64,000 nt of DNA from Rhodothermia bacterium. GTDB lineage: Bacteria; Bacteroidota; Rhodothermia; Balneolales; Balneolaceae. A program made the position numbers and the translations under genes. Positions 1-64,000 of this stretch are shown here, piece by piece; positions within the stretch are counted from its first letter, which is position 1, and every line of letters begins with the position of its first letter. The notes under the pieces are model-generated. The model had not been told where the DNA came from and searched no databases. It worked only from the letters and a program-made list of their open reading frames with translations. The stretch is from positions 434,001 through 498,000 of the forward strand of contig JAUICM010000004.1 in the NCBI GenBank assembly GCA_030427885.1, in the 5' to 3' direction.

Positions 1-459
1 GCTCCTTATGGCGTTGGTCGTGACATCCATGTGGGTGATACTATTATCGGGATCAAAGGTCGTGTGGGTTTTGAAGCTGCTGCACCATTGATTCTCATCA
101 AAGCACATCAATTACTTGAAAAGCATGTGCTAGGTAAATGGCAATTGTACTGGAAAGATCAGCTTGGGGAATGGTATGGAATGCTCATGCACGAGGGGCA
201 GTTTCTGGACCCAGTGATGCGTGACATTGAAGCTTTCCTCGATAACACCCAGAAAAATGTGACTGGTAAAGTTTTTGTTAAGCTGGCTCCGAAGCATTTC
301 GAGCTGGAAGGAATTGAGTCTGAATATGACCTGATGAAATCGAAGTTTGGACAGTATGGAGAGATGAATCAGGGCTGGAGCGGAGGTGATGTAAAAGGCT
401 TCACCAAGATACTTAGTAATGCAACACTCATTCAAAAATCGATACAGAAAGATGATTAA
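1..459 (+). CDS. argG: Argininosuccinate synthase, C-terminal part (5' end outside window)
   Basis: The reading frame is open from base 1, so this is the last 152 codons of a gene that begins upstream. ArgG joins citrulline and aspartate using ATP, the penultimate step of arginine synthesis, in the cytosol. The visible part begins APYGVGRDIHVGDT and continues GIKGRVGFEAAAPLILIKAH, which is characteristic of the C-terminal tetramerisation region of the ArgG family, and it ends at a TAA. Its last 8 bases overlap the start of argC (ATGATTAA), so the two are translationally coupled and this is an early gene of the arginine operon. Identity is family recognition; the N-terminal ATP-binding part cannot be inspected here. 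Confidence 0.93.
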   Translation, partial: APYGVGRDIHVGDTIIGIKGRVGFEAAAPLILIKAHQLLEKHVLGKWQLYWKDQLGEWYGMLMHEGQFLDPVMRDIEAFLDNTQKNVTGKVFVKLAPKHFELEGIESEYDLMKSKFGQYGEMNQGWSGGDVKGFTKILSNATLIQKSIQKDD

Positions 460-1417
460 AGCCGGGATCGTAGGTGGAGCAGGTTATACTGCCGGTGAAC
501 TGTTAAGGATACTGATCAGTCATCCGGAAGCAGAGATCATCTCTGTAATGAGCGGAAGTCATACAGGAGACCCGGTATTCAAAGCACACCCGGATCTGGA
601 AGGGGATACAGATCTTATTTTTTCTGATTCAATATCTGATGAATCTGATGTGGTTTTTTTGTGTTCCGGTCATGGTAAGTCGAAAGGAATTATTGATCAG
701 GGAATTATACCTGAGGGAGCAAAAATCATAGATCTGAGCGCAGACTTCAGGATCGAAGATGGGACTCATGATTTTGTATATGGATTACCTGAGCTGAATC
801 GAAACAGAATTAAGACTGCAAAAAACATAGCCAACCCTGGTTGCTTTGCAACCTGTATTCAGCTTTCACTGCTTCCTCTTGCAGATGCGGGACTATTGAA
901 TGAAGATGTGCATGTTTCGGCAATAACAGGGAGCACTGGTGCGGGGCAGAGTCCTTCAGATACCACTCATTTCAGCTGGAGAAGCAACAATGCATCGGTA
1001 TATAAGGCATTTACTCATCAGCATCTCGGTGAGATCAGGCAAAGTCTTACTCAGCTTCAATCAGGATTTGACAAAGGGATTCACTTTATTCCGATGAGAG
1101 GAGCTTTTACACGCGGCATCCTGGCGGCCTGTTATCTCAGGTCAGATATTTCTGAGAATGAGGCAAAAGCGATTTTCGAAGCTTATTACACTGACCATCC
1201 TTTTGTAGTTGTATCTGATTCTGAACCGGATGTGAAGAAAGTGGTGAATACCAACAAAGCTATGGTTTATATACAAAAAGAAGGCGATCAATTACTGATT
1301 CAGGGAGTGATTGATAATCTGACCAAAGGAGCATCAGGTCAGGCCGTACAAAATATGAATCTGATCTTTGGTCTGGATGAGAAAACCGGACTGAATCTAA
1401 AATCTGCGGGGTTTTGA
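452..1417 (+). CDS. argC: N-acetyl-gamma-glutamyl-phosphate reductase
   Basis: This enzyme reduces N-acylglutamyl phosphate to the semialdehyde with NADPH, the third step of arginine synthesis. The N-terminal nucleotide-binding loop GGAGYTAGELLR is at about residues 8-19, and the catalytic cysteine lies in NPGCFAT. The HQHLGEIRQ segment of the C-terminal domain is also present. At 321 residues it has the usual length of the short ArgC type. I chose the ATG at 452 over an upstream in-frame ATG at 419: residues start MIKAGIVGG, exactly at the Rossmann strand, and the earlier ATG would add an unconserved tail inside argG. The start overlaps the argG stop by 8 bases. Confidence 0.95.
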   Translation: MIKAGIVGGAGYTAGELLRILISHPEAEIISVMSGSHTGDPVFKAHPDLEGDTDLIFSDSISDESDVVFLCSGHGKSKGIIDQGIIPEGAKIIDLSADFRIEDGTHDFVYGLPELNRNRIKTAKNIANPGCFATCIQLSLLPLADAGLLNEDVHVSAITGSTGAGQSPSDTTHFSWRSNNASVYKAFTHQHLGEIRQSLTQLQSGFDKGIHFIPMRGAFTRGILAACYLRSDISENEAKAIFEAYYTDHPFVVVSDSEPDVKKVVNTNKAMVYIQKEGDQLLIQGVIDNLTKGASGQAVQNMNLIFGLDEKTGLNLKSAGF

Positions 1418-1418
1418 T

Positions 1419-2222
1419 ATGGGAGAGCATAAAAAAATAGCCATACTTGGAGGAGGTAATCTTGGAGAAGCACTCGCCAAAGGATTTGCAAGCTTCATTG
1501 ATCCATCTGATATCATTGTAACCAGAAGACACCTGAGCAGGTTAGAACACCTGAAAGAGAAAGGATTTGTCATCACTTCGGATAATCTTGAAGCGGTATC
1601 TAAATCCAGGTATATCTTTTTATGCGTTCAGCCTAAACAGGTTGCCGGACTTCTAAATGAAATTGGGTCAGTTCTTGATGTGGACAACCATGTGCTGGTT
1701 TCGACAATCACAGGAGTATCACTTGATGCGATAAACGAGTATGCTCATGGCGATTTTGCCATCATCAGAGCAATGCCTAATACTGCCGTGGCGATCTCAG
1801 AATCAATGACCTGTATTTGTGGAAATAAACTGGCCGAGTCTCATATTCCCAAAGTGGAAGAAATGTTCAGGGCCCTTGGGGAAACGCTTATTATTGAAGA
1901 AAGACTCATGAAGGCGGCAACTGTTCTGGCTGCCAGCGGGATCGCATTCTTTTTAAGATATATTCGTGCGGCAACTCAGGGTGGAATCGAGCTTGGTTTT
2001 GAAGCAGAAGAGGCTCAAAAGATCGCCATGCAGACAGCTCGCGGAGCGGCTTCTTTGTTAGTGGAAGGCAGTGCACATCCTGAAAGAGAAATTGATAAAG
2101 TAACAACCCCTCAAGGCTGTACAATCGCCGGGTTGAATGAAATGGAGCACCAGGGACTGAGTTCAGCACTGATCAAAGGTATCGTGGCTTCCTTCGAAAA
2201 AATTAACAGAATCACAGAATGA
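1419..2222 (+). CDS. proC: Pyrroline-5-carboxylate reductase
   Basis: This enzyme reduces pyrroline-5-carboxylate to proline with NAD(P)H. The N-terminal Rossmann motif ILGGGNLGEALAKGF is visible at about residues 9-23. A typical ProC central region (CVQPKQV, RAMPNTAVAI) and the C-terminal dimerisation helices with TTPQGCTIAGLNEME follow. At 267 residues it is normal length. It starts one base after the argC stop and its own stop overlaps argD (ATGA), so it is a true operon member. Arginine and proline pathways share glutamate semialdehyde chemistry, and the placement suggests co-regulation of both, or use in recycling arginine-derived ornithine to proline. The latter is inference. Confidence 0.94.
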   Translation: MGEHKKIAILGGGNLGEALAKGFASFIDPSDIIVTRRHLSRLEHLKEKGFVITSDNLEAVSKSRYIFLCVQPKQVAGLLNEIGSVLDVDNHVLVSTITGVSLDAINEYAHGDFAIIRAMPNTAVAISESMTCICGNKLAESHIPKVEEMFRALGETLIIEERLMKAATVLAASGIAFFLRYIRAATQGGIELGFEAEEAQKIAMQTARGAASLLVEGSAHPEREIDKVTTPQGCTIAGLNEMEHQGLSSALIKGIVASFEKINRITE

Positions 2223-3346
2223 AATTATTTGACGTATATCCATTATTGGATGTTGAACCGGTAGAGGCAGATGGTTGCCTGGTATTTGATCGCCAGGGAA
2301 CACGATACCTCGATTTTTATGGTGGACATGCCGTGATTTCCATCGGACACGGGCATCCGCATTATGTGGAACGCATAACCGATCAGTTAGGAAAACTGGC
2401 CTTTTATTCGAACTCAGTACCAATCAGTATTCAGAAAGACCTGGCCCATAAACTGGGTGAATTATCAGGTTACTACAACTGGAACCTGTTTTTGGTTAAT
2501 TCAGGAGCGGAGGCTAACGAAAACGCTATGAAGTTGGCTTCAGCATACAATGGAAGAAAGAAAGTACTGACATTCAATAAGGCTTTTCATGGAAGAACAT
2601 CATTGGCGGTTGCCGCTACGGACAATCCGAGTATTGTATTTCCGGTAAATGAAGGGGCTGAGATCGTACGCTTTGCACTGGAAGATTTTGACGGGGTTGA
2701 AGCTGAGATCAAAAAAGGAGATATGTGCTGCGTTATGATCGAGGGGATGCAGGGAGTAGGAGGGATAATAGAACCTACAGAAGCATTTCTGAAGCATTTA
2801 AGAAGATTGTGTGATGAAACTGATACGGTTCTTATTCTGGATGAAGTTCAGTCAGGTTTTGGGCGAACGGGAAGATTCTTTGCACATCAGCATTCATTCG
2901 TTCAGCCCGATATCATTTCTATGGCTAAAGGAATGGGAAATGGATTTCCGGTAGGGGGAATTCTGATCCATCCAAAGTTTGAAGCTAAGCACGGATTACT
3001 GGGCACTACCTTTGGAGGAAACCATCTGGCATGTGCGGCAGCTTTAGCTGTTTTGGAAGTGATGGAGAATGAGAAACTCATCAAAAATGCCCGAAAAGTC
3101 GGCAATTATCTGATTTCAGAACTGAAGGAAGTAACGGAGGTGAAAGAGATCAGAGGAAAAGGTTTGATGATCGGGATAGAACTCGGGTTTCCGGTGGCCG
3201 ACATCAGAAGTAAATTACTCTACGACAAGCATATTTTTACCGGCTCGTCATCGAATAAAAATACGATCAGATTATTACCGCCTTTGAACATCACAAAAAA
3301 GGAAGTAGATGAGTTCATTCAGGCGTTAAAGGAGGTTTTGCAGTGA
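2219..3346 (+). CDS. argD: Acetylornithine / succinylornithine aminotransferase
   Basis: This is a PLP-dependent class III aminotransferase that makes N-acylornithine from N-acylglutamate semialdehyde, 375 residues. The family signatures are NSGAEANENAMKLA, FNKAFHGRTSLA, LILDEVQSGFGRTG and the PLP-lysine segment SMAKGMGNGFPVGG; TTFGGNHLACAAA follows. It starts within the proC stop by a 4-base ATGA overlap and its own end overlaps the next gene by GTGA, consistent with stop-restart translation through the operon. ArgD enzymes often also serve lysine synthesis as succinyl-diaminopimelate aminotransferase; nothing here decides that. Whether the acyl group is acetyl or succinyl depends on the neighbouring carbamoyltransferase. 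Confidence 0.94.
   Translation: MKLFDVYPLLDVEPVEADGCLVFDRQGTRYLDFYGGHAVISIGHGHPHYVERITDQLGKLAFYSNSVPISIQKDLAHKLGELSGYYNWNLFLVNSGAEANENAMKLASAYNGRKKVLTFNKAFHGRTSLAVAATDNPSIVFPVNEGAEIVRFALEDFDGVEAEIKKGDMCCVMIEGMQGVGGIIEPTEAFLKHLRRLCDETDTVLILDEVQSGFGRTGRFFAHQHSFVQPDIISMAKGMGNGFPVGGILIHPKFEAKHGLLGTTFGGNHLACAAALAVLEVMENEKLIKNARKVGNYLISELKEVTEVKEIRGKGLMIGIELGFPVADIRSKLLYDKHIFTGSSSNKNTIRLLPPLNITKKEVDEFIQALKEVLQ
3328..3335 (+). promoter_or_regulatory. Strong Shine-Dalgarno site for the GTG-started carbamoyltransferase
   Basis: AAAGGAGG lies 7 bases upstream of the GTG at 3343, inside the argD coding region. Most starts in this window have no recognisable Shine-Dalgarno sequence, so this near-perfect one stands out. 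It probably compensates for the GTG start overlapping the argD stop, and it supports that start choice. Confidence 0.7.
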
Positions 3347-4290
3347 GACAGTTTCTGAGTGTTAAAGATGTGGAAGATCTTCCGGCGCTGTTAGAGGAAG
3401 CAAAACAGGTAAAGAAAACCCCGTTTGCCTGGAAACATCTTGGGGAAAACAAATCGATCTGCCTGTTATTCCTGAACCCTAGTTTGAGGACCCGACTGAG
3501 TTCCCAGAGAGCAGCAGCAAATCTGGGTCTGGAAGTGGTGGTTCTGGATGTTAATGCGGGAAGCTGGAAACTGGAGTTTGGCAACGGAACGGTAATGAAT
3601 GGCGACACCGCTGAACACGTAAAAGAAGCTGCGGCAGTGATCGGGGCCTATTTCGACCTGATAGCGATCCGCGCTTTTGCAGAACTCAAAGACAAGGATG
3701 AAGATTATTCCGAAAAAGTACTGAGTGCCTTTGTAAAGTATTGTGGGGTTCCGGTAGTAAGTCTTGAATCTGCTACAGGGCATCCTCTGCAGTCGTTTGC
3801 AGATCTGATCACGATCGAAGAACACAAAACAACAGCCAGACCAAAAGTTGTGTTGACATGGGCACCGCATCCTAGAGCACTTCCACACGCAGTACCTAAT
3901 TCTTTTGTGGAATGGATGCAGGTTGCTGATGTAGATCTGGTGGTAACACATCCGGAGGGATATGAATTATCATCGGATATTATGAATGATTTGAAACCGG
4001 AGTATGACCAGAAAAAAGCCTTTAAAGGCGCCGATTTCGTGTACGCCAAGAACTGGAGCAGCTTTAATGAATATGGAAAGATCCTGTCAACGGATCCTAA
4101 CTGGATTGTAACCAAAGAGAAAATGGCCCTTACAAACGGAGGGAAATTCCTCCACTGCCTTCCGGTTCGCCGAAATGTGATAGTAGAGGACGCTGTGCTT
4201 GATAGTGATCAAAGTCTGGTAATTGAAGAAGCAGCTAACAGGATCGTTTCCATGCAAACTATCTTAAAAAGAATGTTGGAAGGTATTTAA
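3343..4290 (+). CDS. argF': N-acylornithine carbamoyltransferase (N-succinyl/N-acetylornithine type)
   Basis: This enzyme transfers a carbamoyl group to N-acylated ornithine, in place of the usual ornithine carbamoyltransferase. The carbamoyl-phosphate loop is SLRTRLSSQRAAANLG (STRT-type, about residues 47-62), and the carbamoyl-binding and C-terminal signatures HPLQSFADLITIEEHKTTAR and HCLPVRRN are present. Overall it resembles the Bacteroides fragilis N-succinylornithine transcarbamylase as I remember it. The position known to select acetyl versus succinyl, residue 90, is Ala here (NGDTAEH), neither the Pro of the succinyl enzyme nor the Glu of the acetyl enzyme. The substrate is therefore open. 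It has a GTG start, overlaps argD by 4 bases, and argB follows after one base. Confidence 0.9.
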   Translation: MRQFLSVKDVEDLPALLEEAKQVKKTPFAWKHLGENKSICLLFLNPSLRTRLSSQRAAANLGLEVVVLDVNAGSWKLEFGNGTVMNGDTAEHVKEAAAVIGAYFDLIAIRAFAELKDKDEDYSEKVLSAFVKYCGVPVVSLESATGHPLQSFADLITIEEHKTTARPKVVLTWAPHPRALPHAVPNSFVEWMQVADVDLVVTHPEGYELSSDIMNDLKPEYDQKKAFKGADFVYAKNWSSFNEYGKILSTDPNWIVTKEKMALTNGGKFLHCLPVRRNVIVEDAVLDSDQSLVIEEAANRIVSMQTILKRMLEGI

Positions 4291-4291
4291 A

Positions 4292-5053
4292 ATGAACCAG
4301 GTAAAAGTTGTTAAGATTGGAGGAAAGGTCGCGGAAGAGGATGATGATCTGGATGACTTCCTTACAGAATTTGTGAAAATGAAAGGCCATAAGGTGCTGG
4401 TTCATGGTGGTGGAGTAATAGCCAATAAACTGGCCGAAAAACTGGGTATAAAGCCAAAGATGATCGATGGCCGTCGGGTTACAGATCGTGGTACTCTTGA
4501 TATTGTAACTATGGTGTATGCTGGTCTGGTAAATAAAAAGATCGTTGCCAAACTCCAGGCTTTGGGGCAAAATGCAGTGGGACTAACCGGGGCTGATCTG
4601 AATATCATTCAGGCTACTAAAAGGAATCCAGTACCCATCGATTTTGGCTGGGTTGGAGACATCAGTTCTGTAAAAGTAAACTGGCTTAAGGCTTTTTTAG
4701 AGCAAGGGATCGTACCGGTTATCGTTCCGCTCACTCATGATGGCAAGGGAAATATGCTTAACACCAATGCCGATTCAATCGCATCGTATGTGGCTCAGAA
4801 ACTAGCCGATAAAATTGAAACGGAACTCATTATGTGTTTTGACCAGCCCGGGGTTATGGAGAATGGTACGGTGATCAAGCACCTGGATTTTGAATCCTAT
4901 CAGGGTCTGAAAAAAAACAAAATTATTACCGATGGAATGATTCCAAAGCTTCAGCTTGGATTTAAAGCATTAGAAGAGAATGTGGCCAAAGTCACGATAA
5001 AGAATTTTAATTCACTTAACGACGATACAAAAGGAACAACCCTTCAGTTATGA
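4292..5053 (+). CDS. argB: Acetylglutamate (N-acylglutamate) kinase
   Basis: This is an amino-acid kinase family enzyme that phosphorylates N-acylglutamate, the second arginine step. The N-terminal VVKIGGKVAEE phosphate loop, the glycine loop LVHGGGVIANKLA with GRRVTDRGTLD, and the C-terminal ATP-binding segment ITDGMIPKLQLG are present. At 253 residues it is slightly shorter than E. coli ArgB and lacks the N-terminal helix of arginine-sensitive hexameric kinases, so feedback inhibition by arginine may be weak or absent (inference). It starts one base after the carbamoyltransferase stop, and its stop overlaps the next gene by ATGA. Confidence 0.93.
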   Translation: MNQVKVVKIGGKVAEEDDDLDDFLTEFVKMKGHKVLVHGGGVIANKLAEKLGIKPKMIDGRRVTDRGTLDIVTMVYAGLVNKKIVAKLQALGQNAVGLTGADLNIIQATKRNPVPIDFGWVGDISSVKVNWLKAFLEQGIVPVIVPLTHDGKGNMLNTNADSIASYVAQKLADKIETELIMCFDQPGVMENGTVIKHLDFESYQGLKKNKIITDGMIPKLQLGFKALEENVAKVTIKNFNSLNDDTKGTTLQL

Positions 5054-6138
5054 TCAATTATGACCAAATATCGGATGAAGCGGTCGCATTGCTGAAGAAG
5101 ATGATCGCTATAAGATCTTACAGTGGGGAAGAGCATGAAGTGGCGGAACTTCTTGTTGAATATTTAAAAGGCAAAGGGTTTGAACCACAGCGAAAGCTTA
5201 ACAATGTTTGGGCATGGTCTGGAAATGTTGACCGTTCAAAACCAACCGTTTTACTTAATTCACATATCGATACCGTCCAGGCCACCTCGAAATGGAGCTA
5301 TGACCCATTTACTCCGACCATTGTTGACGGCAAGCTCATAGGCTTGGGCAGTAACGATGCAGGTGGTCCCTTAGTGAGTCTGCTTCATGTATTTGCTGAA
5401 CTTTCAAAACACGAACAAAAGTACAACCTCGTATTTTTGGCCTCAGCCGAAGAAGAGGCATCAGGAAAACAGGGAGTTCCGATCGTACTTCCGGAACTTG
5501 GGAATATCGATATGGCAGTAGTTGGGGAACCTACTTCCATGGATATGGCCATTGCAGAAAGAGGATTGGTAGTGCTCGATTGCGTAGCACACGGAAGAAG
5601 TGGTCACGCAGCTCGTGGTGAAGGAGAAAATGCCCTGTACAAAGCAATAAAAGATATTGAATGGTTTAAGAACTACGAATTCGAGAAAGTATCTGAGGTA
5701 CTTGGTTCTATAAATATGACAGTAACTCAGATCAGTGCGGGAACACAACATAATGTGGTACCTGATGAATGCAGGTTTGTGGTAGATGTACGTCCGAATG
5801 AACATTACAGTAATGAAGAAGTGGTTGAGATCATAAAAGCGCATGTGAGTTGTGAAGTTAACCCACGATCTCTGAACCTGAATGCTTCCGGAATCGCGTT
5901 AGATCACCCGGCTGTGAAGAAGGGAGAAGACATGGGGATAAGAACCTATGGCTCTAAAACCATGTCAGATCAAGTACATATGCCTTTCCAATGTATTAAA
6001 ATGGGACCAGGAGATACCAGGCGTTCGCATACTGCTGATGAATTCATTTATTTGACTGAGATCAGGCAGGGAATTGAGATCTATTTGAATTTATTGAATG
6101 GACTTGATATTAAGCCCCCCAAAGGAGAGACTTCTTAA
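5050..6138 (+). CDS. argE: M20 family N-acylornithine/N-acylcitrulline deacylase
   Basis: This is a zinc-dependent M20 peptidase-family deacylase, 362 residues. In a pathway with an N-acylornithine carbamoyltransferase its expected substrate is N-acylcitrulline, giving citrulline for ArgG. The metal-binding and catalytic motifs are in the expected order: NSHIDTV (His, then catalytic Asp), GLGSNDAGG (bridging Asp), SAEEEASG (catalytic Glu and ligand), VGEPTS, and the C-terminal RSHTADEFI (His ligand). The start ATG overlaps the argB stop by ATGA. It is closer to the ArgE/DapE/LysK group than to aminoacylases, and the order argB-argE-argH supports the arginine role. The acyl preference cannot be read from sequence alone. 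Confidence 0.88.
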   Translation: MINYDQISDEAVALLKKMIAIRSYSGEEHEVAELLVEYLKGKGFEPQRKLNNVWAWSGNVDRSKPTVLLNSHIDTVQATSKWSYDPFTPTIVDGKLIGLGSNDAGGPLVSLLHVFAELSKHEQKYNLVFLASAEEEASGKQGVPIVLPELGNIDMAVVGEPTSMDMAIAERGLVVLDCVAHGRSGHAARGEGENALYKAIKDIEWFKNYEFEKVSEVLGSINMTVTQISAGTQHNVVPDECRFVVDVRPNEHYSNEEVVEIIKAHVSCEVNPRSLNLNASGIALDHPAVKKGEDMGIRTYGSKTMSDQVHMPFQCIKMGPGDTRRSHTADEFIYLTEIRQGIEIYLNLLNGLDIKPPKGETS

Positions 6139-6157
6139 AAACGTAACATATAAGATA

Positions 6158-7459
6158 ATGGCTAAAAAACTTTGGGAAAAAGGAATTGAAACCGATGCTT
6201 TTATAGAAGCATTTACAGTGGGAAAGGACAGAGAACTGGACCTGGAGTTGGCAAAGTTTGATGTACAGGGGACGATAGCCCATATTACCATGCTTGAATC
6301 GGTGGGCTTGCTCAAAAAGGATGAGTTGGAGGTTCTTACAAAAGAGTTGAATCGTATTTTGGAAGAGGTTATTGAGCCCGGAAAGTTCAAAATAGAAGAA
6401 GGAGTTGAGGATGTTCATTCGCAGATTGAGCTGATGTTAACGTCGAAATTGGGCGATGTTGGCAAGAAAGTACACTCCGGAAGATCCAGAAATGATCAGG
6501 TTTTAGTGGATCTCAAACTTTTTTTGCGAGAAAAGGCAAAAGAAATTGCTTCTTTGGTAAAAAAATTGTTTGATGTATTAGTCACACAAAGTGAGTACAA
6601 CCGGTCAATTTTGTTGCCCGGTTACACCCATACTCAGGCCGCAATGCCATCCAGTTTTGGACTATGGTTTGGTGCGTTTGCTGAAAGCTTGGTAGATGAC
6701 CTCGTACTGTTGAAAGCCGTGCATACCATTGTTAATCAAAATCCTTTGGGGTCAGCGGCTGGGTATGGTTCTTCTTTTCCTTTAGATCGTACACTCACTA
6801 CGTCTCTCCTGGAGTTCGAAAATTTGAATACCAATGTGGTATATGCCCAAATGGGAAGGGGTAAAGCCGAACAGAGTTTTGCGTTCGCAATTGCGGGAAT
6901 TGCCGGCACATTAAATAAGCTTGCATCAGATGTGTGCCTTTATAACAGCCAGAATTTTGCTTTTATAAAGCTGCCGGATGATCTCACCACCGGTTCAAGC
7001 ATCATGCCACATAAAAAGAATCCGGATGTATTCGAGCTGATCCGAGCGAAAACAAATCTATTGAAGGCACTGCCGAATACAATCTCAACGGCCACTGCAA
7101 ATCTTACCTCCGGTTACCATCGTGATTTCCAGATATTAAAGGAAGTACTTTTCCCGGCTATTAAAGAGCTCAAAGATTGTTTATTCATTACCGAATATGC
7201 TATCGGTAAAATGAAAGTAAATGAACACATTCTGGATGATCCCAAATACAAACTCATATACAGTGTGGAAGTAGTGAATGAGTTAGTACTTCAGGGTGTA
7301 CCTTTCAGAGAAGCCTATGTTCAGGTGGCGAAACAGATTGAGGACGGAACTTTCGAGCCCCCCAAAGATATCAAACACACCCACGAAGGAAGTATTGGCA
7401 ATCTGGGAAATGAGGAGATCAAAAAGAGAATGGAAGCCGTGTTTAAGGGCTTAAGCTAA
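6158..7459 (+). CDS. argH: Argininosuccinate lyase
   Basis: This enzyme cleaves argininosuccinate to arginine and fumarate, the last step of the pathway. The fumarase/aspartase signature GSSIMPHKKNPD is present, together with VHSGRSRNDQV and PGYTHTQAAMPSSFG, all typical of ArgH. It has 433 residues and the start is ATG 6158 (MAKKLWEKGIE). An upstream in-frame ATG at 6098 lies inside argE and would add a non-conserved tail. It sits 19 bases after argE and closes the arginine operon; bioY follows 16 bases later and may be read through. Confidence 0.95.
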   Translation: MAKKLWEKGIETDAFIEAFTVGKDRELDLELAKFDVQGTIAHITMLESVGLLKKDELEVLTKELNRILEEVIEPGKFKIEEGVEDVHSQIELMLTSKLGDVGKKVHSGRSRNDQVLVDLKLFLREKAKEIASLVKKLFDVLVTQSEYNRSILLPGYTHTQAAMPSSFGLWFGAFAESLVDDLVLLKAVHTIVNQNPLGSAAGYGSSFPLDRTLTTSLLEFENLNTNVVYAQMGRGKAEQSFAFAIAGIAGTLNKLASDVCLYNSQNFAFIKLPDDLTTGSSIMPHKKNPDVFELIRAKTNLLKALPNTISTATANLTSGYHRDFQILKEVLFPAIKELKDCLFITEYAIGKMKVNEHILDDPKYKLIYSVEVVNELVLQGVPFREAYVQVAKQIEDGTFEPPKDIKHTHEGSIGNLGNEEIKKRMEAVFKGLS

Positions 7460-7475
7460 CCGGGTTGGCAGCAGC

Positions 7476-8042
7476 ATGAGCAGAATTTCACAAGAGTCCA
7501 CTGCCTCAAGCGTAAAACAAGACACAGAAATTAGCTTAAAAGTAAAACTTTTGGTCGTTGTGTTTGCAATCTCATTGGCACCGTTTTCTCTGGATATTGG
7601 AATCATTCCAGTTACTCTTCAAACCCTGATGTTATTTACCACGGCAGTAATATTGTCTCCAATTGAAGCATTGTCATTTGGATTTATATATCTGCTACTG
7701 GGTGCACTGGGATTTCCGGTTTTTGCTGAATTCTCATCAGGATTTGAAAAGCTTATCGGTCCCACAGCGGGATTTTTATGGGCTTTTCCGATCATATGTT
7801 TATTCATAAGCTGGGATGTCAGAAAGCGGACATCAAGCTTTTTGAGATTGATAAGTAGTTTTCTCAAGGCTCATGTACTTTTGCTTATACCGGGATTCGG
7901 GATTCTGTTTCTGGCTCTTCCGGAAGCTGATCTGCTGAATATACTTATCAGTTTATTACCGGGATTAGTGATAAAATCTATTCTTGGACCCGTTTTGGTT
8001 ATAGGGATAAAGCGTTTGTTCACAAGTAAATATTTCAGATGA
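7476..8042 (+). CDS. bioY: BioY family biotin transporter S component
   Basis: This is an integral membrane protein of 188 residues with about five or six hydrophobic segments. The BioY signature region VTLQTLMLFTTAVILSP, with GALGFPVFAEFSSG and GPTAGFLWAFP after it, is clear. BioY binds biotin and can work alone or with an energy-coupling factor (ECF) ATPase module; no ECF A or T gene is present in this window. It begins 16 bases after argH, so it may be co-transcribed with the arginine operon. The link to arginine is probably incidental, although biotin carboxylases supply bicarbonate-linked metabolism. No biotin repressor site was recognised upstream. Confidence 0.88.
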   Translation: MSRISQESTASSVKQDTEISLKVKLLVVVFAISLAPFSLDIGIIPVTLQTLMLFTTAVILSPIEALSFGFIYLLLGALGFPVFAEFSSGFEKLIGPTAGFLWAFPIICLFISWDVRKRTSSFLRLISSFLKAHVLLLIPGFGILFLALPEADLLNILISLLPGLVIKSILGPVLVIGIKRLFTSKYFR

Positions 8043-8124
8043 ACTAATTTTTTTCGAAATGTTCTGCTAATTGCGCAAATTGAAGCATAGTTGGTCGCCT
8101 ATTCAACCAAAAATCTACGCTATT

Positions 8125-8628
8125 ATGAAGAAATCAAACGTACTGGCTTTGAGCCTGGCCATCATTGGCCTATCTCTGTTCGCAATTGCCATGGATAATC
8201 AGACTGAAGAACCTAAAAAGAATTACGAGTATCTGGCTCAGGAGCTGGAGAATGCAAAGTCTTACACTATTGAAGTAATAGAAGGCATGCCTGAAGAAGA
8301 TTTTACTTTTAAACCCGGTACTGAGATGAGAACTTTTGGTGCCCAGGCTTTCCATATTGCTTACAGCCTTGAATGGTTTACAGCACAAATGAAGGGCAGC
8401 CCCATACAATGGGCTCCCGGTGACGAGGATCGAATGAGTAAAGACGAACTCATAGAATATGCAACCAAACAGTTGGATGAGTTTATTGAACTGGTTAAAA
8501 ACACGGAAGAAAATGGTGCGTTTACCGCTCGTATTATCTCAACCTTAAGACATAACTCACACCATCGGGGACAAATGGTAGCCTATTACAGGGCAAATGA
8601 TAATATGACTCCTCCTTCCTATAAATAG
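8125..8628 (+). CDS. Exported DinB-like four-helix protein
   Basis: This protein has 167 residues. Residues 1-22 form a hydrophobic N-terminal signal or anchor (MKKSNVLALSLAIIGLSLF), and the remainder resembles the DinB/YfiT metal-binding four-helix bundle. AFHIAYSLEWF supplies a likely first metal His and LRHNSHHRGQM the C-terminal His pair. Start ATG 8125 is chosen because it gives a clean signal sequence; an in-frame TTG at 8071 only adds a basic tail. DinB superfamily members include thiol transferases and uncharacterised enzymes; the substrate is unknown. An exported form implies a periplasmic role. Confidence 0.75.
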   Translation: MKKSNVLALSLAIIGLSLFAIAMDNQTEEPKKNYEYLAQELENAKSYTIEVIEGMPEEDFTFKPGTEMRTFGAQAFHIAYSLEWFTAQMKGSPIQWAPGDEDRMSKDELIEYATKQLDEFIELVKNTEENGAFTARIISTLRHNSHHRGQMVAYYRANDNMTPPSYK

Positions 8629-8713
8629 ATCAGCTCTGCTGATCAAATTCCAAGCAGCAAACTCCAAGTACCAAAAAAATCACTAAATCAGAATATTAAA
8701 ACCTAGTGATTTT
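8628..8713. repeat. Inverted repeats downstream of the DinB-like gene
   Basis: GATCAGC-TCT-GCTGATC (8628-8644) forms a perfect 7-bp hairpin that overlaps the last base of the stop codon. AAAATCACTA (8676-8685) pairs with TAGTGATTTT (8704-8713) across an 18-base loop. Neither is followed by a T-run, so they are not canonical terminators. They could protect the mRNA 3' end. Confidence 0.4.
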
Positions 8714-8743
8714 GGGTTTGCTCGAAATTTAGACCCTTGATAT

Positions 8744-8771
8744 AAAAAAGCCGGTTTTGTCCGGCTTTTTT
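8744..8771. terminator. Bidirectional rho-independent terminator
   Basis: AAAAAAGCCGG and CCGGCTTTTTT form an 11-bp stem around the loop TTTTGT. It has A and T runs on both sides, so it can serve both the plus-strand genes before it and the minus-strand gene whose stop codon (8770-8772) it contains. Confidence 0.85.
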
Positions 8772-9498
8772 ATGATCTCCATCGGTTCAATTCCTGAAAG
8801 GCAGTCAACATTCTGCTGCCGTACCAGCTGAACCATTCACCATCGATCAGCTCAATATTTGAATCAGGACAGTACTTCCGGATCACTTCAATATGTTTGG
8901 CTTTGAATGGATAAGGCTCACTGCTCAACAGGATCAATTCGGGGTTAAGTTTTGAAAGTTCATCGAGATCTGTGGTTGGATATCTTTCGTATTCGCCAAA
9001 TACATTGATGAGTCCATATGCTTTCATTACGTCATGGATGTAAGTGTCGTTACCAATAGTCATCCAGGGATCTCTCCAAATAAAATAAGCGGTTGGAATG
9101 GGTTCCCGCTTTGGGATCTTACTCTGGAGTTCCCTGATCGTATGAACCATTGTACGGGCATTGCTTTTAACATTAAGCATAGAACCCAGTTTCAGAATCC
9201 AGTCCAGTGCTTCAGAAATTGTATCGATCTCTGTGACGATCACCTCACAGAATTCCCGAAGCTGTTCAACATCTTCCTCCCGGTTTTCTTCTTTGTTGGT
9301 GATGATGAGGTCCGGATTAAGACCTCTGATCTTTTCAATAGTTGGGTTCTTTGTGCCACCAATGATCTCTATTTCAGAAACGAGCTCTTCAGGATGAATA
9401 CAAAAACGGGTTCTTCCAATAACTCTTTCTTTTAACCCCAGATCAACAAGCAACTCGGTGAGACTGGGTACCAGGCATATAATTCTTTGATAGCTCAT
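8770..9498 (-). CDS. BtuF-like substrate-binding protein without a signal peptide
   Basis: This protein has 242 residues of the helical-backbone metal/cobalamin receptor family (BtuF/FhuD-like). RIICLVPSLTELLVDLGL at the N-terminus is the usual start of the mature domain, followed by VIGRTRFCIHP, IGGTKNP, LNPDLIITNKEENREED and, in the second lobe, AYFIWRDPWMTIG. The oddity is that the protein starts directly at the first beta strand: no signal peptide or lipobox is visible, and no in-frame upstream start would add one. No permease or ATPase gene lies nearby. A cytosolic binding or chaperone role for a corrinoid or chelated metal is possible; the ligand is unknown. Confidence 0.75.
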   Translation of the reverse strand: MSYQRIICLVPSLTELLVDLGLKERVIGRTRFCIHPEELVSEIEIIGGTKNPTIEKIRGLNPDLIITNKEENREEDVEQLREFCEVIVTEIDTISEALDWILKLGSMLNVKSNARTMVHTIRELQSKIPKREPIPTAYFIWRDPWMTIGNDTYIHDVMKAYGLINVFGEYERYPTTDLDELSKLNPELILLSSEPYPFKAKHIEVIRKYCPDSNIELIDGEWFSWYGSRMLTAFQELNRWRS

Positions 9499-9588
9499 AT
9501 AGATAAAATCAGAATTTCCAGTCTATGATGTTTAGATAAATCAGAGTAACTTAAAATAGTTTAATGTCGAACAATTAGGTTGTGCAAT

Positions 9589-10623
9589 ATGGAGCTCGGA
9601 CTATACACTTTTGTTGAAAACACCCCTGATCCCGAAACGGGAAAATTACTTCATCCATCAGAAAGACTGGAACATCTCCTGAACGAGATCAGAATGGCAG
9701 ATGAGCTTGGACTGGATGTATTTGCGATAGGGGAACATCACCGCGAGGAATATGTGTCATCGGCACCACCTGTAATTCTTGCAGCAGCCGCAGCGGTAAC
9801 AAAGAATATCAGGTTGAGCAGTGCAGTAACTGTACTTGGCTCTGAAGACCCGGTGAGGGTGTATCAGCAGTTTGCTACGCTGGATCTGTTGTCGAAAGGA
9901 AGAGCTGAGATCATGGTTGGACGTGGGTCATTTATTGAGTCTTTTCCACTCTTTGGATACGATCTGAGAAACTATGAAGAGTTGTTTGAAGAAAAGCTTG
10001 AGTTATTGTTACAACTTCGTGAGAATGAGAAGATCACCTGGGAAGGAAAATACCGCCCAGCTATCGACGACCGGGGGGTGTATCCACAGCCAATGCAGCA
10101 GAAACTTCCGATTTGGCGGGGAGTTGGCGGCACTCCGAAATCGGCTTATATCACCGGGGCCTTAGGTCTGCCGATGGCTATTGCTATTATTGGAGGATAT
10201 CCGGAGCAGTTCAGGCAATTTGTAGATATTCATGAGCGGGGAGCAGCAGACCATGGTCATTCCCGGCAACCGATAAGTATAAATTCACATGGTTTCATAG
10301 GCGAGACTTCTCAGGAAGCCTCAGATATTGCTTTTCCAGCATTTAAGACCGTGATGGATAAGATCGGAAAGGAACGTGGCTGGCCGCCTATGAGCCGCCA
10401 GCAGTTTGACGCATCAATCGATCTGAGAGGGGCCAATTTTGTGGGTAGCCCCCAGGAGATCATTGATAAGATCATGTATCAGTATGAAATATTTAAACAC
10501 GATCGTTTTCTGATGCAAATGAGTGTGGGAAGTGTACCTCATAAGAAAATGATGCGATCTATCGAATTATTCGCTACAGAAGTGGCGCCAGTTATCAGGA
10601 AAGAGACTGGGATACTTAGCTAA
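9589..10623 (+). CDS. LLM class flavin-dependent oxidoreductase (luciferase-like monooxygenase)
   Basis: This is a protein of 344 residues with the luciferase-like TIM barrel fold. [20 protein letters not shown] is the family hallmark, followed by [40 protein letters not shown] and a flavin-contact region near GVGGTPKSA. It resembles the non-fluorescent, F420-independent NADH:FMN family seen widely as single genes; the substrate is unknown. The ATG at 9589 is preferred over an in-frame TTG at 9580. It converges with the next minus-strand gene, overlapping by 4 bases, with no terminator between. Confidence 0.85.
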
Positions 10624-11213
10624 CATCCCATTCTTACCAATGGTTTTCTACCCGAAGCTTTAGGTTCTTCGGTATCCTGATCACGATAATAGTTAAGAAT
10701 ATTACTTTCTTCAGATCGTCCAGGTCGGCCGCCAAAGAACTGAGAAAGCTCTTTGATTCGTCCGGCAAGCTTCTGGTCTTCCGGTTCAATATGTACAGGA
10801 AGCTGAGGATATAGCAGTCGTTCATACCAATCGTGAATGCCTCCTTTCAGCACTGAAGCAGGACTGAGTTCAAGTCCTTTGAGAATGAAATATCCCTGAA
10901 TCGCCAGACTGTCATCACCGGAGTAAAGAATGATATTTTTCTTATTGTCAGATCTGATGTGCATGAGATCGGTAAGGGAAACAGAGCTTGCCGTGGGGAT
11001 ATGAAACTGAACAAATTCCGAGTCCGGCCTGAGGTCATAAAGTGAAAGTTCATCTCTATTCCGGATACCATCTGCCAGCTCGATGACAGAAACATAATGG
11101 ATATCAGCTTCTGAGTTTGATTTTTTTTTAGGGATGATCAGGGAAACTGTCATGGCCAGGAAGGAAAGGGCAAAAGCCCCAGTTGCAAGTTTCTGATTAA
11201 GACTTAAATTCAT
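10620..11213 (-). CDS. Membrane-anchored rhodanese-like protein lacking the catalytic cysteine
   Basis: This protein has 197 residues. An N-terminal hydrophobic segment (about residues 8-27) would anchor it with the rhodanese domain (about 38-150) outside the membrane. The fold is recognisable from [18 protein letters not shown] and [13 protein letters not shown], but the active-site loop reads [10 protein letters not shown], with Ser98 where a sulfurtransferase has Cys. It is therefore probably not a sulfurtransferase and may bind or position sulfur-bearing partners. ATG 11213 gives the anchor; earlier in-frame starts lie in the upstream transporter gene. It overlaps that gene by 17 bases, so it is the last gene of a four-gene minus-strand operon. 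Confidence 0.8.
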
Positions 11214-11799
11214 TTTTCGAGGGAGTTTTAGATTCGATTTTTCCTGAAGCCCAAAATCCTGCCAATGCAACCATCACCAACACAAAAACCATAACCCCGG
11301 ATGGTAGCTGAAAATAGTCATCTAATGTAAGCTCTCCCATGGGTGTGGCATTGTAGAACTCTTCAAGCAAAGGATAGAGCTCACCAAATATCAGTATACC
11401 GGAAAGCATGCCCAGCACATTCATCCACCCATCAAGGCTTCCGGTAGCACCAGCAACACAGGAAGTCCCCGGGCAATATCCGCCAATAATAAATCCGACT
11501 CCAAAAACCAGTCCGCCAATCAATTGTGGAGCGAGATAAGTAGGGGTTAAATACACAAGTTCAAGGTTCATTACACCAAAAAGATCCAGCCAGAATAGTC
11601 CGATCATAGCGGTGACGATAGCGGTAAACATCATCTTGAAAACAGTCATATCTGTTCCATAAAACTGGGCGGCTAGTTTTTTGGCACTCCCTAAGCCTGC
11701 GCGTTCAAGGAAGAACCCAAACGCAACTCCAATAACCAGAGCGAATATCAGGCTGGCTTCTTCACCGATCCATCCATTGATATAGAAAGGTCCGTTCAT
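11197..11799 (-). CDS. YeeE/YedE family transporter, second half-size subunit
   Basis: This is an integral membrane protein of 200 residues with the conserved signature GGYCPGTSCVAGATG (Cys109 and Cys114), typical of YeeE/YedE sulfur-compound transporters of the TsuA type. Start ATG 11799 overlaps the preceding gene by ATGA. Longer in-frame extensions would reach back into that gene and are hydrophilic. TsuA-type thiosulfate importers are one chain of about twice this length; here the function is divided between two adjacent half-size genes. Flanking rhodanese genes suggest transport of thiosulfate or another sulfane-sulfur compound; the transported species is inferred. Confidence 0.83.
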   Translation of the reverse strand: MNGPFYINGWIGEEASLIFALVIGVAFGFFLERAGLGSAKKLAAQFYGTDMTVFKMMFTAIVTAMIGLFWLDLFGVMNLELVYLTPTYLAPQLIGGLVFGVGFIIGGYCPGTSCVAGATGSLDGWMNVLGMLSGILIFGELYPLLEEFYNATPMGELTLDDYFQLPSGVMVFVLVMVALAGFWASGKIESKTPSKNEFKS

Positions 11800-12338
11800 A
11801 TCCAGAGCCTCCTTACAAACCAAGCCATCAGGTAAGCTCCTGCGAAAAGGGATATCATAAAAACCCAGCTGCCAGCATTCATCAAAGCTCCACCGGTGAG
11901 TGCCTGACCACTGGTGCAACCCCGAGCCAGTTTGGTTCCAAAGGCCATTATCATTCCCCCAATAAATGCGAACAGAAAGCGTCTTGATGTAGTCAGGTTT
12001 GGGCCTTTCTCGATCTTCTTGCTTGATCGGCCAGCAAATAAACCAGATATAAAACCACCAATCAATACACCCAGTACTTCAAAAACAAGCCAGTCTTTAA
12101 GTGGACTTACCGTTCCATCTCCCAGATAACCTTTGTAGAATTCGTTGGCTTCCGCATGTGAGGGTGTTATGGAATCTACTCCAAACGCAACCATCGAGGT
12201 CATGGCACCGGAAGCCCCAATACCTCTTCCCATCACCAGAAAGGTGATCAAGAGAACCAGACCCAAACCTATCCCGCAGAGGTATGGGTTCCAGTAGGGA
12301 TCAGGATTCTCTCTTTTATTTAAAATGGCCCGCAACAT
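11796..12338 (-). CDS. YeeE/YedE family transporter, first half-size subunit
   Basis: This is an integral membrane protein of 180 residues. The conserved motif LARGCTSGQALTGGA carries Cys141, the cysteine used to relay thiosulfate in YeeE-type channels. A hydrophilic loop around residues 58-80 (HAEANEFYKGYLGDG) separates membrane segments. The gene starts one base after the stop of the exported sulfurtransferase gene and overlaps the second transporter half by 4 bases, so the three are tightly coupled. Paired half-size YeeE genes next to rhodanese genes are a known arrangement in many bacteria; the exact substrate here is inferred. Confidence 0.85.
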   Translation of the reverse strand: MLRAILNKRENPDPYWNPYLCGIGLGLVLLITFLVMGRGIGASGAMTSMVAFGVDSITPSHAEANEFYKGYLGDGTVSPLKDWLVFEVLGVLIGGFISGLFAGRSSKKIEKGPNLTTSRRFLFAFIGGMIMAFGTKLARGCTSGQALTGGALMNAGSWVFMISLFAGAYLMAWFVRRLWI

Positions 12339-12339
12339 A

Positions 12340-13230
12340 TTACTCTGATTCTACAACTACGGGCATGTCATGGGTGGCCCAGTCGTGGAAAGACCCATCA
12401 TATAGCCGCACATTATATCCTAATTTTCGGGCGGCGAAAAACACAGCTGTTGCCTGCTGACCGATGTGGCAATACACAATGACCGGTTTCTCTTTATCCA
12501 GTCTCTGGGCATCGAATATTTTCTGTAGTTCTGTATTACTGAGATAGCTATATCCTCCGTGCTCACCTTCAGAAACCACACTGGTATATGGGATGGTTTT
12601 GGCCCCGGGTAAGTGTCCCTTTTTACCACCCATTCCTTCATCGATGCCCTGATAGTGCACGGGAGAACGGGCATCAACAATATTGTAAGAATCATTACCG
12701 ATAATGGATTCTACAAAGGCCCGGTCTGTAACCACTTGATCATTTACATGTGGAGTGAAACTCCCTTGTTCAGGTACTGAAATTTCACTTGAAACAGCGC
12801 CTCCTTCATCTTTCCATTTAGGAAAACCACCATCCAGGAAGAAAGTATGACTGCTGTACCCGAGGTAAGTCAGGGTGAAATAGAGACGGGTTGTGGGAGA
12901 AACCCAGTTGGTTCCTGTGTAGATCACAACAGTGTCTCCGTCGTCTAGTCCCTTACTTTCGAAAAGAGCTTTTAATTCATTAACCGGGGGGAGGTCATAA
13001 ATGACTGAGCGGTCTTCAGTGCCAAAGGTGTATTCAGATGCATCAATAAATACAGCACCGGGAATGTGTTCTTTTTCGTATTCCTCCTGGCGACCAATAT
13101 GTAATAGAACCAGATCATCGCGATCCAGATTTTGTTTAAGCCAATCTGTTGTTACCAGGGGATCGGGGTTTTGGGCTGATGTGGAAAGAGTAATGAAACT
13201 CAAAAGCAGTAAGAGGGTATAGGTTTTCAT
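12340..13230 (-). CDS. Exported thiosulfate (or 3-mercaptopyruvate) sulfurtransferase
   Basis: This is a tandem rhodanese protein of 296 residues. MKTYTLLLLLSFITLSTSAQ is a signal peptide, so the enzyme acts in the periplasm. Domain 1 (about 22-150) has YTGTNW at the loop position and is structural, as in other two-domain sulfurtransferases. Domain 2 (about 165-290) carries the catalytic loop VIVYCHIGQQA with Cys254. Start ATG 13230 fits the signal peptide; an earlier in-frame start 36 bases upstream would bury it. First gene of the sulfur operon, it probably passes persulfide sulfur to or from the transporter subunits encoded just after it. CHIGQQA-type loops occur in thiosulfate sulfurtransferases, but thiosulfate versus mercaptopyruvate is not certain. 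Confidence 0.85.
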   Translation of the reverse strand: MKTYTLLLLLSFITLSTSAQNPDPLVTTDWLKQNLDRDDLVLLHIGRQEEYEKEHIPGAVFIDASEYTFGTEDRSVIYDLPPVNELKALFESKGLDDGDTVVIYTGTNWVSPTTRLYFTLTYLGYSSHTFFLDGGFPKWKDEGGAVSSEISVPEQGSFTPHVNDQVVTDRAFVESIIGNDSYNIVDARSPVHYQGIDEGMGGKKGHLPGAKTIPYTSVVSEGEHGGYSYLSNTELQKIFDAQRLDKEKPVIVYCHIGQQATAVFFAARKLGYNVRLYDGSFHDWATHDMPVVVESE

Positions 13231-13297
13231 TTGATATGATTTTGGTTTATGCTCGGATTGAGACATAGTTACTAAATGATTGGCTCAGAGTTACAAA

Positions 13298-13330
13298 TTG
13301 GAAGTTCGGATGCTTCCAAATGGACATCCG
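13298..13330. promoter_or_regulatory. Overlapping inverted repeats in the sulfur operon/AraC divergent region
   Basis: TTGGAAG (13298-13304) and CTTCCAA (13313-13319) form a perfect inverted repeat with an 8-base spacer. CGGATG (13307-13312) and CATCCG (13325-13330) form a second, interlocked one with a 12-base spacer. They lie between the divergent start codons at 13230 and 13403, so they are candidate operator sites. No experiment supports this; it rests on symmetry and position. Confidence 0.45.
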
Positions 13331-13402
13331 GGTGCTGAAAACAGCGTATTATTACATTTAGAAACACTAGTTTGGAACCAGCTTAATATTGTAAATCAGG
13401 TA

Positions 13403-14773
13403 ATGCAGGGATTCTTCTCAAGACAAAATTTACTGATGCGGGTCCTGCCGGGATTAATGATCTTAATGATCATACTCGGAGGGATTGGATATTTTTATCC
13501 AGCCGATGATGCTACAACAGGAGTGTATTATTGTCCGCCCTGCGGTTGCTCCAGTGACCACAAAGAATATCATGAACCGGGTGAATGCGAATCTTGTGCT
13601 ATGCCTTTGATCAAGGAGCGAGCAGGATGGATAGGTGATGTTGCGGAGGTAATCGCACCGTTCATGAGAGGCAGTAGTGAGCAGTCTGCCGTGTATTCAA
13701 GGATCATTTACCCAACTTTATTTGGAGCTATATTTTTAGGTTTTCTATCTGTTCTGTTTTTTCGAAGAAGATCCATCGAGTTATTTCTGGCACTTTTCAT
13801 TCTTTGTTTGTCTCTTTTTGGCCTGAAGTACCAGTTCTATGGAAGCAGCTATAGTTTGTTCTCCTATCAGAACATGATCCTGCTACCAATATCATTTCTG
13901 ACCCTTATGGGACCATTCATGTATTTTCATTCGAAGAGCTTATTAGATGAACGGTTTCACTTCAGGAAACAGGATCGGCTTCATTTCATTCCGGGGATTG
14001 CCTTTTTCTTTGCATACCTGATCTTATTTGTTGTTCCAATGGAAAGCAAGGAATGGCTGTTCAGCTCCGATTTTGACACCTGGATCGGGGATATTGAGCA
14101 GATTTTTGGCATCCTGTCAATGATCATTTACATGACAGTAGTTTCGAATACTATGCTCAATAGAAATGAAGGAATCCAGGATCGGAAAAAAAATGAGTTA
14201 GCCTGGATCAGCAAGTTATTTTTAGTGACTTATGTATTTATAGCGATCTGGGTGCTTAACCAGTTTTCAAATGCTGTATTTTTTGAAATGAGAGGAGCCA
14301 CTCAGACTTTTTTCACATTGTGGGCAGGCCTTTGTATGTATATTTACTGGATGGGTGTGGAGGTATTTCGGAATGAGAAAATGCTGATCCTGAAGTATTC
14401 CAACGGGCCCAATGGAAACTTCACTGATTCAAGGTTAGATACCTTTAAAGGGAATATGGAAAGGGTGATGAACGATGAGAAACCATTTACAGACCCCAAT
14501 CTGACCCTAAAGAAACTGGCTGATCACATCGGTCTGAAACCAAAAGAACTTAGTGGCTTGATAAACACGGCCTATCATAAGAACTTTTATACTTTCGTGA
14601 ATGAATACAGGTTGGAGGAAGTAAAGAAGTTATTGCTTGATAGTAGTTATGACCACCTGACCATCGTAGCCATTGCCGAACAAGCTGGATTCAATTCAAA
14701 ATCCACTTTCAATACGCTGTTTAAAAAAGAAGTGGGAATGACACCGAAGGAGTTTAAGGATACACAGGGCTAA
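13403..14773 (+). CDS. Membrane-anchored AraC-type regulator with heavy-metal-binding-like module
   Basis: This protein has 456 residues from ATG 13403. Residues 12-31 are a transmembrane segment. Residues 43-70 are cysteine/histidine-rich (YYCPPCGCSSDHKEY, then GECESCAMPLI) with Cys44, 47, 49, 62, 65 and His53, 57, resembling the HMBD found in metal efflux proteins. About 7 further hydrophobic segments follow (about 100-330), then a C-terminal AraC/XylS helix-turn-helix (about 360-456) with LADHIGLKPKELSGLI and FNSKSTFNTLFKKEVGMTP. This combination suggests that metal or sulfide sensing outside the membrane controls DNA binding inside. It is divergent from the sulfur operon. In-frame TTG 13280 and ATG 13310 were set aside because they fall in a region with overlapping inverted repeats and add an unstructured tail. 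Confidence 0.75.
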   Translation: MQGFFSRQNLLMRVLPGLMILMIILGGIGYFYPADDATTGVYYCPPCGCSSDHKEYHEPGECESCAMPLIKERAGWIGDVAEVIAPFMRGSSEQSAVYSRIIYPTLFGAIFLGFLSVLFFRRRSIELFLALFILCLSLFGLKYQFYGSSYSLFSYQNMILLPISFLTLMGPFMYFHSKSLLDERFHFRKQDRLHFIPGIAFFFAYLILFVVPMESKEWLFSSDFDTWIGDIEQIFGILSMIIYMTVVSNTMLNRNEGIQDRKKNELAWISKLFLVTYVFIAIWVLNQFSNAVFFEMRGATQTFFTLWAGLCMYIYWMGVEVFRNEKMLILKYSNGPNGNFTDSRLDTFKGNMERVMNDEKPFTDPNLTLKKLADHIGLKPKELSGLINTAYHKNFYTFVNEYRLEEVKKLLLDSSYDHLTIVAIAEQAGFNSKSTFNTLFKKEVGMTPKEFKDTQG

Positions 14774-15618
14774 AAAAACTGTCTCAGCAAAGCCTCAGCC
14801 TGGTTGCAATAACTTCCGCCAAACAGGTTGGCATGTACCAGTACCGGATACAGATTACAGAGTTTAATGCGTTCTTCCCAACCTCGTTCCAGAGGATATT
14901 CTTCATTATACCCATTATAGAAATCGGGTTCGAAGCCACCGAATAGTTTTGTCATGGCAATATCTATTTCACGGTGACCAAAATAAACCGCCGGATCATA
15001 GATACAGGCAGTACCATCATCTGTGAACATATAATTTCCGCCCCAGAGGTCGCCGTGAAGCAAAGCAGGCGGTTCGTTAGGAAACACTACATAAGTGTAG
15101 TTCATAACCCGGTCGAAGATCGTAGTGAATTCTTTGGAAAGCTTTCCGGAATCAACAGCCATTTTAACCTGGGGCTCCAGCCGTTCACGCATGAAAAACT
15201 CCAGCCAGTCCGGGTGATATTTGTTGGATTGAGGAAGTCGACCGATATAGTTCGAATGATCCAAACCAAAAAGTTCATTAGAGCTTTTATGTAGTCTGGC
15301 CAGCTGAACTCCAAAATCAAAAGACGCACCTGAATTTCGTTCTTCAATGAATTCAAGTAGCAGATGTTCTTTTCCGACAGCCAGGACCTCGGGTACGATG
15401 AGTTCTGTATCAGCAGAAGCCAGAAGCTGAAGTCCTTTTGCTTCAGCCTCAAACATATCCTCAGCTGCCCGTTTGTTCCATTTCAGAAAGTAAGTTGCAC
15501 CAGACTCCATCCCTACTTTTACTGCGCTGTTTATATCTCCGCCATGAAGCGGTGTTGTTTCTGTAACAGGCTGATCAAGAGTGGTCTCGATCTCAGTTTT
15601 AATGGATTCCGGTATCAC
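14770..15618 (-). CDS. Fructosamine kinase family protein
   Basis: This is a kinase of the aminoglycoside-phosphotransferase superfamily, 282 residues. The hallmarks are LHGGDINSA near the N-terminus, the catalytic loop LLHGDLWGGNYMF and the metal-binding segment CIYDPAVYFGHREIDIAM, all matching bacterial fructosamine-3-kinase homologues. Such enzymes phosphorylate glycated amino groups (ribulosamine or fructosamine) to trigger deglycation. The ATP-site lysine is probably in YFLKWNKR. It converges with the AraC gene (4-base overlap) and its start lies near the fabF 3' end, suggesting independent transcription. Function is by family only. Confidence 0.85.
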   Translation of the reverse strand: MIPESIKTEIETTLDQPVTETTPLHGGDINSAVKVGMESGATYFLKWNKRAAEDMFEAEAKGLQLLASADTELIVPEVLAVGKEHLLLEFIEERNSGASFDFGVQLARLHKSSNELFGLDHSNYIGRLPQSNKYHPDWLEFFMRERLEPQVKMAVDSGKLSKEFTTIFDRVMNYTYVVFPNEPPALLHGDLWGGNYMFTDDGTACIYDPAVYFGHREIDIAMTKLFGGFEPDFYNGYNEEYPLERGWEERIKLCNLYPVLVHANLFGGSYCNQAEALLRQFF

Positions 15619-15630
15619 AAACGATAGCTT

Positions 15631-16869
15631 TTAAACTTTTCCAAATACAACGATCGCGTTATGCCCGCCAAACCCGAAGGTATTGCTCATGGCATAATTC
15701 ACTTCTGTATCAACAGCTTCATTAGTTACAATATCCACTCCGGTAGCTTCATCATCCAGTTCGTCCACATTAATGGTGGGTGGGATCACATTGTTTCTGA
15801 TGGCCATGATGCTGGCAATTGCCTCCACAGCGCCAGCAGCACCTAATAAGTGGCCAGTCATTGATTTGGTGGAACTCACCTTAAGTTTTGCATTCTGGTT
15901 ACCGACCACCGACTTGATGGCTTTGACCTCACTGATATCTCCCACAGGAGTTGAAGTTGCATGCGCATTCAGGTAGTCAATATCGGTGATGCTCAGGTTT
16001 GCTTCTTCAAGGGCAAGTTTCATCGCTGTTTTAGCTCCCAGTCCTTCCGGGTGGGTCGCTGAAATGTGATAAGCATCGGCGGTACTGGCAGCTCCAAGAA
16101 CTTCACAGAGAATGTTAGCTCCACGTTTTTTAGCATGCTCATACTCTTCAAGTACCAGAGCTCCGGCTCCTTCACCCATTACAAAACCATCACGTGCTTT
16201 ATCAAACGGTCGGCAAGCCTCAGTTGGATTCTCATTATTCGTGGAGAGAGCCTTCATGGATGAAAATCCACCGATAGAAGCCTGGGTGATGGCTGCTTCA
16301 GATCCTCCCGATATGATCACATCAGCTTTACCGAGACGGATATAATTAAAAGCATCCATAATGGCAGAGTTTGCGGTAGCACAGGCTGAGATCACCGTAT
16401 GATTGATGCCCATCAATCCATATTTGATAGAAATGATACCGGAAGCCATGTTAGGGAGTGTCTTCACAATAAAATAAGGATTGAAGCGGGGAACTCCATT
16501 TCCACGTGCATATTCAAAAGTCCCTTCCTCAAAGGACTCAAATCCTCCGATACCGGTTCCCCAGATCACACCAACTCTGGTTCGGTCCATGGAATCCAGA
16601 TCAAGTCCTGATTCTTCCAGTGCCATACCAGAAGTTGTTAATGCATATACTACATAAGGATCATTTTTTCGAATATCTCCACGATCCAGGTGTATAGATG
16701 GATCGAAATCTTTGAGTTCGCAGGCAAACTTGGTCTTGAAATGGGTGGTGTCAAATTTAGTGATGGCTCCCGCACCGCTGACACCCTTCTTCAGGGATTC
16801 CCAGAATTCAGTGGTGGAGTTTCCTAATGGAGTCAATGCTCCGGTTCCGGTGATTACTACTCTTTTCAT
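15631..16869 (-). CDS. fabF: Beta-ketoacyl-ACP synthase II
   Basis: This is a condensing enzyme of type II fatty acid synthesis, 412 residues, that extends acyl-ACP with malonyl-ACP. The catalytic cysteine is Cys163 in ISACATANSAIMDA, with the two histidines in NAHATSTPVGD and STKSMTGHLLGAAGA. The C-terminal TFGFGGHNA is typical. No fabD, fabG or acpP gene adjoins it, so it is not in the usual fatty-acid operon; instead it follows a TetR gene at 21 bases. A perfect palindrome in that gap matches sites in the TetR promoter, so it is probably under TetR control. This may be a second FabF; whether it is the only KAS II in the cell cannot be told here. Confidence 0.92.
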   Translation of the reverse strand: MKRVVITGTGALTPLGNSTTEFWESLKKGVSGAGAITKFDTTHFKTKFACELKDFDPSIHLDRGDIRKNDPYVVYALTTSGMALEESGLDLDSMDRTRVGVIWGTGIGGFESFEEGTFEYARGNGVPRFNPYFIVKTLPNMASGIISIKYGLMGINHTVISACATANSAIMDAFNYIRLGKADVIISGGSEAAITQASIGGFSSMKALSTNNENPTEACRPFDKARDGFVMGEGAGALVLEEYEHAKKRGANILCEVLGAASTADAYHISATHPEGLGAKTAMKLALEEANLSITDIDYLNAHATSTPVGDISEVKAIKSVVGNQNAKLKVSSTKSMTGHLLGAAGAVEAIASIMAIRNNVIPPTINVDELDDEATGVDIVTNEAVDTEVNYAMSNTFGFGGHNAIVVFGKV

Positions 16870-16872
16870 GAA

Positions 16873-16890
16873 TACTTATTGATAAGTAAG
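16873..16890. promoter_or_regulatory. Palindromic operator between tetR and fabF
   Basis: TACTTAT-TG-ATAAGTA is a perfect 7-bp inverted repeat (16873-16888). It lies in the 21-base gap between the tetR stop and the fabF ATG. Read as CTTA-N8-TAAG (16875-16890) it matches the two sites upstream of tetR. Its placement just ahead of fabF suggests the regulator can also block fabF from inside the operon. Confidence 0.6.
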
Positions 16891-17445
16891 TTAAATGGTT
16901 AGTTCTTCAATGACTGCATTTTTAACATCTGCGAAATCATCACTGTTTGTGATTCTGGCTAATTGTGTAGCTGCGAACATATTGGTAATGATCTTAAGTG
17001 CCTCCGTTCTTGGGGGGGCATCAAAGGTAAGGAGTTTTTTCTCCTTTCCCGCTTCTAAAACTTCCGTAAGCCAATCGATGATCAGTTCAGAAAAGATACG
17101 AACCTGGTCCTGAGCTGATTGCGGCATGGAATTCCAGTCGGTTGCAAATGCACCAACTGCACAGATCTTTCCTGAAAGTTGTATAGAGTTATAAAAATTG
17201 AGAAAAGTTTTTACCTGCAGGAGCTCATCCTTTTCGCGCAGGCGCTCCTTAAAGTTTTCAAAATTCTCGATATGCCAGTGAATTACCGCTTCAGCAAGAT
17301 CGGTTTTAGCGGGGAAGTGGTAGTGCACAGCTGCATTCTTGATCTTCAGAGTCTTTGCAATGTCCGAGTAACTGAAGGCATTGTAGCCGTTTTTACGGAT
17401 GTGTTCATCAGCAAGCTGAACGATCTTGTCTTTTGTGGATGGCAT
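16891..17445 (-). CDS. TetR family transcriptional regulator
   Basis: This repressor has 184 residues. The N-terminal helix-turn-helix is clear (about residues 5-50): KIVQLADEHIRKNGYNAFSY, then IAKTLKIKNAAVHYHFPAKT. The C-terminal ligand-binding domain (about 60-184) is divergent; the ligand is unknown, and acyl-CoA or a fatty acid is plausible because the downstream gene is fabF. It is the first gene of the tetR-fabF transcription unit. Two CTTA-N8-TAAG sites 24 bases apart lie just upstream, and a third lies between tetR and fabF. This argues for autoregulation and control of fabF. Confidence 0.88.
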   Translation of the reverse strand: MPSTKDKIVQLADEHIRKNGYNAFSYSDIAKTLKIKNAAVHYHFPAKTDLAEAVIHWHIENFENFKERLREKDELLQVKTFLNFYNSIQLSGKICAVGAFATDWNSMPQSAQDQVRIFSELIIDWLTEVLEAGKEKKLLTFDAPPRTEALKIITNMFAATQLARITNSDDFADVKNAVIEELTI

Positions 17446-17449
17446 AATT

Positions 17450-17493
17450 ACTTATTGAATGGTAAGCAAAGGTACTTATCAATAGGTAAGTAA
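17450..17493. promoter_or_regulatory. Tandem candidate TetR operators upstream of tetR
   Basis: Two sites of form CTTA-N8-TAAG are at 17451-17466 and 17475-17490, 24 bases apart. The second is part of TACTTA (17473-17478) and TAAGTA (17487-17492). They start 5 bases upstream of the tetR ATG (17445) and resemble the palindrome before fabF (13 of 16 positions shared by site one and the fabF site). Confidence 0.6.
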
Positions 17494-17500
17494 TCAAGAT

Positions 17501-18010
17501 TTATTTGATGTGCTCTTTCAGGATGTTCAACAGATTAGTGCAGCTGCGGTCAAGCACCTGGAATACATTTTCAAAACCTTGCAAGCCTCCGTAGTATGGA
17601 TCCGGGACTTCTTTGTCTCCCGGTTCAGGATCAAATTCTCTCATAAGTTTTACTTTAGAGGAATACTTTTCAGCTTTGTCCATGTGCAGGATGTTTCTAT
17701 AATTAGAAGAGTCCATGGCCAGGATCAGGTCAAATTCCTCGAGATCCTGATACTCGAACCGACGGGCGATGGAAGGAAGGTGAACACCATGTGCATTGGC
17801 GGTGGACTGGCTTTTGCTGTTAGCACGTTCACCAATATGATAAGCCCCGGTTCCTGAGGAATCGATATAGAAGTATAGTTCAAGTCCCGCTTCTTTTACT
17901 TTGTGAATGAAGATGCCTTCCGCTGTTGGGCTCCTGCAGATATTTCCGAGACACACAAAACAAAGTTTGTAGGGATTTTCTTTAGTAATGGGGCGTAAGT
18001 AATCACTCAT
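17501..18010 (-). CDS. Low-molecular-weight protein tyrosine phosphatase
   Basis: This is a cytosolic phosphatase of the arsenate-reductase/LMW-PTP fold, 169 residues. The CX5R loop is complete as CLGNICRSPTAEG (Cys20 to Arg26), and the general-acid Asp is in the VPDPYYGG segment. AMDSSNYRNIL is also typical of the family. The protein carries a short N-terminal extension before the first strand. It is a single gene, divergent from ileS; no tyrosine kinase or exopolysaccharide genes adjoin it. The targets are unknown. Confidence 0.9.
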   Translation of the reverse strand: MSDYLRPITKENPYKLCFVCLGNICRSPTAEGIFIHKVKEAGLELYFYIDSSGTGAYHIGERANSKSQSTANAHGVHLPSIARRFEYQDLEEFDLILAMDSSNYRNILHMDKAEKYSSKVKLMREFDPEPGDKEVPDPYYGGLQGFENVFQVLDRSCTNLLNILKEHIK

Positions 18011-18136
18011 GAGATCAGTTTTAGAATAAAGTATAAGGATATGCTTATTAAAACAGGCTGGAGGATAAGAAGTGTTAAAATTTTATTGGAATAGTTTTTT
18101 TGGGAATTAGAAATCAAGCTTTTCTTAAAGAATGCT

Positions 18137-18144
18137 TATATTTG
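18137..18144 (+). promoter_or_regulatory. Candidate -7 promoter element for ileS
   Basis: TATATTTG matches the Bacteroidota TAnnTTTG -7 consensus, 36 bases before the ileS ATG. No TTG is found at the usual upstream spacing of about 19-21 bases, so this is a partial match. Confidence 0.35.
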
Positions 18145-18180
18145 AGGCTTATAAATGATTCGCCAGAATAAAAAGTTTGT

Positions 18181-21100
18181 ATGGCAAAAAAGTTCGAAGA
18201 AGTAAAACAACTTAATTATCCAAAGGCTGAAGTCGAGATCCTGAATTGGTGGAAGGAAAACAAGATCTTCCGTAAAAGCCTCCAGAGCCGTGAAGATGGT
18301 ATCCCGTATACTTTTTTTGAAGGGCCGCCTACTGCAAATGGTAAGCCCGGGATTCACCATGTGATGGCCAGAACAGTTAAGGATCTGTTTTGCCGGTACA
18401 AGACTCTCAAAGGATTTAAGGTTGAAAGAAAAGCTGGCTGGGATACCCACGGTTTACCGGTTGAGATAGAAGTAGAGAAGGCGTTAGGTCTTGAAGGCCG
18501 CTCTCAGGTTGAGGAATATGGTGTTGCCGAATACAATGCACAGTGTCGTGAGAGTGTTCTCAAATACAAGGACCTCTGGGATGACCTGACCAGTAGAATG
18601 GGATACTGGGTTGATCAGGATCACCCATATGTGACTTTTGAAAATGAATACATCGAGTCGGTCTGGTGGGCACTGAAGAAATTAAATGAGAAGAATTTTC
18701 TCTATAAAGGGTATAAGATCCAGTGGTATTCTCCCGGTAGTGGTACAGTCCTCTCTTCCCATGAGGTGAGTCTTGGGTATAAGGAAACCCAGGACCCGTC
18801 AATCTATGTGAAATTTCCGGCATCTGGCGAGGAAAATACGTACTTCCTGGCATGGACCACTACTCCATGGACCACTATTTCTAACATGGCACTTACCATC
18901 AATCCTAACCTGGATTATGCGAAAGTAGCTTTTGAAGGGGAAAATTATATAGTTGCTAAAGATTGTGCAGCAAATGTATTCGGGGAAGATTTTGAAATAG
19001 TAGCCGAGTACAAAGGATTTAATCTTCTGGGCAGAACCTACGAGCCGATTTTCGATTATGCTCAAAAAGAATTTTCACCAGAGAATGCATGGAAAGTAAT
19101 TCCTGCTGATTATGTGACTACTGAGGATGGAACAGGTGTGGTTCATACCGCTCCTGCATATGGTGCGGATGACTATGATTCCTGCCAGAAAGCAGACATC
19201 CCGATGTTTAACCCGATCGACAGGGATGGATGTTTCACGGATCAGGTTCCTGATTTCAAGGGGCAGTGGTTTAAAGATGCGGACAAAGAAATTGCACGCG
19301 CGATCAAGGAAAAAGGACTCATGTTCCGACATGAGACTTATGTTCACAACTATCCATTCGACTGGAGAAAAGGAACTCCGTTAATGAGTTACCCGGTTGA
19401 GTCATGGTTCATCAAGACCACGGATGTGAAACAGCGTATGGTGGATCTGAACAAGACTATAAACTGGAAACCTGAAAGCACAGGTTCCGGCCGTTTTGGA
19501 ACCTGGCTCGAGAATAATGTAGACTGGGCTATCTCACGTCAACGTTATTGGGGTACTCCGATCCCGATCTGGCAAAGTGATAAAGATCCGGAGTATGTGG
19601 AAGTGATAGGAAGTATGGCTGAACTTCGTGAAAAAGCCGGAATTCCTGAAGACCAGGAACTGGATCTGCACCGCCCGTTTATTGATGAATTTACCTGGGA
19701 AGGACCGGACGGAGCTACAATGAGACGTATTCCGGATCTTTTGGATGTGTGGTTCGATTCCGGTTCAATGCCATTTGCGCAATGGCATTACCCGTTCGAG
19801 AACGACCATGAGTTTAGCTATAACTTCCCTGCAGATTTCATAGCAGAAGGGGTTGATCAAACCCGTGGATGGTTCTATACACTTCATGCATTGGGAACCA
19901 TGTTGTTTGATGAAGTAGCCTTTAAGAATGTTGTATCGAATGGGCTCGTTCTGGATGAGAAGGGCGAGAAAATGAGTAAGTCGAAAGGCAATACTGTTGA
20001 TCCTTTTGATGTGATAGGTAAGTTCGGTGCTGATACCGTTCGCTGGTATATGATGAGTAATTCAGCTCCATGGGAGAATCTGAAGTTCAGCATGGACGGG
20101 TTGAAGGAAGTTCAGCGTAAGTTCTTCAACACCATTGTGAACACCTACTCTTTCTTTGCCATGTACGCCAATATTGATGGCTTCACCTATTCCGGACCTC
20201 AGATCCCTGTGGGTGATCGCCCGGAGATCGATCAGTGGGTTATTTCAAGATTGAATACCACCATTAAGCTGATGGAAGAATATTTTGAAGCTTATGAGCC
20301 TACCAAGGCTGCCCGTGAAATGGAAAATTTTGTTGAGGAATTGAGTAACTGGTACGTACGTCGTAATCGCCGTCGTTTCTGGAAATCAGGAACTACTTTA
20401 GATAAAACGGCTGCATATCAAACACTGTACGAATGCCTGAAGAGCATCAGCCAGATGATAAGTCCGGTCGCGCCATTTATGGGCGAGTGGTTGTATCAGA
20501 AGCTGAACGAGGTATCAGAACTTGATGAGGAATCGGTTCACCTTTCATTCTTCCCTACTGTGGAGGAAACGGCGATCTTCAAGAATCTGGAACACAAAAT
20601 GGAGATGGCCCGCCTTATCTCTTATATCGTGCTGCGTATCCGTAATCAGATTGAGATCAATGTCCGTCAGCCATTGGCCAGGATCATACTTCCGATCAAA
20701 GACGAAGTTGAACGTCAGGCGGTTCAATCGGTTCGGGATATAATATTAGAGGAAGTAAACGTTAAAGATATTCAGTTTGTGGATGATGACTCAGGCATCG
20801 TTCATAAATCGGCCAAACCAAACTTCCCGTTGCTGGGTAAGCGGCTTGGTCCAAAGATGAAAGAAGTTTCTGCGAAAGTTGGCAAGCTTGATACAGAATC
20901 TATTACTAACTTTGAGCGCGATGGAGTAATTGATATTACACTCGATAATGGCGAAACAATTCGTCTTGATTCTGATGAGCTCGAGATCATAAGAACCGGC
21001 CTCGAAGGCTGGCAGGTTGAAACCGAACGTGGATTAAGCGTTGCAGTAGATACCGAGCTTAGTAAGGAGCTGGTTGAAGAGGGCCTTGCAAGGGAATTCA

Positions 21101-21336
21101 TTAATCGCGTTCAGAATATGAGAAAAGAAGCAGATTTTGAAGTTGTTGATCGCATTCAGATTGGTGTAACAGGCGATGAACAACTAAAAGAAGCAGTTGT
21201 TTCGATGAGTGAATACATCAAACAGGAAACACTGGCGGAAGAGATTCAGCTTGAAGCACTTGATGTTTCAGATTTTGTGAAAACCTGGGAAATTGGAGAC
21301 GGTGAGTGCTCGATTTCCATCAGAAGGAACCATTAA
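18181..21336 (+). CDS. ileS: Isoleucyl-tRNA synthetase, long (type 2-like) form
   Basis: Class I synthetase that charges tRNA-Ile, 1051 residues. The catalytic core, editing domain and anticodon region are all represented: the KMSKS loop is residues 597-601 and WAISRQRYWGTPIP is present. The ATP-binding signature, usually HxGH, reads GIHH (residues 57-60, in ANGKPGIHHVM), with Gly and His in swapped positions. The WDTHGLPVEIEVEK segment and the length point to the eukaryote-like IleRS2 type. An editing domain lies between the halves of the core. It leads an ileS-dksA-lspA run, with dksA starting 19 bases after it. Confidence 0.95.
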   Translation: MAKKFEEVKQLNYPKAEVEILNWWKENKIFRKSLQSREDGIPYTFFEGPPTANGKPGIHHVMARTVKDLFCRYKTLKGFKVERKAGWDTHGLPVEIEVEKALGLEGRSQVEEYGVAEYNAQCRESVLKYKDLWDDLTSRMGYWVDQDHPYVTFENEYIESVWWALKKLNEKNFLYKGYKIQWYSPGSGTVLSSHEVSLGYKETQDPSIYVKFPASGEENTYFLAWTTTPWTTISNMALTINPNLDYAKVAFEGENYIVAKDCAANVFGEDFEIVAEYKGFNLLGRTYEPIFDYAQKEFSPENAWKVIPADYVTTEDGTGVVHTAPAYGADDYDSCQKADIPMFNPIDRDGCFTDQVPDFKGQWFKDADKEIARAIKEKGLMFRHETYVHNYPFDWRKGTPLMSYPVESWFIKTTDVKQRMVDLNKTINWKPESTGSGRFGTWLENNVDWAISRQRYWGTPIPIWQSDKDPEYVEVIGSMAELREKAGIPEDQELDLHRPFIDEFTWEGPDGATMRRIPDLLDVWFDSGSMPFAQWHYPFENDHEFSYNFPADFIAEGVDQTRGWFYTLHALGTMLFDEVAFKNVVSNGLVLDEKGEKMSKSKGNTVDPFDVIGKFGADTVRWYMMSNSAPWENLKFSMDGLKEVQRKFFNTIVNTYSFFAMYANIDGFTYSGPQIPVGDRPEIDQWVISRLNTTIKLMEEYFEAYEPTKAAREMENFVEELSNWYVRRNRRRFWKSGTTLDKTAAYQTLYECLKSISQMISPVAPFMGEWLYQKLNEVSELDEESVHLSFFPTVEETAIFKNLEHKMEMARLISYIVLRIRNQIEINVRQPLARIILPIKDEVERQAVQSVRDIILEEVNVKDIQFVDDDSGIVHKSAKPNFPLLGKRLGPKMKEVSAKVGKLDTESITNFERDGVIDITLDNGETIRLDSDELEIIRTGLEGWQVETERGLSVAVDTELSKELVEEGLAREFINRVQNMRKEADFEVVDRIQIGVTGDEQLKEAVVSMSEYIKQETLAEEIQLEALDVSDFVKTWEIGDGECSISIRRNH

Positions 21337-21355
21337 TTCATAACGAAGGAAAGAG

Positions 21356-21757
21356 ATGGCTAATAAAGCTACAGAAAACGAGAACAGAGTTTCTCCTTAC
21401 AACGATGAAGAACTAGAGTACTTTAGAGAAATCATCCTTAAAAAGCGTGATGACGCAGAAGAAGAGTTAGAAACGCTACAGCGTACCCTGCGTGAAAGCA
21501 TGGAAAATTCGTCAGATGAATCTGCTTATTCCTTCCATATGGCTGATGCGGGTACCGATGCACAGGAACGCGAGAAAACCTATATGCTTTACAACCGAAC
21601 CCGAAAGTTTGTGAAGTATCTCGATGATGCTATCAAGAGGATCGACAATAAGACATATGGGGTGTGTAAAGTTACCGGAAATAAGATCTCAAAAGGCCGG
21701 TTAGAAGCCGTTCCTCATACTCAGCTTAGTATCGAGGCCAAACTAAAACGACGTTAA
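21356..21757 (+). CDS. DksA/TraR family protein with a degenerate zinc finger
   Basis: This 133-residue protein has a coiled-coil N-terminal half (about 15-95) and a globular C-terminal tail, as in DksA, which enters the RNA polymerase secondary channel to set stringent-response output. The tip has ADAGTDAQ with acidic residues (Asp63, Asp68). The C-terminal zinc finger is incomplete: YGVCKVTGNKISKGR retains Cys104 only, and the second CxxC pair reads LSIEAK. Homologues of this zinc-free form are frequent in Bacteroidota. Good purine-rich leader GAAGGAAAGAG precedes the ATG. Its position between ileS and lspA is common in this phylum. Confidence 0.85.
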   Translation: MANKATENENRVSPYNDEELEYFREIILKKRDDAEEELETLQRTLRESMENSSDESAYSFHMADAGTDAQEREKTYMLYNRTRKFVKYLDDAIKRIDNKTYGVCKVTGNKISKGRLEAVPHTQLSIEAKLKRR

Positions 21758-21767
21758 TACTTACGGT

Positions 21768-22400
21768 TTGACCAAACAAAAACTGCTGGCTCTGTTCGTT
21801 CCTGCTGCGATTGTTGTCGCTATCGATCAACTAACCAAGTGGATCATCAGGACCTCACCGGAAACACACCGCCTCGATATCATTGATGGCTGGTTGTCGT
21901 TTTACTATACACAGAATTCCGGCATGGCGATGGGGATCGATCTGCTTTCCACACCTGTGATCAGTTCGATCTCTATTCTGGCAACGATAGGTATTATTAT
22001 CTACCTGATCTATTCAATGGACAAGGCAGGTATCGGGTATTTAATTTTTATGGGCCTTATTATTGGCGGGGCATTGGGGAATATATCCGACCGGCTCTTT
22101 ATGGGGTTGATTGAAGGATATGGCGGCGTTCTGCACGGCCATGTTGTTGATTTTATACATTTCAATCTGGAGATCAAAGGCACTCCCGTTTTCCCTTACA
22201 TCTTCAATTTTGCTGATATCGCTATCTCTGTTTCAATTGTAACTCTGCTCTTGTTCAGTAAGAAACTCTTTCCTCATGATGAAAAACCGGCAGATTCTGA
22301 AGAGATATTTGAAGGGACAGAAGTAAACGATTTTACTTCAACACTGGCAAAGCCAGAACTCACGGAAGAAGGGGAAGGTGAGGTAAAACCAGAAGCCTGA
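21768..22400 (+). CDS. lspA: Lipoprotein signal peptidase (signal peptidase II)
   Basis: An aspartic membrane peptidase that removes signal peptides from prolipoproteins, 210 residues. Four transmembrane segments are seen, and the catalytic aspartates are in GNISDRLF and in FNFADIAIS. VVDFIHF is the other conserved motif. The C-terminal 40 residues are hydrophilic and Glu-rich, longer than E. coli LspA (164). It begins with TTG at 21768 (residues MTKQKLLALF); the next in-frame Met is too far in to preserve the first membrane helix. Its TGA ends at 22400, directly adjoining the minus-strand ribBA stop, so no room is left for a terminator. Confidence 0.92.
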   Translation: MTKQKLLALFVPAAIVVAIDQLTKWIIRTSPETHRLDIIDGWLSFYYTQNSGMAMGIDLLSTPVISSISILATIGIIIYLIYSMDKAGIGYLIFMGLIIGGALGNISDRLFMGLIEGYGGVLHGHVVDFIHFNLEIKGTPVFPYIFNFADIAISVSIVTLLLFSKKLFPHDEKPADSEEIFEGTEVNDFTSTLAKPELTEEGEGEVKPEA

Positions 22401-23591
22401 TTATTCTTCCAGCGCTTTATTTTGCTTGGGAGAAAGGACGCTAAGCTCGTCCTCAAATTCCACCTGATCCACGATCTCCAACCCAAAACTTTTAATACCA
22501 ATTCTTTTAACCGGATTATTGGTAAGCAGGCGAAGTTTACGGATGCCTAAAGCGCGCAGGATCTGGGCTCCAACTCCATAATCACGGGAGTCACTTTTCT
22601 TGGGATTGTTATTGATCTCGATCTCATTGTGGCTGGCTTTACCTTCCTGCATGAATTTAAGCGTTTTGAGCTGATTCACGAGTACTGATCCACGCTGATT
22701 ACGGTTCATATACAGTACAACACCCGTTCCACTGCGTTCAACCTGCAGCATGGCCTGATGCAGCAGTTCGCTGGTGTCAGCATTACGGGCACCAAAGATA
22801 TCGCCGATCAAATCTGAAGAATGAACGCGGGTAAGAACCGCATCTTCTTTAGTCCAGCTGCCTTTGGTAAGAGCAAGGTGAATATCACCGGTCATACTCT
22901 CCTCAAAAGCATGGAGCATAAAATCACCATACATAGTTGGCATTTTAACTTCCATCACTTTCTTAACGAGCGACTCATTTTCATTTCGGTAGGCAATGAG
23001 ATCTTTGATAGTGACGAACTTCATATCGAATTTCTCAGCCATCTTTGCAAGGTCCGGCACACGAGCCATTTCGCCATTGTCGAGCATGATCTCACAAATA
23101 ATACCCACGGGTTTTAGCCCAGCCAGGCGGGCAAGATCAAGGGCAGCTTCCGTATGCCCTGCTCTTCTGAGAACACCACCCTGAACGCCGATCAGTGGGA
23201 ATACATGTCCGGGCCGTCTGAAATCGCCGGGTTTTGAATCCTCATTGGTCAGCTCTTTAATAGTATTAGCCCGGTCTGCGGCAGAAATACCAGTCGTGGT
23301 CTTCCGCTTATGGTCAATAGAAATGGTAAAATTGGCTTCGTCCGGATCAGCGCCCTCAATAACCATGTTATTCAGGTTGAACCGCTCAGCCAGGTCTTTG
23401 GATACCGGAGCACAAATAAGGCCCCGGCCATGTATTGCCATGAAATTGATCGCCTCGGTACTTACCATCTCTCCAGCCATGAGGAAATCACCCTCATTCT
23501 CGCGGTCTTCATCATCAACCACAATGATCATTTTGCCATTCTTAATGTCCTCAATGGCTTCCGGGATGGTATTGAAGCGAATGTTATCCAA
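22401..23591 (-). CDS. ribBA: Fused RibB-RibA-like protein with degenerate GTP cyclohydrolase half
   Basis: This 396-residue protein joins 3,4-dihydroxy-2-butanone-4-phosphate synthase (RibB, about 1-205) to a GTP cyclohydrolase II fold (about 206-396). The RibB half is intact: DDEDRENEGDFLMAGE, FMAIHGRGLIC and RRPGHVFPLIGVQGGVLRRA. In the second half the three zinc cysteines of RibA are replaced: VHSSDLIGDIFGARNADT has Asp260, Asn270 and Asp272, and the RQEGRGIGL-like loop reads NRNQRGSVL. The cyclohydrolase is therefore probably inactive, and the protein may be RibBX-like. It forms an operon with yajC upstream (2-base gap). Confidence 0.88.
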   Translation of the reverse strand: MDNIRFNTIPEAIEDIKNGKMIIVVDDEDRENEGDFLMAGEMVSTEAINFMAIHGRGLICAPVSKDLAERFNLNNMVIEGADPDEANFTISIDHKRKTTTGISAADRANTIKELTNEDSKPGDFRRPGHVFPLIGVQGGVLRRAGHTEAALDLARLAGLKPVGIICEIMLDNGEMARVPDLAKMAEKFDMKFVTIKDLIAYRNENESLVKKVMEVKMPTMYGDFMLHAFEESMTGDIHLALTKGSWTKEDAVLTRVHSSDLIGDIFGARNADTSELLHQAMLQVERSGTGVVLYMNRNQRGSVLVNQLKTLKFMQEGKASHNEIEINNNPKKSDSRDYGVGAQILRALGIRKLRLLTNNPVKRIGIKSFGLEIVDQVEFEDELSVLSPKQNKALEE

Positions 23592-23593
23592 GA

Positions 23594-23926
23594 TTACTTG
23601 TCTTTCTTTTCAGGCTTGTTAGGGTTCACATCTGTGATGGAAGAGGTAAGAAAGCGAATCTTAACATTACTCCCCACTTCAACAAGAACAGAATCATCTT
23701 CGATAGAGTTCAGGATACCAATGATACCTGATGAGGTAACCACTTTGTCGCCTTTCTTCATTTCAGATACTTTCTTCTGAATTTCTTTCTGGCGTTTGCT
23801 TTGCGGGCGAATGATAAAGAAGTAGAATACCACGAAAATAGCTCCCAGAAAGAGCAGGTTGATCATTCCACCATTAGGATCTCCGCCTTCAGGGGCACCC
23901 ATCAATAAAAAAGTAAAGTTAGTCAT
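23594..23926 (-). CDS. yajC: Preprotein translocase accessory subunit YajC
   Basis: This is a small single-span membrane protein of 110 residues. One hydrophobic segment (about 21-40) contains FFIIRPQSKRQKE, the YajC signature, followed by a cytosolic domain with MKKGDKVVTSSGIIG. YajC binds the SecDF complex. It is longer than some YajC proteins because of a short N-terminal segment before the membrane span. It is the first gene of the yajC-ribBA minus-strand unit. The secDF genes are not in this window. Confidence 0.93.
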   Translation of the reverse strand: MTNFTFLLMGAPEGGDPNGGMINLLFLGAIFVVFYFFIIRPQSKRQKEIQKKVSEMKKGDKVVTSSGIIGILNSIEDDSVLVEVGSNVKIRFLTSSITDVNPNKPEKKDK

Positions 23927-24113
23927 GTCGGTTTACTAAGTATGCGATTTAATTTTAGCGTGGAAAGATAAGGGATTCTGAACTCAATTATGAAGGATTC
24001 GGCTTCTCAGTTTAAATCATGGCTATATGGGAATTCTTCTCAGTTTTCTGGTTAAATCCTGTCTGTTATATTGCTCCAAAGTTGGATGAAAAGCGGAACC
24101 AAAGCCTTAAAAC

Positions 24114-27095
24114 ATGTTTTCTACAATACTACTGATCATCGCCGGGATACTAAATCCTACCAGTGTAAGTGCGACATCAACAGAATCAGTTTATACACAA
24201 AAGCCGAATGATCAGGAAGCGTACTACTTCACCCCGGAGAATTATAATATCATGATGGATGGAGTGATGGATGTCTCGGATGAACTTCAGAGAGCTATAA
24301 ATCAGGTAAAGTCAGAGAAAAATTATGGCATCCTATTTATTCCTCAGGGGAAATACAGGATCAGTAAAACCATTTATGTTCCACCGGCAGTTCGTTTAAT
24401 AGGATACGGGGAAACGAGACCAGAAATCATCCTCATGGAGAATAGTCCCGGATATCAGAATATATCGGAGCAAGAGAATTATATGATCTGGTTTACCAGC
24501 AATATGGTTGGTAGTGATGACGAACCAAGAGATGCTCATCCCGGAACATTCTACAGTGCCATTTCAAATATAGATCTGAGGATTGAAGACGGAAACCCAA
24601 ATGCCGTAGCTCTTCGAACTCATTATGCCCAACATGGTTTTGTAAGTCATTCAGAAATAAATATTGGTTTAGGAAAGGCAGGTATTTCCCAGGTAGGAAA
24701 TGAGATCGAGAACGTCCGGTTTATTGGCGGGGATTACGGAATAAACACAGGAGCAACTTCACCAAGCTGGCCAATGATGATGGTGGATACCTATTTCGAA
24801 GGTCAGCGTATTGCTGCTATCAGAACCAATAATTCTGGATTCGCTATTGTGAATATGCACGTCAGAAATGTGCCGGTTGGCCTGGAGATGGAAGAGAATA
24901 CCACCGACAGGATCTTTCTGGAAGATTGCTTATTTGAGAATATAAGTGAGGCAGGCTTGGTACTTAACGGAACGGAAAACAGTACCAACCAGATCAATAT
25001 CCTGAATGTAGAGGTACGAAATGTTCCAGTGTTTGCAAAGTTCCGGGATACTGGAGTTGAGATCAAAGGGAAAGGAAATACCTATCTGGTCAGGGACTTT
25101 ACTCATGGTTTGGTGATCAACGACCTGAATGCCGATTCCAGGTTCGAAACCATGACCGATATCGTTTCTTCAAATAAAGTACCAGGGAAACTGGAACGAA
25201 CCATTCCTGTACTTCCTTCCATGGAAAAATGGGTAAATATCAAAGAGCTTGGAGCCGTCGGGGATGGTGAAACGGACGATACCAAAGCTTTTCAGGATGC
25301 CATTGCCAAATATGATGTTATCTACGTTCCACAGGGCTGGTACCATATCACTCAAACAATAAAAATGAGGCCCGGTACCAAGCTGATCGGGTTACATCCA
25401 TGGGCCACACAATTCATTATCGAGGAGAGTGAACCAGCATTCAGCGGATTTGGTGGTCCGGTGCCCATGATCGAATCTTCAGAAGGAGGAGATGATATAT
25501 TCAACGGTATCGGGATCTCAACAGGTGGTTATAATTATCGGGCAGTTGGTTTGAAATGGATGGCTGGTGAAAAATCATTGATGAATGACGTGAAATTTGC
25601 AGGGGGTCACGGAACCATGCGGTCGCCTTCTTCAGGACAAGGAAATTACAGAAGATGGGAACGTCAGGTGAGCTCTCCTTCAAATCCTGTTTATGAACGT
25701 GGAATGGATGAAGCCTGGGACAATCAATATTGGAGTTTGTGGGTAACCAATAACGGAGGAGGTACCATCAAGGATATCTGGACTGCAAATAGTTATGCGG
25801 CCAGCGGGATGTTGGTGAGTAATACCTCAACTCCGGGAAGGATCTTAGCAATGTCGCTTGAGCATCATCTTAGAAACGAGGCACGCTTTGACAATGTCTC
25901 AAACTGGAAAATGTATGCGTTTCAGTTTGAGGAAGAATACAAAGAAGGAATAGATGCCATTTCAATCGAGATCTCAAATTCAAAAGACCTCTTCTTTGCG
26001 AATTTGTGGCTGTACCGGACCATCAGGGTTGAAACACCGAAACGCTTTGGTATCCGGTTATGGAATACGAAGAATATTGAGATCAGAAATCTTCGGAACT
26101 ATACCCAGAAACTTTGGGTGAATGAATTTCCGGTTTGGGACGTAAACAAGGAGCTGGCAGCCTACCCGTGGCATTTTGCCAAACTCAATCTTACCGGACA
26201 GGAGAAACCAAGTTTGGATAGAACATTTAGAAAAGGAGAAGTAACCCGACTTGCCTCAGGCTTCGATTTTGCTCTGGGTCTTACCTCCGACAGCAAGGGC
26301 AATATCTACTTCTGTGAAACTAAAAAGAGAAGGATTTACAAATGGTCTTCAGAAACGAATACAGTAGCTTTATTGGCTGATTTCCCATTTCAGCCCTTTG
26401 CACTTGCCACAGATTCAGAAGACAATTTGTTAGTTGTTGCAAGATATGATCCTCAGCCCGGGTATCTGGTGAACGGAGAACAGGAACGGGTAAAGAGGCT
26501 CCCGGATGACAATGAAGCATACAGCAGCTGGGGGAATAGCGGATGGGCGTCTTATGCTTACTCCATCGATCCCGATGACCCGGACAATACTTTTAACGTG
26601 ATGCCAAGAGTAGCAACGAAGGATATCAAAGAATTCAGTAAAACCTACTATCCCTCAGGCCGCTGGCATTATACCTTTGATGAAGCCGCGGTTTACTATC
26701 CGGATTCAGCTTTTGTAGCCCCTGATGGAAAAACGTATATCCAGGAAGTATATGACATCGGCAGAACTGCGGATCTGAATGAAGCCGTACCGGGAGGATC
26801 CATTTACGCGATGGATGAAATAAACATGCGAACTGTAAAAATGGATGTTGGGGAAAAAGGTAAGCTTAGCAACCTGAGAGAAATACTGCCTCGCGGACAA
26901 TACAGCACTGCCGTAGATAAATCCGGAAATCTTTATGTCACAGACGGGCAGATCTTTGTATATGATACCAACATGAAGGAGATCGATCGCATAAATCTGA
27001 CTGAAAGGCCTCTGTCCATTACATTTGGGGGCAAAGATGGTAATACACTCTTTATTACAACTGCGAATTCATTGTTTGGGATGAGGGTGAAGTAA
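24114..27095 (+). CDS. Secreted protein with two pectate-lyase-fold domains and a C-terminal propeller-like region
   Basis: This 993-residue protein begins with a signal peptide (residues 1-20). Two parallel beta-helix domains of the Pectate_lyase_3 type follow: about 38-340, beginning DGVMDVSDELQRAI, and about 372-690, beginning VNIKELGAVGDGETDDTKAF. The DGETDDTKAFQDAI start is the classical opening of these helices. Residues about 700-990 have repeated short strands (DSKGNIYFCETKKRRIYKW, SEDNLLVVARYD, DKSGNLYVTDGQIF), suggestive of a six-bladed NHL/SMP-30-like propeller. Its substrate is probably a polysaccharide, but such folds also act as epimerases and hydrolases. No T9SS tail is visible. 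It is a single gene. Confidence 0.8.
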   Translation: MFSTILLIIAGILNPTSVSATSTESVYTQKPNDQEAYYFTPENYNIMMDGVMDVSDELQRAINQVKSEKNYGILFIPQGKYRISKTIYVPPAVRLIGYGETRPEIILMENSPGYQNISEQENYMIWFTSNMVGSDDEPRDAHPGTFYSAISNIDLRIEDGNPNAVALRTHYAQHGFVSHSEINIGLGKAGISQVGNEIENVRFIGGDYGINTGATSPSWPMMMVDTYFEGQRIAAIRTNNSGFAIVNMHVRNVPVGLEMEENTTDRIFLEDCLFENISEAGLVLNGTENSTNQINILNVEVRNVPVFAKFRDTGVEIKGKGNTYLVRDFTHGLVINDLNADSRFETMTDIVSSNKVPGKLERTIPVLPSMEKWVNIKELGAVGDGETDDTKAFQDAIAKYDVIYVPQGWYHITQTIKMRPGTKLIGLHPWATQFIIEESEPAFSGFGGPVPMIESSEGGDDIFNGIGISTGGYNYRAVGLKWMAGEKSLMNDVKFAGGHGTMRSPSSGQGNYRRWERQVSSPSNPVYERGMDEAWDNQYWSLWVTNNGGGTIKDIWTANSYAASGMLVSNTSTPGRILAMSLEHHLRNEARFDNVSNWKMYAFQFEEEYKEGIDAISIEISNSKDLFFANLWLYRTIRVETPKRFGIRLWNTKNIEIRNLRNYTQKLWVNEFPVWDVNKELAAYPWHFAKLNLTGQEKPSLDRTFRKGEVTRLASGFDFALGLTSDSKGNIYFCETKKRRIYKWSSETNTVALLADFPFQPFALATDSEDNLLVVARYDPQPGYLVNGEQERVKRLPDDNEAYSSWGNSGWASYAYSIDPDDPDNTFNVMPRVATKDIKEFSKTYYPSGRWHYTFDEAAVYYPDSAFVAPDGKTYIQEVYDIGRTADLNEAVPGGSIYAMDEINMRTVKMDVGEKGKLSNLREILPRGQYSTAVDKSGNLYVTDGQIFVYDTNMKEIDRINLTERPLSITFGGKDGNTLFITTANSLFGMRVK

Positions 27096-27214
27096 TTGCC
27101 TTAGATCTCAGTTTATATTCTGATCTGGCAGAGCCGGTGATTAATCTGTTCCTGCCAGAGGAGTTGCCACAAACTTTTTATAAATACACATCCCAATAGT
27201 TGCTATGTTAAAGC

Positions 27215-28282
27215 ATGGGATTATTACTGTTTTATTTATTTCTTGCCATTGGAGTGTCATTCTTATGTTCGATTCTGGAGGCGGTATTATTATCGATCAC
27301 TCCGTCGTATGTAGCAGTACTTGAGCGAAAAAGTTCAGGTTCTGGTAAATTAGTACGGTCATTAAAAGAGGATATTGACCGCCCGCTATCAGCAATTTTA
27401 AGCCTGAACACTATTGCGCATACGGTTGGAGCCGCAGGAGTTGGTGCCCAGGCTCAGGTTGTATTTGGCAATGCATATGTCAGCATTACATCAGGTGTAC
27501 TTACCTTGTTGATCCTGGTTTTATCTGAGATCATTCCCAAGACTCTCGGGGCCACTCACTGGAAAACCCTTGCGGTACCAGCTTCCCGCGTTACTAACTT
27601 TCTGATCATACTTACTTATCCTCTTGTTTTGCTTTCAAAGGGAATAACAAAGATGCTATCGGATGATGAAAAAAAGCCATCAATAAGCAGGGAGGAGTTC
27701 AGTGCTATGGCTGAGCTTGGATTTCAGGAAGGTGTGTTTGAAGAAGGGGAGTCTAATATTTTTAAAAATCTCATCCGGTTCAATCATCTTAGTGTAAAAG
27801 ACATCATGACCCCGAGAATAGTTGTGATCAAACATCAGGAGGAGATGAATATCGCACAGGCACTGGAAAGTGATGAACCGCTTCGGGTTTCACGAATCCC
27901 GGTATACGGAAAGAATGAGGAAGATATAACAGGCTATATTTTAAAGAATGACCTGTACCTGAATATGTCGGAGGGCAATGGTGAATTGAAACTGAAAGAT
28001 ATCAAGAGAGATGTATTGATCATTCCTGAAAGTGTTTCTCTTAAGATTTTGATGGAACGCCTGCTCGAAAACCAGGAACATATCGCTGTAGTTGTGGATG
28101 AGTATGGTGGTTTAGCTGGAGTGGCTACCATGGAGGATGTAGTGGAAACCTTACTCGGTATGGAGATTGTTGATGAGATCGACGCGATCGAGGATATGCA
28201 GAAGCTTGCCCGCCAAAAATGGAAAGACCGTGCTAAAAGATTAGGTATCGTAGTTCCGGATGAGCTCAACAAGAAGGATTAA
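27215..28282 (+). CDS. CNNM/HlyC-type membrane protein with paired CBS domains
   Basis: This 355-residue protein has an N-terminal DUF21/CNNM membrane domain (about 1-130, including LSEIIPKTLGA) and a pair of CBS domains (about 195-320) with VDEYGGLAGVATMEDVVETL. Such proteins are called hemolysin-related in annotations; homologues are linked to magnesium or cobalt transport. The usual C-terminal CorC_HlyC domain is absent: the protein ends shortly after the second CBS, about 70 residues short of the usual length. Start ATG 27215 matches the first membrane helix. The gene appears to be transcribed alone. Confidence 0.85.
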   Translation: MGLLLFYLFLAIGVSFLCSILEAVLLSITPSYVAVLERKSSGSGKLVRSLKEDIDRPLSAILSLNTIAHTVGAAGVGAQAQVVFGNAYVSITSGVLTLLILVLSEIIPKTLGATHWKTLAVPASRVTNFLIILTYPLVLLSKGITKMLSDDEKKPSISREEFSAMAELGFQEGVFEEGESNIFKNLIRFNHLSVKDIMTPRIVVIKHQEEMNIAQALESDEPLRVSRIPVYGKNEEDITGYILKNDLYLNMSEGNGELKLKDIKRDVLIIPESVSLKILMERLLENQEHIAVVVDEYGGLAGVATMEDVVETLLGMEIVDEIDAIEDMQKLARQKWKDRAKRLGIVVPDELNKKD

Positions 28283-28315
28283 GGATTTGTGTCAATCCTG
28301 CAGAATCTGAAGGAA

Positions 28316-28446
28316 AAGTCTCCCCTTGAGGGGAGTGCGGCGAAGCCGGAGGGGTGTCTGTTCCAGGATATGATATCGTTGAGCCAATATTCAACACACC
28401 CCTGAATCCCCCAGCCTGTCCGGCAGGCAGGTCTCAAGAGGGACTT
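28316..28446. repeat. MITE-like intergenic repeat, copy 1
   Basis: A 131-base element. Its left end AAGTCTCCCCTTGAG is the imperfect inverted copy of its right end (CTCAAGAGGGACTT), and each end contains a palindromic core of the CTCCCCTTGAGGGGAG type. An inner inverted pair (GGAGGGGTGT, then ACACCCCTGAATCC) is also present. Related elements occur at 30581 and 52712. No coding function is seen. Confidence 0.7.
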
Positions 28447-28450
28447 CTTA

Positions 28451-30559
28451 TTAATAAAACTTCTTTCCTTCTTTTGCATACTCAGACAAAATATCTGCCG
28501 GTTTAAACCTGGGACCGAATTTCTCTGAGTATTCATTTAGCAGATCACAAATGGCACCGGCGCCGCGCTGGTCAATATAACGGAAAGGACCACCCGTGAA
28601 AGGAGGGAACCCAAGTCCGAGAATTGCTCCAAGATCACCGTCATTAGGTGAGTGGAGGATGTTTTCCTGCAGACTATAAGCAGCTTCATTTATCATCATG
28701 AGTGCCATTCGTTGTTGTGCGGTCTCTGTATCAGGGTTGGATCGGCTGATACCACCAAAATGATCATAGATATCAACATTTACCTGCTTCTTCTTGTCAT
28801 CGTAAGTGTATAGTCCCTTTTTGTTTTTGCGACCCAGATAGCCTGCATCAACAAGCTCTTGCCCTTTCTCGGAGGATTTACCACCCCGGGCATTAAAGAT
28901 CGGAGCCATAGTTTCAGCTACATGAGCACCCACGTCCATTCCAACTTCGTCAAGCAGTGCCATTGGTCCCACTGGAAAACCAAACTGTTTCATGATCTTA
29001 TCCAGGAATTCGATTGAAGCACCTTCTTCGAGCAGAAGTAAAGCCTCGTTGATATAAGGTGCCAGGATGCGGGTAGTATAGAATCCAGGACCATCATTAA
29101 CCACGATCACCGTTTTGCCTTGTTTTACTCCCACTTCATAAGCGGTTGCTGTAACCCACTCAGCGGTTTGAGGGGTAACGATGATCTCAAGTAGTGGCAT
29201 TTTCTGAACCGGTGAGAAGTAATGCATTCCGATCACATTTTCCGGCCGGCTGGCCGCTTCGGCTATTTTTGAGATGGGGAGCGATGACGTGTTAGAAGCA
29301 AAAATGCAGTTGTCTCCTGTCACGGACTCCACTTGCTGAATGATCTTCTTCTTCAGGTCCAGATCCTCAAACACCGCTTCAATAACCAGGTCCACTTTAT
29401 CAAAGGCATCATAAGAATCAGTACCCGAAACCCTGCTTGCGATCTGATCCCGTTCAAATTTAGTTATGATACGTTTATTTGCCTTTTCATTCAGCGCATC
29501 CCAGATCACTTTTTCCCCTTTAGCAGCCGCTTCGGTATTCATATCCTTCAATAAAACAGAATACTTGCCCTTATTAATGCTCACATCCGCAATACCAGAG
29601 CCCATCAGCCCGGCACCCAAAACACCAATATTATTTACAGTTTTAACCAGTTCTTTTTGGGGATTCTTTTTCGCTCCGGTCATTCCAAAAAAGAGATTAA
29701 CCAGTGCCCGTGATTCCGTAGTTGCTCCGGCTTTTCCAAACAATACACATTCGTTATTCAGTCCTTTTCTCTTTCCTTTTTTGAACCCGTATTCAACGGC
29801 ATCAATGATCATAAGTGGGGCAGGATAATTACCTTTTGTCTGGCCCATAGTTTTTTTGCGGGCCTGTGAAAAGATGATACTTCGGCCAATGGGATTGCCT
29901 TCGAGAATTTTTTCAACCATAGACCGGCGATCTTTTCTTTGGTAGCCGGATTCTGAAAGTTTATGCACCGCTTTAATACCGGCTTCCTTCAGAGCGTCTT
30001 TATGGATGAGCTCATCTACCAACCCGATCTTTTTTGCTTTATAGGCATAGATATTACTACCGGGTAACATATATCCTAAAGCTTTCTGAATTCCGATCAG
30101 ACGCGGTAACCGTTGGGTCCCGCCGGTTCCCGGAATAACCCCCAGTTTAACTTCAGGCAACGCCATTACTGTTTTGGAATGATTGGAAGCAATGCGATAG
30201 TGAGCTGCCAGAGATAATTCCAGCCCTCCACCCATACAACTTCCATGAATGGCAACAACTATTGGCTTGGGATATGCTTCGATCCTGTCCATAATTGCAT
30301 GACCATCGCGACTTAATTGTTCAAGCTCATCTGCGGTATCCCGTGCTTTGAACATCTCAATATCTGCACCGGCAATAAAATTATCAGGCTTCCCGCTGAT
30401 GAGTAAAATTCCTTCAGTACCGGGATCTGTTTCGATGCGGTCCAGAAATTCTGTGAATTGCTCCATCATGTTTTCGGTAAGGGTATTTACCTTATCGCCC
30501 GGTTTATCGAGAGTGATGATAGCAACCGAATCTTCGGTGGTCAGGTTTAAGTAGCTCAT
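28451..30559 (-). CDS. fadJ: Fatty-acid oxidation complex alpha subunit (enoyl-CoA hydratase/3-hydroxyacyl-CoA dehydrogenase)
   Basis: This is a bifunctional beta-oxidation enzyme of 702 residues. The N-terminal crotonase domain (about 1-190) has the oxyanion-hole and catalytic elements in MGGGLELSLAAHYRIA and LPEVKLGVIPGTGGTQRLPR. The dehydrogenase domain begins with the NAD loop IGVLGAGLMGSGIA (about 310) and has ASNTSSLPISKIA and GMHYFSPVQKMPLLEI. A C-terminal dehydrogenase half follows. It is more FadJ/FadB-like than separate enzymes. fadI lies upstream on the same strand, separated by a 143-base repeat. fadJ is bracketed by repeats on both sides, so the two genes may be transcribed separately or the repeat may lie inside the transcript. 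Confidence 0.93.
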   Translation of the reverse strand: MSYLNLTTEDSVAIITLDKPGDKVNTLTENMMEQFTEFLDRIETDPGTEGILLISGKPDNFIAGADIEMFKARDTADELEQLSRDGHAIMDRIEAYPKPIVVAIHGSCMGGGLELSLAAHYRIASNHSKTVMALPEVKLGVIPGTGGTQRLPRLIGIQKALGYMLPGSNIYAYKAKKIGLVDELIHKDALKEAGIKAVHKLSESGYQRKDRRSMVEKILEGNPIGRSIIFSQARKKTMGQTKGNYPAPLMIIDAVEYGFKKGKRKGLNNECVLFGKAGATTESRALVNLFFGMTGAKKNPQKELVKTVNNIGVLGAGLMGSGIADVSINKGKYSVLLKDMNTEAAAKGEKVIWDALNEKANKRIITKFERDQIASRVSGTDSYDAFDKVDLVIEAVFEDLDLKKKIIQQVESVTGDNCIFASNTSSLPISKIAEAASRPENVIGMHYFSPVQKMPLLEIIVTPQTAEWVTATAYEVGVKQGKTVIVVNDGPGFYTTRILAPYINEALLLLEEGASIEFLDKIMKQFGFPVGPMALLDEVGMDVGAHVAETMAPIFNARGGKSSEKGQELVDAGYLGRKNKKGLYTYDDKKKQVNVDIYDHFGGISRSNPDTETAQQRMALMMINEAAYSLQENILHSPNDGDLGAILGLGFPPFTGGPFRYIDQRGAGAICDLLNEYSEKFGPRFKPADILSEYAKEGKKFY

Positions 30560-30580
30560 TATGAAATAAATTAATTAGCG

Positions 30581-30723
30581 ACTCGTCTCCCTTTGAGGGG
30601 AGATCAAAATCACCGTTCAGGGGAATTTATGAGGGATGTCGGTTTTGATATCGGAATGAGAAATGGATACCCTCCGCTTTTTCCGCAAGCGGAAATCCGT
30701 ACCTCCCTCAAGGGAGGACTAGT
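30581..30723. repeat. MITE-like intergenic repeat, copy 2
   Basis: A 143-base element between fadI and fadJ. Its ends GTCTCCCTTTGAGGGGAGA (left) and ACCTCCCTCAAGGGAGGACT (right) are inverted copies of the family terminus. A perfect inner hairpin TTTCCGC-AA-GCGGAAA lies near the right end. It is most similar to the elements at 28316 and 52712. Confidence 0.7.
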
Positions 30724-30782
30724 AAAAGCTTTTGATAGATCCATGCTGGTTGTAATTTGGAGTTTGAGCATTGAATTTGGTC

Positions 30783-32081
30783 TCAATATTTTTCGAGGAT
30801 GATGGCATGTCCCTGCCCTCCGGCTGCACAAGCGGTGACCAAAGCATATTTTCCATCTTCACGGATCAGTCGGTTAGCAGCAGTGGTTACTAGTCTTACA
30901 CCGGTTGCTCCGAAGGGGTGACCAAGCGAAAGCGATCCTCCCAGGGTGTTCAGTTTATCCATTGGTATCAAGCCGACTTTGGTATCCCGATTCAGCGAGT
31001 TCTTTGCAAAGTCGTTAGAATCCAGTGCATTCAGAACAGAAAGAACCTGTCCGGCAAAGGCTTCGTGTAACTCAAAAACATCGATATCTGAAAGTGAAAG
31101 TCCCATGGCATCCAATACTTTAGGAGTGGCGTAAGCCGGACCTAGCAATAGTTCATCCCCCGGATCCTGAGATACAAAATTATATTCCTGAAGATATGCT
31201 TTAGGTTTGAGTCCAAGATTAAGCGCGGTTTGCTCTTCCATGATAAAAGAAGCCGAAGCACCATCCGTCAGAAAAGAAGCATTCCCTGCAGTAATAGTTC
31301 CGTGAGGTTTGATGAAGGCCGGTCGCAGCCTGGCAAGCTTTTCCAGAGAGGTATCCTCGCGAAAGCCGTTGTCATGTTCTACCACCTCGAACTTCGGAGG
31401 AACTTTAGCGGGAATCAATTCCTGATCCAGTAGTCCTTCCCTGGTTGCTTTGGCAGCAAGGTGGTGAGAACGCATAGCATATTCATCCTGATCTTCGCGA
31501 GAAACTCCGAATCGGGCAGCCATCCGGTCAGCACTTTGTCCCATGGTCTCACCGGTAGAAAACTCTGCAATGGCCGGCAACTCCGGAAGAAGGTCTTTGA
31601 ATCCAAGCCCTTTCAGGAATTTCAGAAAATCGAGGGGCGATTTATATTTTCTGGCAGCCAGTACTTTTTGCCGGAATTTCTTTTTGAACCGCACCGGAAT
31701 ATCCGACATGGTTTCAGTTCCTCCGGCCAGTATGATCTTAGCCTGACCAGAACGGATCAGATCTACGCCGCTGGCGATCGCCTGATTGGAAGAGATACAT
31801 GCCATGGTCGTTGTGAACGCCGGTACTGTATTGGGAATGCCAGCTCCCAGGGCACTTTCGCGGGCTACATTACTGGTCTTGACCTCCTGGATCACCGTAC
31901 CCATGATCACGCGGTCAATAGTTTCAGGATCAACATTGTTTCTGGCGACCAGTCCCTGGATCGCCATGCGCCCCAGGTCGTATGCCATAAGGTTATTGTA
32001 CTCAGTTCCAGAGCGTAAAAAAGGAATTCGGCAACCGTCCACTAAAACGGCATTGAAGGGGTATTTTGACTCTTTTTCCAT
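30783..32081 (-). CDS. fadI: Acetyl-CoA acyltransferase (3-ketoacyl-CoA thiolase)
   Basis: This is a thiolase of 432 residues that cleaves 3-ketoacyl-CoA, the last step of beta-oxidation. The nucleophilic cysteine is in [15 protein letters not shown], the second active-site region contains LHEAFAGQ, the [11 protein letters not shown] segment carries the acid-base His, and the C-terminal [10 protein letters not shown] carries the second active-site Cys. The start is ATG 32081 (MEKESKYPF); an in-frame TTG 45 bases upstream would only add a non-conserved tail. fadJ follows after the repeat at 30581. The intergenic region to the tRNA holds divergent promoters. Confidence 0.93.
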
Positions 32082-32175
32082 AAATATTGATTTGTGACCG
32101 CACTCTAAGTTAACAGTGTTAACCAATAAATCAATATTTGTTGCGATTTTTCTTTTTCTGGATAATAAAACCTCG

Positions 32176-32183
32176 TATATTTG
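32176..32183 (+). promoter_or_regulatory. -7 promoter element for tRNA-Val
   Basis: TATATTTG at 32176-32183 fits the TAnnTTTG consensus and ends 17 bases before the tRNA 5' end. No clear -33 TTG is at the expected spacing. The same 8-mer occurs before ileS. Confidence 0.45.
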
Positions 32184-32200
32184 TCGCCCTTCAACAGAGC

Positions 32201-32275
32201 GGGCGATTAGCTCAGTTGGTTCAGAGCACCTCGTTTACACCGAGGGGGTCGGGGGTTCGAGTCCCTCATCGCCCA
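32201..32275 (+). tRNA. tRNA-Val (anticodon UAC)
   Basis: A 75-base cloverleaf. The acceptor stem GGGCGAT pairs with ATCGCCC, with A as discriminator (32275). The anticodon stem CCTCG/CGAGG encloses the loop TTTACAC with anticodon TAC, which reads GUA and, by wobble, other Val codons. The T-arm is GGGGG-TTCGAGT-CCCTC, with one mispair or wobble. CCA is not encoded. It is followed by an independent terminator. Confidence 0.95.
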
Positions 32276-32281
32276 CTTTTC

Positions 32282-32309
32282 AAAGCCATCCATACGGGTG
32301 GCTTTTTTT
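32282..32309 (+). terminator. Rho-independent terminator after tRNA-Val
   Basis: AAAGCCATCC and GGGTGGCTTT (one G-T pair) close a 4-base loop (ATAC), with a run of seven Ts at the end. It comes 6 bases after the tRNA. Confidence 0.85.
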
Positions 32310-32518
32310 GTTTGTACCTGTCACTTTGATTACCACCCTTACTATTCGATTATTAGATCATATTTCTATTCTAATAATGCTTATCAGAAACGACATTTAT
32401 AATTATTTAAAAATTTTAATTAATTATTTGGTTAGTTTATATAAAAATATTCTAATCCCATTTATAAATATTCTATTCATTATTTCTTTAGATTATTATT
32501 AAAAAGTAAGTACTAGTT
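32310..32518. other. AT-rich non-coding stretch
   Basis: About 209 bases, strongly AT-rich compared with the surrounding sequence, with many runs such as TTTATAATTATTTAAAAATT. It separates the tRNA terminator from a small orphan gene. No repeat, RNA or gene was recognised in it. It may hold the promoter of the small gene or be a trace of foreign DNA. Confidence 0.5.
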
Positions 32519-32770
32519 ATGGATATTAAGTTCGTAAAGCGTTCCACCGTGAAGGCATCCAAAAAAAGGTCATCAAAGTTCAGGCCACTGCTTGAAGCTA
32601 TCGAAAAGCTAAAACCAGGTGGTCAGGCTATAGAGGTTTCATATACAAGCGAAAAAAGTATTAATTCCATGAGAACGGCGGTGTATCAGTTCTGCCGTCA
32701 GAAGGATTTTTCGGTTAAAAGCCGAAGAGACAGCGAGAATAAAAAGATCTTTTTCTACCGGGATAAATAA
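32519..32770 (+). CDS. Small basic protein of unknown function
   Basis: An 83-residue protein, rich in Lys and Arg, not recognised. It begins MDIKFVKRSTVKASKKRSSK and contains LKPGGQAIEVSY and SINSMRTAVYQFCRQKDFSV; the C-terminus is KIFFYRDK. The overall pattern (a basic start, then alternating strands and helix) could fit a small nucleic-acid-binding protein, but this is inference. It is preceded by an AT-rich stretch and followed by egtB after 78 bases. No membrane segment or signal peptide is seen. Coding is supported by a clean ATG, length and a typical amino-acid mix, not by homology. Confidence 0.6.
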   Translation: MDIKFVKRSTVKASKKRSSKFRPLLEAIEKLKPGGQAIEVSYTSEKSINSMRTAVYQFCRQKDFSVKSRRDSENKKIFFYRDK

Positions 32771-32848
32771 GTTTTATCCGTTTAGTTTTATTCCTAAAAG
32801 GGGTTCGGTACATTAGAGGAGTTATTTTTAAAGCTCATAATTGCGGCT

Positions 32849-34129
32849 ATGAATTCCTCACAAAATATTGTCGAATCCGATCGTTTGTCAAAAGCTCACC
32901 TGCTTGAACAATTCAGGAAGATCCGGTCTTTTACTCATCAGATTACAGATCCCCTGGAGGTAGAGGATTTTGTGATTCAGCCCATGGAAAATGCCAGTCC
33001 GGCAAAGTGGCATCTGGCGCATACCAGCTGGTTCTTCGAGACTTTTGTACTTGGCAAGTTTCTGCCGGATTTTGAAAGCCTGCATCCTCAGTATGCGTAT
33101 TTTTTCAATTCCTATTATTTGCAGACAGGAGTTCCTTTTACCCGGGCTAAGAGGGGATTGCTTTCGCGCCCAACGGTAAAAGAAGTGTTTGAATATCGCG
33201 CTTATGTGAACGAGCAAATGGAGGCGTTCATTCAAAACACAGATGAGCATACCTGGAAGGAAGCTGCTTCTGTGGTGGAGATTGGAAACCATCATGAGCA
33301 ACAACATCAGGAACTGATCCTGACCGACCTGAAATATCTGTTTGCTCAGAATCCCTTATTACCGGAATACCTGAATGTAGAAGTTGAATACTCTGAAAAG
33401 ATAGCAGATCTGAATTGGGTGGCATTTGAACAAGGATTGGTAGAAGTGGGAAGCAAAGGAGATGAATTTACCTATGATAATGAGCACCCCCATCACCGAA
33501 CTTTTGTACAGGATTTCGAACTATCAGATCGCCTTATTACCAATGCCGAATATCTTGAATTCATGAAAGCCGGTGGATATGAACGATCGGAATACTGGCT
33601 GGATGAAGGATGGTCAACGGTTAAGAAAGAAGAATGGAAAGCACCTTTGTACTGGTTTGAGCGGGAAGGAAGTTGGTTCAATTATACCTTATCCGGTGCA
33701 AGACAGGTAAATCCAGCCGAGCCGGTTACCCATATCAGTTATTTTGAGGCTGATGCTTTTGCGCGATGGAAAGGGGTTCGGTTGCCAACAGAACAGGAAT
33801 GGGAATTTGCATCTCAGAATCTGGAGATCAAAGGGAATTTTGTGGAGGATCAGGCTTTTCATCCGGTGCCTTTGAAAGAAAAAGAAGCGGGTATCAAACA
33901 GATGTTTGGAGATGTATGGGAGTGGACCATGAGCAGCTATGCGCCATATCCCGGTTATAAGCCACTTCCCGGGGCATTGGGGGAGTACAATGGTAAATTC
34001 ATGGCTAATCAGTATGTATTAAGGGGAGGTTCCTGTGCTACATCAAATTCGCATATAAGAAGAACTTACCGGAACTTCTTTCCCTCTAATGCACGTTGGC
34101 AGTTTAGTGGATTAAGATTAGCCAGATAA
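32849..34129 (+). CDS. egtB: Ergothioneine biosynthesis sulfoxide synthase
   Basis: Non-heme iron enzyme that joins a thiol donor (cysteine or gamma-glutamylcysteine) to hercynine, 426 residues. The N-terminal DinB-like domain supplies the iron ligands (WHLAHTSWFFE and EIGNHHEQQHQEL), and the C-terminal half is the FGE-sulfatase fold, with FGDVWEWTMSSYAPYPGY and VLRGGSCAT as its signatures. It is followed by egtD after 10 bases, so both steps from histidine are encoded together. No egtC, egtA or egtE is in the window; the thiol donor and lyase therefore remain undecided. Start ATG 32849. Confidence 0.9.
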   Translation: MNSSQNIVESDRLSKAHLLEQFRKIRSFTHQITDPLEVEDFVIQPMENASPAKWHLAHTSWFFETFVLGKFLPDFESLHPQYAYFFNSYYLQTGVPFTRAKRGLLSRPTVKEVFEYRAYVNEQMEAFIQNTDEHTWKEAASVVEIGNHHEQQHQELILTDLKYLFAQNPLLPEYLNVEVEYSEKIADLNWVAFEQGLVEVGSKGDEFTYDNEHPHHRTFVQDFELSDRLITNAEYLEFMKAGGYERSEYWLDEGWSTVKKEEWKAPLYWFEREGSWFNYTLSGARQVNPAEPVTHISYFEADAFARWKGVRLPTEQEWEFASQNLEIKGNFVEDQAFHPVPLKEKEAGIKQMFGDVWEWTMSSYAPYPGYKPLPGALGEYNGKFMANQYVLRGGSCATSNSHIRRTYRNFFPSNARWQFSGLRLAR

Positions 34130-34139
34130 ATATTAATCA

Positions 34140-35087
34140 TTGACCGACCTGAATACAGATAAAAAGAGAGCGATGCTCACAGAAGTGTTAGAGGGATTAC
34201 GCTCGCGGCAAAAATTTCTACCCAGCAAGTATTTCTATGATAAAGAAGGTTCCAGGCTTTTTGATGAGATAACCCGTCTCGATGAATATTATCCTACGCG
34301 AACAGAGCGCTCGATCCTGGAATCCAATCTGGAGGATATCTCAGATCATCTTGGGGAGAAAATAATGCTTATTGAACCGGGAAGCGGGAGTAGTGAGAAG
34401 ACAAGGATACTGCTGGATGAATTGAGTTCTATTTGCTGTTATATGCCGATCGATATTTCCGGGGAGTATTTACAGAAAGTAGCTGTACAATTAAGGCGTG
34501 ATTATCCTGAAATCACTATCGAACCTGTTGTTGCAGATTATACCCATGCAATAGAATTACCCAAAATTCATAACTCAGCCAGAAAGATCGTTTTTTTTCC
34601 GGGATCAACCATTGGAAATTTTGAACCGGATACTGCAATGAGGTTTTTTAAGGTGATCCGGGGTCTGACAGGGAATGGGGGTGGTTTGCTGATCGGTGTG
34701 GACCTGAAAAAGGATCTTAATATTCTGCTGAATGCATATAATGATTCAAAAGGGATCACGGCAGCATTTAATAAAAATATGCTCACTCATATAAACCGTG
34801 AGATCGGGTCTGATTTCGAGCCCGGTTATTTTGATCACTCAGCGATATGGAATGAAGATAAAGGCAGGATCGAAATGCACCTGATCGCCAACCGATCTCA
34901 TACGATAACTGTAGAAGGAGAGAGTTTCACTATTGAGGAGAGTGAAAGCATTCACACTGAAAATTCCTATAAATACTCACTCTCTGATTTCAGTGATTTG
35001 GTGTCTCCATGGTTTGGTGTCAGAAAGGTGTGGACCGATCCAAAAAAATATTTCAGCCTCCAATATCTGAGTCCAAAGCCCCAATAG
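34140..35087 (+). CDS. egtD: L-histidine N-alpha-methyltransferase
   Basis: SAM-dependent enzyme that trimethylates histidine to hercynine, 315 residues. The family N-terminus LPSKYFYDKEGSRLFDEI, with LDEYYPTRTE, the SAM site IEPGSGSSEKTRILLD, and FFPGSTIGNFEP are all clear. It begins with TTG at 34140 (residues MTDLNTDKK); the next in-frame ATG at 34173 would also keep the core. Coupled to egtB, 10 bases upstream. It is followed by a 16-base perfect palindrome. Confidence 0.9.
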   Translation: MTDLNTDKKRAMLTEVLEGLRSRQKFLPSKYFYDKEGSRLFDEITRLDEYYPTRTERSILESNLEDISDHLGEKIMLIEPGSGSSEKTRILLDELSSICCYMPIDISGEYLQKVAVQLRRDYPEITIEPVVADYTHAIELPKIHNSARKIVFFPGSTIGNFEPDTAMRFFKVIRGLTGNGGGLLIGVDLKKDLNILLNAYNDSKGITAAFNKNMLTHINREIGSDFEPGYFDHSAIWNEDKGRIEMHLIANRSHTITVEGESFTIEESESIHTENSYKYSLSDFSDLVSPWFGVRKVWTDPKKYFSLQYLSPKPQ

Positions 35088-35097
35088 AGCAATAAAT

Positions 35098-35113
35098 TAC
35101 CCTGATCAGGGTA
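35098..35113. promoter_or_regulatory. 16-bp perfect palindrome between egtD and the giant gene
   Basis: TACCCTGATCAGGGTA is perfectly self-complementary. It has no T-run, so it is more likely a protein-binding site or short hairpin than a terminator. It lies 10 bases after the egtD stop and 85 bases before the next start. Confidence 0.45.
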
Positions 35114-35198
35114 TCGAAAGTCCGGTAAATAACCCGTTTTATTAGTACGCATCCGTCAAAAGGTGCAGAAGTAGTCTATTAATTTATCGGGGTATACA

Positions 35199-38100
35199 AT
35201 GAAAAACGCAGTACGGGCTTTTTTCGGGGTCCTTTTTGTTTTGATCATAACAGGTATCAATGTACAGGCGCAGGAAGTAACCGGCCAGGATACATTACAC
35301 AGAATTGATTACCAGTGGGAGTTTTACGACTTCACCGCTGGAACAGCTTTTTCAATTTCAGATACAGCAACATACGATGCAGATATTCGGGGCAGCAGTA
35401 ACGAAGGAGTGAATTTCGGGAAAGAATTCTCTGCTGCAGTATTGGATGATCGTATTATGCGGCTGAGTGAATCGGGGGATATAGATACGGTTAGTTCCGT
35501 TCCAAGCTATACCGGTTCTTCGCCGTGGGTAAGCACCAGTTGGGAAACCACCAATTATCAACCGATCACACCGGGTGAGCTTTGGGTGGTCTACACAAGG
35601 GAAGGATTGTATGTAGTGATAGAGATCGTTTCTCTGCCAGACGGTAACTTCGGAAACAGCCTGGTTTTCAAGTACAAATACATGAGTGAAGGAGGAACAA
35701 GCTTCCCAAACGCTGGTACTGTTGCAGATCAGGTTACAGGCTCAACTACGGTATCATCCGGAACCGGATTTGATTTTTCGAGAGAAGAAGTTGGTGATAA
35801 CGCGGATGCGGGTGATTATCAGTTGGATTTTGCTTTTGTAAGTAATGAGGGAGTCAATTTCGGAAATGAGGGAAGTAGTTCTTTATCGGCCACCGGAAGA
35901 AGATTCTTACTTCTTGGAACCGGAAATATTGATACGGTTTCAACAGTACCTGAAAGAACAGATTCAGATCCCTGGAAAGTGGTGTCATATGATGCTACCG
36001 GTTATCAGCCGATTTCAGTAGGTCAGCTTTGGGCGGTGTATACCCGTGAAGGTCATTATGCAGTTATGGAGATAACAGACCTTCCCGGAGGAGACTTCGG
36101 AAGCAGTTTTAGTTTCGATTATAAATATCAGCCAAACGGAACTAACAGTTTTGATGCAACAGAAACGGAAGAACCTTCAAGTCCAGAAATTCAGACAAGC
36201 GGGGTGGTAGTGGAAGAAGGCTTTACTTTCACAAATGTGAATGCATCTTCTAAAACAGCGGCAACCGCAACATATACCGTTACGGGACTCAATCTGGAAG
36301 GGGATATTGAACTCGAAGCAATTGCTCTTGAAGGAACATATCCCGGGTTTGATCTCTCTCTGAATGGGACCGTTTTTTCAGGTGATGTAACTATCTCTCA
36401 GAGTGATGCATCTGATAAACAGGTAACAGTGAGAGCAATTGTACCGGCTAACAACGGCAGAACGTACGAAGGTAAGATCGTTCACAGCACAACTAACGGA
36501 GACACTGTTGAAATCCCGGTATCAGTAACTGAGCTCTATGAAGTGGCTTCCATTACACTGGAGGGACCTTCCGTGGACTCAACTATTTTTGTAGGAGATT
36601 CTGTTTCGATCAACTGGACAGTGAGTAACCTTATCAATGAGTCGCTTACCATTGAATACAGCCTTGATGAGTTTAACTGGACAGAGCTGGATTCCAAAAG
36701 CAGCGGATTGGGTTCTTACACTTTTGATACTTCGGAATTACCAGCTGGTACTTATTATGTACGTATTTCTGCTGAAGAATTACCAACGCCAGTATCTTCA
36801 AATACCATTAGTATAAGCATTGAAAATGAGCCACAAGAGCAAAGTGAAGGTACCATCACCATAAGTAATGGAGCAGGCTTCGATTTTTCTACAGGTTCAT
36901 TAGGAGATAATGAAGACGAAACAGGGTATGAGCTCGACTTTGCATTTGTAAGCAATGAGGGTGTCAATTTCGGTAATGAAAGTAGCAGCTCTTTATCATC
37001 AACAGGAAGAAGGTTCTATTTGATGGGAACTGGTAAAGTCGATTCGGTTACCTCCGTTCCTGAACGCACAGACGCAGAGCCATGGAAAGTGGTTTCATAC
37101 GATGCTACCGGCTACCAGCCGATTTCAGTAGGTCAGCTTTGGGCAGTGTATACCCGGGAAGGTGATTATGCAGTAATGGAAATCACAGACCTTCCGGGTG
37201 GAAATTTTGGGAGTTCGTTTACTTTCAAGTATAAGTATCAACCGAATGGAACCCGCTTCTTCGATGGTACAGAAGTTGAGGAGGAAGAACCGGATCCGGT
37301 ATATACCTTATCTGTACTTTCAGGGAATAACCAGACGGTAGGTCTGGAAAAGATCACACCAGAGTCATTGTTTGTAAAGCTGGTGGATCAGGACGACCTC
37401 GCCGTTACAGGGGAAGAAGTTCAATTTGAATTTACTCAGGTGCCTTCCGGGGCTATGAATTACGGCGGTATCACCAACGGACAAACTACTAATGTAAATG
37501 GTGAAGTTGGTACTTCCGTAAAAGTCGGAGATGTTAAAGGAGAGTATATCGTGAAAGCGAGTCTGGTCTCAGACACCACTAAAAAAGTATTCTTCACTAT
37601 TAATGGGTTCACGCTGAAACCACCGGCAGCACAATTGTCAGCAGGTGCAGGGTTCAATAAATTATACCTCATTGCTGCGGACAGCGCGGTGTCTTATAAT
37701 ATATATCGTTCGGTTGGGGATGATAATCCAGCCTCATCCACCTTCCTGGATTCAACCACATCACTTACCTACTCCGATTATGATGTAACAAGCGGACAAA
37801 CCTATTTCTACTGGCTGAAGTCTGTTGATGCTGATGGTAATGAGAGTGAGACATCCTATGGTCCTTTAACCGGAACACCAACCGACCCGCCAGCTCAGAT
37901 CCTTGGTGAGGCAACTATCGGACTAAATGAAGGATTTGAATTTTCCACCGATTCGGTAGGCGGAAAAGAAGACGCCCCTGGATACATAGTGGATCTGGTT
38001 TATGTAACCAATGAAGGAACCAATTTTGGGAATGAGGGAAGTACTTCGCTGAACTCAACCGGAAGACGATTTAAACTGCTGGGTGAAGGTTCCATCGATA

Positions 38101-41100
38101 CTGTGACTTCTGTTCCGCAACGAACGGATGCTTCACCATGGATCACGGTCACCTGGGACTGGCCGGATGGGACACAAGGAGCTCCTATATCTGTAGGTCA
38201 GCTTTGGGGAGTGTTTACCAGAGAAGGTCACTACGGGGTGATGGAGATCACACATGTGAACAGTGGTTCAAATGAATTCACTTTCAAATATAAATATCAG
38301 CCAAGCGGATCCCGCTTCTTCGAAGAAACAGAATCAGAAGAACCTGAGCCTGTGTACTCTCTCTCAATTGTAAGTGGAAACAACCAGATTGTAAATGAGG
38401 GAAGTGTATCTCCTGAGTTGATGGTTGCGAAAGTAACCGACGATTCAAGCAACGCAGTTAGTGGACAGAATGTACTGTTCGAATTTGTTAGCGTTCCTGA
38501 TAGTGCAACCGGGTATGGTGGACTGGAAGGAGCCTTGCTAACAGGTGCTGATGGATTGGCAAAGACTACGGCGAAAGTGGGTAACAAACCAGGCGATTAT
38601 GTGTTGAAAGCCAGCCTGGTGTCAGATACCACCAAGAAAGTGTTTTTCACGCTCACTGTAGAAGTGGATACGGTGTATTCACTGGCGATCTATAACGGTA
38701 ACAACCAAAGTGTAGAAGTAAATACAACCACTATCGACTTACTCCAGGCTAAAGTAACGGATCAGTTCGGTAACCCTATATCAGGGCAGGAACTGAAGTT
38801 TGAGTTCGTAACCGTGCCAGACAGCGCTACTGGTTTTGGAGATGTGGTCACAGGTATTATTACAAACACGAACGGTACTGCTGGTATCAATGCAAAAGTG
38901 GGTGACAGACCCGGAACCTATGTGTTGAAAGCCTCATTGGTATCAGACACAACTAAGTCGGTTACATTTACGATCAATGCTACAGAACCGGCTGAACAAA
39001 GTGAAGGTACTATAACCATAAGCAATGGCGAAGGGTTTGATTTCTCAACCGGTTCGCTGGGTGACAATGAAGACGAAACCGGATACATGCTGGACTTCGC
39101 CTTCGTCAACAATGAAGGAGTGAACTTTGGAAATGAGGGAAGCAATAGTATCACAGAGACCGGAAGACGATTCCTGCTGCTAGGTACCGGAAAAGTGGAC
39201 TCGGTTTCTTCTGTTCCGGAAAGGTCAGATGCTACTCCATGGATCCATACTTCTTATCATGGAACCGGTACAAACGGACTGCCGATCTCGGTTGGACAAC
39301 TTTGGGCGGTATACACCCGTGAAGGGCATTATGCAGTGATGGAGATCACAGATCTGCCAGGCGGAGGGTTCGGCAGCTCATTTTCATTCAAATACAAATA
39401 TCAGCCAAACGGTACGAGAAATTTTGATGCGACTGAAGTAGAAGAACCGGAGCCAGAACCTGAATACAGTCTTTCTATCGTAAGTGGCAACAACCAGACC
39501 GTTGATAAGAGTGGTATCACTCCGGAATTGATGGTCGCGAAAGTGACAGACGATTCAAGTAATGCGGTAAGTGGGCAAAGTGTTCTGTTTGAATTTGTGA
39601 CCGTTCCGGATGGAGCCTCAGGCTATGGCGGATTGGAAGGAGCACTTCTGACTGGTGCTGATGGATTGGCAAAGACTACGGCGAAAGTAGGTGACAAACC
39701 CGGCGACTATGTGCTGAAAGCCAGCCTTGTTTCGGATACCACTAAGAAAGTATTCTTTACCCTTACGGTAGAGCCAAAACTTCCGAATTCACTGATAGTG
39801 ATCAGCGGGAATAACCAATCAGCACTACCAGGTGATACTTTAAATCAATTTGAAGTTAAGGTACTCGATGATGCCGGCAACGGACTCGAAAATATCGAGG
39901 TGGTTTTTGAAGTGATCGTTAAACCTGAGAATGCGAATAACGACGGATTGTTTAGTATGGATGGAATTACCATACCTAATGTTCATTCAGGCACAGATGG
40001 TATTGCCAAAATGAAGTATAGATTGGGGGATAAACCAGGTGATTACACAGTTAAAGCGTACCTCGCAGATTATGCAGAAGTAGATTCAGTCATATTCAGT
40101 GCGAAAGCAAATAAACTACCCGCTCCTCGAAATTTTGTGGCAACAGGGGCTCCGGCTTCTGTGAAACTGAGCTGGGATTCTGTTCAGGGTGCGGCGAGTT
40201 ATAATCTGTACCGCTCTCAGGGGGATGACAATCCAGCCACAGCATCGTTGCTTAGCAATGTGGCAAGTCACAACTATACCGACAGTCAGGTTGGTATTGA
40301 TACAGTGTATTATTACTGGATCAAATCCGTAGATGCTTTTGGAAACGAAGGGGAGTTTTCGGCTGGTCCGGTTGATGCGATCCCGACGGAGATTCCCGAG
40401 CCAACTCCGGGTGAAGCAACGATCGTAGCACGAAGTGGGAGTGGATTTTCAAAAGACTGGGATTACTTCGACTTCTCTAAAGGATATGCCTCAACGGTAG
40501 CCGATAGCGGCGATTATCTGGCTGATATCAGAGGTACTTCGAATGAGGGTGTGAATTTTGGAAACGAAAAAGCCACACAGATCGAAGGTCGCAGAGTGAT
40601 CTACCTCGAAACAGGAAAACTCGAAGATGTTAAAAGCATACCGGAATGGACTAACGAAGCTCCATGGATCAATGTGACCTGGGACTGGCCCAACGGAACC
40701 AGTGGTCAGCCGGTAGCAGTAGGTCAGCTTTGGGGAGTGTACACCCGCGAAGGAAACTATGCCGTCATGGAAATTACGGACGTTCCTGAGGCGTTCGGCG
40801 ATTCACTTTCTTTCCGCTTCAAATACCAGGAAGGGGGAAGTCCAATCTTCGAAGGAGAAGTGGGCGAAGAACCCGTACCGGATTCACTTGCGATAGTGTC
40901 AGGTGATCAACAAAAAGGGGTTCCCGGTTCTACACTAGCAACACCACTTAAAGTTCAGCTCTTCGACAGTTCTGGTATGGCTATGAAAGGTGTAACCATC
41001 CATTTTGAGATCACAAGTACTCCGGACGGATCAACAGGGGCGGCAATAAGTGCTGCATCGGTGATAAGTTCTGATTCAGGGTATGCGTCTGTATCGCTCA

Positions 41101-43610
41101 CATTAGGTGACCTCGAAGGAGATTATCTGGTGAATGCTTTGGTTGAAGGAGTGGATACCGTAAGCTTTACAGCCACTTCTGAACAGCTTCCTCCACCGGA
41201 TGCAGTTACTATGGTTGAGATCAGAGATGGATTCCAGGATAGTACGCTGTCTCCACTCTGGACGATGAGTAAAAGCGAGACCTTCCTGCGATATAGGGTG
41301 TATATGAGTATTGATGGAGAGAACTACAGCCTGATTGATTCAACCCGCAGAGATGGATTTGCAGTTGATACAGCACGATCTATCTCAAGCCTGACTCCTC
41401 TGGAAGAGTACTACTTCAAAGTCTCGGTAGTGAATGAGGATTTGCAGGAAAGCGAGCTTTCAAATGCACTTTCTGCTCTTGTTAAGCCAAGGCCAGAACA
41501 ACCTCAGAATGTAACAGCACTGGCTGGTGACGGTGCTGTTCAACTAAGCTGGACTGCAAACGACACTGCCTATTTCGATTACTATCTGATCTATTCAGGT
41601 CTGGATGGAAACGAGATCACACCGAAGGATACTTTGTGGGGTGCGAATAATACTTCCATACAAATAGATGGACTTACCAATGATGAAACCTATCAGTTCT
41701 ATGTGCTGGCAGTGAACGACTTTGGTAAAGAATCGGACTGGCCTGATAAAGTAACGGCAACTCCGGTATCAGCATATGAGGAAGAAGAATTCACTATCCC
41801 GGTGCTTATAAACGGTACGTTCACCTTTGCTGATGTAGATAATGATCGCGACCTGGATCTGCTGATAACAGGTCAGAAAGACATCAGCTCTGATCCGGAG
41901 GCTTATCTTCTGATCAATGATGGAAGTGGCGACTTCAGCGACTCAGGGGAGGAGATCATTGGAGTGGTAAACAGTACGGTGTACTGGTATGATGTGGATC
42001 AGAATGGATATACGGATATTGTTATAACCGGTGAAAGTATCTCTGGCTCCATCACAAAAGTATATCTGAACGAAGAAGGTTCATTTACAGATGCCGGGTT
42101 CACACTTCCGGGTCTGGGTGATGGATTCATATCTCCGGCCGATTACGACAGCGACGGTGACCTCGACTTCCTGATCGCAGGTGATTCCGGTGCCGGACTG
42201 CAAACCATTCTTATTAAGAACAATAAATCCGCTGGTCTCGAGCCTGTTGATACTCCGTTCATTGGAGTGAAGAATGCAGCAGCTTCGTGGGGCGATTACA
42301 ACGCCGATGGCCGAAAGGATCTGTTCCTGACTGGTGAAGACGAGAATGGTGATGTAGTCTCAAAACTCTATATCAATAAGGGATCTGATAATTTTAGTGA
42401 ACAATCAACCATTCTTCCTGGTGTAGTGTATGGAGCGGTTTCATGGTTGGATTTCAATCTGGACCGGCGCCAGGATCTGATCCTTGTCGGATATACAAGT
42501 ACGGCCCTGAACGAACTCTTCATTGGGATCTACACTAATACCACTTCCGGAATGGTAGCATTCTATACAACAACCATTCCGTTAGGCGCTGCTAAAGAGA
42601 TGGCAGATGCTCCTCTGTCGATAGCAGATGAAGGTGAGATCGCTGATAAGCATAACACTGAGAACATTCCAGATGCAGCATTGCGACAAAAAGTTAAAAC
42701 TACCGTTTCAGGAGTGCTTAAAGGTCGGGTTACCGTAGGTGATTACGACAACGATGGTGATCCCGATGCCCTGGTTAGTGCCAAAGGTGTGGCTTCGATC
42801 CTTAAAAACAATAAAGGACAGGTAGCCGAGGAGAAGCTGGACGTGGGTGTAGACGGAACCGTGGTTTGGGCGGATTATGATGGCGATGGTGACCTCGATA
42901 TCGTAGCGACCGGAACAGCCGAAGACGGTAGTTCAAAATCGAAAGTGTTCTCAAATAACACCTCGTTCAAGAATACTCCGCCAACTGTTCCAATGAATCC
43001 GGTTTCAGAGGTTGTAGCTGATACCGTTAAACTGAGCTGGGATCATTCCACAGATGAACAAACTCCGTTCCTCTCCCTGACCTACAATGTGCGGATCGGT
43101 AGCGCGAAAGGAGCTTCTGATGTGCTTTCTGCCAACGCTGATCTGACCACAGGTAAACTCAAGATCCAGGCCGATGGTAATACCGGCTATGATACCAGTC
43201 TTAAACTTCAGGGACTGGCTAATGGAACCTACTACTGGCAGGTACAGGCAGTGGACAACGGATTCCTCGCCTCAAAGTTTACTAATGAGGGTGAGTTTAC
43301 TGTTACAACCAGTATCATAAGCAATGAAGAAATTGCTGAAATACCTGCAGAAGTAGAGCTGATGCAGAACTATCCGAATCCGTTCAACCCGACCACGCAG
43401 ATCGAGTTTGCGGTTCCGAAAGATGCAGAAGTAAAACTTCAGGTATATGACATCACCGGTCGATTGGTAGGAACACTGGTGGAAGGCCGCAAAACCGCGG
43501 GTCGACATTCTGTTCGCTTCGATGCGCGCAGTCTGGCCAGTGGATTGTATCTGTACCGCATCAAGATCGGAAGCGAAGTACTGATCAGAAAAATGACCCT
43601 GATCAAATAG
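35199..43610 (+). CDS. Giant secreted modular protein with T9SS sorting domain
   Basis: This protein has 2803 residues with an N-terminal signal peptide (about 1-25). Six copies of an approximately 130-residue domain I do not recognise lie at about 36-172, 188-322, 558-689, 911-1042, 1276-1411 and 1748-1883. They share the core NEGVNFGNE and GQLWAVYTREGHYAVMEI. Between them are Ig/Big_1-like repeats (SGNNQ... VKASLVSDTTKKVFF; about six) and FN3-like modules. Residues about 2200-2590 have seven FG-GAP/VCBS motifs of the DYDSDGDLD type, likely calcium-binding. The last about 90 residues are a type A sorting domain (NYPNPFNPTTQIEF, GLYLYRI), so it is probably exported by T9SS and attached to the surface. 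It may be an adhesin or matrix component; the ligand is unknown. Confidence 0.88.
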   Translation: MKNAVRAFFGVLFVLIITGINVQAQEVTGQDTLHRIDYQWEFYDFTAGTAFSISDTATYDADIRGSSNEGVNFGKEFSAAVLDDRIMRLSESGDIDTVSSVPSYTGSSPWVSTSWETTNYQPITPGELWVVYTREGLYVVIEIVSLPDGNFGNSLVFKYKYMSEGGTSFPNAGTVADQVTGSTTVSSGTGFDFSREEVGDNADAGDYQLDFAFVSNEGVNFGNEGSSSLSATGRRFLLLGTGNIDTVSTVPERTDSDPWKVVSYDATGYQPISVGQLWAVYTREGHYAVMEITDLPGGDFGSSFSFDYKYQPNGTNSFDATETEEPSSPEIQTSGVVVEEGFTFTNVNASSKTAATATYTVTGLNLEGDIELEAIALEGTYPGFDLSLNGTVFSGDVTISQSDASDKQVTVRAIVPANNGRTYEGKIVHSTTNGDTVEIPVSVTELYEVASITLEGPSVDSTIFVGDSVSINWTVSNLINESLTIEYSLDEFNWTELDSKSSGLGSYTFDTSELPAGTYYVRISAEELPTPVSSNTISISIENEPQEQSEGTITISNGAGFDFSTGSLGDNEDETGYELDFAFVSNEGVNFGNESSSSLSSTGRRFYLMGTGKVDSVTSVPERTDAEPWKVVSYDATGYQPISVGQLWAVYTREGDYAVMEITDLPGGNFGSSFTFKYKYQPNGTRFFDGTEVEEEEPDPVYTLSVLSGNNQTVGLEKITPESLFVKLVDQDDLAVTGEEVQFEFTQVPSGAMNYGGITNGQTTNVNGEVGTSVKVGDVKGEYIVKASLVSDTTKKVFFTINGFTLKPPAAQLSAGAGFNKLYLIAADSAVSYNIYRSVGDDNPASSTFLDSTTSLTYSDYDVTSGQTYFYWLKSVDADGNESETSYGPLTGTPTDPPAQILGEATIGLNEGFEFSTDSVGGKEDAPGYIVDLVYVTNEGTNFGNEGSTSLNSTGRRFKLLGEGSIDTVTSVPQRTDASPWITVTWDWPDGTQGAPISVGQLWGVFTREGHYGVMEITHVNSGSNEFTFKYKYQPSGSRFFEETESEEPEPVYSLSIVSGNNQIVNEGSVSPELMVAKVTDDSSNAVSGQNVLFEFVSVPDSATGYGGLEGALLTGADGLAKTTAKVGNKPGDYVLKASLVSDTTKKVFFTLTVEVDTVYSLAIYNGNNQSVEVNTTTIDLLQAKVTDQFGNPISGQELKFEFVTVPDSATGFGDVVTGIITNTNGTAGINAKVGDRPGTYVLKASLVSDTTKSVTFTINATEPAEQSEGTITISNGEGFDFSTGSLGDNEDETGYMLDFAFVNNEGVNFGNEGSNSITETGRRFLLLGTGKVDSVSSVPERSDATPWIHTSYHGTGTNGLPISVGQLWAVYTREGHYAVMEITDLPGGGFGSSFSFKYKYQPNGTRNFDATEVEEPEPEPEYSLSIVSGNNQTVDKSGITPELMVAKVTDDSSNAVSGQSVLFEFVTVPDGASGYGGLEGALLTGADGLAKTTAKVGDKPGDYVLKASLVSDTTKKVFFTLTVEPKLPNSLIVISGNNQSALPGDTLNQFEVKVLDDAGNGLENIEVVFEVIVKPENANNDGLFSMDGITIPNVHSGTDGIAKMKYRLGDKPGDYTVKAYLADYAEVDSVIFSAKANKLPAPRNFVATGAPASVKLSWDSVQGAASYNLYRSQGDDNPATASLLSNVASHNYTDSQVGIDTVYYYWIKSVDAFGNEGEFSAGPVDAIPTEIPEPTPGEATIVARSGSGFSKDWDYFDFSKGYASTVADSGDYLADIRGTSNEGVNFGNEKATQIEGRRVIYLETGKLEDVKSIPEWTNEAPWINVTWDWPNGTSGQPVAVGQLWGVYTREGNYAVMEITDVPEAFGDSLSFRFKYQEGGSPIFEGEVGEEPVPDSLAIVSGDQQKGVPGSTLATPLKVQLFDSSGMAMKGVTIHFEITSTPDGSTGAAISAASVISSDSGYASVSLTLGDLEGDYLVNALVEGVDTVSFTATSEQLPPPDAVTMVEIRDGFQDSTLSPLWTMSKSETFLRYRVYMSIDGENYSLIDSTRRDGFAVDTARSISSLTPLEEYYFKVSVVNEDLQESELSNALSALVKPRPEQPQNVTALAGDGAVQLSWTANDTAYFDYYLIYSGLDGNEITPKDTLWGANNTSIQIDGLTNDETYQFYVLAVNDFGKESDWPDKVTATPVSAYEEEEFTIPVLINGTFTFADVDNDRDLDLLITGQKDISSDPEAYLLINDGSGDFSDSGEEIIGVVNSTVYWYDVDQNGYTDIVITGESISGSITKVYLNEEGSFTDAGFTLPGLGDGFISPADYDSDGDLDFLIAGDSGAGLQTILIKNNKSAGLEPVDTPFIGVKNAAASWGDYNADGRKDLFLTGEDENGDVVSKLYINKGSDNFSEQSTILPGVVYGAVSWLDFNLDRRQDLILVGYTSTALNELFIGIYTNTTSGMVAFYTTTIPLGAAKEMADAPLSIADEGEIADKHNTENIPDAALRQKVKTTVSGVLKGRVTVGDYDNDGDPDALVSAKGVASILKNNKGQVAEEKLDVGVDGTVVWADYDGDGDLDIVATGTAEDGSSKSKVFSNNTSFKNTPPTVPMNPVSEVVADTVKLSWDHSTDEQTPFLSLTYNVRIGSAKGASDVLSANADLTTGKLKIQADGNTGYDTSLKLQGLANGTYYWQVQAVDNGFLASKFTNEGEFTVTTSIISNEEIAEIPAEVELMQNYPNPFNPTTQIEFAVPKDAEVKLQVYDITGRLVGTLVEGRKTAGRHSVRFDARSLASGLYLYRIKIGSEVLIRKMTLIK

Positions 43611-43652
43611 AACATTAGTGTGAATAGATAGACACTTCTCACAGAAAAACAG

Positions 43653-43684
43653 ACCCTTGATCTTGACCAGATCAAGGGTTTTTT
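43653..43684. terminator. Terminator shared by the giant gene and plsC
   Basis: ACCCTTGATCT and AGATCAAGGGT form a perfect 11-bp stem with loop TGACC, followed by a run of six Ts ending at 43684. The minus-strand plsC stop codon lies at its edge (43683). Confidence 0.85.
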
Positions 43685-44426
43685 ATTCAGTCACCCCGGC
43701 CCATTCCAGGTATTTATTCCGGACAGAAGCAATATGGTCATCAATGGTTTCGCCTTTCCAGTCAGAAGTATCAATAGGAGGATGGATGTGGGCAGTTACA
43801 TCTCCGGATTTGGCAAACATAGAACCACCTAAACTCAGTTTGTCATTCCCTTCAAAGTAGATCGGGATGATGGGATAGCCCAGATCCATGGCTATGTGAA
43901 AAGCACCTTTCTTAAATGGTCCGATAACACCCTCGTGTTTACGCGATCCTTCAGGAGCCAGCATGATGGAAAGTTTATGCTTTCTGAGTCGGTTATAGGT
44001 ATTGGTAAGGGTTTGGACAGCTTTCTCACTGTTTTGCCGCTGAATGAATACCTGTCCGGTAAGTCGCCCGGCAATGAAGAAAAAGGGGAAATACTGTATC
44101 TCCCATTTGGCCACAAAGCGGATATTCGGAATTCCGACCGACATCATCGTGGGAATATCCAGGGTGGAGCTGTGATTGATGATATACACTGCGGGTTCAT
44201 CGGTTGGCTCACCATGATATACTTTTCTGAATTTGATGCCGATCACAGCAAGCACGGGCCGTGCTATCGCTGGTGCAACATATTTCATAATAAAATTAGT
44301 GGCTTTCCCAAGCGTGAGAACAATAAGCAGGAAGATGACCGGGATAGCGATCAAAAAAAGGATAACGAAAAGCAGGATCCCGAGAACGCTGCGCGTGTAT
44401 TCAATAAAAGTTAGTGGCTCCGACAT
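43683..44426 (-). CDS. plsC: 1-acyl-sn-glycerol-3-phosphate acyltransferase
   Basis: This is a membrane-bound acyltransferase of 247 residues that makes phosphatidic acid from lysophosphatidic acid. The catalytic HX4D motif is in NHSSTLD (His to Asp), and the substrate loop is PEGSRKHEGVIGPFKKGAF. One or two hydrophobic segments at about 12-40 anchor the N-terminus. Lysophospholipid acyltransferases vary in specificity, so the LPAAT name is by family. It lies upstream of nothing else on this strand within 50 bases; yraN follows further on as a separate unit or distal partner. Confidence 0.88.
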   Translation of the reverse strand: MSEPLTFIEYTRSVLGILLFVILFLIAIPVIFLLIVLTLGKATNFIMKYVAPAIARPVLAVIGIKFRKVYHGEPTDEPAVYIINHSSTLDIPTMMSVGIPNIRFVAKWEIQYFPFFFIAGRLTGQVFIQRQNSEKAVQTLTNTYNRLRKHKLSIMLAPEGSRKHEGVIGPFKKGAFHIAMDLGYPIIPIYFEGNDKLSLGGSMFAKSGDVTAHIHPPIDTSDWKGETIDDHIASVRNKYLEWAGVTE

Positions 44427-44485
44427 TTTTTAAAATTCATGAATCGTGAAGTCAAAAGCCAATCTTCAATTCAGAAATTTCAGAT

Positions 44486-44848
44486 TCACCGGTAGGCGTC
44501 GGTGATATGATCGATCTTTGGAGCTTTGTCTTTTGAATTGAGGATCCCGATCACATCAAAGCGCATAGGCGATTCCTGCTCACCGTGTTCCAGAGCCCAG
44601 GCTTCTGCGGCACGGAATACATGTTCCACCTTCGATTCGGTAACATATTCAATAGGTTGCCCAAACTGAGTACTGGAGCGCATCTTAACTTCGAGGAAAA
44701 CCAGAATCTCTCCGTCTCTGGCAATGATATCGATCTCGGAATGGCTGTAGTAGTAGTTCCGGTCCAGGATCTCCCAACCCTTCCGGATCAGGAATTCACA
44801 AGCCAGATCTTCGGCCTCATTACCGATCTGTCGGTGTGATTTACCCAC
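44486..44848 (-). CDS. YraN family putative endonuclease
   Basis: This is a 120-residue protein of the UPF0102 family, with the restriction-endonuclease-like fold. The conserved elements are EDLACEFLIRKGWEILDRNY, SEIDIIARDGEILVFLEVKM (Asp, Glu and Lys at the expected active-site positions). Its biological role is unresolved in most bacteria. It overlaps the preceding regulator gene by 8 bases, so the two are co-transcribed. Confidence 0.9.
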   Translation of the reverse strand: MGKSHRQIGNEAEDLACEFLIRKGWEILDRNYYYSHSEIDIIARDGEILVFLEVKMRSSTQFGQPIEYVTESKVEHVFRAAEAWALEHGEQESPMRFDVIGILNSKDKAPKIDHITDAYR

Positions 44849-45413
44849 CTTTCTTTTTGTTTCCTTTGAGTGATTCTTTCACTTCAACCAGTTTCACCAA
44901 TTGTTTCAGGAATCCCAGATTCTTTTTACTGATATAAGGAAGTAGGGCGTCGGTGAAACGCTCGAACATCTCGAGGAACTCGTTATAGTTCTCGATTCGT
45001 TTTTTGAACTCTCGGCTCTCTTCATCATTCAATCCACCTGATTCCAGTGTTTTGATACACTCAACCAGCTCTGCCCGAATCGGGGCTATTTCCCGTTGTT
45101 GCCGTTCTTTGATGATGGTCGAGACGATCTTCCAGACATCGGTTTCCGCAGAGTAATAATCTTTTCGATCACCTTTAAACTGCACTTTGTGGATCAACTC
45201 CCATTCCAACAGTCGGTGCAGATTCATATTCGCGTTGCCACGGCTGATATCCAGTTTATCCATGATGGAGTCGGTATCGAGTGGGTGGGATTCAGCGTAG
45301 AGAAGAGCATGGATCTGCGACATGGTCTTGTTGATCCCCCAGGCAGAAGCCATATCTCCCCAAAGCTGGACAAATTGATCAAGTGCCTGATTATATGCCG
45401 GGTTGTGTTCCAT
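44841..45413 (-). CDS. GbsR/MarR family winged-helix regulator
   Basis: This 190-residue protein has a winged helix (about 15-95) with MSQIHALLYAESHPLDTDSI and KLDISRGNANMNLHRLLEW, matching the GbsR/MarR family in which GbsR controls glycine betaine genes in Bacillus. The C-terminal half is helical and charged (about 95-190), perhaps for dimerisation. In this window no betaine or choline gene is near; the target is unknown. It leads the unit with yraN (8-base overlap). Confidence 0.85.
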   Translation of the reverse strand: MEHNPAYNQALDQFVQLWGDMASAWGINKTMSQIHALLYAESHPLDTDSIMDKLDISRGNANMNLHRLLEWELIHKVQFKGDRKDYYSAETDVWKIVSTIIKERQQREIAPIRAELVECIKTLESGGLNDEESREFKKRIENYNEFLEMFERFTDALLPYISKKNLGFLKQLVKLVEVKESLKGNKKKGG

Positions 45414-45478
45414 GGTTAAAGAAACGGGAATAATGATTGGTGAACAAGGGCAATTAAAATTACAAATTGAAATAGAAA

Positions 45479-45556
45479 GTTATCCTGATCCGCCAGCTGG
45501 CGGAGATAGATCTGGCCGTATAGCCAATAAGGTCCTTCGCTATCGCTCAGGATGAC
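45479..45556. repeat. Intergenic inverted-repeat element
   Basis: GTTATCCTGA (45479-45488) pairs with TCAGGATGAC (45547-45556) with one G-T difference, and TCCGCCAGCTGGCGGA (45489-45504) is a perfect 16-bp palindrome just inside the left end. It lies between the regulator and the FmdB-like gene. It looks like a short palindromic intergenic element, with no coding role seen. Confidence 0.55.
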
Positions 45557-45572
45557 TTTAAAACAAACTTAT

Positions 45573-45839
45573 TTATTCTGAAGATTTAGTTTCAGTACCT
45601 GACGAGGGTGATGTCTCGGCTTTAGATTCTGTCTTCGAATCAGCCCCATTGCTCTTTGCACCGTTCTTGTAGTCGGTCACGTACCAGCCTTCTCCTTTAT
45701 ACACAACCCCGCCGCCTCCGGAGATAACACGTTTTACCTCCTGACCAGTTGTAGGACAGGTTGTCAAAGGAGCATCGCTCATTTTTTGCATGACTTCAAA
45801 AGTTGAACCGTCTTCTCTTTTATACTCGTATGTAGGCAT
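45573..45839 (-). CDS. FmdB-like regulatory protein with lost zinc ribbon
   Basis: This is an 88-residue small protein beginning MPTYEYKREDG. Family members carry two CxxC pairs in a zinc ribbon; here the first pair reads KRED and only Cys28 (in TTCPTTGQEV) remains. The rest of the family pattern is present (KRVISGGGGVVYKGEGWYVT), followed by a Ser/Lys-rich tail. ATG 45839 is chosen because MPTYEY is the usual FmdB N-terminus; an in-frame Met three codons earlier is less likely. FmdB proteins were named as regulators of formamidase genes, but function in most bacteria is unproven. Confidence 0.8.
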   Translation of the reverse strand: MPTYEYKREDGSTFEVMQKMSDAPLTTCPTTGQEVKRVISGGGGVVYKGEGWYVTDYKNGAKSNGADSKTESKAETSPSSGTETKSSE

Positions 45840-45933
45840 GTTCTTCAATTTTTTTGGGAGTTCGAATATAGTGATATTCAGTTATCAAAAAGTGTGCCAT
45901 CTCGAATGGGTAAAGATCAAGAACTGAAAAGAC

Positions 45934-47034
45934 ATGATGAAAAAATTATTGGTATTAACCGGCGGTGGAGATTGTCCCGGACTTAACGCAGTTATACGGG
46001 CAATTGTGAAAAGAGCAGATCTAACCGGGGAATGGGAAGTGCATGGCAGCCTGGAGGCTTACAATGGGATATTGAGAGAACCACACGAGATCATACATCT
46101 TACGGAAGAAGTGGTTTCAGGCATCCATGCCAAAGGGGGCACCATCATAAAGACCACCACAAAAGGAGGACCTTTCAACTGGCCGATTCAAAACGAGGAC
46201 GGTAGCTGGGGAAGCGAAGACCGATCCGGCTGGATGATAGAAGAACTGAGTAAGCTCGGTTTCGAAGCGGTGATTAGTATTGGAGGAGACGGTTCACAAC
46301 GTATCAGTCAGCAGTTATTTGAGAAAGGGTTGAATATCGTTGGAGTTCCGAAAACCATAGATAACGATCTTGCAGCAACAGATTTTACATTTGGATTTCA
46401 GACCGCGGTTGAAGCTGCAACCGATGCCGTGGATAAACTGGTTACTACTGCCGAAAGTCATCACCGGTTAATGATCCTGGAAGTGATGGGACGAAATGCC
46501 GGATGGATCGCCCTGCATTCTGCAATAGCAGGAGGAGCGGAAGTCTGTTTGATCCCTGAAATTCCTTACGATATTGAGATCGTTAAGAAAAGACTGGAAG
46601 CCCGCTATAAAGATGGGAAGGGATTTGCCAATGTAGTGATCGCGGAAGGCGCTCATCCCATTGACGGAAGTATTACTTCCCGAAAAAGCGAAGAAGTAGG
46701 GTACAAGAATGTTCGTTTGGGAGGAGTGGCTTATCAGCTCTCATCCCAGTTAAAAGATGCAGGTTTTACCCATGATATCCGCGAGATGGTGCTGGGACAT
46801 TTACAGCGCGGTGGAACCCCGAATCCATTCGACAGGGTACTGGCAACTCAATTTGGTGTGAAAGCCATGGAAATGGTGCTGGATGGAAATTTTGGAAACA
46901 TGGTGGTGTCCCGGAATAACGGTATCGAAGTGGTTTCGCTTAAGGAAGCAACACGGGAAAACAAGAATGTGGATCCGGAATCCTACCTGGTTAATACAGC
47001 CAGAGGGGTGGGTATTTCATTTGGAGATATCTGA
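45934..47034 (+). CDS. pfkA: 6-phosphofructokinase (group III type)
   Basis: This enzyme phosphorylates fructose 6-phosphate, 366 residues. The ATP/PPi discriminating sites read SIGGDGSQ (Gly, as in ATP-dependent enzymes) and GVPKTIDND (Lys, as in mixed or PPi-linked enzymes). The catalytic TIDND segment and the later MGRNAGWIA are clear. It has the longer chain of the mixed-substrate group III. In this group, substrate preference has been shown to vary, so ATP use is likely but not certain. The gene is single. Start ATG 45934 (with a second ATG immediately after). Confidence 0.88.
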   Translation: MMKKLLVLTGGGDCPGLNAVIRAIVKRADLTGEWEVHGSLEAYNGILREPHEIIHLTEEVVSGIHAKGGTIIKTTTKGGPFNWPIQNEDGSWGSEDRSGWMIEELSKLGFEAVISIGGDGSQRISQQLFEKGLNIVGVPKTIDNDLAATDFTFGFQTAVEAATDAVDKLVTTAESHHRLMILEVMGRNAGWIALHSAIAGGAEVCLIPEIPYDIEIVKKRLEARYKDGKGFANVVIAEGAHPIDGSITSRKSEEVGYKNVRLGGVAYQLSSQLKDAGFTHDIREMVLGHLQRGGTPNPFDRVLATQFGVKAMEMVLDGNFGNMVVSRNNGIEVVSLKEATRENKNVDPESYLVNTARGVGISFGDI

Positions 47035-47349
47035 CAGTTCCCGCACAAATTCATACTGATTTACCGAACTTTTTCTGAGGAAAGATTGCTTGCTCTAAGA
47101 ATAATATGAACTCATTTTGTGTTTGAGTTTCAGAAAACCGCTTACATCAGTAAGGTTATTCCGGGTATCCGGAAAACCACTTTTGAGCATCTAAATCCGT
47201 ATTTTTAAACATTCCCAATCGGGAATAACGGCCCTGCTTATTCATCAAGATAGTATTGCCACCTCTTAGCAGAGGCTTTCAATAATAGTATTAGTTCTTT
47301 TGCCGACGGATTTAACCCCGCCCGGCAAGAGAACGTTCAAAAAACCGGA
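47035..47349. other. 315-base intergenic leader before the SulP gene
   Basis: No gene is seen. Two short perfect hairpins lie within it: TTCCGG-GTAT-CCGGAA (47159-47174) and ATTCCC-AATC-GGGAAT (47211-47226). Neither is followed by a T-run. It may be the untranslated leader of the SulP gene; no known riboswitch was recognised. Confidence 0.4.
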
Positions 47350-48882
47350 ATGCAACAGATCCTCAACTTCTTCGACTTCTCCACTGAAAAGATAAATTAT
47401 AAGACTGAGATCCTGTCAGGACTGACCGTAGCCATGGCATTGATCCCGGAGGCTGTAGCTTTTGCACTGATCGCAGGTTTGTCACCTTTGACAGGTTTGT
47501 ATGCCGCATTCATGATGGGGCTGGTTACGTCGATACTTGGGGGTCGACCCGGAATGATATCCGGAGCAACGGGAGCTGTAGCGGTCGTATTGGTGGCTCT
47601 CGCAAAGTCACATGGAGTAGAATATATTTTTGCTACCGTTATCCTGGCTGGGATACTCCAGGTTTCAGCGGGTGCTTTAAAGCTTGGTAAATTAATGAGA
47701 TTGGTACCTCATCCGGTGATATTCGGGTTTGTGAATGGATTGGCCATTATCATTTTTATGTCGCAGCTGGTACAATTCAAAGGTCCGGAGGGGAACTGGC
47801 TGACTGGTGCTGAAATGTATTATATGCTCGGACTGGTTGCATTAACCATGCTTATCATCTGGGGACTTCCTAAGATCAGTAAAGCTCTTCCTGCTTCACT
47901 GGTTGCTATTCTTTCTGTATTCGGGATTGTTGTAGCTTTTGGTATCGACACCAAGACGGTAGGAGATGTTGCTTCTATTTCCGGTGGATTCCCTCCGTTT
48001 CATATACCTCAGGTTCCATTCAACCTGGAGATGCTGTCTATTATTTTTCCATATGCCGCAATCATGGCAGGAGTAGGACTGATCGAAAGTCTGTTGACCC
48101 TGAACATTATTGATGAGATCACTGAAACCCGTGGACGGGGAAACAAAGAAGCTGCGGCTCAGGGTGTGGCTAATATTCTGTCAGGATTGTTCTCAGGAAT
48201 GGGTGGATGTGCTATGATCGGTCAGAGCCTGATCAACGTATCCGCAGGAGCGAGAGCCCGGTTGTCAGGTATTGTTGCTGCAGTGATGCTGCTGGTATTC
48301 ATTATGTTTGGGGCCAGCCTGATCGAACGCATGCCTATGGCTGCTCTGACCGGACTGATGATCATGGTATCCATCGGTACGTTTGAGTGGGCCAGCCTGA
48401 ATACCTTCAACAAAATGCCGGTCTCAGATATTTTTGTGATGCTGCTGGTTACTATTGTGACAGCCGTTCTTCATAATCTTGCTTTGGCTGTTATTGTAGG
48501 GGTGATTATTGCCGCACTGGTCTTTGCCTGGGATAATGCCAAGCGGATCCGTGCCCGGAAGCATTTTGATGAGAACGGTGCCAAGCATTACGAGATCTAT
48601 GGGCCACTTTTCTTTGGTTCAGTTACTGTTTTCAATGAGAAATTCGATGTGCTGAATGACCCCGATGAAGTAATCATCGACTTTGCCGAAAGCCGGGTAG
48701 TGGATATGTCCGCCATTGAGGCTTTGAATAAGATCACCGAGCGCTACCGGAAAGTTGGAAAACACGTTCATCTGAAGCACCTGAGTGCAGATTGCCGCAA
48801 GTTGCTCGCCAATGCCGATGAGATCATTGACGTGAATGTGATGGAAGACCCAACCTACAAACTGGTGGTTGACAAAGTATAA
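47350..48882 (+). CDS. SulP family anion transporter with STAS domain
   Basis: This 510-residue protein has a membrane domain with 10-14 segments (about 20-400) and a C-terminal STAS domain (about 415-510) containing VIIDFAESRVVDMSAIEAL. The N-terminal SulP motif LSGLTVAMALIPEAVAFALI and the AGLSPLTGLYAAF region are intact. SulP members carry sulfate, bicarbonate or other anions with Na+ or H+; specificity cannot be read here. A BicA-type bicarbonate transporter is possible. It is converging with a GNAT gene (28-base overlap of the coding ends). Confidence 0.9.
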   Translation: MQQILNFFDFSTEKINYKTEILSGLTVAMALIPEAVAFALIAGLSPLTGLYAAFMMGLVTSILGGRPGMISGATGAVAVVLVALAKSHGVEYIFATVILAGILQVSAGALKLGKLMRLVPHPVIFGFVNGLAIIIFMSQLVQFKGPEGNWLTGAEMYYMLGLVALTMLIIWGLPKISKALPASLVAILSVFGIVVAFGIDTKTVGDVASISGGFPPFHIPQVPFNLEMLSIIFPYAAIMAGVGLIESLLTLNIIDEITETRGRGNKEAAAQGVANILSGLFSGMGGCAMIGQSLINVSAGARARLSGIVAAVMLLVFIMFGASLIERMPMAALTGLMIMVSIGTFEWASLNTFNKMPVSDIFVMLLVTIVTAVLHNLALAVIVGVIIAALVFAWDNAKRIRARKHFDENGAKHYEIYGPLFFGSVTVFNEKFDVLNDPDEVIIDFAESRVVDMSAIEALNKITERYRKVGKHVHLKHLSADCRKLLANADEIIDVNVMEDPTYKLVVDKV

Positions 48883-49370
48883 AGGTTCGAAAGACTTCCG
48901 TTATTAACTGCGAATTGTTTGGAGAATGTAAATCCGAGACGACTTAGTAAATTTTGGGAACGCTCGTTTCCGGGATGGGTCATTGCCAGGATAGTAGGAA
49001 GATTCAGAACAGCAGTAAAATGATCCAGGATGGCTTTAGTCGCTTCATAGGCATATCCTTTTCCCTCAAACTCAGGAAGAAAGGCAAAGCCAATATCGGG
49101 ATGATCCAGGAAGTCACGTTGTAACAGGCCACACATTCCGATTGGAATACCTGAGTCTGGTAACACTGACTTCATCAGGCCAAAGCCAAACTGATCAAAG
49201 CTTTTCCATGGCCCCGTTTTGATATAATCTTCAGCCGCTTCGATCGTACGAATATTCCGGTCACCGATATATTGCAGCCATCCCTGAGAGTTCACCAGTT
49301 CCAATACGAAGGGAGCATCCTCAAGGGTAAGAGGTACAAGTTTAAGACGTTCTGTTTTGAGTTCCAGCAA
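48855..49370 (-). CDS. GNAT family N-acetyltransferase (RimJ/RimL-like)
   Basis: This is a 171-residue acetyltransferase. The N-terminus LETERLKLVPLTLEDAPFVL-like and the CoA-binding segment PEFEGKGYAYEATKAILDHF (motif A, with R/Q-x-x-G-x-A equivalents) identify the RimJ/RimL branch of the family. Substrate unknown; ribosomal protein acetylation is one family role. Its 3' end overlaps the end of the SulP gene by 28 bases, convergently. Start ATG 49370. Confidence 0.85.
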   Translation of the reverse strand: MLELKTERLKLVPLTLEDAPFVLELVNSQGWLQYIGDRNIRTIEAAEDYIKTGPWKSFDQFGFGLMKSVLPDSGIPIGMCGLLQRDFLDHPDIGFAFLPEFEGKGYAYEATKAILDHFTAVLNLPTILAMTHPGNERSQNLLSRLGFTFSKQFAVNNGSLSNLYTLSTTSL

Positions 49371-49392
49371 ATGAGTGAGTTTAGATGACTGA

Positions 49393-49431
49393 AAATAAAA
49401 AAGCCCCGCATACTATTCATATGCGAGGCTT
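49393..49431 (-). terminator. Terminator for the NmrA-like gene
   Basis: AAGCC-CGCATA and TATGCG-AGGCTT (one C/A mismatch) enclose a 7-base loop; on the minus strand the stem is followed by a T-rich run. It lies 20 bases past the 3' end of the gene at 49451. Confidence 0.8.
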
Positions 49432-49450
49432 AAAAACTAACGGAGTATTT

Positions 49451-50326
49451 TCAGGAACTATAAACCTGTGTTAAAAATTCCTTCAAAGAAACCGGTTCAC
49501 GACCGAGTAAATTTTTCATATCGTCATTGGCTGTGATGAACTCACCCTGTGCAATGGCGGACGAGAATCCTGCCGACATCCCAGCTGCAGCATCAGGGAC
49601 ACCTGCTTCTTTCATGGTTTTCATGAATTCTGCCACCGAAGGAGAAACATAGTTGATCTCCTTACCCGAGATCTCAGATAGAATATCAGCTGCATCCTGA
49701 AAGGAATATGCTTCAATATTTCCGAAATCATAGGTTTTATTCTCGTGACCTTTACCAGCCAGAACATTAGCCGCTGCTTCTGCCATGTCAGCACGAAGTG
49801 CAAATGCTCCTTTTCCATCTTCAACCGGCAGGTAGATCGTTCCTGTTTCCAGCACCTGATCGCCAATGAACATCGGGATGAAATCCATGTACACATTATT
49901 GAGCAGGATGGTATAATCCATCCCGCTTTCTGCCAGCCACTTCTCCGTATTCATATGCGACTCAGCCACCATATAGATTGGTGAACTCTCGGTTTCATTT
50001 TTTCTCTGGAAGCTGGTGTAAACCACATGTTTTATTCCCGTCTTTTTTGCGGCATCCACTACATTCTTATGTTGCTCAGAACGGTTTGAAAGATCACTTC
50101 CGGATACGAACAAAATTTTATCAATTCCCTCGAAAGCGGTGACAAGGGATTCAGGATCATTATAATCGCCAATTCGTACTTCAACACCTTTTTCTTTCAG
50201 AGGTTCAGCTTTTTCAGGATTACGTGCCATTGCATAAATAGTATCTCCTGTATTTTTGGAAAGCAGTGTTTCTATGGCTTTTTGTCCAAAGGGTCCCGTT
50301 GCTCCGGTTACTAGTAAATTGCTCAT
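49451..50326 (-). CDS. NmrA/QorB-like NAD(P)-binding oxidoreductase
   Basis: This 291-residue protein has the Rossmann N-terminus LVTGATGPFGQKAIETLL and LYAMARNPEKAEPLKEKGVEV-like continuation (atypical short-chain dehydrogenase, NmrA family). Related proteins reduce quinones (QorB) or sense redox state. It is divergent from an HxlR regulator gene; the 140-base gap holds two repeated motifs, so redox or quinone stress control is likely. Start ATG 50326. Confidence 0.85.
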   Translation of the reverse strand: MSNLLVTGATGPFGQKAIETLLSKNTGDTIYAMARNPEKAEPLKEKGVEVRIGDYNDPESLVTAFEGIDKILFVSGSDLSNRSEQHKNVVDAAKKTGIKHVVYTSFQRKNETESSPIYMVAESHMNTEKWLAESGMDYTILLNNVYMDFIPMFIGDQVLETGTIYLPVEDGKGAFALRADMAEAAANVLAGKGHENKTYDFGNIEAYSFQDAADILSEISGKEINYVSPSVAEFMKTMKEAGVPDAAAGMSAGFSSAIAQGEFITANDDMKNLLGREPVSLKEFLTQVYSS

Positions 50327-50356
50327 ATGATGAATGATATTGGTTAATAATGTATA

Positions 50357-50444
50357 GTTACTTACTTTTAGTAACTAAAGATACGTTGATTGAAATACTT
50401 CATCAAGAAGGTACCGCGGTGTTCCATACTTACTTTAAGGTAAC
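50357..50444. promoter_or_regulatory. Two related repeats in the NmrA/HxlR divergent region
   Basis: TACTTACTTTTAGTAAC (50359-50375) and TACTTACTTTAAGGTAAC (50427-50444) are near-identical direct repeats 68 bases apart; the first also contains an inverted repeat, GTTACT-N7-AGTAAC (50357-50375). They lie between divergent starts at 50326 and 50468. These are candidate HxlR operators. Confidence 0.5.
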
Positions 50445-50467
50445 CCATGTAATGATATTAGTGACTT

Positions 50468-50836
50468 ATGGAAAATAATTATTTCGAAAAATATTCAGAT
50501 GCCAGTAATTGTCCTGTGAGAAGAGTTATGGATCGCTTTGGGGATAAGTGGTCGACACTGGTTTTATTGATCCTTGCAGATGAACCTGTACTGCGTTTCA
50601 ATGAACTCAGCAAAGCTATTCCGGATATCTCTCAGAAAATGCTTACTACCACACTCAGAAGTTTAGAATCAGACGGACTGGTATTCAGAAAGGTGTATGC
50701 AGAAGTTCCCCCAAGGGTAGAATATAAGCTGACGGAAATGGGAGAGAGCTTAGTACCACATATCAAAGCGGTTGCTGACTGGGCTGCAAAGAATTTCGAG
50801 CGAATAGAACACTCAAGAGCTGAATACAGCTCCTGA
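50468..50836 (+). CDS. HxlR family transcriptional regulator
   Basis: A 122-residue winged-helix protein. NCPVRRVMDRFGDKWSTLVL is the HxlR start, with Cys15 as a possible thiol sensor, and ISQKMLTTTLRSLESDGLV is the recognition helix region. Members include YodB- and QorR-type regulators that sense quinones or diamide by their N-terminal cysteine. The divergent NmrA-like gene is therefore its probable target, with the repeats between them as sites. This is inference from family and placement. Confidence 0.88.
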   Translation: MENNYFEKYSDASNCPVRRVMDRFGDKWSTLVLLILADEPVLRFNELSKAIPDISQKMLTTTLRSLESDGLVFRKVYAEVPPRVEYKLTEMGESLVPHIKAVADWAAKNFERIEHSRAEYSS

Positions 50837-50849
50837 AGATAATTTTTTA

Positions 50850-51152
50850 TCAAAATTTGGTTGTATCCATTCGATTATCAAATAACCTGACTATGCTGAT
50901 CATTTTTTCTTCCGTTCTTACGAAATAGAAAATGGAAGTTTGTTTTGATAGTACTGAACGTCTGAGTTCTGGTTTTATCTTTGACGCTCGAAACAATTTG
51001 GGGTATTTCCCGATCATTTCTATTCGGTTGAATAATTTTTCCTGAAATCGATTAACCTCTCGGGGGGTCCATTCTCGTGATAAGTAGTCCAGTATAGAAG
51101 AAAGATCTTCTAAGGAATGATCTGACCATGTGATCTTATAGTCATAATCCAT
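50850..51152 (-). CDS. RelE/ParE family toxin
   Basis: A 100-residue protein with ParE-like features: YKITWSDHSLEDLSSILDYL near the start, then FNRIEMIGKYPKLFRASK, and the C-terminal RRSVLSKQTSIFYFV and ISIVRLFDNRM. ParE toxins of this family inhibit DNA gyrase; RelE types cut mRNA. The order antitoxin-toxin with an 11-base overlap is usual. Which target applies here is not determined. Confidence 0.8.
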   Translation of the reverse strand: MDYDYKITWSDHSLEDLSSILDYLSREWTPREVNRFQEKLFNRIEMIGKYPKLFRASKIKPELRRSVLSKQTSIFYFVRTEEKMISIVRLFDNRMDTTKF

Positions 51153-51369
51153 ATCGAGCCTTTACTTCTTCATGAGAAGTTACGCGCCCGTTTTGAATGT
51201 CCTTTAATCCTTCATTAATCTTTTTTCTTTCATCGGCTGAAAGGCTATCTAGAATATCACCATCTTCTTTAAGACTGTTGATAAGATCGTAAATGGCTTC
51301 GATGTACTCATCGTTTGGAGTATTACTTAACCAATCTAAAATTGCTTGTTTTTTCTCTTGAACGGCCAT
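51142..51369 (-). CDS. Antitoxin of the ParE-like toxin
   Basis: This 75-residue protein, rich in acidic residues, resembles addiction-module components: MAVQEKKQAILDWLSNTP at the start and SHEEVKARYGL at the end. The end has the usual pattern of an alpha-helical antitoxin that folds over the toxin. It overlaps the toxin gene by 11 bases and precedes it on the minus strand. Antitoxin identity is by its position and size; no DNA-binding domain is recognised. Confidence 0.7.
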   Translation of the reverse strand: MAVQEKKQAILDWLSNTPNDEYIEAIYDLINSLKEDGDILDSLSADERKKINEGLKDIQNGRVTSHEEVKARYGL

Positions 51370-51431
51370 GGTTTTTAATTTTTTGATCTAAAATAATATG
51401 TGAAAACCGAAGGCTACATCAAAACATACTA

Positions 51432-52625
51432 TCAGGAAATAGAAGCCAATCCCTTTTTAAACCTATTCATAGCTTCCTCAAGGTCAGCTATCGAAGCGGC
51501 ATAGCTCATTCGAAGTCCGTTGGGTTCGCCAAAAGCATCACCGGGGACAACGGCTAGTCCAAATTCATCCAACAGATAAAGACACAGATCAGTAGAAGTT
51601 TCAATCACTGAACCGTCTGCTTTTTTAGATCCCAGATAAGAAGAGATATCAGGGAATACATAGAACGCTCCGCCTGGTGTGAAGCAGCTAACTCCTTCAA
51701 TAGAATTGAGTGAGTCCACCATGAAGTCACGGCGTTTTTTAAATTCCTCGCGCATAGCATGAACTTCACTCAGGTCATGGTTGTAAGCAGCAGTTCCGGC
51801 AGCCTGAGAAATGGTTGAAGGTGCGGAAGTTTCCTGGCTCTGAATTTTGGAAACTGCTTTCACGATAGATTCTTCAGCGGCAAGATAACCGAGTCTCCAG
51901 CCGGTCATGGCAAATCCTTTAGAAAATCCGTTCACCACAACCACACGGTCTTTTAGGTCAGGGGCTACATTAAGGATACTTACATGATCCCCATCAAATA
52001 CTATGTATTCGTAGATCTCATCTGAGATCACCATCACATCGGGATATTTGCGAAGTACTTCAGCGAGCCCTTCCAGGTCTTTTGCGCTGTAGCATGAACC
52101 GGTCGGGTTCGAAGGAGAACAAAGGATCAGGACACGGGTTTTATCGGTAATAGCTTCTTCAAGTTCTGCAGGAGTTAGTTTGAAGTCATTTTCAAAGGAA
52201 GTCCGGATCGTAACAGAAGTACCTTCAGCCAGTCGGGTCATTTCAGGATAAGAAACCCAGTAAGGTGCCGGAATGATCACCTCATCACCAGGATTGACCA
52301 AAGCAAGTAATGCAAAGCCAACCGATTGCTTTGCCCCGTTAGAGCAGATGATCTGCGAAGGATCATAATCCAGGCCGTTATCACGTTTCAGCTTGGCGCA
52401 AATAGCCTCACGCAGTTCCGGTGTACCAGGATTCATAGTGTATCCATGCTGACCACCATTGATAGCTTCAATGGCTGCATCACAAATATATTTTGGGGTC
52501 TTGAAATCCGGTTCGCCGGCGCTTAGCGATACAATGGATTTGCCTTCTCGTTTAAGTTCTTTGGCACGTCCGGTTACTTTCAGGGTTGCTGATGGTTGCA
52601 GATTCTGCGCGCGTTGTGAGATCAT
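51432..52625 (-). CDS. aspC: Aspartate aminotransferase (class I PLP enzyme)
   Basis: A 397-residue aminotransferase. SPSNPTGSCYS, ISDEIYEYIVFDG and the PLP lysine in NGFSKGFAMTGWRLGYLAA are its landmarks, together with YPEMTRLAEGT. This is the Ib subgroup, whose members act on aspartate and sometimes prephenate; the physiological acceptor is unproven. It lies alone on the minus strand, flanked upstream by a MITE-like repeat. Start ATG 52625. Confidence 0.88.
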   Translation of the reverse strand: MISQRAQNLQPSATLKVTGRAKELKREGKSIVSLSAGEPDFKTPKYICDAAIEAINGGQHGYTMNPGTPELREAICAKLKRDNGLDYDPSQIICSNGAKQSVGFALLALVNPGDEVIIPAPYWVSYPEMTRLAEGTSVTIRTSFENDFKLTPAELEEAITDKTRVLILCSPSNPTGSCYSAKDLEGLAEVLRKYPDVMVISDEIYEYIVFDGDHVSILNVAPDLKDRVVVVNGFSKGFAMTGWRLGYLAAEESIVKAVSKIQSQETSAPSTISQAAGTAAYNHDLSEVHAMREEFKKRRDFMVDSLNSIEGVSCFTPGGAFYVFPDISSYLGSKKADGSVIETSTDLCLYLLDEFGLAVVPGDAFGEPNGLRMSYAASIADLEEAMNRFKKGLASIS

Positions 52626-52711
52626 GATCTGGTTAGTATTGAGTGATTAAGGAGTGAGTGGGAAAATAGAGAAAAAGCCAGTAAGTGTAAGGTCTATTTT
52701 AACAGATTAAA

Positions 52712-52845
52712 GTCCTCCCTTGAGGGAGGTATCATTTTTGGTTTACCAAAAAGACGGAGGGTGTTGCAAGACAGTCTGTATGGTAACACCCCTCGAAAAG
52801 TCCAAAGAACTTTTTGGACTTTTATCTCCCCTCAAGGGGAGACTT
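52712..52845. repeat. MITE-like intergenic repeat, copy 3
   Basis: A 134-base element between the aspartate aminotransferase start and the coaD end. Left end AAGTCCTCCCTTGAGGGAGG and right end CTCCCCTCAAGGGGAGACTT are inverted copies of the family terminus. Inner segments GGAGGGTGTT and AACACCCCTC mirror those of copy 1, and an inner hairpin AAAAGTCC...GGACTTTT is visible. Related to the elements at 28316 and 30581. Confidence 0.75.
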
Positions 52846-52849
52846 AGAT

Positions 52850-53347
52850 CTATTGATTACCAGAGTATTTGGCTTTGAGTGCTTCAGCTACATTAGGAGG
52901 AACGAAAGAAGAAAGGTCTCCTCCCCAATAAGCTATTTCCTTAACAAGCGAAGCTGAAATAAATGTGAACTCTTCATCAGGCATAAGGAAGATGGTATCC
53001 ACACTCGGTTGAAGGCGTTTGTTGGTGAGTGCCATTCTGAATTCATACTCGAAATCTGAGATCTGGCGAACGCCCCGGATAAGGGTCTTGGCTTTCATTT
53101 TTGTAGCGTGATTGACCAGAAGCCCTTTGAATTTATTTACCTCCACATTCCTGGCCCAGGTTTTACCTCTCAGGCATTCATTGATCAGATCAATACGCTC
53201 TTCACCACTGAATACGCTGCTTTTTTCCTTATTCACTGCAACGGTCACGATCACTTTCTCAAACAGTTTTGTAGCACGCTCGAGGATGTCGAGGTGTCCG
53301 TACGTGATGGGATCAAAAGATCCGGGATATAGGGCAATGGTGTTCAT
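52850..53347 (-). CDS. coaD: Phosphopantetheine adenylyltransferase
   Basis: A 165-residue enzyme transferring AMP to 4'-phosphopantetheine in coenzyme A synthesis. The N-terminal nucleotide site is TIALYPGSFDPITYGHLDI with the TxGH motif, and the C-terminal motif FTFISASLVKEIA is present. The start is ATG 53347 (MNTIALYPG); an in-frame Met 12 bases upstream would add non-conserved residues. It is downstream of rsmD on the same strand, an association seen in many bacteria. Confidence 0.95.
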   Translation of the reverse strand: MNTIALYPGSFDPITYGHLDILERATKLFEKVIVTVAVNKEKSSVFSGEERIDLINECLRGKTWARNVEVNKFKGLLVNHATKMKAKTLIRGVRQISDFEYEFRMALTNKRLQPSVDTIFLMPDEEFTFISASLVKEIAYWGGDLSSFVPPNVAEALKAKYSGNQ

Positions 53348-53357
53348 AGGCTGTTTC

Positions 53358-53436
53358 AATGTTCAATTAACAATGGGTCAATTAAGAATAAAGTAGTATC
53401 TATTCTTAATTGATCATTGAACAATTGTTAATTGTA
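53358..53436. repeat. Long inverted repeat between coaD and rsmD
   Basis: TCAATTAAGAATA (53378-53390) pairs perfectly with TATTCTTAATTGA (53401-53413) over a 10-base loop, and outer segments (CAATTAACAAT, then ATTGTTAATTG) pair further. Almost the whole gap between rsmD and coaD is self-complementary. It has no long T-run. Probably a hairpin element between the two genes. Confidence 0.6.
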
Positions 53437-53437
53437 A

Positions 53438-53983
53438 TTATACCGGATGCTTCTCAAAAATACTAACGGTGGTTCTGCCGTAGGCTTTGCTGAAGAAGCA
53501 GTTTGGGTGATCGTCGTAGTTGTGATATTTGTCGTGCTCCAGGATGAACCAGCCTTCTTCACTCAGCCAGTTGTTCTCCAGAATGAGCGCGATCATCTCA
53601 TCCATCCATTCATAGTTGTAAGGAGGGTCGCAAAAGATGAAATCGTAAGGAATAGCCATGCCTGCCAGGTAACTCTGAACATCCGCGACATTGGTGCGAA
53701 TCTGGCCTTCAACCCCGAAGCCTTCAGCTGTTTTCTCTATCAGCCGCACATTTTTAGGATCCAGTTCAACATATGTGACGTTCTTAGCACCACGGGAAAT
53801 GGCTTCAAATCCCAGATTTCCTGATCCTCCAAAAAGATCCAGTACAGTGGAGCCTTCAATGAACTTATACACCTCGATCTTATTGAAGATACTTTCTTTG
53901 GTACGATCAGTGGTTGGACGCACATCCAGCCCTTTGGGGATGTTGATACGTCGGCCTTTAAGTTTTCCAGTGATGATCCGCAT
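53438..53983 (-). CDS. rsmD: 16S rRNA (guanine966-N2)-methyltransferase
   Basis: A 181-residue SAM-dependent methyltransferase. The SAM-binding motif DLFGGSGNLGFEAISRGA and the catalytic FIFCDPPYNYEW (N-methyltransferase DPPY) are complete. The N-terminus MRIITGKLKGRRINIPKG is typical. It methylates G966 of 16S rRNA. coaD follows downstream, 90 bases away, separated by a self-complementary gap. Confidence 0.94.
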   Translation of the reverse strand: MRIITGKLKGRRINIPKGLDVRPTTDRTKESIFNKIEVYKFIEGSTVLDLFGGSGNLGFEAISRGAKNVTYVELDPKNVRLIEKTAEGFGVEGQIRTNVADVQSYLAGMAIPYDFIFCDPPYNYEWMDEMIALILENNWLSEEGWFILEHDKYHNYDDHPNCFFSKAYGRTTVSIFEKHPV

Positions 53984-54017
53984 GCGGAGTTGTATGTTAA
54001 AGAGAGATTATATGCTT

Positions 54018-54095
54018 GTCATTTCGAACGAATGTGAGAAATCTACAAATCTTTGGAATAACTCTTGTTAGATTTCTCGTTTCACTCGAAATGAC
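54018..54095. repeat. Intergenic inverted repeat (ATTTCGA family)
   Basis: GTCATTTCG (54018-54026) pairs with CGAAATGAC (54087-54095), and GAGAAATCT (54036-54044) pairs with AGATTTCTC (54070-54078). The 78-base element lies between rsmD and the DUF3822 gene. Similar sequences are common in intergenic regions of Bacteroidota as I recall. Confidence 0.6.
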
Positions 54096-54114
54096 GAATC
54101 AGGGTCTGAAATTT

Positions 54115-54975
54115 CTAAAAATCGAGAGAAGTTAAAATAGCCGGGAAGGCAGCTGCAAGGTCGAACCCGTAGGTTAGTTCATCAGCTACAACCCCCATCT
54201 CGTCAAGGGAGTTCAGATTTACGATCTTTGAGGATTTATCCCAGAATCCCTGCAGGGATGTTTCCACTTCATGAGTCTCAAAACCAAAAAGATAGATATT
54301 TTCATGCAATCCCTTTATCCAGGGAGAATGATTGGCATGCTGAAGCCAATGGTATGGAAGATCTTCAGTCTGGTCGAATTTGATATAAGTGGCAGCTCTG
54401 AATTTGCCCAACAGAAAAGAGCTGAGCGAAAGTACGTTTTTGTGGCAACCGATCATCAGAAAAGAACCGCCGGGTTTATTGAAAGAAGACCATTTCTGGG
54501 CTAATTCGAAATCGCTGAGAAATTCAGTTGTGGGCAGGTCCTCAGTAAGGGCATCAAAGCCCCCCATGATATTCCGGCGTCGGATACTGAGGAACTTATA
54601 CTGGCTTTTGCTTACCGTATGCCAGGTCGGTTCAATATCCTCACGTTCCACTCCCTTCATGATAATAGCCAGATGATCTTCGCGTTCATCTGAATTATCA
54701 TATACTACTTTTGGAAGAGCGGTCCAGCATTCATTAGCCGGATAGGTAAGTGCACGAACAGATTTTATATCATATTCATCCCGCAGTTTCCTGAAGATGG
54801 AATTTACATGCGGAAAGTGATCCGGGTGCCTTGTGGTGATGGCTTCCGTTACATCAAAATTGAAGTCGAAAGAGCCGATACGCAAAAGGTGTTTGTCGTT
54901 TTCCGGATCATTGATCGAATAGAATAAGCGATCCGAAAAGAAACAAACACCTAAATTTGCTGACGTATCATCCAT
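54115..54975 (-). CDS. DUF3822-like protein
   Basis: A 286-residue protein that starts LGVCFFSDRLFYSINDPEND and has ILLGKFRAATYIKF-like strands and a run of hydrophobic beta segments. It resembles the DUF3822 family, which is often next to rsmD in Bacteroidota; I recognise the context and the general look, not a catalytic motif. Beta strands at the start suggest an actin-like (ASKHA) fold, but this is uncertain. Its start overlaps the stop of the pseudopilin-like gene by one base (TAATG). A function linked with that gene is likely. Confidence 0.7.
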   Translation of the reverse strand: MDDTSANLGVCFFSDRLFYSINDPENDKHLLRIGSFDFNFDVTEAITTRHPDHFPHVNSIFRKLRDEYDIKSVRALTYPANECWTALPKVVYDNSDEREDHLAIIMKGVEREDIEPTWHTVSKSQYKFLSIRRRNIMGGFDALTEDLPTTEFLSDFELAQKWSSFNKPGGSFLMIGCHKNVLSLSSFLLGKFRAATYIKFDQTEDLPYHWLQHANHSPWIKGLHENIYLFGFETHEVETSLQGFWDKSSKIVNLNSLDEMGVVADELTYGFDLAAAFPAILTSLDF

Positions 54976-55451
54976 TAATTCCAGTTGGGAGCGTTACGCA
55001 TCGTAGTTCTTGACAAACTACCTACCGCGTCATCGGTATCAGGATCTTCAAGCAGATACAATGGAGGACGTGTAGTGTCGATATGAGTATAAATGAAACG
55101 AGCTCCGGATTCTCTTGGAGTAACAATCATGGTCTCAGGAGAATATTCCAGAGGAGGAGCTTGTCTGAAAAGGGTATCACCCATAGCTACCATCATAGAA
55201 TCAGTTTGCAGGAAAGTAACGACGGAATCAAGCCCGCCCTCGGTTGGAGGGAAATGACCATATACCGACTCGTACTGTACCAATGCATCTTTTAGAGTAA
55301 GCATCCTGGTGCGAACACGCTCAGTTTCTGCTTCTCTCTCCTTGACCACTTGATAAGGTGTTACGATTGAATCGTATAAAAGCCATGAAAGAGCGATAAT
55401 TATAATGCCTAGAACGACGCTTAAAATTTTGTTTCGGGTATCAATATTCAT
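54975..55451 (-). CDS. Single-span membrane protein with a pseudopilin-like region
   Basis: A 158-residue protein. Residues about 10-30 form one transmembrane segment (VVLGIIIIALSWLLY), followed by a charged helix and LKDALVQYESVYGHFPPTEGG, which resembles the GspG pseudopilin pattern (LKxALxxY...GxYPTTEQG). There is no prepilin peptidase site, so it is probably not a processed pilin. The C-terminal half has proline-rich and acidic stretches. It is the first gene of a unit with the DUF3822 gene. Function unknown; a role in an envelope platform is possible. Confidence 0.6.
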   Translation of the reverse strand: MNIDTRNKILSVVLGIIIIALSWLLYDSIVTPYQVVKEREAETERVRTRMLTLKDALVQYESVYGHFPPTEGGLDSVVTFLQTDSMMVAMGDTLFRQAPPLEYSPETMIVTPRESGARFIYTHIDTTRPPLYLLEDPDTDDAVGSLSRTTMRNAPNWN

Positions 55452-55637
55452 TTGAAAAGCAGATCAGTTAATCAATTAGTTAAAAAAAGTGAAATTCAGC
55501 TTTAAAACAGAGAGCAGAAAATACATGCACACCTATTTATATGCAACCTGTTGAAGTGCTGAAAAAAATAACACTACAATAATTTAACCTCCTTTCTATC
55601 TTTTGTAGTATATCACAGCTTAAAATTAATTCTTCTT

Positions 55638-56960
55638 TTGAACCGGCGCATACTCAGACTGGCGATACCTAACATCATAAGTAACCTCTCAGTACCGCTG
55701 CTGGGTGCGATTGATACGGCCGTGGTAGGGCATCTTGATCATGTGTACTATTTGGGAGCAATCGCCGTCGGAAGCATCATATTCGACTTTATTTTCTGGG
55801 GATTCGGGTTTTTGAGGATGGGTACTACCGGCCTTGTAGCACAGGCATATGGTGCGAGAAATAAGCGTGAAACGAGAGTGATATTAATGCGGGTACTGGC
55901 AGTTGCCTGGACAGGAAGTCTGCTCATTCTGTTGCTTCAATACCCCCTGATCAAGCTATCGTTAATTGTTGTAAATGCTTCTCCCGAGGTGGAAGAGTAC
56001 ACCACTTTGTACTATCAGATCAGAATATTTGCGACTCCGGCTACATTAACATTGTTCAGCATAAACGGCTGGTTTCTGGGGATGCAGAACTCAAAGTATC
56101 CCATGATGATCACTATTCTGCTCAATATTCTGAATATCATATTCAACCTGATATTTGTGCTTGGGTTTGATATGAATGTGGATGGGGTGGCGTGGGGAAG
56201 TCTTATCGCCAGCTATATTGCGTTAGTACTTGCTGTGATCTTGTATAAAAGAAAATACGGGGGAGTTAAACTTGAAATGGATCTGAAAGAGATCCTGGAT
56301 CCGGTTGAGCTTAAAAAGTTTGTGACAGTGAACAGAGATATTCTCATCCGGACTTTATGCCTGATCTTTTCATATGCCTTTTTCACAGCAAAATCAGCGG
56401 AGATGGGGGATACCATTCTTGCAGCCAATACCATTCTTCTGCAATTGTGGTACATCAGTTCTTATGGAGTTGACGGATTTGCTTTTGCAGCCGAGAGTCT
56501 GGTAGGCAGATATAAAGGAGCAAGGGATCAGGAAAAACTTGGTCAGGCGGTAAAGTACACCATGTTCTGGGGAATCGGTTTGGGAGCTCTGGGTACCTTG
56601 GTGTATTCCATCTTCGGGGAACAGATCATGTATGTATTCACTAATAAAACGCTCGTGATAGAGATGGGTCTTGGAGTGTTGGTCTGGACCATTCTTGCAC
56701 CCCTGATCAATAGTGTGTGTTTTATATGGGATGGGGTTTATATCGGGGCAACAGCAACACCTGCAATGAGAAACTCTATGCTTATTGCTACGGTATTATT
56801 CTTTATTCCGGTGTATTTTATTTCGCAACCAATTGTTGGAGTACATGCGTTATGGTTATCCATGACAGCATTTATGGTAGTTCGCGGGCTCACCCTTTCT
56901 TTATGGGCGCCAAGGCAAATATTCAATAAATCTTTACTACAAGCCATCAGAAAAACATGA
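55638..56960 (+). CDS. MATE family efflux transporter
   Basis: This 440-residue membrane protein has 12 predicted hydrophobic segments and MATE-family landmarks: LAIPNIISNLSVPLLGAIDT near the N-terminus and an equivalent region halfway (VNRDILIRTLCLIFSYAFF). It probably exports cationic drugs or metabolites with Na+ or H+. The start is TTG 55638 (residues MNRRILRLAIP), since no upstream ATG is in frame and the next Met is too far in. It overlaps the next gene by ATGA. Confidence 0.88.
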   Translation: MNRRILRLAIPNIISNLSVPLLGAIDTAVVGHLDHVYYLGAIAVGSIIFDFIFWGFGFLRMGTTGLVAQAYGARNKRETRVILMRVLAVAWTGSLLILLLQYPLIKLSLIVVNASPEVEEYTTLYYQIRIFATPATLTLFSINGWFLGMQNSKYPMMITILLNILNIIFNLIFVLGFDMNVDGVAWGSLIASYIALVLAVILYKRKYGGVKLEMDLKEILDPVELKKFVTVNRDILIRTLCLIFSYAFFTAKSAEMGDTILAANTILLQLWYISSYGVDGFAFAAESLVGRYKGARDQEKLGQAVKYTMFWGIGLGALGTLVYSIFGEQIMYVFTNKTLVIEMGLGVLVWTILAPLINSVCFIWDGVYIGATATPAMRNSMLIATVLFFIPVYFISQPIVGVHALWLSMTAFMVVRGLTLSLWAPRQIFNKSLLQAIRKT

Positions 56961-57472
56961 AGTACATTTTATTACTTCGACATGCTAAATCAAGCTGGAG
57001 TGATCCCGGACTTGATGACTTCGACCGACCTTTAGCCGGTCGCGGGCTGAAAGATGCACCCAGAATGGGGAAGTATCTCAGAAAGGCAGGGTATAAACCA
57101 GATTATATAGTTTCTTCACCTGCGGAAAGAGCTAGGCAAACCAGTTTGTTGGCTGTGGAGGCCATGAAAATGGACGAATCAGTAATCAAGTGGGATAGTG
57201 ATCTTTATTTCGAATCTGCCATGAAGTATGTGAAAGCGATCCGGAATGCCCCTGAAAAAGCCGAAACAGTGATGGTTGTGGGGCATAATCCATTAATGGA
57301 AGCCACGGCAACAGCCCTGAGTGGTGGTAAGGAAAGAACAGCGTTCAGAATTCCCACAGCGGGTTTGGTATGTCTTGAGAGTTATGCTGATCGCTGGGAC
57401 CAGATCGCACCGGGAACCTGTCAGGTAAAATGGATGATGATCCCCAAAGTATTAAAAGAGATCATTGACTGA
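56957..57472 (+). CDS. SixA-type histidine phosphatase
   Basis: A 171-residue protein with the phosphoglycerate-mutase-like fold: the catalytic RHA motif is in LLLRHAKSSWSDPGLDDFDR, and the second His is in MVVGHNPLMEA. The family dephosphorylates phosphohistidine in phosphorelays (ArcB in E. coli) or in the nitrogen phosphotransferase system. It overlaps the MATE gene by 4 bases and converges with the S46-like gene (11-base overlap). The target is unknown. Confidence 0.88.
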   Translation: MKYILLLRHAKSSWSDPGLDDFDRPLAGRGLKDAPRMGKYLRKAGYKPDYIVSSPAERARQTSLLAVEAMKMDESVIKWDSDLYFESAMKYVKAIRNAPEKAETVMVVGHNPLMEATATALSGGKERTAFRIPTAGLVCLESYADRWDQIAPGTCQVKWMMIPKVLKEIID

Positions 57473-59414
57473 TCTGTATGGATTGGATCTCATTCAAAAG
57501 TGATTGGTGATTTGGGTACTTTTTTAGTGCATCAAAAAATGCAGAAGGCCTCACGGCATTAACAAAGGAATGTTCTTTGGTGTAATAATAATTTCCATAA
57601 ATGGATGTATTGATCTCGTCTCCAACAAGACCTACGATATCACCATCTGAATTTAGAATTAAACTTCCCTGAGCCCTTCCGGAAAAATCATTACTTGTTT
57701 TGATAATAGTGGAATCAACCTCGATCAGACTTCCTTTGTTGTAGCGAAGTGTAATGTTGCCATCTGGTTGGATAGTGCCGATAGAATCTGCTTCTAATTG
57801 TAAGCGGGTATATATTTGCTGGGCAGGTCTTTCATATTGAGAAAATCTCGAAAAATTTTGCAGAGCCATTTCCTGAGAAAAAAGAATCTCATCCAGAATA
57901 GAGAACAACAGATCAGAATTAGGGTCACCGTTAGTGATCAGAGATGCAAGGCTGTCGGAACTAAACAAAGCCGAGTTTCGAAAGTCCGTGAGAATTTCAT
58001 CAGGTATCGTTTTTGATGAATCAGAATCAAACACCAGGTATAAAGTAAGTGGTTTTTGATTTTCGGGCATTGACTGCATCAGTTTCAAGGACTTCACAAA
58101 TACTTCTAACTCATTCTCAATATCAATTGAGGATAATATTTTTCTATGATTAGCTACAAGGGAGTTTAAATCTATCGGGCCATTATTATCATTTATGAAA
58201 GTTCTAACCGGTTGAGCCAGATCATCCAGGGAACTGATGTTCAGGAAATAAGATGAAGCATAAAAAATATCTGCGGTTTGTAATGCCAGATCATAAGCCT
58301 CATTTAGGTAATAATAGATATTATTGTATTTCAGAATTCTGCTTGTATCTCGTTTTATCCAGGATATTAATTCCAGATCATCTGATTTCTTTTTATCAAT
58401 CAGGTCATTTCTATTAATGACCTCAGTTATTTTATCAAAAAGAAGTACGTTTTGGGCAAGATTAACTCTGCCGGCCAGTGAGGTTTGGCGTAGTTCTGGA
58501 TTTTGGGAGGCTCTTTGTTCTTCCCGATCGAGAAGAATCTTTAGCATTCCAAGAGTATAAGAGTTCGTGTGATTGTGATACAGGTCGATTGCGCGTGCAG
58601 ACTCGAGGCGATAGGTTTGGGCAGGGGCGCCCAGAGCAGTAAGTGTATCTGTTTCTGCCGGCTGATCTTCGGTAAAACTAAAAAAATAGTCCGGTGAGTA
58701 AGAGGTTTTTCCAGAAGAAGTAGATTCATCGTTTCTAACATAAGCCCTGAGCAGAACAAATTTGTCAGCGATCTCTTTATAAATGGCCCGGCTATCAATG
58801 GTATTGTTTTCAGCTATCGAAATGGGTGGGCTGAAGACTAACCGTACATCTCTGATAACACGGTAAACGTTCATAACTTGTTGGTTACCAGAGTATATGT
58901 CATTAATCTCGACAAGTATATTGGGATCATTACCTGTCCGTCTTTCGATCAGCTCAGTTTTATTTCTCTCAATGGTCTGAGTGATCTGATAGTTAGTCAA
59001 CTCACTCTCAACAATATCTTTTTGAATGATATCGGTAACGTCAACCTGCTCAATAACGACCAATAAGGTAATACCCATTAGTGGCACTTCCTGTTCTTCA
59101 GATTCTGCAAGGAAGCCGTTTTCAAATATGGATGATATCCCATTAGGATCAGAAGTGATCAGGTCGATTGCAGCTGAGTAGTTTGTAACAAGAAGACCCT
59201 CTGATGATATAAATGCACCAGTACTTACAAATGAATTTCCTTTCATTATTCTCATCACTCCCAGTTTTGAATTGGGTTCCGGCAGTTCAGTTCCATCGTA
59301 TACCAAAGGCATTCCCTTTGAGTAAACAGGGTTGTCTGCTGAGGTGATTTTTATGCCTGAGGAACAGGCCCCTAACACAAGGCTAATAAACAAGAGTAAA
59401 TATTTTGAACGCAT
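57462..59414 (-). CDS. S46 peptidase-like lipoprotein, catalytic residues replaced
   Basis: A 650-residue protein with a lipobox (LVLGACSS; Cys17). The N-terminal segment GAFISSEGLLVTNYSAA and the following NGFLAESEEQEVPLMGITLL match the S46 dipeptidyl-peptidase family (DPP7/DPP11), where the first reads TNHHCAY with the catalytic His. Here Tyr79 replaces it. Near the C-terminus, SGRAQGSLILNSDGDIVGLV corresponds to GGNSGSPVLN with the catalytic Ser replaced by Gln582. The domain is therefore an apparent pseudopeptidase. The middle is helical. It probably sits on an outer membrane or inner membrane face. It is a single gene, converging with SixA. Confidence 0.78.
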   Translation of the reverse strand: MRSKYLLLFISLVLGACSSGIKITSADNPVYSKGMPLVYDGTELPEPNSKLGVMRIMKGNSFVSTGAFISSEGLLVTNYSAAIDLITSDPNGISSIFENGFLAESEEQEVPLMGITLLVVIEQVDVTDIIQKDIVESELTNYQITQTIERNKTELIERRTGNDPNILVEINDIYSGNQQVMNVYRVIRDVRLVFSPPISIAENNTIDSRAIYKEIADKFVLLRAYVRNDESTSSGKTSYSPDYFFSFTEDQPAETDTLTALGAPAQTYRLESARAIDLYHNHTNSYTLGMLKILLDREEQRASQNPELRQTSLAGRVNLAQNVLLFDKITEVINRNDLIDKKKSDDLELISWIKRDTSRILKYNNIYYYLNEAYDLALQTADIFYASSYFLNISSLDDLAQPVRTFINDNNGPIDLNSLVANHRKILSSIDIENELEVFVKSLKLMQSMPENQKPLTLYLVFDSDSSKTIPDEILTDFRNSALFSSDSLASLITNGDPNSDLLFSILDEILFSQEMALQNFSRFSQYERPAQQIYTRLQLEADSIGTIQPDGNITLRYNKGSLIEVDSTIIKTSNDFSGRAQGSLILNSDGDIVGLVGDEINTSIYGNYYYTKEHSFVNAVRPSAFFDALKKYPNHQSLLNEIQSIQISQ

Positions 59415-59503
59415 GAAAGATGATACTTAAAAGTATTCTCGGATTCTTTATATTTAAGATATTCTAAGATGAGAACTAACTCTTACAGATAAAAACACAG
59501 TTC

Positions 59504-59854
59504 ATGAACTACACACAAAATTTTTTCTTTCTCTGCAAAACCCCATTAAGCGCTGAAGGTCCTAACGATGTTGAGATTATTACCAAGGCTGACAACAGCG
59601 AGGATTTTCCAAGAGTATTCCAGGAATTTGAAGAATTACGATCACATGCATTCAATAAGGATAATATCTACAGTGTTGTTCGGGCAGACGATATTTATGA
59701 GTTGGTGAGAACTTCAAATGAAAAACATGCCAAAGAAGAAGCGTTTGAAAAAGCTCAGCCGGAAATTATTACAAATCTTCAGCATCGGGTGATGCAAGGC
59801 AAGGACGCCAACGCTAAAGCTATCCTCAAAGAGGTATACGATATCGAAGCCTGA
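59504..59854 (+). CDS. Conserved-looking small acidic protein of unknown function
   Basis: A 116-residue soluble protein, acidic and rich in Glu, Asp and Asn, not recognised. It begins MNYTQNFFFLCKTPLSAEG, and the rest is mainly helical, with KHAKEEAFEKAQPEIITNL and MQGKDANAKAILKEVYDIEA at the C-terminus. No signal peptide is visible. A strong terminator follows at 59877, so the gene is probably a monocistron. Coding support is by a clean start, its length and the terminator; function is unknown. Confidence 0.65.
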   Translation: MNYTQNFFFLCKTPLSAEGPNDVEIITKADNSEDFPRVFQEFEELRSHAFNKDNIYSVVRADDIYELVRTSNEKHAKEEAFEKAQPEIITNLQHRVMQGKDANAKAILKEVYDIEA

Positions 59855-59876
59855 GCGTGATCGATAAGATTTTTTT

Positions 59877-59902
59877 AAAGCCCGTGAAAGCGGGCTTTTT
59901 TT
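59877..59902 (+). terminator. Rho-independent terminator
   Basis: AAAGCCCG-TGAAAG-CGGGCTTTTTTT: an 8-bp stem with a 6-base loop and a T-run. It separates the small gene before it from the GH28 gene, and rules out a GH28 start at 59857 inside it. Confidence 0.9.
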
Positions 59903-59925
59903 ATAGGTATGAATGGAGTTATAAA

Positions 59926-61380
59926 ATGAATAGAATAATCCTGCTAATTATAGTTATTGGAAGTTTACCCGGTTGTAAAACAGACTCCGGATTCACCGAA
60001 AAGTATGCCCGGGACAAAGAAACAGAAGGTTGGAAAAAAGTTGATCAGATCTTAGACCGGATAAAAGTTCCTGTTTTCAGAGATCAGGATTTTGTGATCA
60101 CAGATTTCGGTGCAATTAATGATAGTCTCAGGGATAGTAATACTGCGATTAATAATGCAATTACTGAAGCACATGAAAATGGCGGAGGAAAAGTGGTGCT
60201 TCCTAAGGGTAATTACCTGAGCAATGGGCCTGTTCATTTGCTGAGCGGTGTTAACCTTCATTTTGAAGAAGGAGCATATCTTAAATTTGGAACAGACTCG
60301 GAGGATTATACTCCATTGGTAAAGGTGCGTTGGGAAGGCACGGTAGCATACAATTATTCGCCATTGATCTATGCGAACGGTCAAAAGAATATCGCATTGA
60401 CCGGGAAAGGAAGAATTAATGGGCAGTCTCTGTCATTCTGGTCCGACTGGAGAGCCGTTCAAAATCCAGACAAGGATCGTCTGAGAAAAATGGGTAATGA
60501 TACCGTGCCTGAAGAGCAGCGTGTATTTGGGAATGGATTTCTTGATCTGGACGGTGATGGAAAAGATGACGGCTATGGAGATGGTAAGCAGCATTTTCTG
60601 CGTCCCACAATGATCGAATTCTATGATTCAGAGAATATCCTGATTGAAGGGCTAACTCTGGAAAAATCTCCATTCTGGACCGTACACCCTGTATTTTGCA
60701 AGAATGTTACTATACGAGCACTTACTATTTATGGCGGATTTCTCAATGATGATGGGATCGACCCGGACTCCTGCGAAGATGTTTTGATCGAGGATAATAC
60801 CATTAAAACAGAAGATGACGCGATCTCAATAAAAGCAGGAAGAGATCAGGATGCCTGGGAAAGAGCAGGAAGTAAAAATATAATTATCCGAAATAACAGA
60901 CTGGAAAGTGGTGTGAATGCCATCTGTATTGGGTCAGAGATGTCAGGGGGTGTTCAATGGATCTTTGCCTATGGGAATTATATTGCTAACGGAGCACACG
61001 CATTGAACTTCAAATGTAACCTGGACAGAGGGGGACAGGTTCAGGATATCTATATTAAAAATAATACGGTGGAATCAACCAGCGAGGAAATGTTTATTTT
61101 CAGAATGGATTACCATGGGTATCGTGGCAACCATTATCCCACAAAGTTCAACGATTTTTATGTGAGCGATCTGAAAGTGAAAAAAGTAAATAGTGATGTA
61201 TTCCGAATCGTTGGTGTTGAAGATCAATTCATTGAAAGAATCTCATTCAGAGATATAAGAGTAGATTCATCTTTGTCTTATAAGACAATACAATATGCCA
61301 ATGATATACTGTTCAGGAATATCAGTATAGGTGATTCAGTGGTAAGCGAAACAATAAAAGTAATCGATAATCGGGATTAG
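59926..61380 (+). CDS. GH28-like polygalacturonase lipoprotein
   Basis: This 484-residue protein has a lipoprotein signal (LLIIVIGSLPGC, Cys17) and a right-handed beta-helix of glycoside hydrolase family 28, beginning FVITDFGAINDSLRDSNTAI. The catalytic Asp motifs are in NDDGIDPDSCEDVLI and EDDAISIKAGRD. The usual third motif GHG is replaced by a GSEMSGG segment, and the arginine/lysine motif appears weaker, so substrate and rate may differ from true polygalacturonases. The start is ATG 59926; an in-frame GTG at 59857 lies in the preceding terminator. Probably acts on pectin-like polymers at the cell surface. Confidence 0.83.
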   Translation: MNRIILLIIVIGSLPGCKTDSGFTEKYARDKETEGWKKVDQILDRIKVPVFRDQDFVITDFGAINDSLRDSNTAINNAITEAHENGGGKVVLPKGNYLSNGPVHLLSGVNLHFEEGAYLKFGTDSEDYTPLVKVRWEGTVAYNYSPLIYANGQKNIALTGKGRINGQSLSFWSDWRAVQNPDKDRLRKMGNDTVPEEQRVFGNGFLDLDGDGKDDGYGDGKQHFLRPTMIEFYDSENILIEGLTLEKSPFWTVHPVFCKNVTIRALTIYGGFLNDDGIDPDSCEDVLIEDNTIKTEDDAISIKAGRDQDAWERAGSKNIIIRNNRLESGVNAICIGSEMSGGVQWIFAYGNYIANGAHALNFKCNLDRGGQVQDIYIKNNTVESTSEEMFIFRMDYHGYRGNHYPTKFNDFYVSDLKVKKVNSDVFRIVGVEDQFIERISFRDIRVDSSLSYKTIQYANDILFRNISIGDSVVSETIKVIDNRD

Positions 61381-61451
61381 AGATCGGAACAATTGTGGAC
61401 AGTTCCTATTCAAAAGGGTGAATAAAGGTTAACTAAACCACATTTTTTGTT

Positions 61452-61637
61452 ATGAACGATCTACAAATAAAAGGCAATTGGAATGAAATGAAAGGTCAAT
61501 TAAAACAAAAGTATTCCAACCTTACTGATAATGACCTCACTTTTACCGAAGGTAAAGAAGATGAATTGCTTGGCAGGCTTCAAAAGAAGTTAGGCAAAGC
61601 CAAGCAGGAACTAATCGATGAAATAAATAATTTATAA
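61452..61637 (+). CDS. CsbD family stress protein
   Basis: A 61-residue protein with the CsbD pattern: IKGNWNEMKGQLKQKYSNLT, then LTFTEGKEDELLGRLQKKLG. CsbD proteins are small helical proteins induced by general stress in many bacteria, with unknown function. It is followed by a strong terminator and then mscS, so it is transcribed alone. No sigma-factor site was recognised upstream. Confidence 0.85.
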   Translation: MNDLQIKGNWNEMKGQLKQKYSNLTDNDLTFTEGKEDELLGRLQKKLGKAKQELIDEINNL

Positions 61638-61653
61638 TAGCTGACGCTATTGA

Positions 61654-61680
61654 AACCGTCTGAAAAGGCGGTTTTTTTTT
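61654..61680 (+). terminator. Rho-independent terminator after CsbD
   Basis: AACCGTC and GGCGGTT (one G-T pair) enclose TGAAAA, followed by a T-run to 61680. Confidence 0.9.
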
Positions 61681-61731
61681 ATCTGTAAATATTACTTTAC
61701 CACCATAATTATTAAGTAAACAAGGGGCCTT

Positions 61732-62550
61732 ATGGAAAATTTTGAATTTAACACAGACACTTTGATCAACTTTCTGACAACCTATGGTCCTAACGTGATC
61801 AAAGCGGTACTGGTACTGGTATTTGGACTTTGGGCCGTTAAACTTATTACTGGGCTCATTAAGAATGTGCTCAGTAAAAGCAATGTTGATCCATCGTTGC
61901 GGGGATTTCTTAGAAGCATGGTTTCCATCACCCTGAAGATCATGGTCTATATTACGGCACTGGGAATGCTAGGGGTGGAAATGACTTCGTTTGTAGCCAT
62001 ACTCGCATCAGCAGGATTGGCGGTGGGTCTGGCCTTGTCAGGCACCTTGCAAAACTTTGCAGGGGGAGTGATGATACTGCTCTTTAAACCATATAAAGTA
62101 GGAGATTTTGTGGAGGCTCAGGGATTTTCAGGAGTTGTTAAAGAGATTCAGATCTTTGTTACAATACTCACTACCCCCGATAATAAAACGGTGATCATAC
62201 CTAATGGTCCTTTAGCAACGGGTTCACTCACAAATTTTTCAACACAACCTACACGCCGGGTTGATATGGTTTTCGGAATAGGTTACGGGGATGATGTGGA
62301 TAAAGCGTATGAGGTACTGGGTAAAATGATTGCTGAGGATGAAAAGATTCTCTCTGATCCGGAGCCTTTCATGGCTTTGAAAGAACTGGCGGACAGTTCA
62401 GTAAATATCGTTGTAAGAGTTTGGGTTAATACACCTGATTACTGGGAAGTTTATTTCCGTATGAATGAAAAGGTATATAAAACATTTGATAAAGAAGGAC
62501 TTAACATTCCATTTCCACAAAGAGATATTCACGTACATCAGGTAAATTAA
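61732..62550 (+). CDS. mscS: Small-conductance mechanosensitive channel
   Basis: A 272-residue channel with the MscS fold: three N-terminal membrane segments, the pore helix with GLAVGLALSGTLQNFAGGVM, the beta domain with FKPYKVGDFVEAQGFSGVV, and the NKTVIIPNGPLATGSLTNF cytosolic part. At 272 residues it is close to E. coli MscS (286). It releases solutes on osmotic downshift. It follows CsbD, which is also a stress gene, by 94 bases, across a terminator. Confidence 0.93.
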   Translation: MENFEFNTDTLINFLTTYGPNVIKAVLVLVFGLWAVKLITGLIKNVLSKSNVDPSLRGFLRSMVSITLKIMVYITALGMLGVEMTSFVAILASAGLAVGLALSGTLQNFAGGVMILLFKPYKVGDFVEAQGFSGVVKEIQIFVTILTTPDNKTVIIPNGPLATGSLTNFSTQPTRRVDMVFGIGYGDDVDKAYEVLGKMIAEDEKILSDPEPFMALKELADSSVNIVVRVWVNTPDYWEVYFRMNEKVYKTFDKEGLNIPFPQRDIHVHQVN

Positions 62551-62674
62551 CCGGAGTGACAGGGCGTTTATTCAGTTCGGCTACGGGTTTCAGTGGCAGC
62601 CAACCAGAGTTGCTTAAACTGTCATAGTTATATTATCTTGGCGGTCTATTATGAAGGCACAAGCCGTTTAACTA

Positions 62675-64000
62675 ATGAACCAAGTGGAAAGGAAGGTAGT
62701 TGTGACTAACCTGGAGCAAGAAGAAAACACTGAAAAACCAGAACTAGAAGAAACTGAACCTGTTTCAGAAGAATCAGCGACCGAAGAAAACGTTTCAGAA
62801 ACTGAAAAAGTAGATGAAGAGGTGGTTCCTGAAGATGAATCTGAGGCAGATGTTACGGAAGAAGCTGCATCTGATAAACAGAAAGAGTCTGTTGAAGAAA
62901 CCGCGAGAGATATAGAAGAAGACGAAGCTGACACTGAAGCTGCAGAAGAAGATGAAGAAGCTGATCCGGATACCTTCTATAAAGATATAGCAGCCAAAGC
63001 TGAGGAGCTGGTAGCACAGGAAGACTGGGCATTTGTGTCGAATGAACTGGCAAATCTTGCTTTGCATGTAGGGGATGGCCCGGATGCATCAAGTGATGAG
63101 TCCAAGTCTGCTATTGCCAAATTCAATGCGCTCAGAGATGAGTTTGAGACAAAGAAGAAAGCACACTACGAAGAGCTTAATAAGAAGAAGCAAGAAAACC
63201 TCGCAGTTAAAAAAGAACTCCTCAAGGAATTTTCTGACATAGTTAACGAGGAAAAATGGACTGCTACCCGCGAAGTTGGCCAGATCAGAGGCAAATGGGA
63301 ATCTATAAAACTACTGCCACACAGTGAGATCGATAATCTGAATGAGCGTTTTGAAGCGCTGATGAAGGAGTTTGAAGATCATAAAGTAGACAGGTTGGTT
63401 AAAAAACTTCAAAAAGAAGAAGAGAACCTTACTCTGAAACTGGTTCTTCTGGAAAAGATGGACGCTCTGAATAAAAAGGTGACCGACAAAGCCGATTTCG
63501 AAGAACTCAATACAGAGTTCAATGATCTGCTGGTACAATGGCGAAAAGTAGGCCGGGTTCCTGCTGAAAAGAATCAACAGGTCTGGGATCACTACAACAA
63601 AGCCCAGGATGAATTCAGTGAGTTGCGCTTTAAGCACGATAAAGAATACAGAAAGACCATTGAGAAGGCGCTTGAGAAAAAGCAGAAACTCATAAAAGAG
63701 GCAGAAGCTCTTATTGATAATGAGGACATTGCTCAGGCAGCACGCCGGGTGAACAAGTTGCATAAAGTTTGGAAAAAAACAGGCAATCTTCCACAGAAAG
63801 AAGAGAACGAACTATGGGAGAAGTTCAAGGCTGCAACCGATGCCTTCAACGAAAGAAAGTCAGATAATATAGAAGTGCTGCGGGATCAGGAGCAGGAGAA
63901 TCTCGATGAAAAGATGAAGCTCATTGATAAAGCCGTTGCCATTCAGGAAACGGAAGATTTTGAGCAGGGCCATCAGGAAATGCAAAAACTGATGGATCAG
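62675..64000 (+). CDS. DUF349 repeat protein with an acidic N-terminus (3' end outside window)
   Basis: The frame is open from 62675 to the window end, exactly 442 codons without a stop. Residues about 1-110 are extremely acidic and low in complexity (many Glu, Asp, Ala, Thr). The remainder consists of DUF349-type helical repeats of about 75 residues with a conserved Trp (VQWRKVGRVPAEKNQQVWD, HKVWKKTGNLPQKEENELWE). The function of the family is unknown. The start could be ATG 62675 or the in-frame GTG at 62702, which has GGAAAGGAAGG just upstream. Antisense frames here are shadows. Confidence 0.85.
   Translation, partial: MNQVERKVVVTNLEQEENTEKPELEETEPVSEESATEENVSETEKVDEEVVPEDESEADVTEEAASDKQKESVEETARDIEEDEADTEAAEEDEEADPDTFYKDIAAKAEELVAQEDWAFVSNELANLALHVGDGPDASSDESKSAIAKFNALRDEFETKKKAHYEELNKKKQENLAVKKELLKEFSDIVNEEKWTATREVGQIRGKWESIKLLPHSEIDNLNERFEALMKEFEDHKVDRLVKKLQKEEENLTLKLVLLEKMDALNKKVTDKADFEELNTEFNDLLVQWRKVGRVPAEKNQQVWDHYNKAQDEFSELRFKHDKEYRKTIEKALEKKQKLIKEAEALIDNEDIAQAARRVNKLHKVWKKTGNLPQKEENELWEKFKAATDAFNERKSDNIEVLRDQEQENLDEKMKLIDKAVAIQETEDFEQGHQEMQKLMDQ

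Follow-up and report, generated by a model that had tools for sequence, protein, structure and literature searches.

A predicted HmuY-like fold for the six-copy repeat of a giant, putatively T9SS-exported protein of the Balneolaceae

The window, by which we mean the whole 64,000-nucleotide stretch of Balneolaceae DNA that was analysed, carries at 35199-43610 an open frame encoding a protein of 2,803 amino acids. The locus raises the question of what the domain repeated six times in this protein is, and what such repeats might do. The first-pass annotation had described a giant T9SS protein with six copies of an unrecognised domain, and both parts of this description were borne out. The motifs NEG[VT]NFG and LW.V[YF]TREG occur six times each in the protein and are always paired. 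The copies delimited around them (amino acids 32-171, 183-322, 552-692, 903-1046, 1271-1413 and 1740-1884) are about 140 residues long, share 39-82% pairwise identity and have 36 invariant columns, a likeness far above chance. The repeat has six matches across the whole window genome, all of them within the giant gene. Neither Pfam nor NCBIfam assigns anything to it, even at E 10, whether the whole protein or single copies are searched. The features of the gene are listed below.

35199-43610, + strand: gene for the 2,803-aa putative T9SS cargo with six repeats (open frame; Pfam/NCBIfam architecture)
35199-35273, + strand: putative Sec-type signal sequence at the N-terminus, MKNAVRAFFGVLFVLIITGINVQAQ (read from the translation)
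35292-35711, + strand: HmuY-like domain copy 1, N-terminal subtype (alignment, tree)
35745-36164, + strand: HmuY-like domain copy 2, middle subtype (alignment, tree)
36852-37274, + strand: HmuY-like domain copy 3, middle subtype, the copy modelled with AlphaFold2 (alignment, model, structure comparison)
37299-37604, + strand: Big_1 Ig-like spacer (Pfam Big_1; limits by eye)
37905-38336, + strand: HmuY-like domain copy 4, middle subtype (alignment, tree)
38355-38981, + strand: two Big_1 Ig-like spacers (Pfam Big_1; limits by eye)
39009-39437, + strand: HmuY-like domain copy 5, middle subtype (alignment, tree)
39462-40113, + strand: two Big_1 Ig-like spacers (Pfam Big_1; limits by eye)
40416-40850, + strand: HmuY-like domain copy 6, C-terminal subtype (alignment, tree)
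40881-41166, + strand: Big_1 Ig-like spacer (Pfam Big_1; limits by eye)
41499-41741, + strand: fibronectin type III domain, the top-scoring among several (Pfam fn3)
41802-42824, + strand: FG-GAP repeats of beta-propeller type (Pfam FG-GAP_3, FG-GAP; outer limits approximate)
43371-43595, + strand: T9SS type A C-terminal sorting domain (PF18962, E 8e-15; TIGR04183, E 4e-9)

Pfam finds Big_1 in six stretches of the protein, the spacer limits being drawn by eye. The sorting domain scores 36.3 bits with TIGR04183 against an NCBIfam cut-off of 23. Export of the protein through the T9SS is expected because the same genome encodes the machinery protein SprA (1499.6 bits) and has 77 sorting-domain matches.

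The first clue to the identity of the repeat came from the three weakest genome matches of the six-copy profile, which are 200-aa proteins assigned to HmuY by Pfam. Thirteen weak genome matches, drawn from the six-copy and the 37-row profiles together, were tested: ten lie above the Pfam HmuY cut-off, two match the family below it and one has no match. In a profile-profile comparison (hhalign) with 15 proteins on the HmuY side, repeat and HmuY align over 129 colinear columns with a probability of 93.8% (E 1.8e-7), whereas the controls, made with an unrelated repeat of the same 2,803-aa protein, score 0.2% and 1.3%. The two families have in common the motifs T-x-x-G-x-Y-A near the middle and F-x-Y-x-x-Q-x-x-G at the end. 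When the 37-row profile was searched against PDB sequences the top entries were 8b6a (E 0.011) and 6eu8 (E 0.026), both of the HmuY family and both with marginal E-values. For the bridging HmuY proteins the E-value is 3.8e-26 with 8b6a and 3.1e-12 with P. gingivalis HmuY. Direct hmmscan of the repeat against Pfam HmuY (PF14064) gave nothing significant, the lowest E-value of the 37 members being 0.015, and no window copy reaches the curated cut-off. The assignment of homology is founded on profile-profile comparison.

Several other candidates were discarded. Leukocidin-type PDB matches of the six-copy profile (E 0.11-0.12) are attributed to chance, as they disappear with the 37-row profile, for which HmuY ranks first. 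CBM46 (E 0.045-0.065), PKD (E 0.032) and the xyloglucanase 2cn2 (E 0.064) were not significant and were set aside. The searches also yielded a 196-aa lipoprotein-like frame that matches the repeat profile without a Pfam HmuY match (L087:1087-1674), which could be a form intermediate to HmuY and the repeat. Frames of 357-394 aa with two Pfam HmuY matches were found in eight Balneolaceae genomes (G127, G046, G159, G171, G187, G293, G065 and G077), which suggests tandem two-domain HmuY proteins.

Structure prediction of one copy, proposed by the first-pass annotation, was carried out on copy 3. The AlphaFold2 model (mean pLDDT 95.3, pTM 0.90) has the HmuY fold. In Foldseek, no PDB structure except the two chains of 8b6a (BfrB, also called HmuY-Bf2) falls below 1e-3, and the next ranks are mostly PinO, Tfo, BVU_2192, P. 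gingivalis HmuY and BF2707. The Foldseek TM-scores are modest (0.44-0.60), probably due to the repeat being some 40 residues shorter than HmuY. VIA-align ranks nine entries at Z 6.7-10.6 before a drop to 3.5. Eight of them are HmuY-family or HmuY-like structures (8b6a, 3h8t, 6ewm, 6r2h, 4gbs, 3u22, 6eu8 and 8b61; Z 6.7-9.7 over 111-122 residues). The ninth, which has the highest score (Z 10.6 over 119 residues), is the DUF4466 protein PARMER_03218 (4ei0), likened to the repeat by structure alone. A two-domain model of copies 1 and 2 has a similar strand pattern, but its alignment of 8 rows was too shallow (pLDDT 70) to show the packing of adjacent copies. As profile-profile match, weak cross-genome matches and structure comparison agree, the repeat, judged from profiles and model, is an HmuY fold and most simply a remote, shortened HmuY homologue. 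The claim that it might be a new surface ligand-binding fold is thus not upheld: the fold is already known, and what is new is the variant and where it occurs. The same annotation had named a profile search leading to a known domain as what would overturn its reading. Direct Pfam search leads nowhere, but profile-profile and structure comparison lead to the HmuY superfamily.

The family PF14064, which includes P. gingivalis HmuY, T. forsythia Tfo, PinO and Bvu, shares with the repeat its fold and colinear motifs and differs from it in size and setting. The repeat has about 135-140 residues against about 180, and six copies sit inside a T9SS giant while HmuY is a lone outer-membrane lipoprotein beside an HmuR-type TonB receptor. 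Also missing from the repeat are the arm that carries H134 and the residues that bind the iron. In the P. gingivalis protein the haem iron is held by H134 and H166, and homologues use methionines (PMC8911585, PMC12106395). The VP motif is separated from the Trp by 49 residues in HmuY and by 7 in the repeat, and H134 falls in the stretch of ~42 residues absent from the latter. H166 lies five residues past this Trp, which is matched in the alignment by invariant W78; the counterpart of H166, repeat position 83, is occupied by Tyr or Trp in each of the 37 domains. Iron-ligand pairs of any of the types His/His, His/Met or Met/Met are absent from the H134/H166 positions. Histidine is missing altogether from copies 3 and 6, and cysteine from every copy. 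Haem coordination in the manner of HmuY is therefore unlikely, given the missing H134 arm, the Tyr or Trp in place of H166 and the two copies devoid of histidine. A haem-dead precedent with the HmuY fold is BfrC (HmuY-Bf3; 8b61, VIA-align Z 6.7), for which binding of neither haem nor protoporphyrin was reported (PMC12106395). BfrC is a lone lipoprotein, whereas the repeat is part of a T9SS giant. No description of HmuY-like domains in T9SS giants was found in the open literature searched.

The copies were proposed to fall into two subtypes, one formed by copies 1 and 6 and the other by copies 2-5. In a maximum-likelihood tree of 37 domains the second grouping stands, copies 2-5 belonging to a larger group with support 91/88. 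Copies 1 and 6 fall in two separate clades of the best tree (95/90 and 96/92, respectively); a test of the two as one clade gave p-AU 0.235, which speaks neither for nor against it. Other Balneolaceae proteins have members of each clade at corresponding positions. The subtypes hence predate this gene, in agreement with the suggestion that the domain family is older than the gene. Selection on the protein, proposed from the comparison of copies 3 and 5, was also confirmed. These copies are 82% identical in protein sequence, with pS 0.92 and pN 0.13, and use the same codon at 37 of 113 shared degenerate residues, 42.6 being expected at random. Their synonymous sites are saturated and the protein is under strong purifying selection; it has therefore long been held by selection. 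Active recoding of the two copies to differ was rejected, as codon sharing is not significantly under the random level (z -1.1).

Among 394 genomes sampled from the phylum, strong matches to the repeat were found in eight Balneolaceae genomes, that of the window included, and in one other. A contig scan added Imperialibacter, a Bacteroidia bin, Ignavibacteriaceae, several Neomarinimicrobiota (Fidelibacterota) and one contig labelled Gammaproteobacteria. The domain is spread over several FCB phyla. The relatives carry one to six copies. Where complete relatives were scanned, the sorting tail occurs alongside FG-GAP, fn3, Big_1, CarboxypepD_reg or dockerin-type domains. Relatives with the tail belong to the Balneolaceae, Ignavibacteria and Neomarinimicrobiota, and the domain is also present in a Cytophagales giant. 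The Imperialibacter and Bacteroidia giants extend past the sequence examined, their C-terminal tails being outside its scope.

We favour, with a probability of roughly 60%, the reading of the repeat as a haem-dead HmuY-fold module of T9SS giants that was multiplied to provide binding heads for a non-haem ligand. Fold, homology, loss of the haem site, purifying selection and export signals are results of computation; surface location and binding would follow from the architecture. The giant would pass through the T9SS to the outside and then either stay attached to the surface or be released from it, with the copies acting as repeated heads set apart by Ig-like and fn3 spacers. The conserved N-E-G-x-N-F-G-x-E stretch, together with W78, P90, W97 and Y106, might recognise one common ligand, possibly a surface glycan or protein, other than haem coordinated through iron as in HmuY. 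A larger number of heads would increase avidity, as in other multidomain adhesins. Annotation pipelines leave this domain blank in giant exported proteins from several phyla; the analysis gives it a fold and an evolutionary origin, and sets absence of haem binding as a null that can be tested. The HmuY fold, studied so far in haem-related lipoproteins, is seen here in another context, which has implications for the way surface-binding modules are assembled in T9SS bacteria and for the question of whether HmuY was originally a haem protein.

The main rival is that the copies are passive stalk modules, forming a rigid, ligand-free spacer in which residues are conserved for folding only; we consider it unlikely. 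The repeats do alternate with Big_1 and fn3 modules, which are typical of stalks, the invariant residues include Gly, Trp and aromatic positions of core type, and purifying selection on the copies could reflect folding alone. Such a role is harder to reconcile with the polar invariant residues D29, N35, E36 and E43 and with subtype-specific conservation at fixed positions across species. It also makes little sense for the smallest relatives (L047 and L015, below 390 aa), which hold little beyond a single copy of the domain and the sorting tail, their sole Pfam domain over cut-off.

More improbable is a six-headed porphyrin trap, in which the copies would hold haem or protoporphyrin by contacts other than iron coordination and feed a TonB receptor. 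Its model is BfrB, the best match of the repeat in the PDB by Foldseek and by sequence profile. In this lone lipoprotein, heme and protoporphyrin are bound with no coordination of the iron, and the pocket loops are shorter (PMC12106395); the repeat likewise has short pocket loops and no iron ligands. The near invariance of Y100, Y106 and Y127 in the repeat also fits a porphyrin site. However, mutations that lower binding by BfrB include Y89, M144 and Y165 (PMC12106395), and none of these residues is kept. Y89, which with Y165 serves porphyrin binding, corresponds to a gap in 37 of 37 members, M144 is replaced by Trp or Tyr, and Y165 aligns to Gly in 31 of 37 members, otherwise to Tyr. A TonB receptor was not found among the nine neighbouring genes scanned. 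The window genome has elsewhere (G000 contig C5, L098:5413-8334) a 775-aa TonB-dependent receptor directly before an ordinary 198-aa HmuY lipoprotein, so that haem uptake of the usual kind would need no giant. An unrelated beta fold that came to resemble HmuY through convergence would account for the silence of direct Pfam searches and for the modest TM-scores. This explanation is scarcely credible in view of the full-length colinear profile match with clean controls, weak cross-genome matches that are almost all HmuY, the two motifs common to both families and nearest structures nearly all of the HmuY family.

A broader extension of the ligand-binding reading, possible but doubtful, is that HmuY-fold domains left haem scavenging and became widespread T9SS ligand-binding repeats throughout the FCB group. 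A new specificity would reside in the NEGxNFGxE face, and control by a dedicated two-component system would be possible in some lineages.

The genes around the giant gene comprise an ergothioneine-type pair upstream and an acyltransferase, a phosphofructokinase and a sulfate permease downstream. The upstream pair (window 32849-35087), which directly precedes the giant gene, codes for an FGE-sulfatase/DinB protein followed by a histidine-specific methyltransferase and looks like an EgtB-EgtD ergothioneine pair. No partner gene is conserved next to the giant gene of the window: these neighbours were not found beside the relatives and therefore give no functional clue. In six Balneolaceae loci (L037, L038, L039, L040, L041 and L043) the giant is flanked by most or all of one gene set: a histidine kinase, a LuxR-type response regulator, an OmpA/PD40 protein, SecD and SecF. 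The kinase of L037 carries Reg_prop/Y_Y_Y domains. The giants of Imperialibacter and of one Neomarinimicrobiota bin (L044:4916-7598; L051:3802-6261) likewise have a kinase and a related response regulator next to them. Regulation of the giant by a two-component system is a lead. In the window genome SecD-SecF and a response regulator lie on a contig without the giant (G000:C4:360171-364360). Another giant, of at least 3,572 aa (L045:5691-16406), combines three copies of the domain with a 5'-nucleotidase C-terminal domain, an enzyme-linked architecture.
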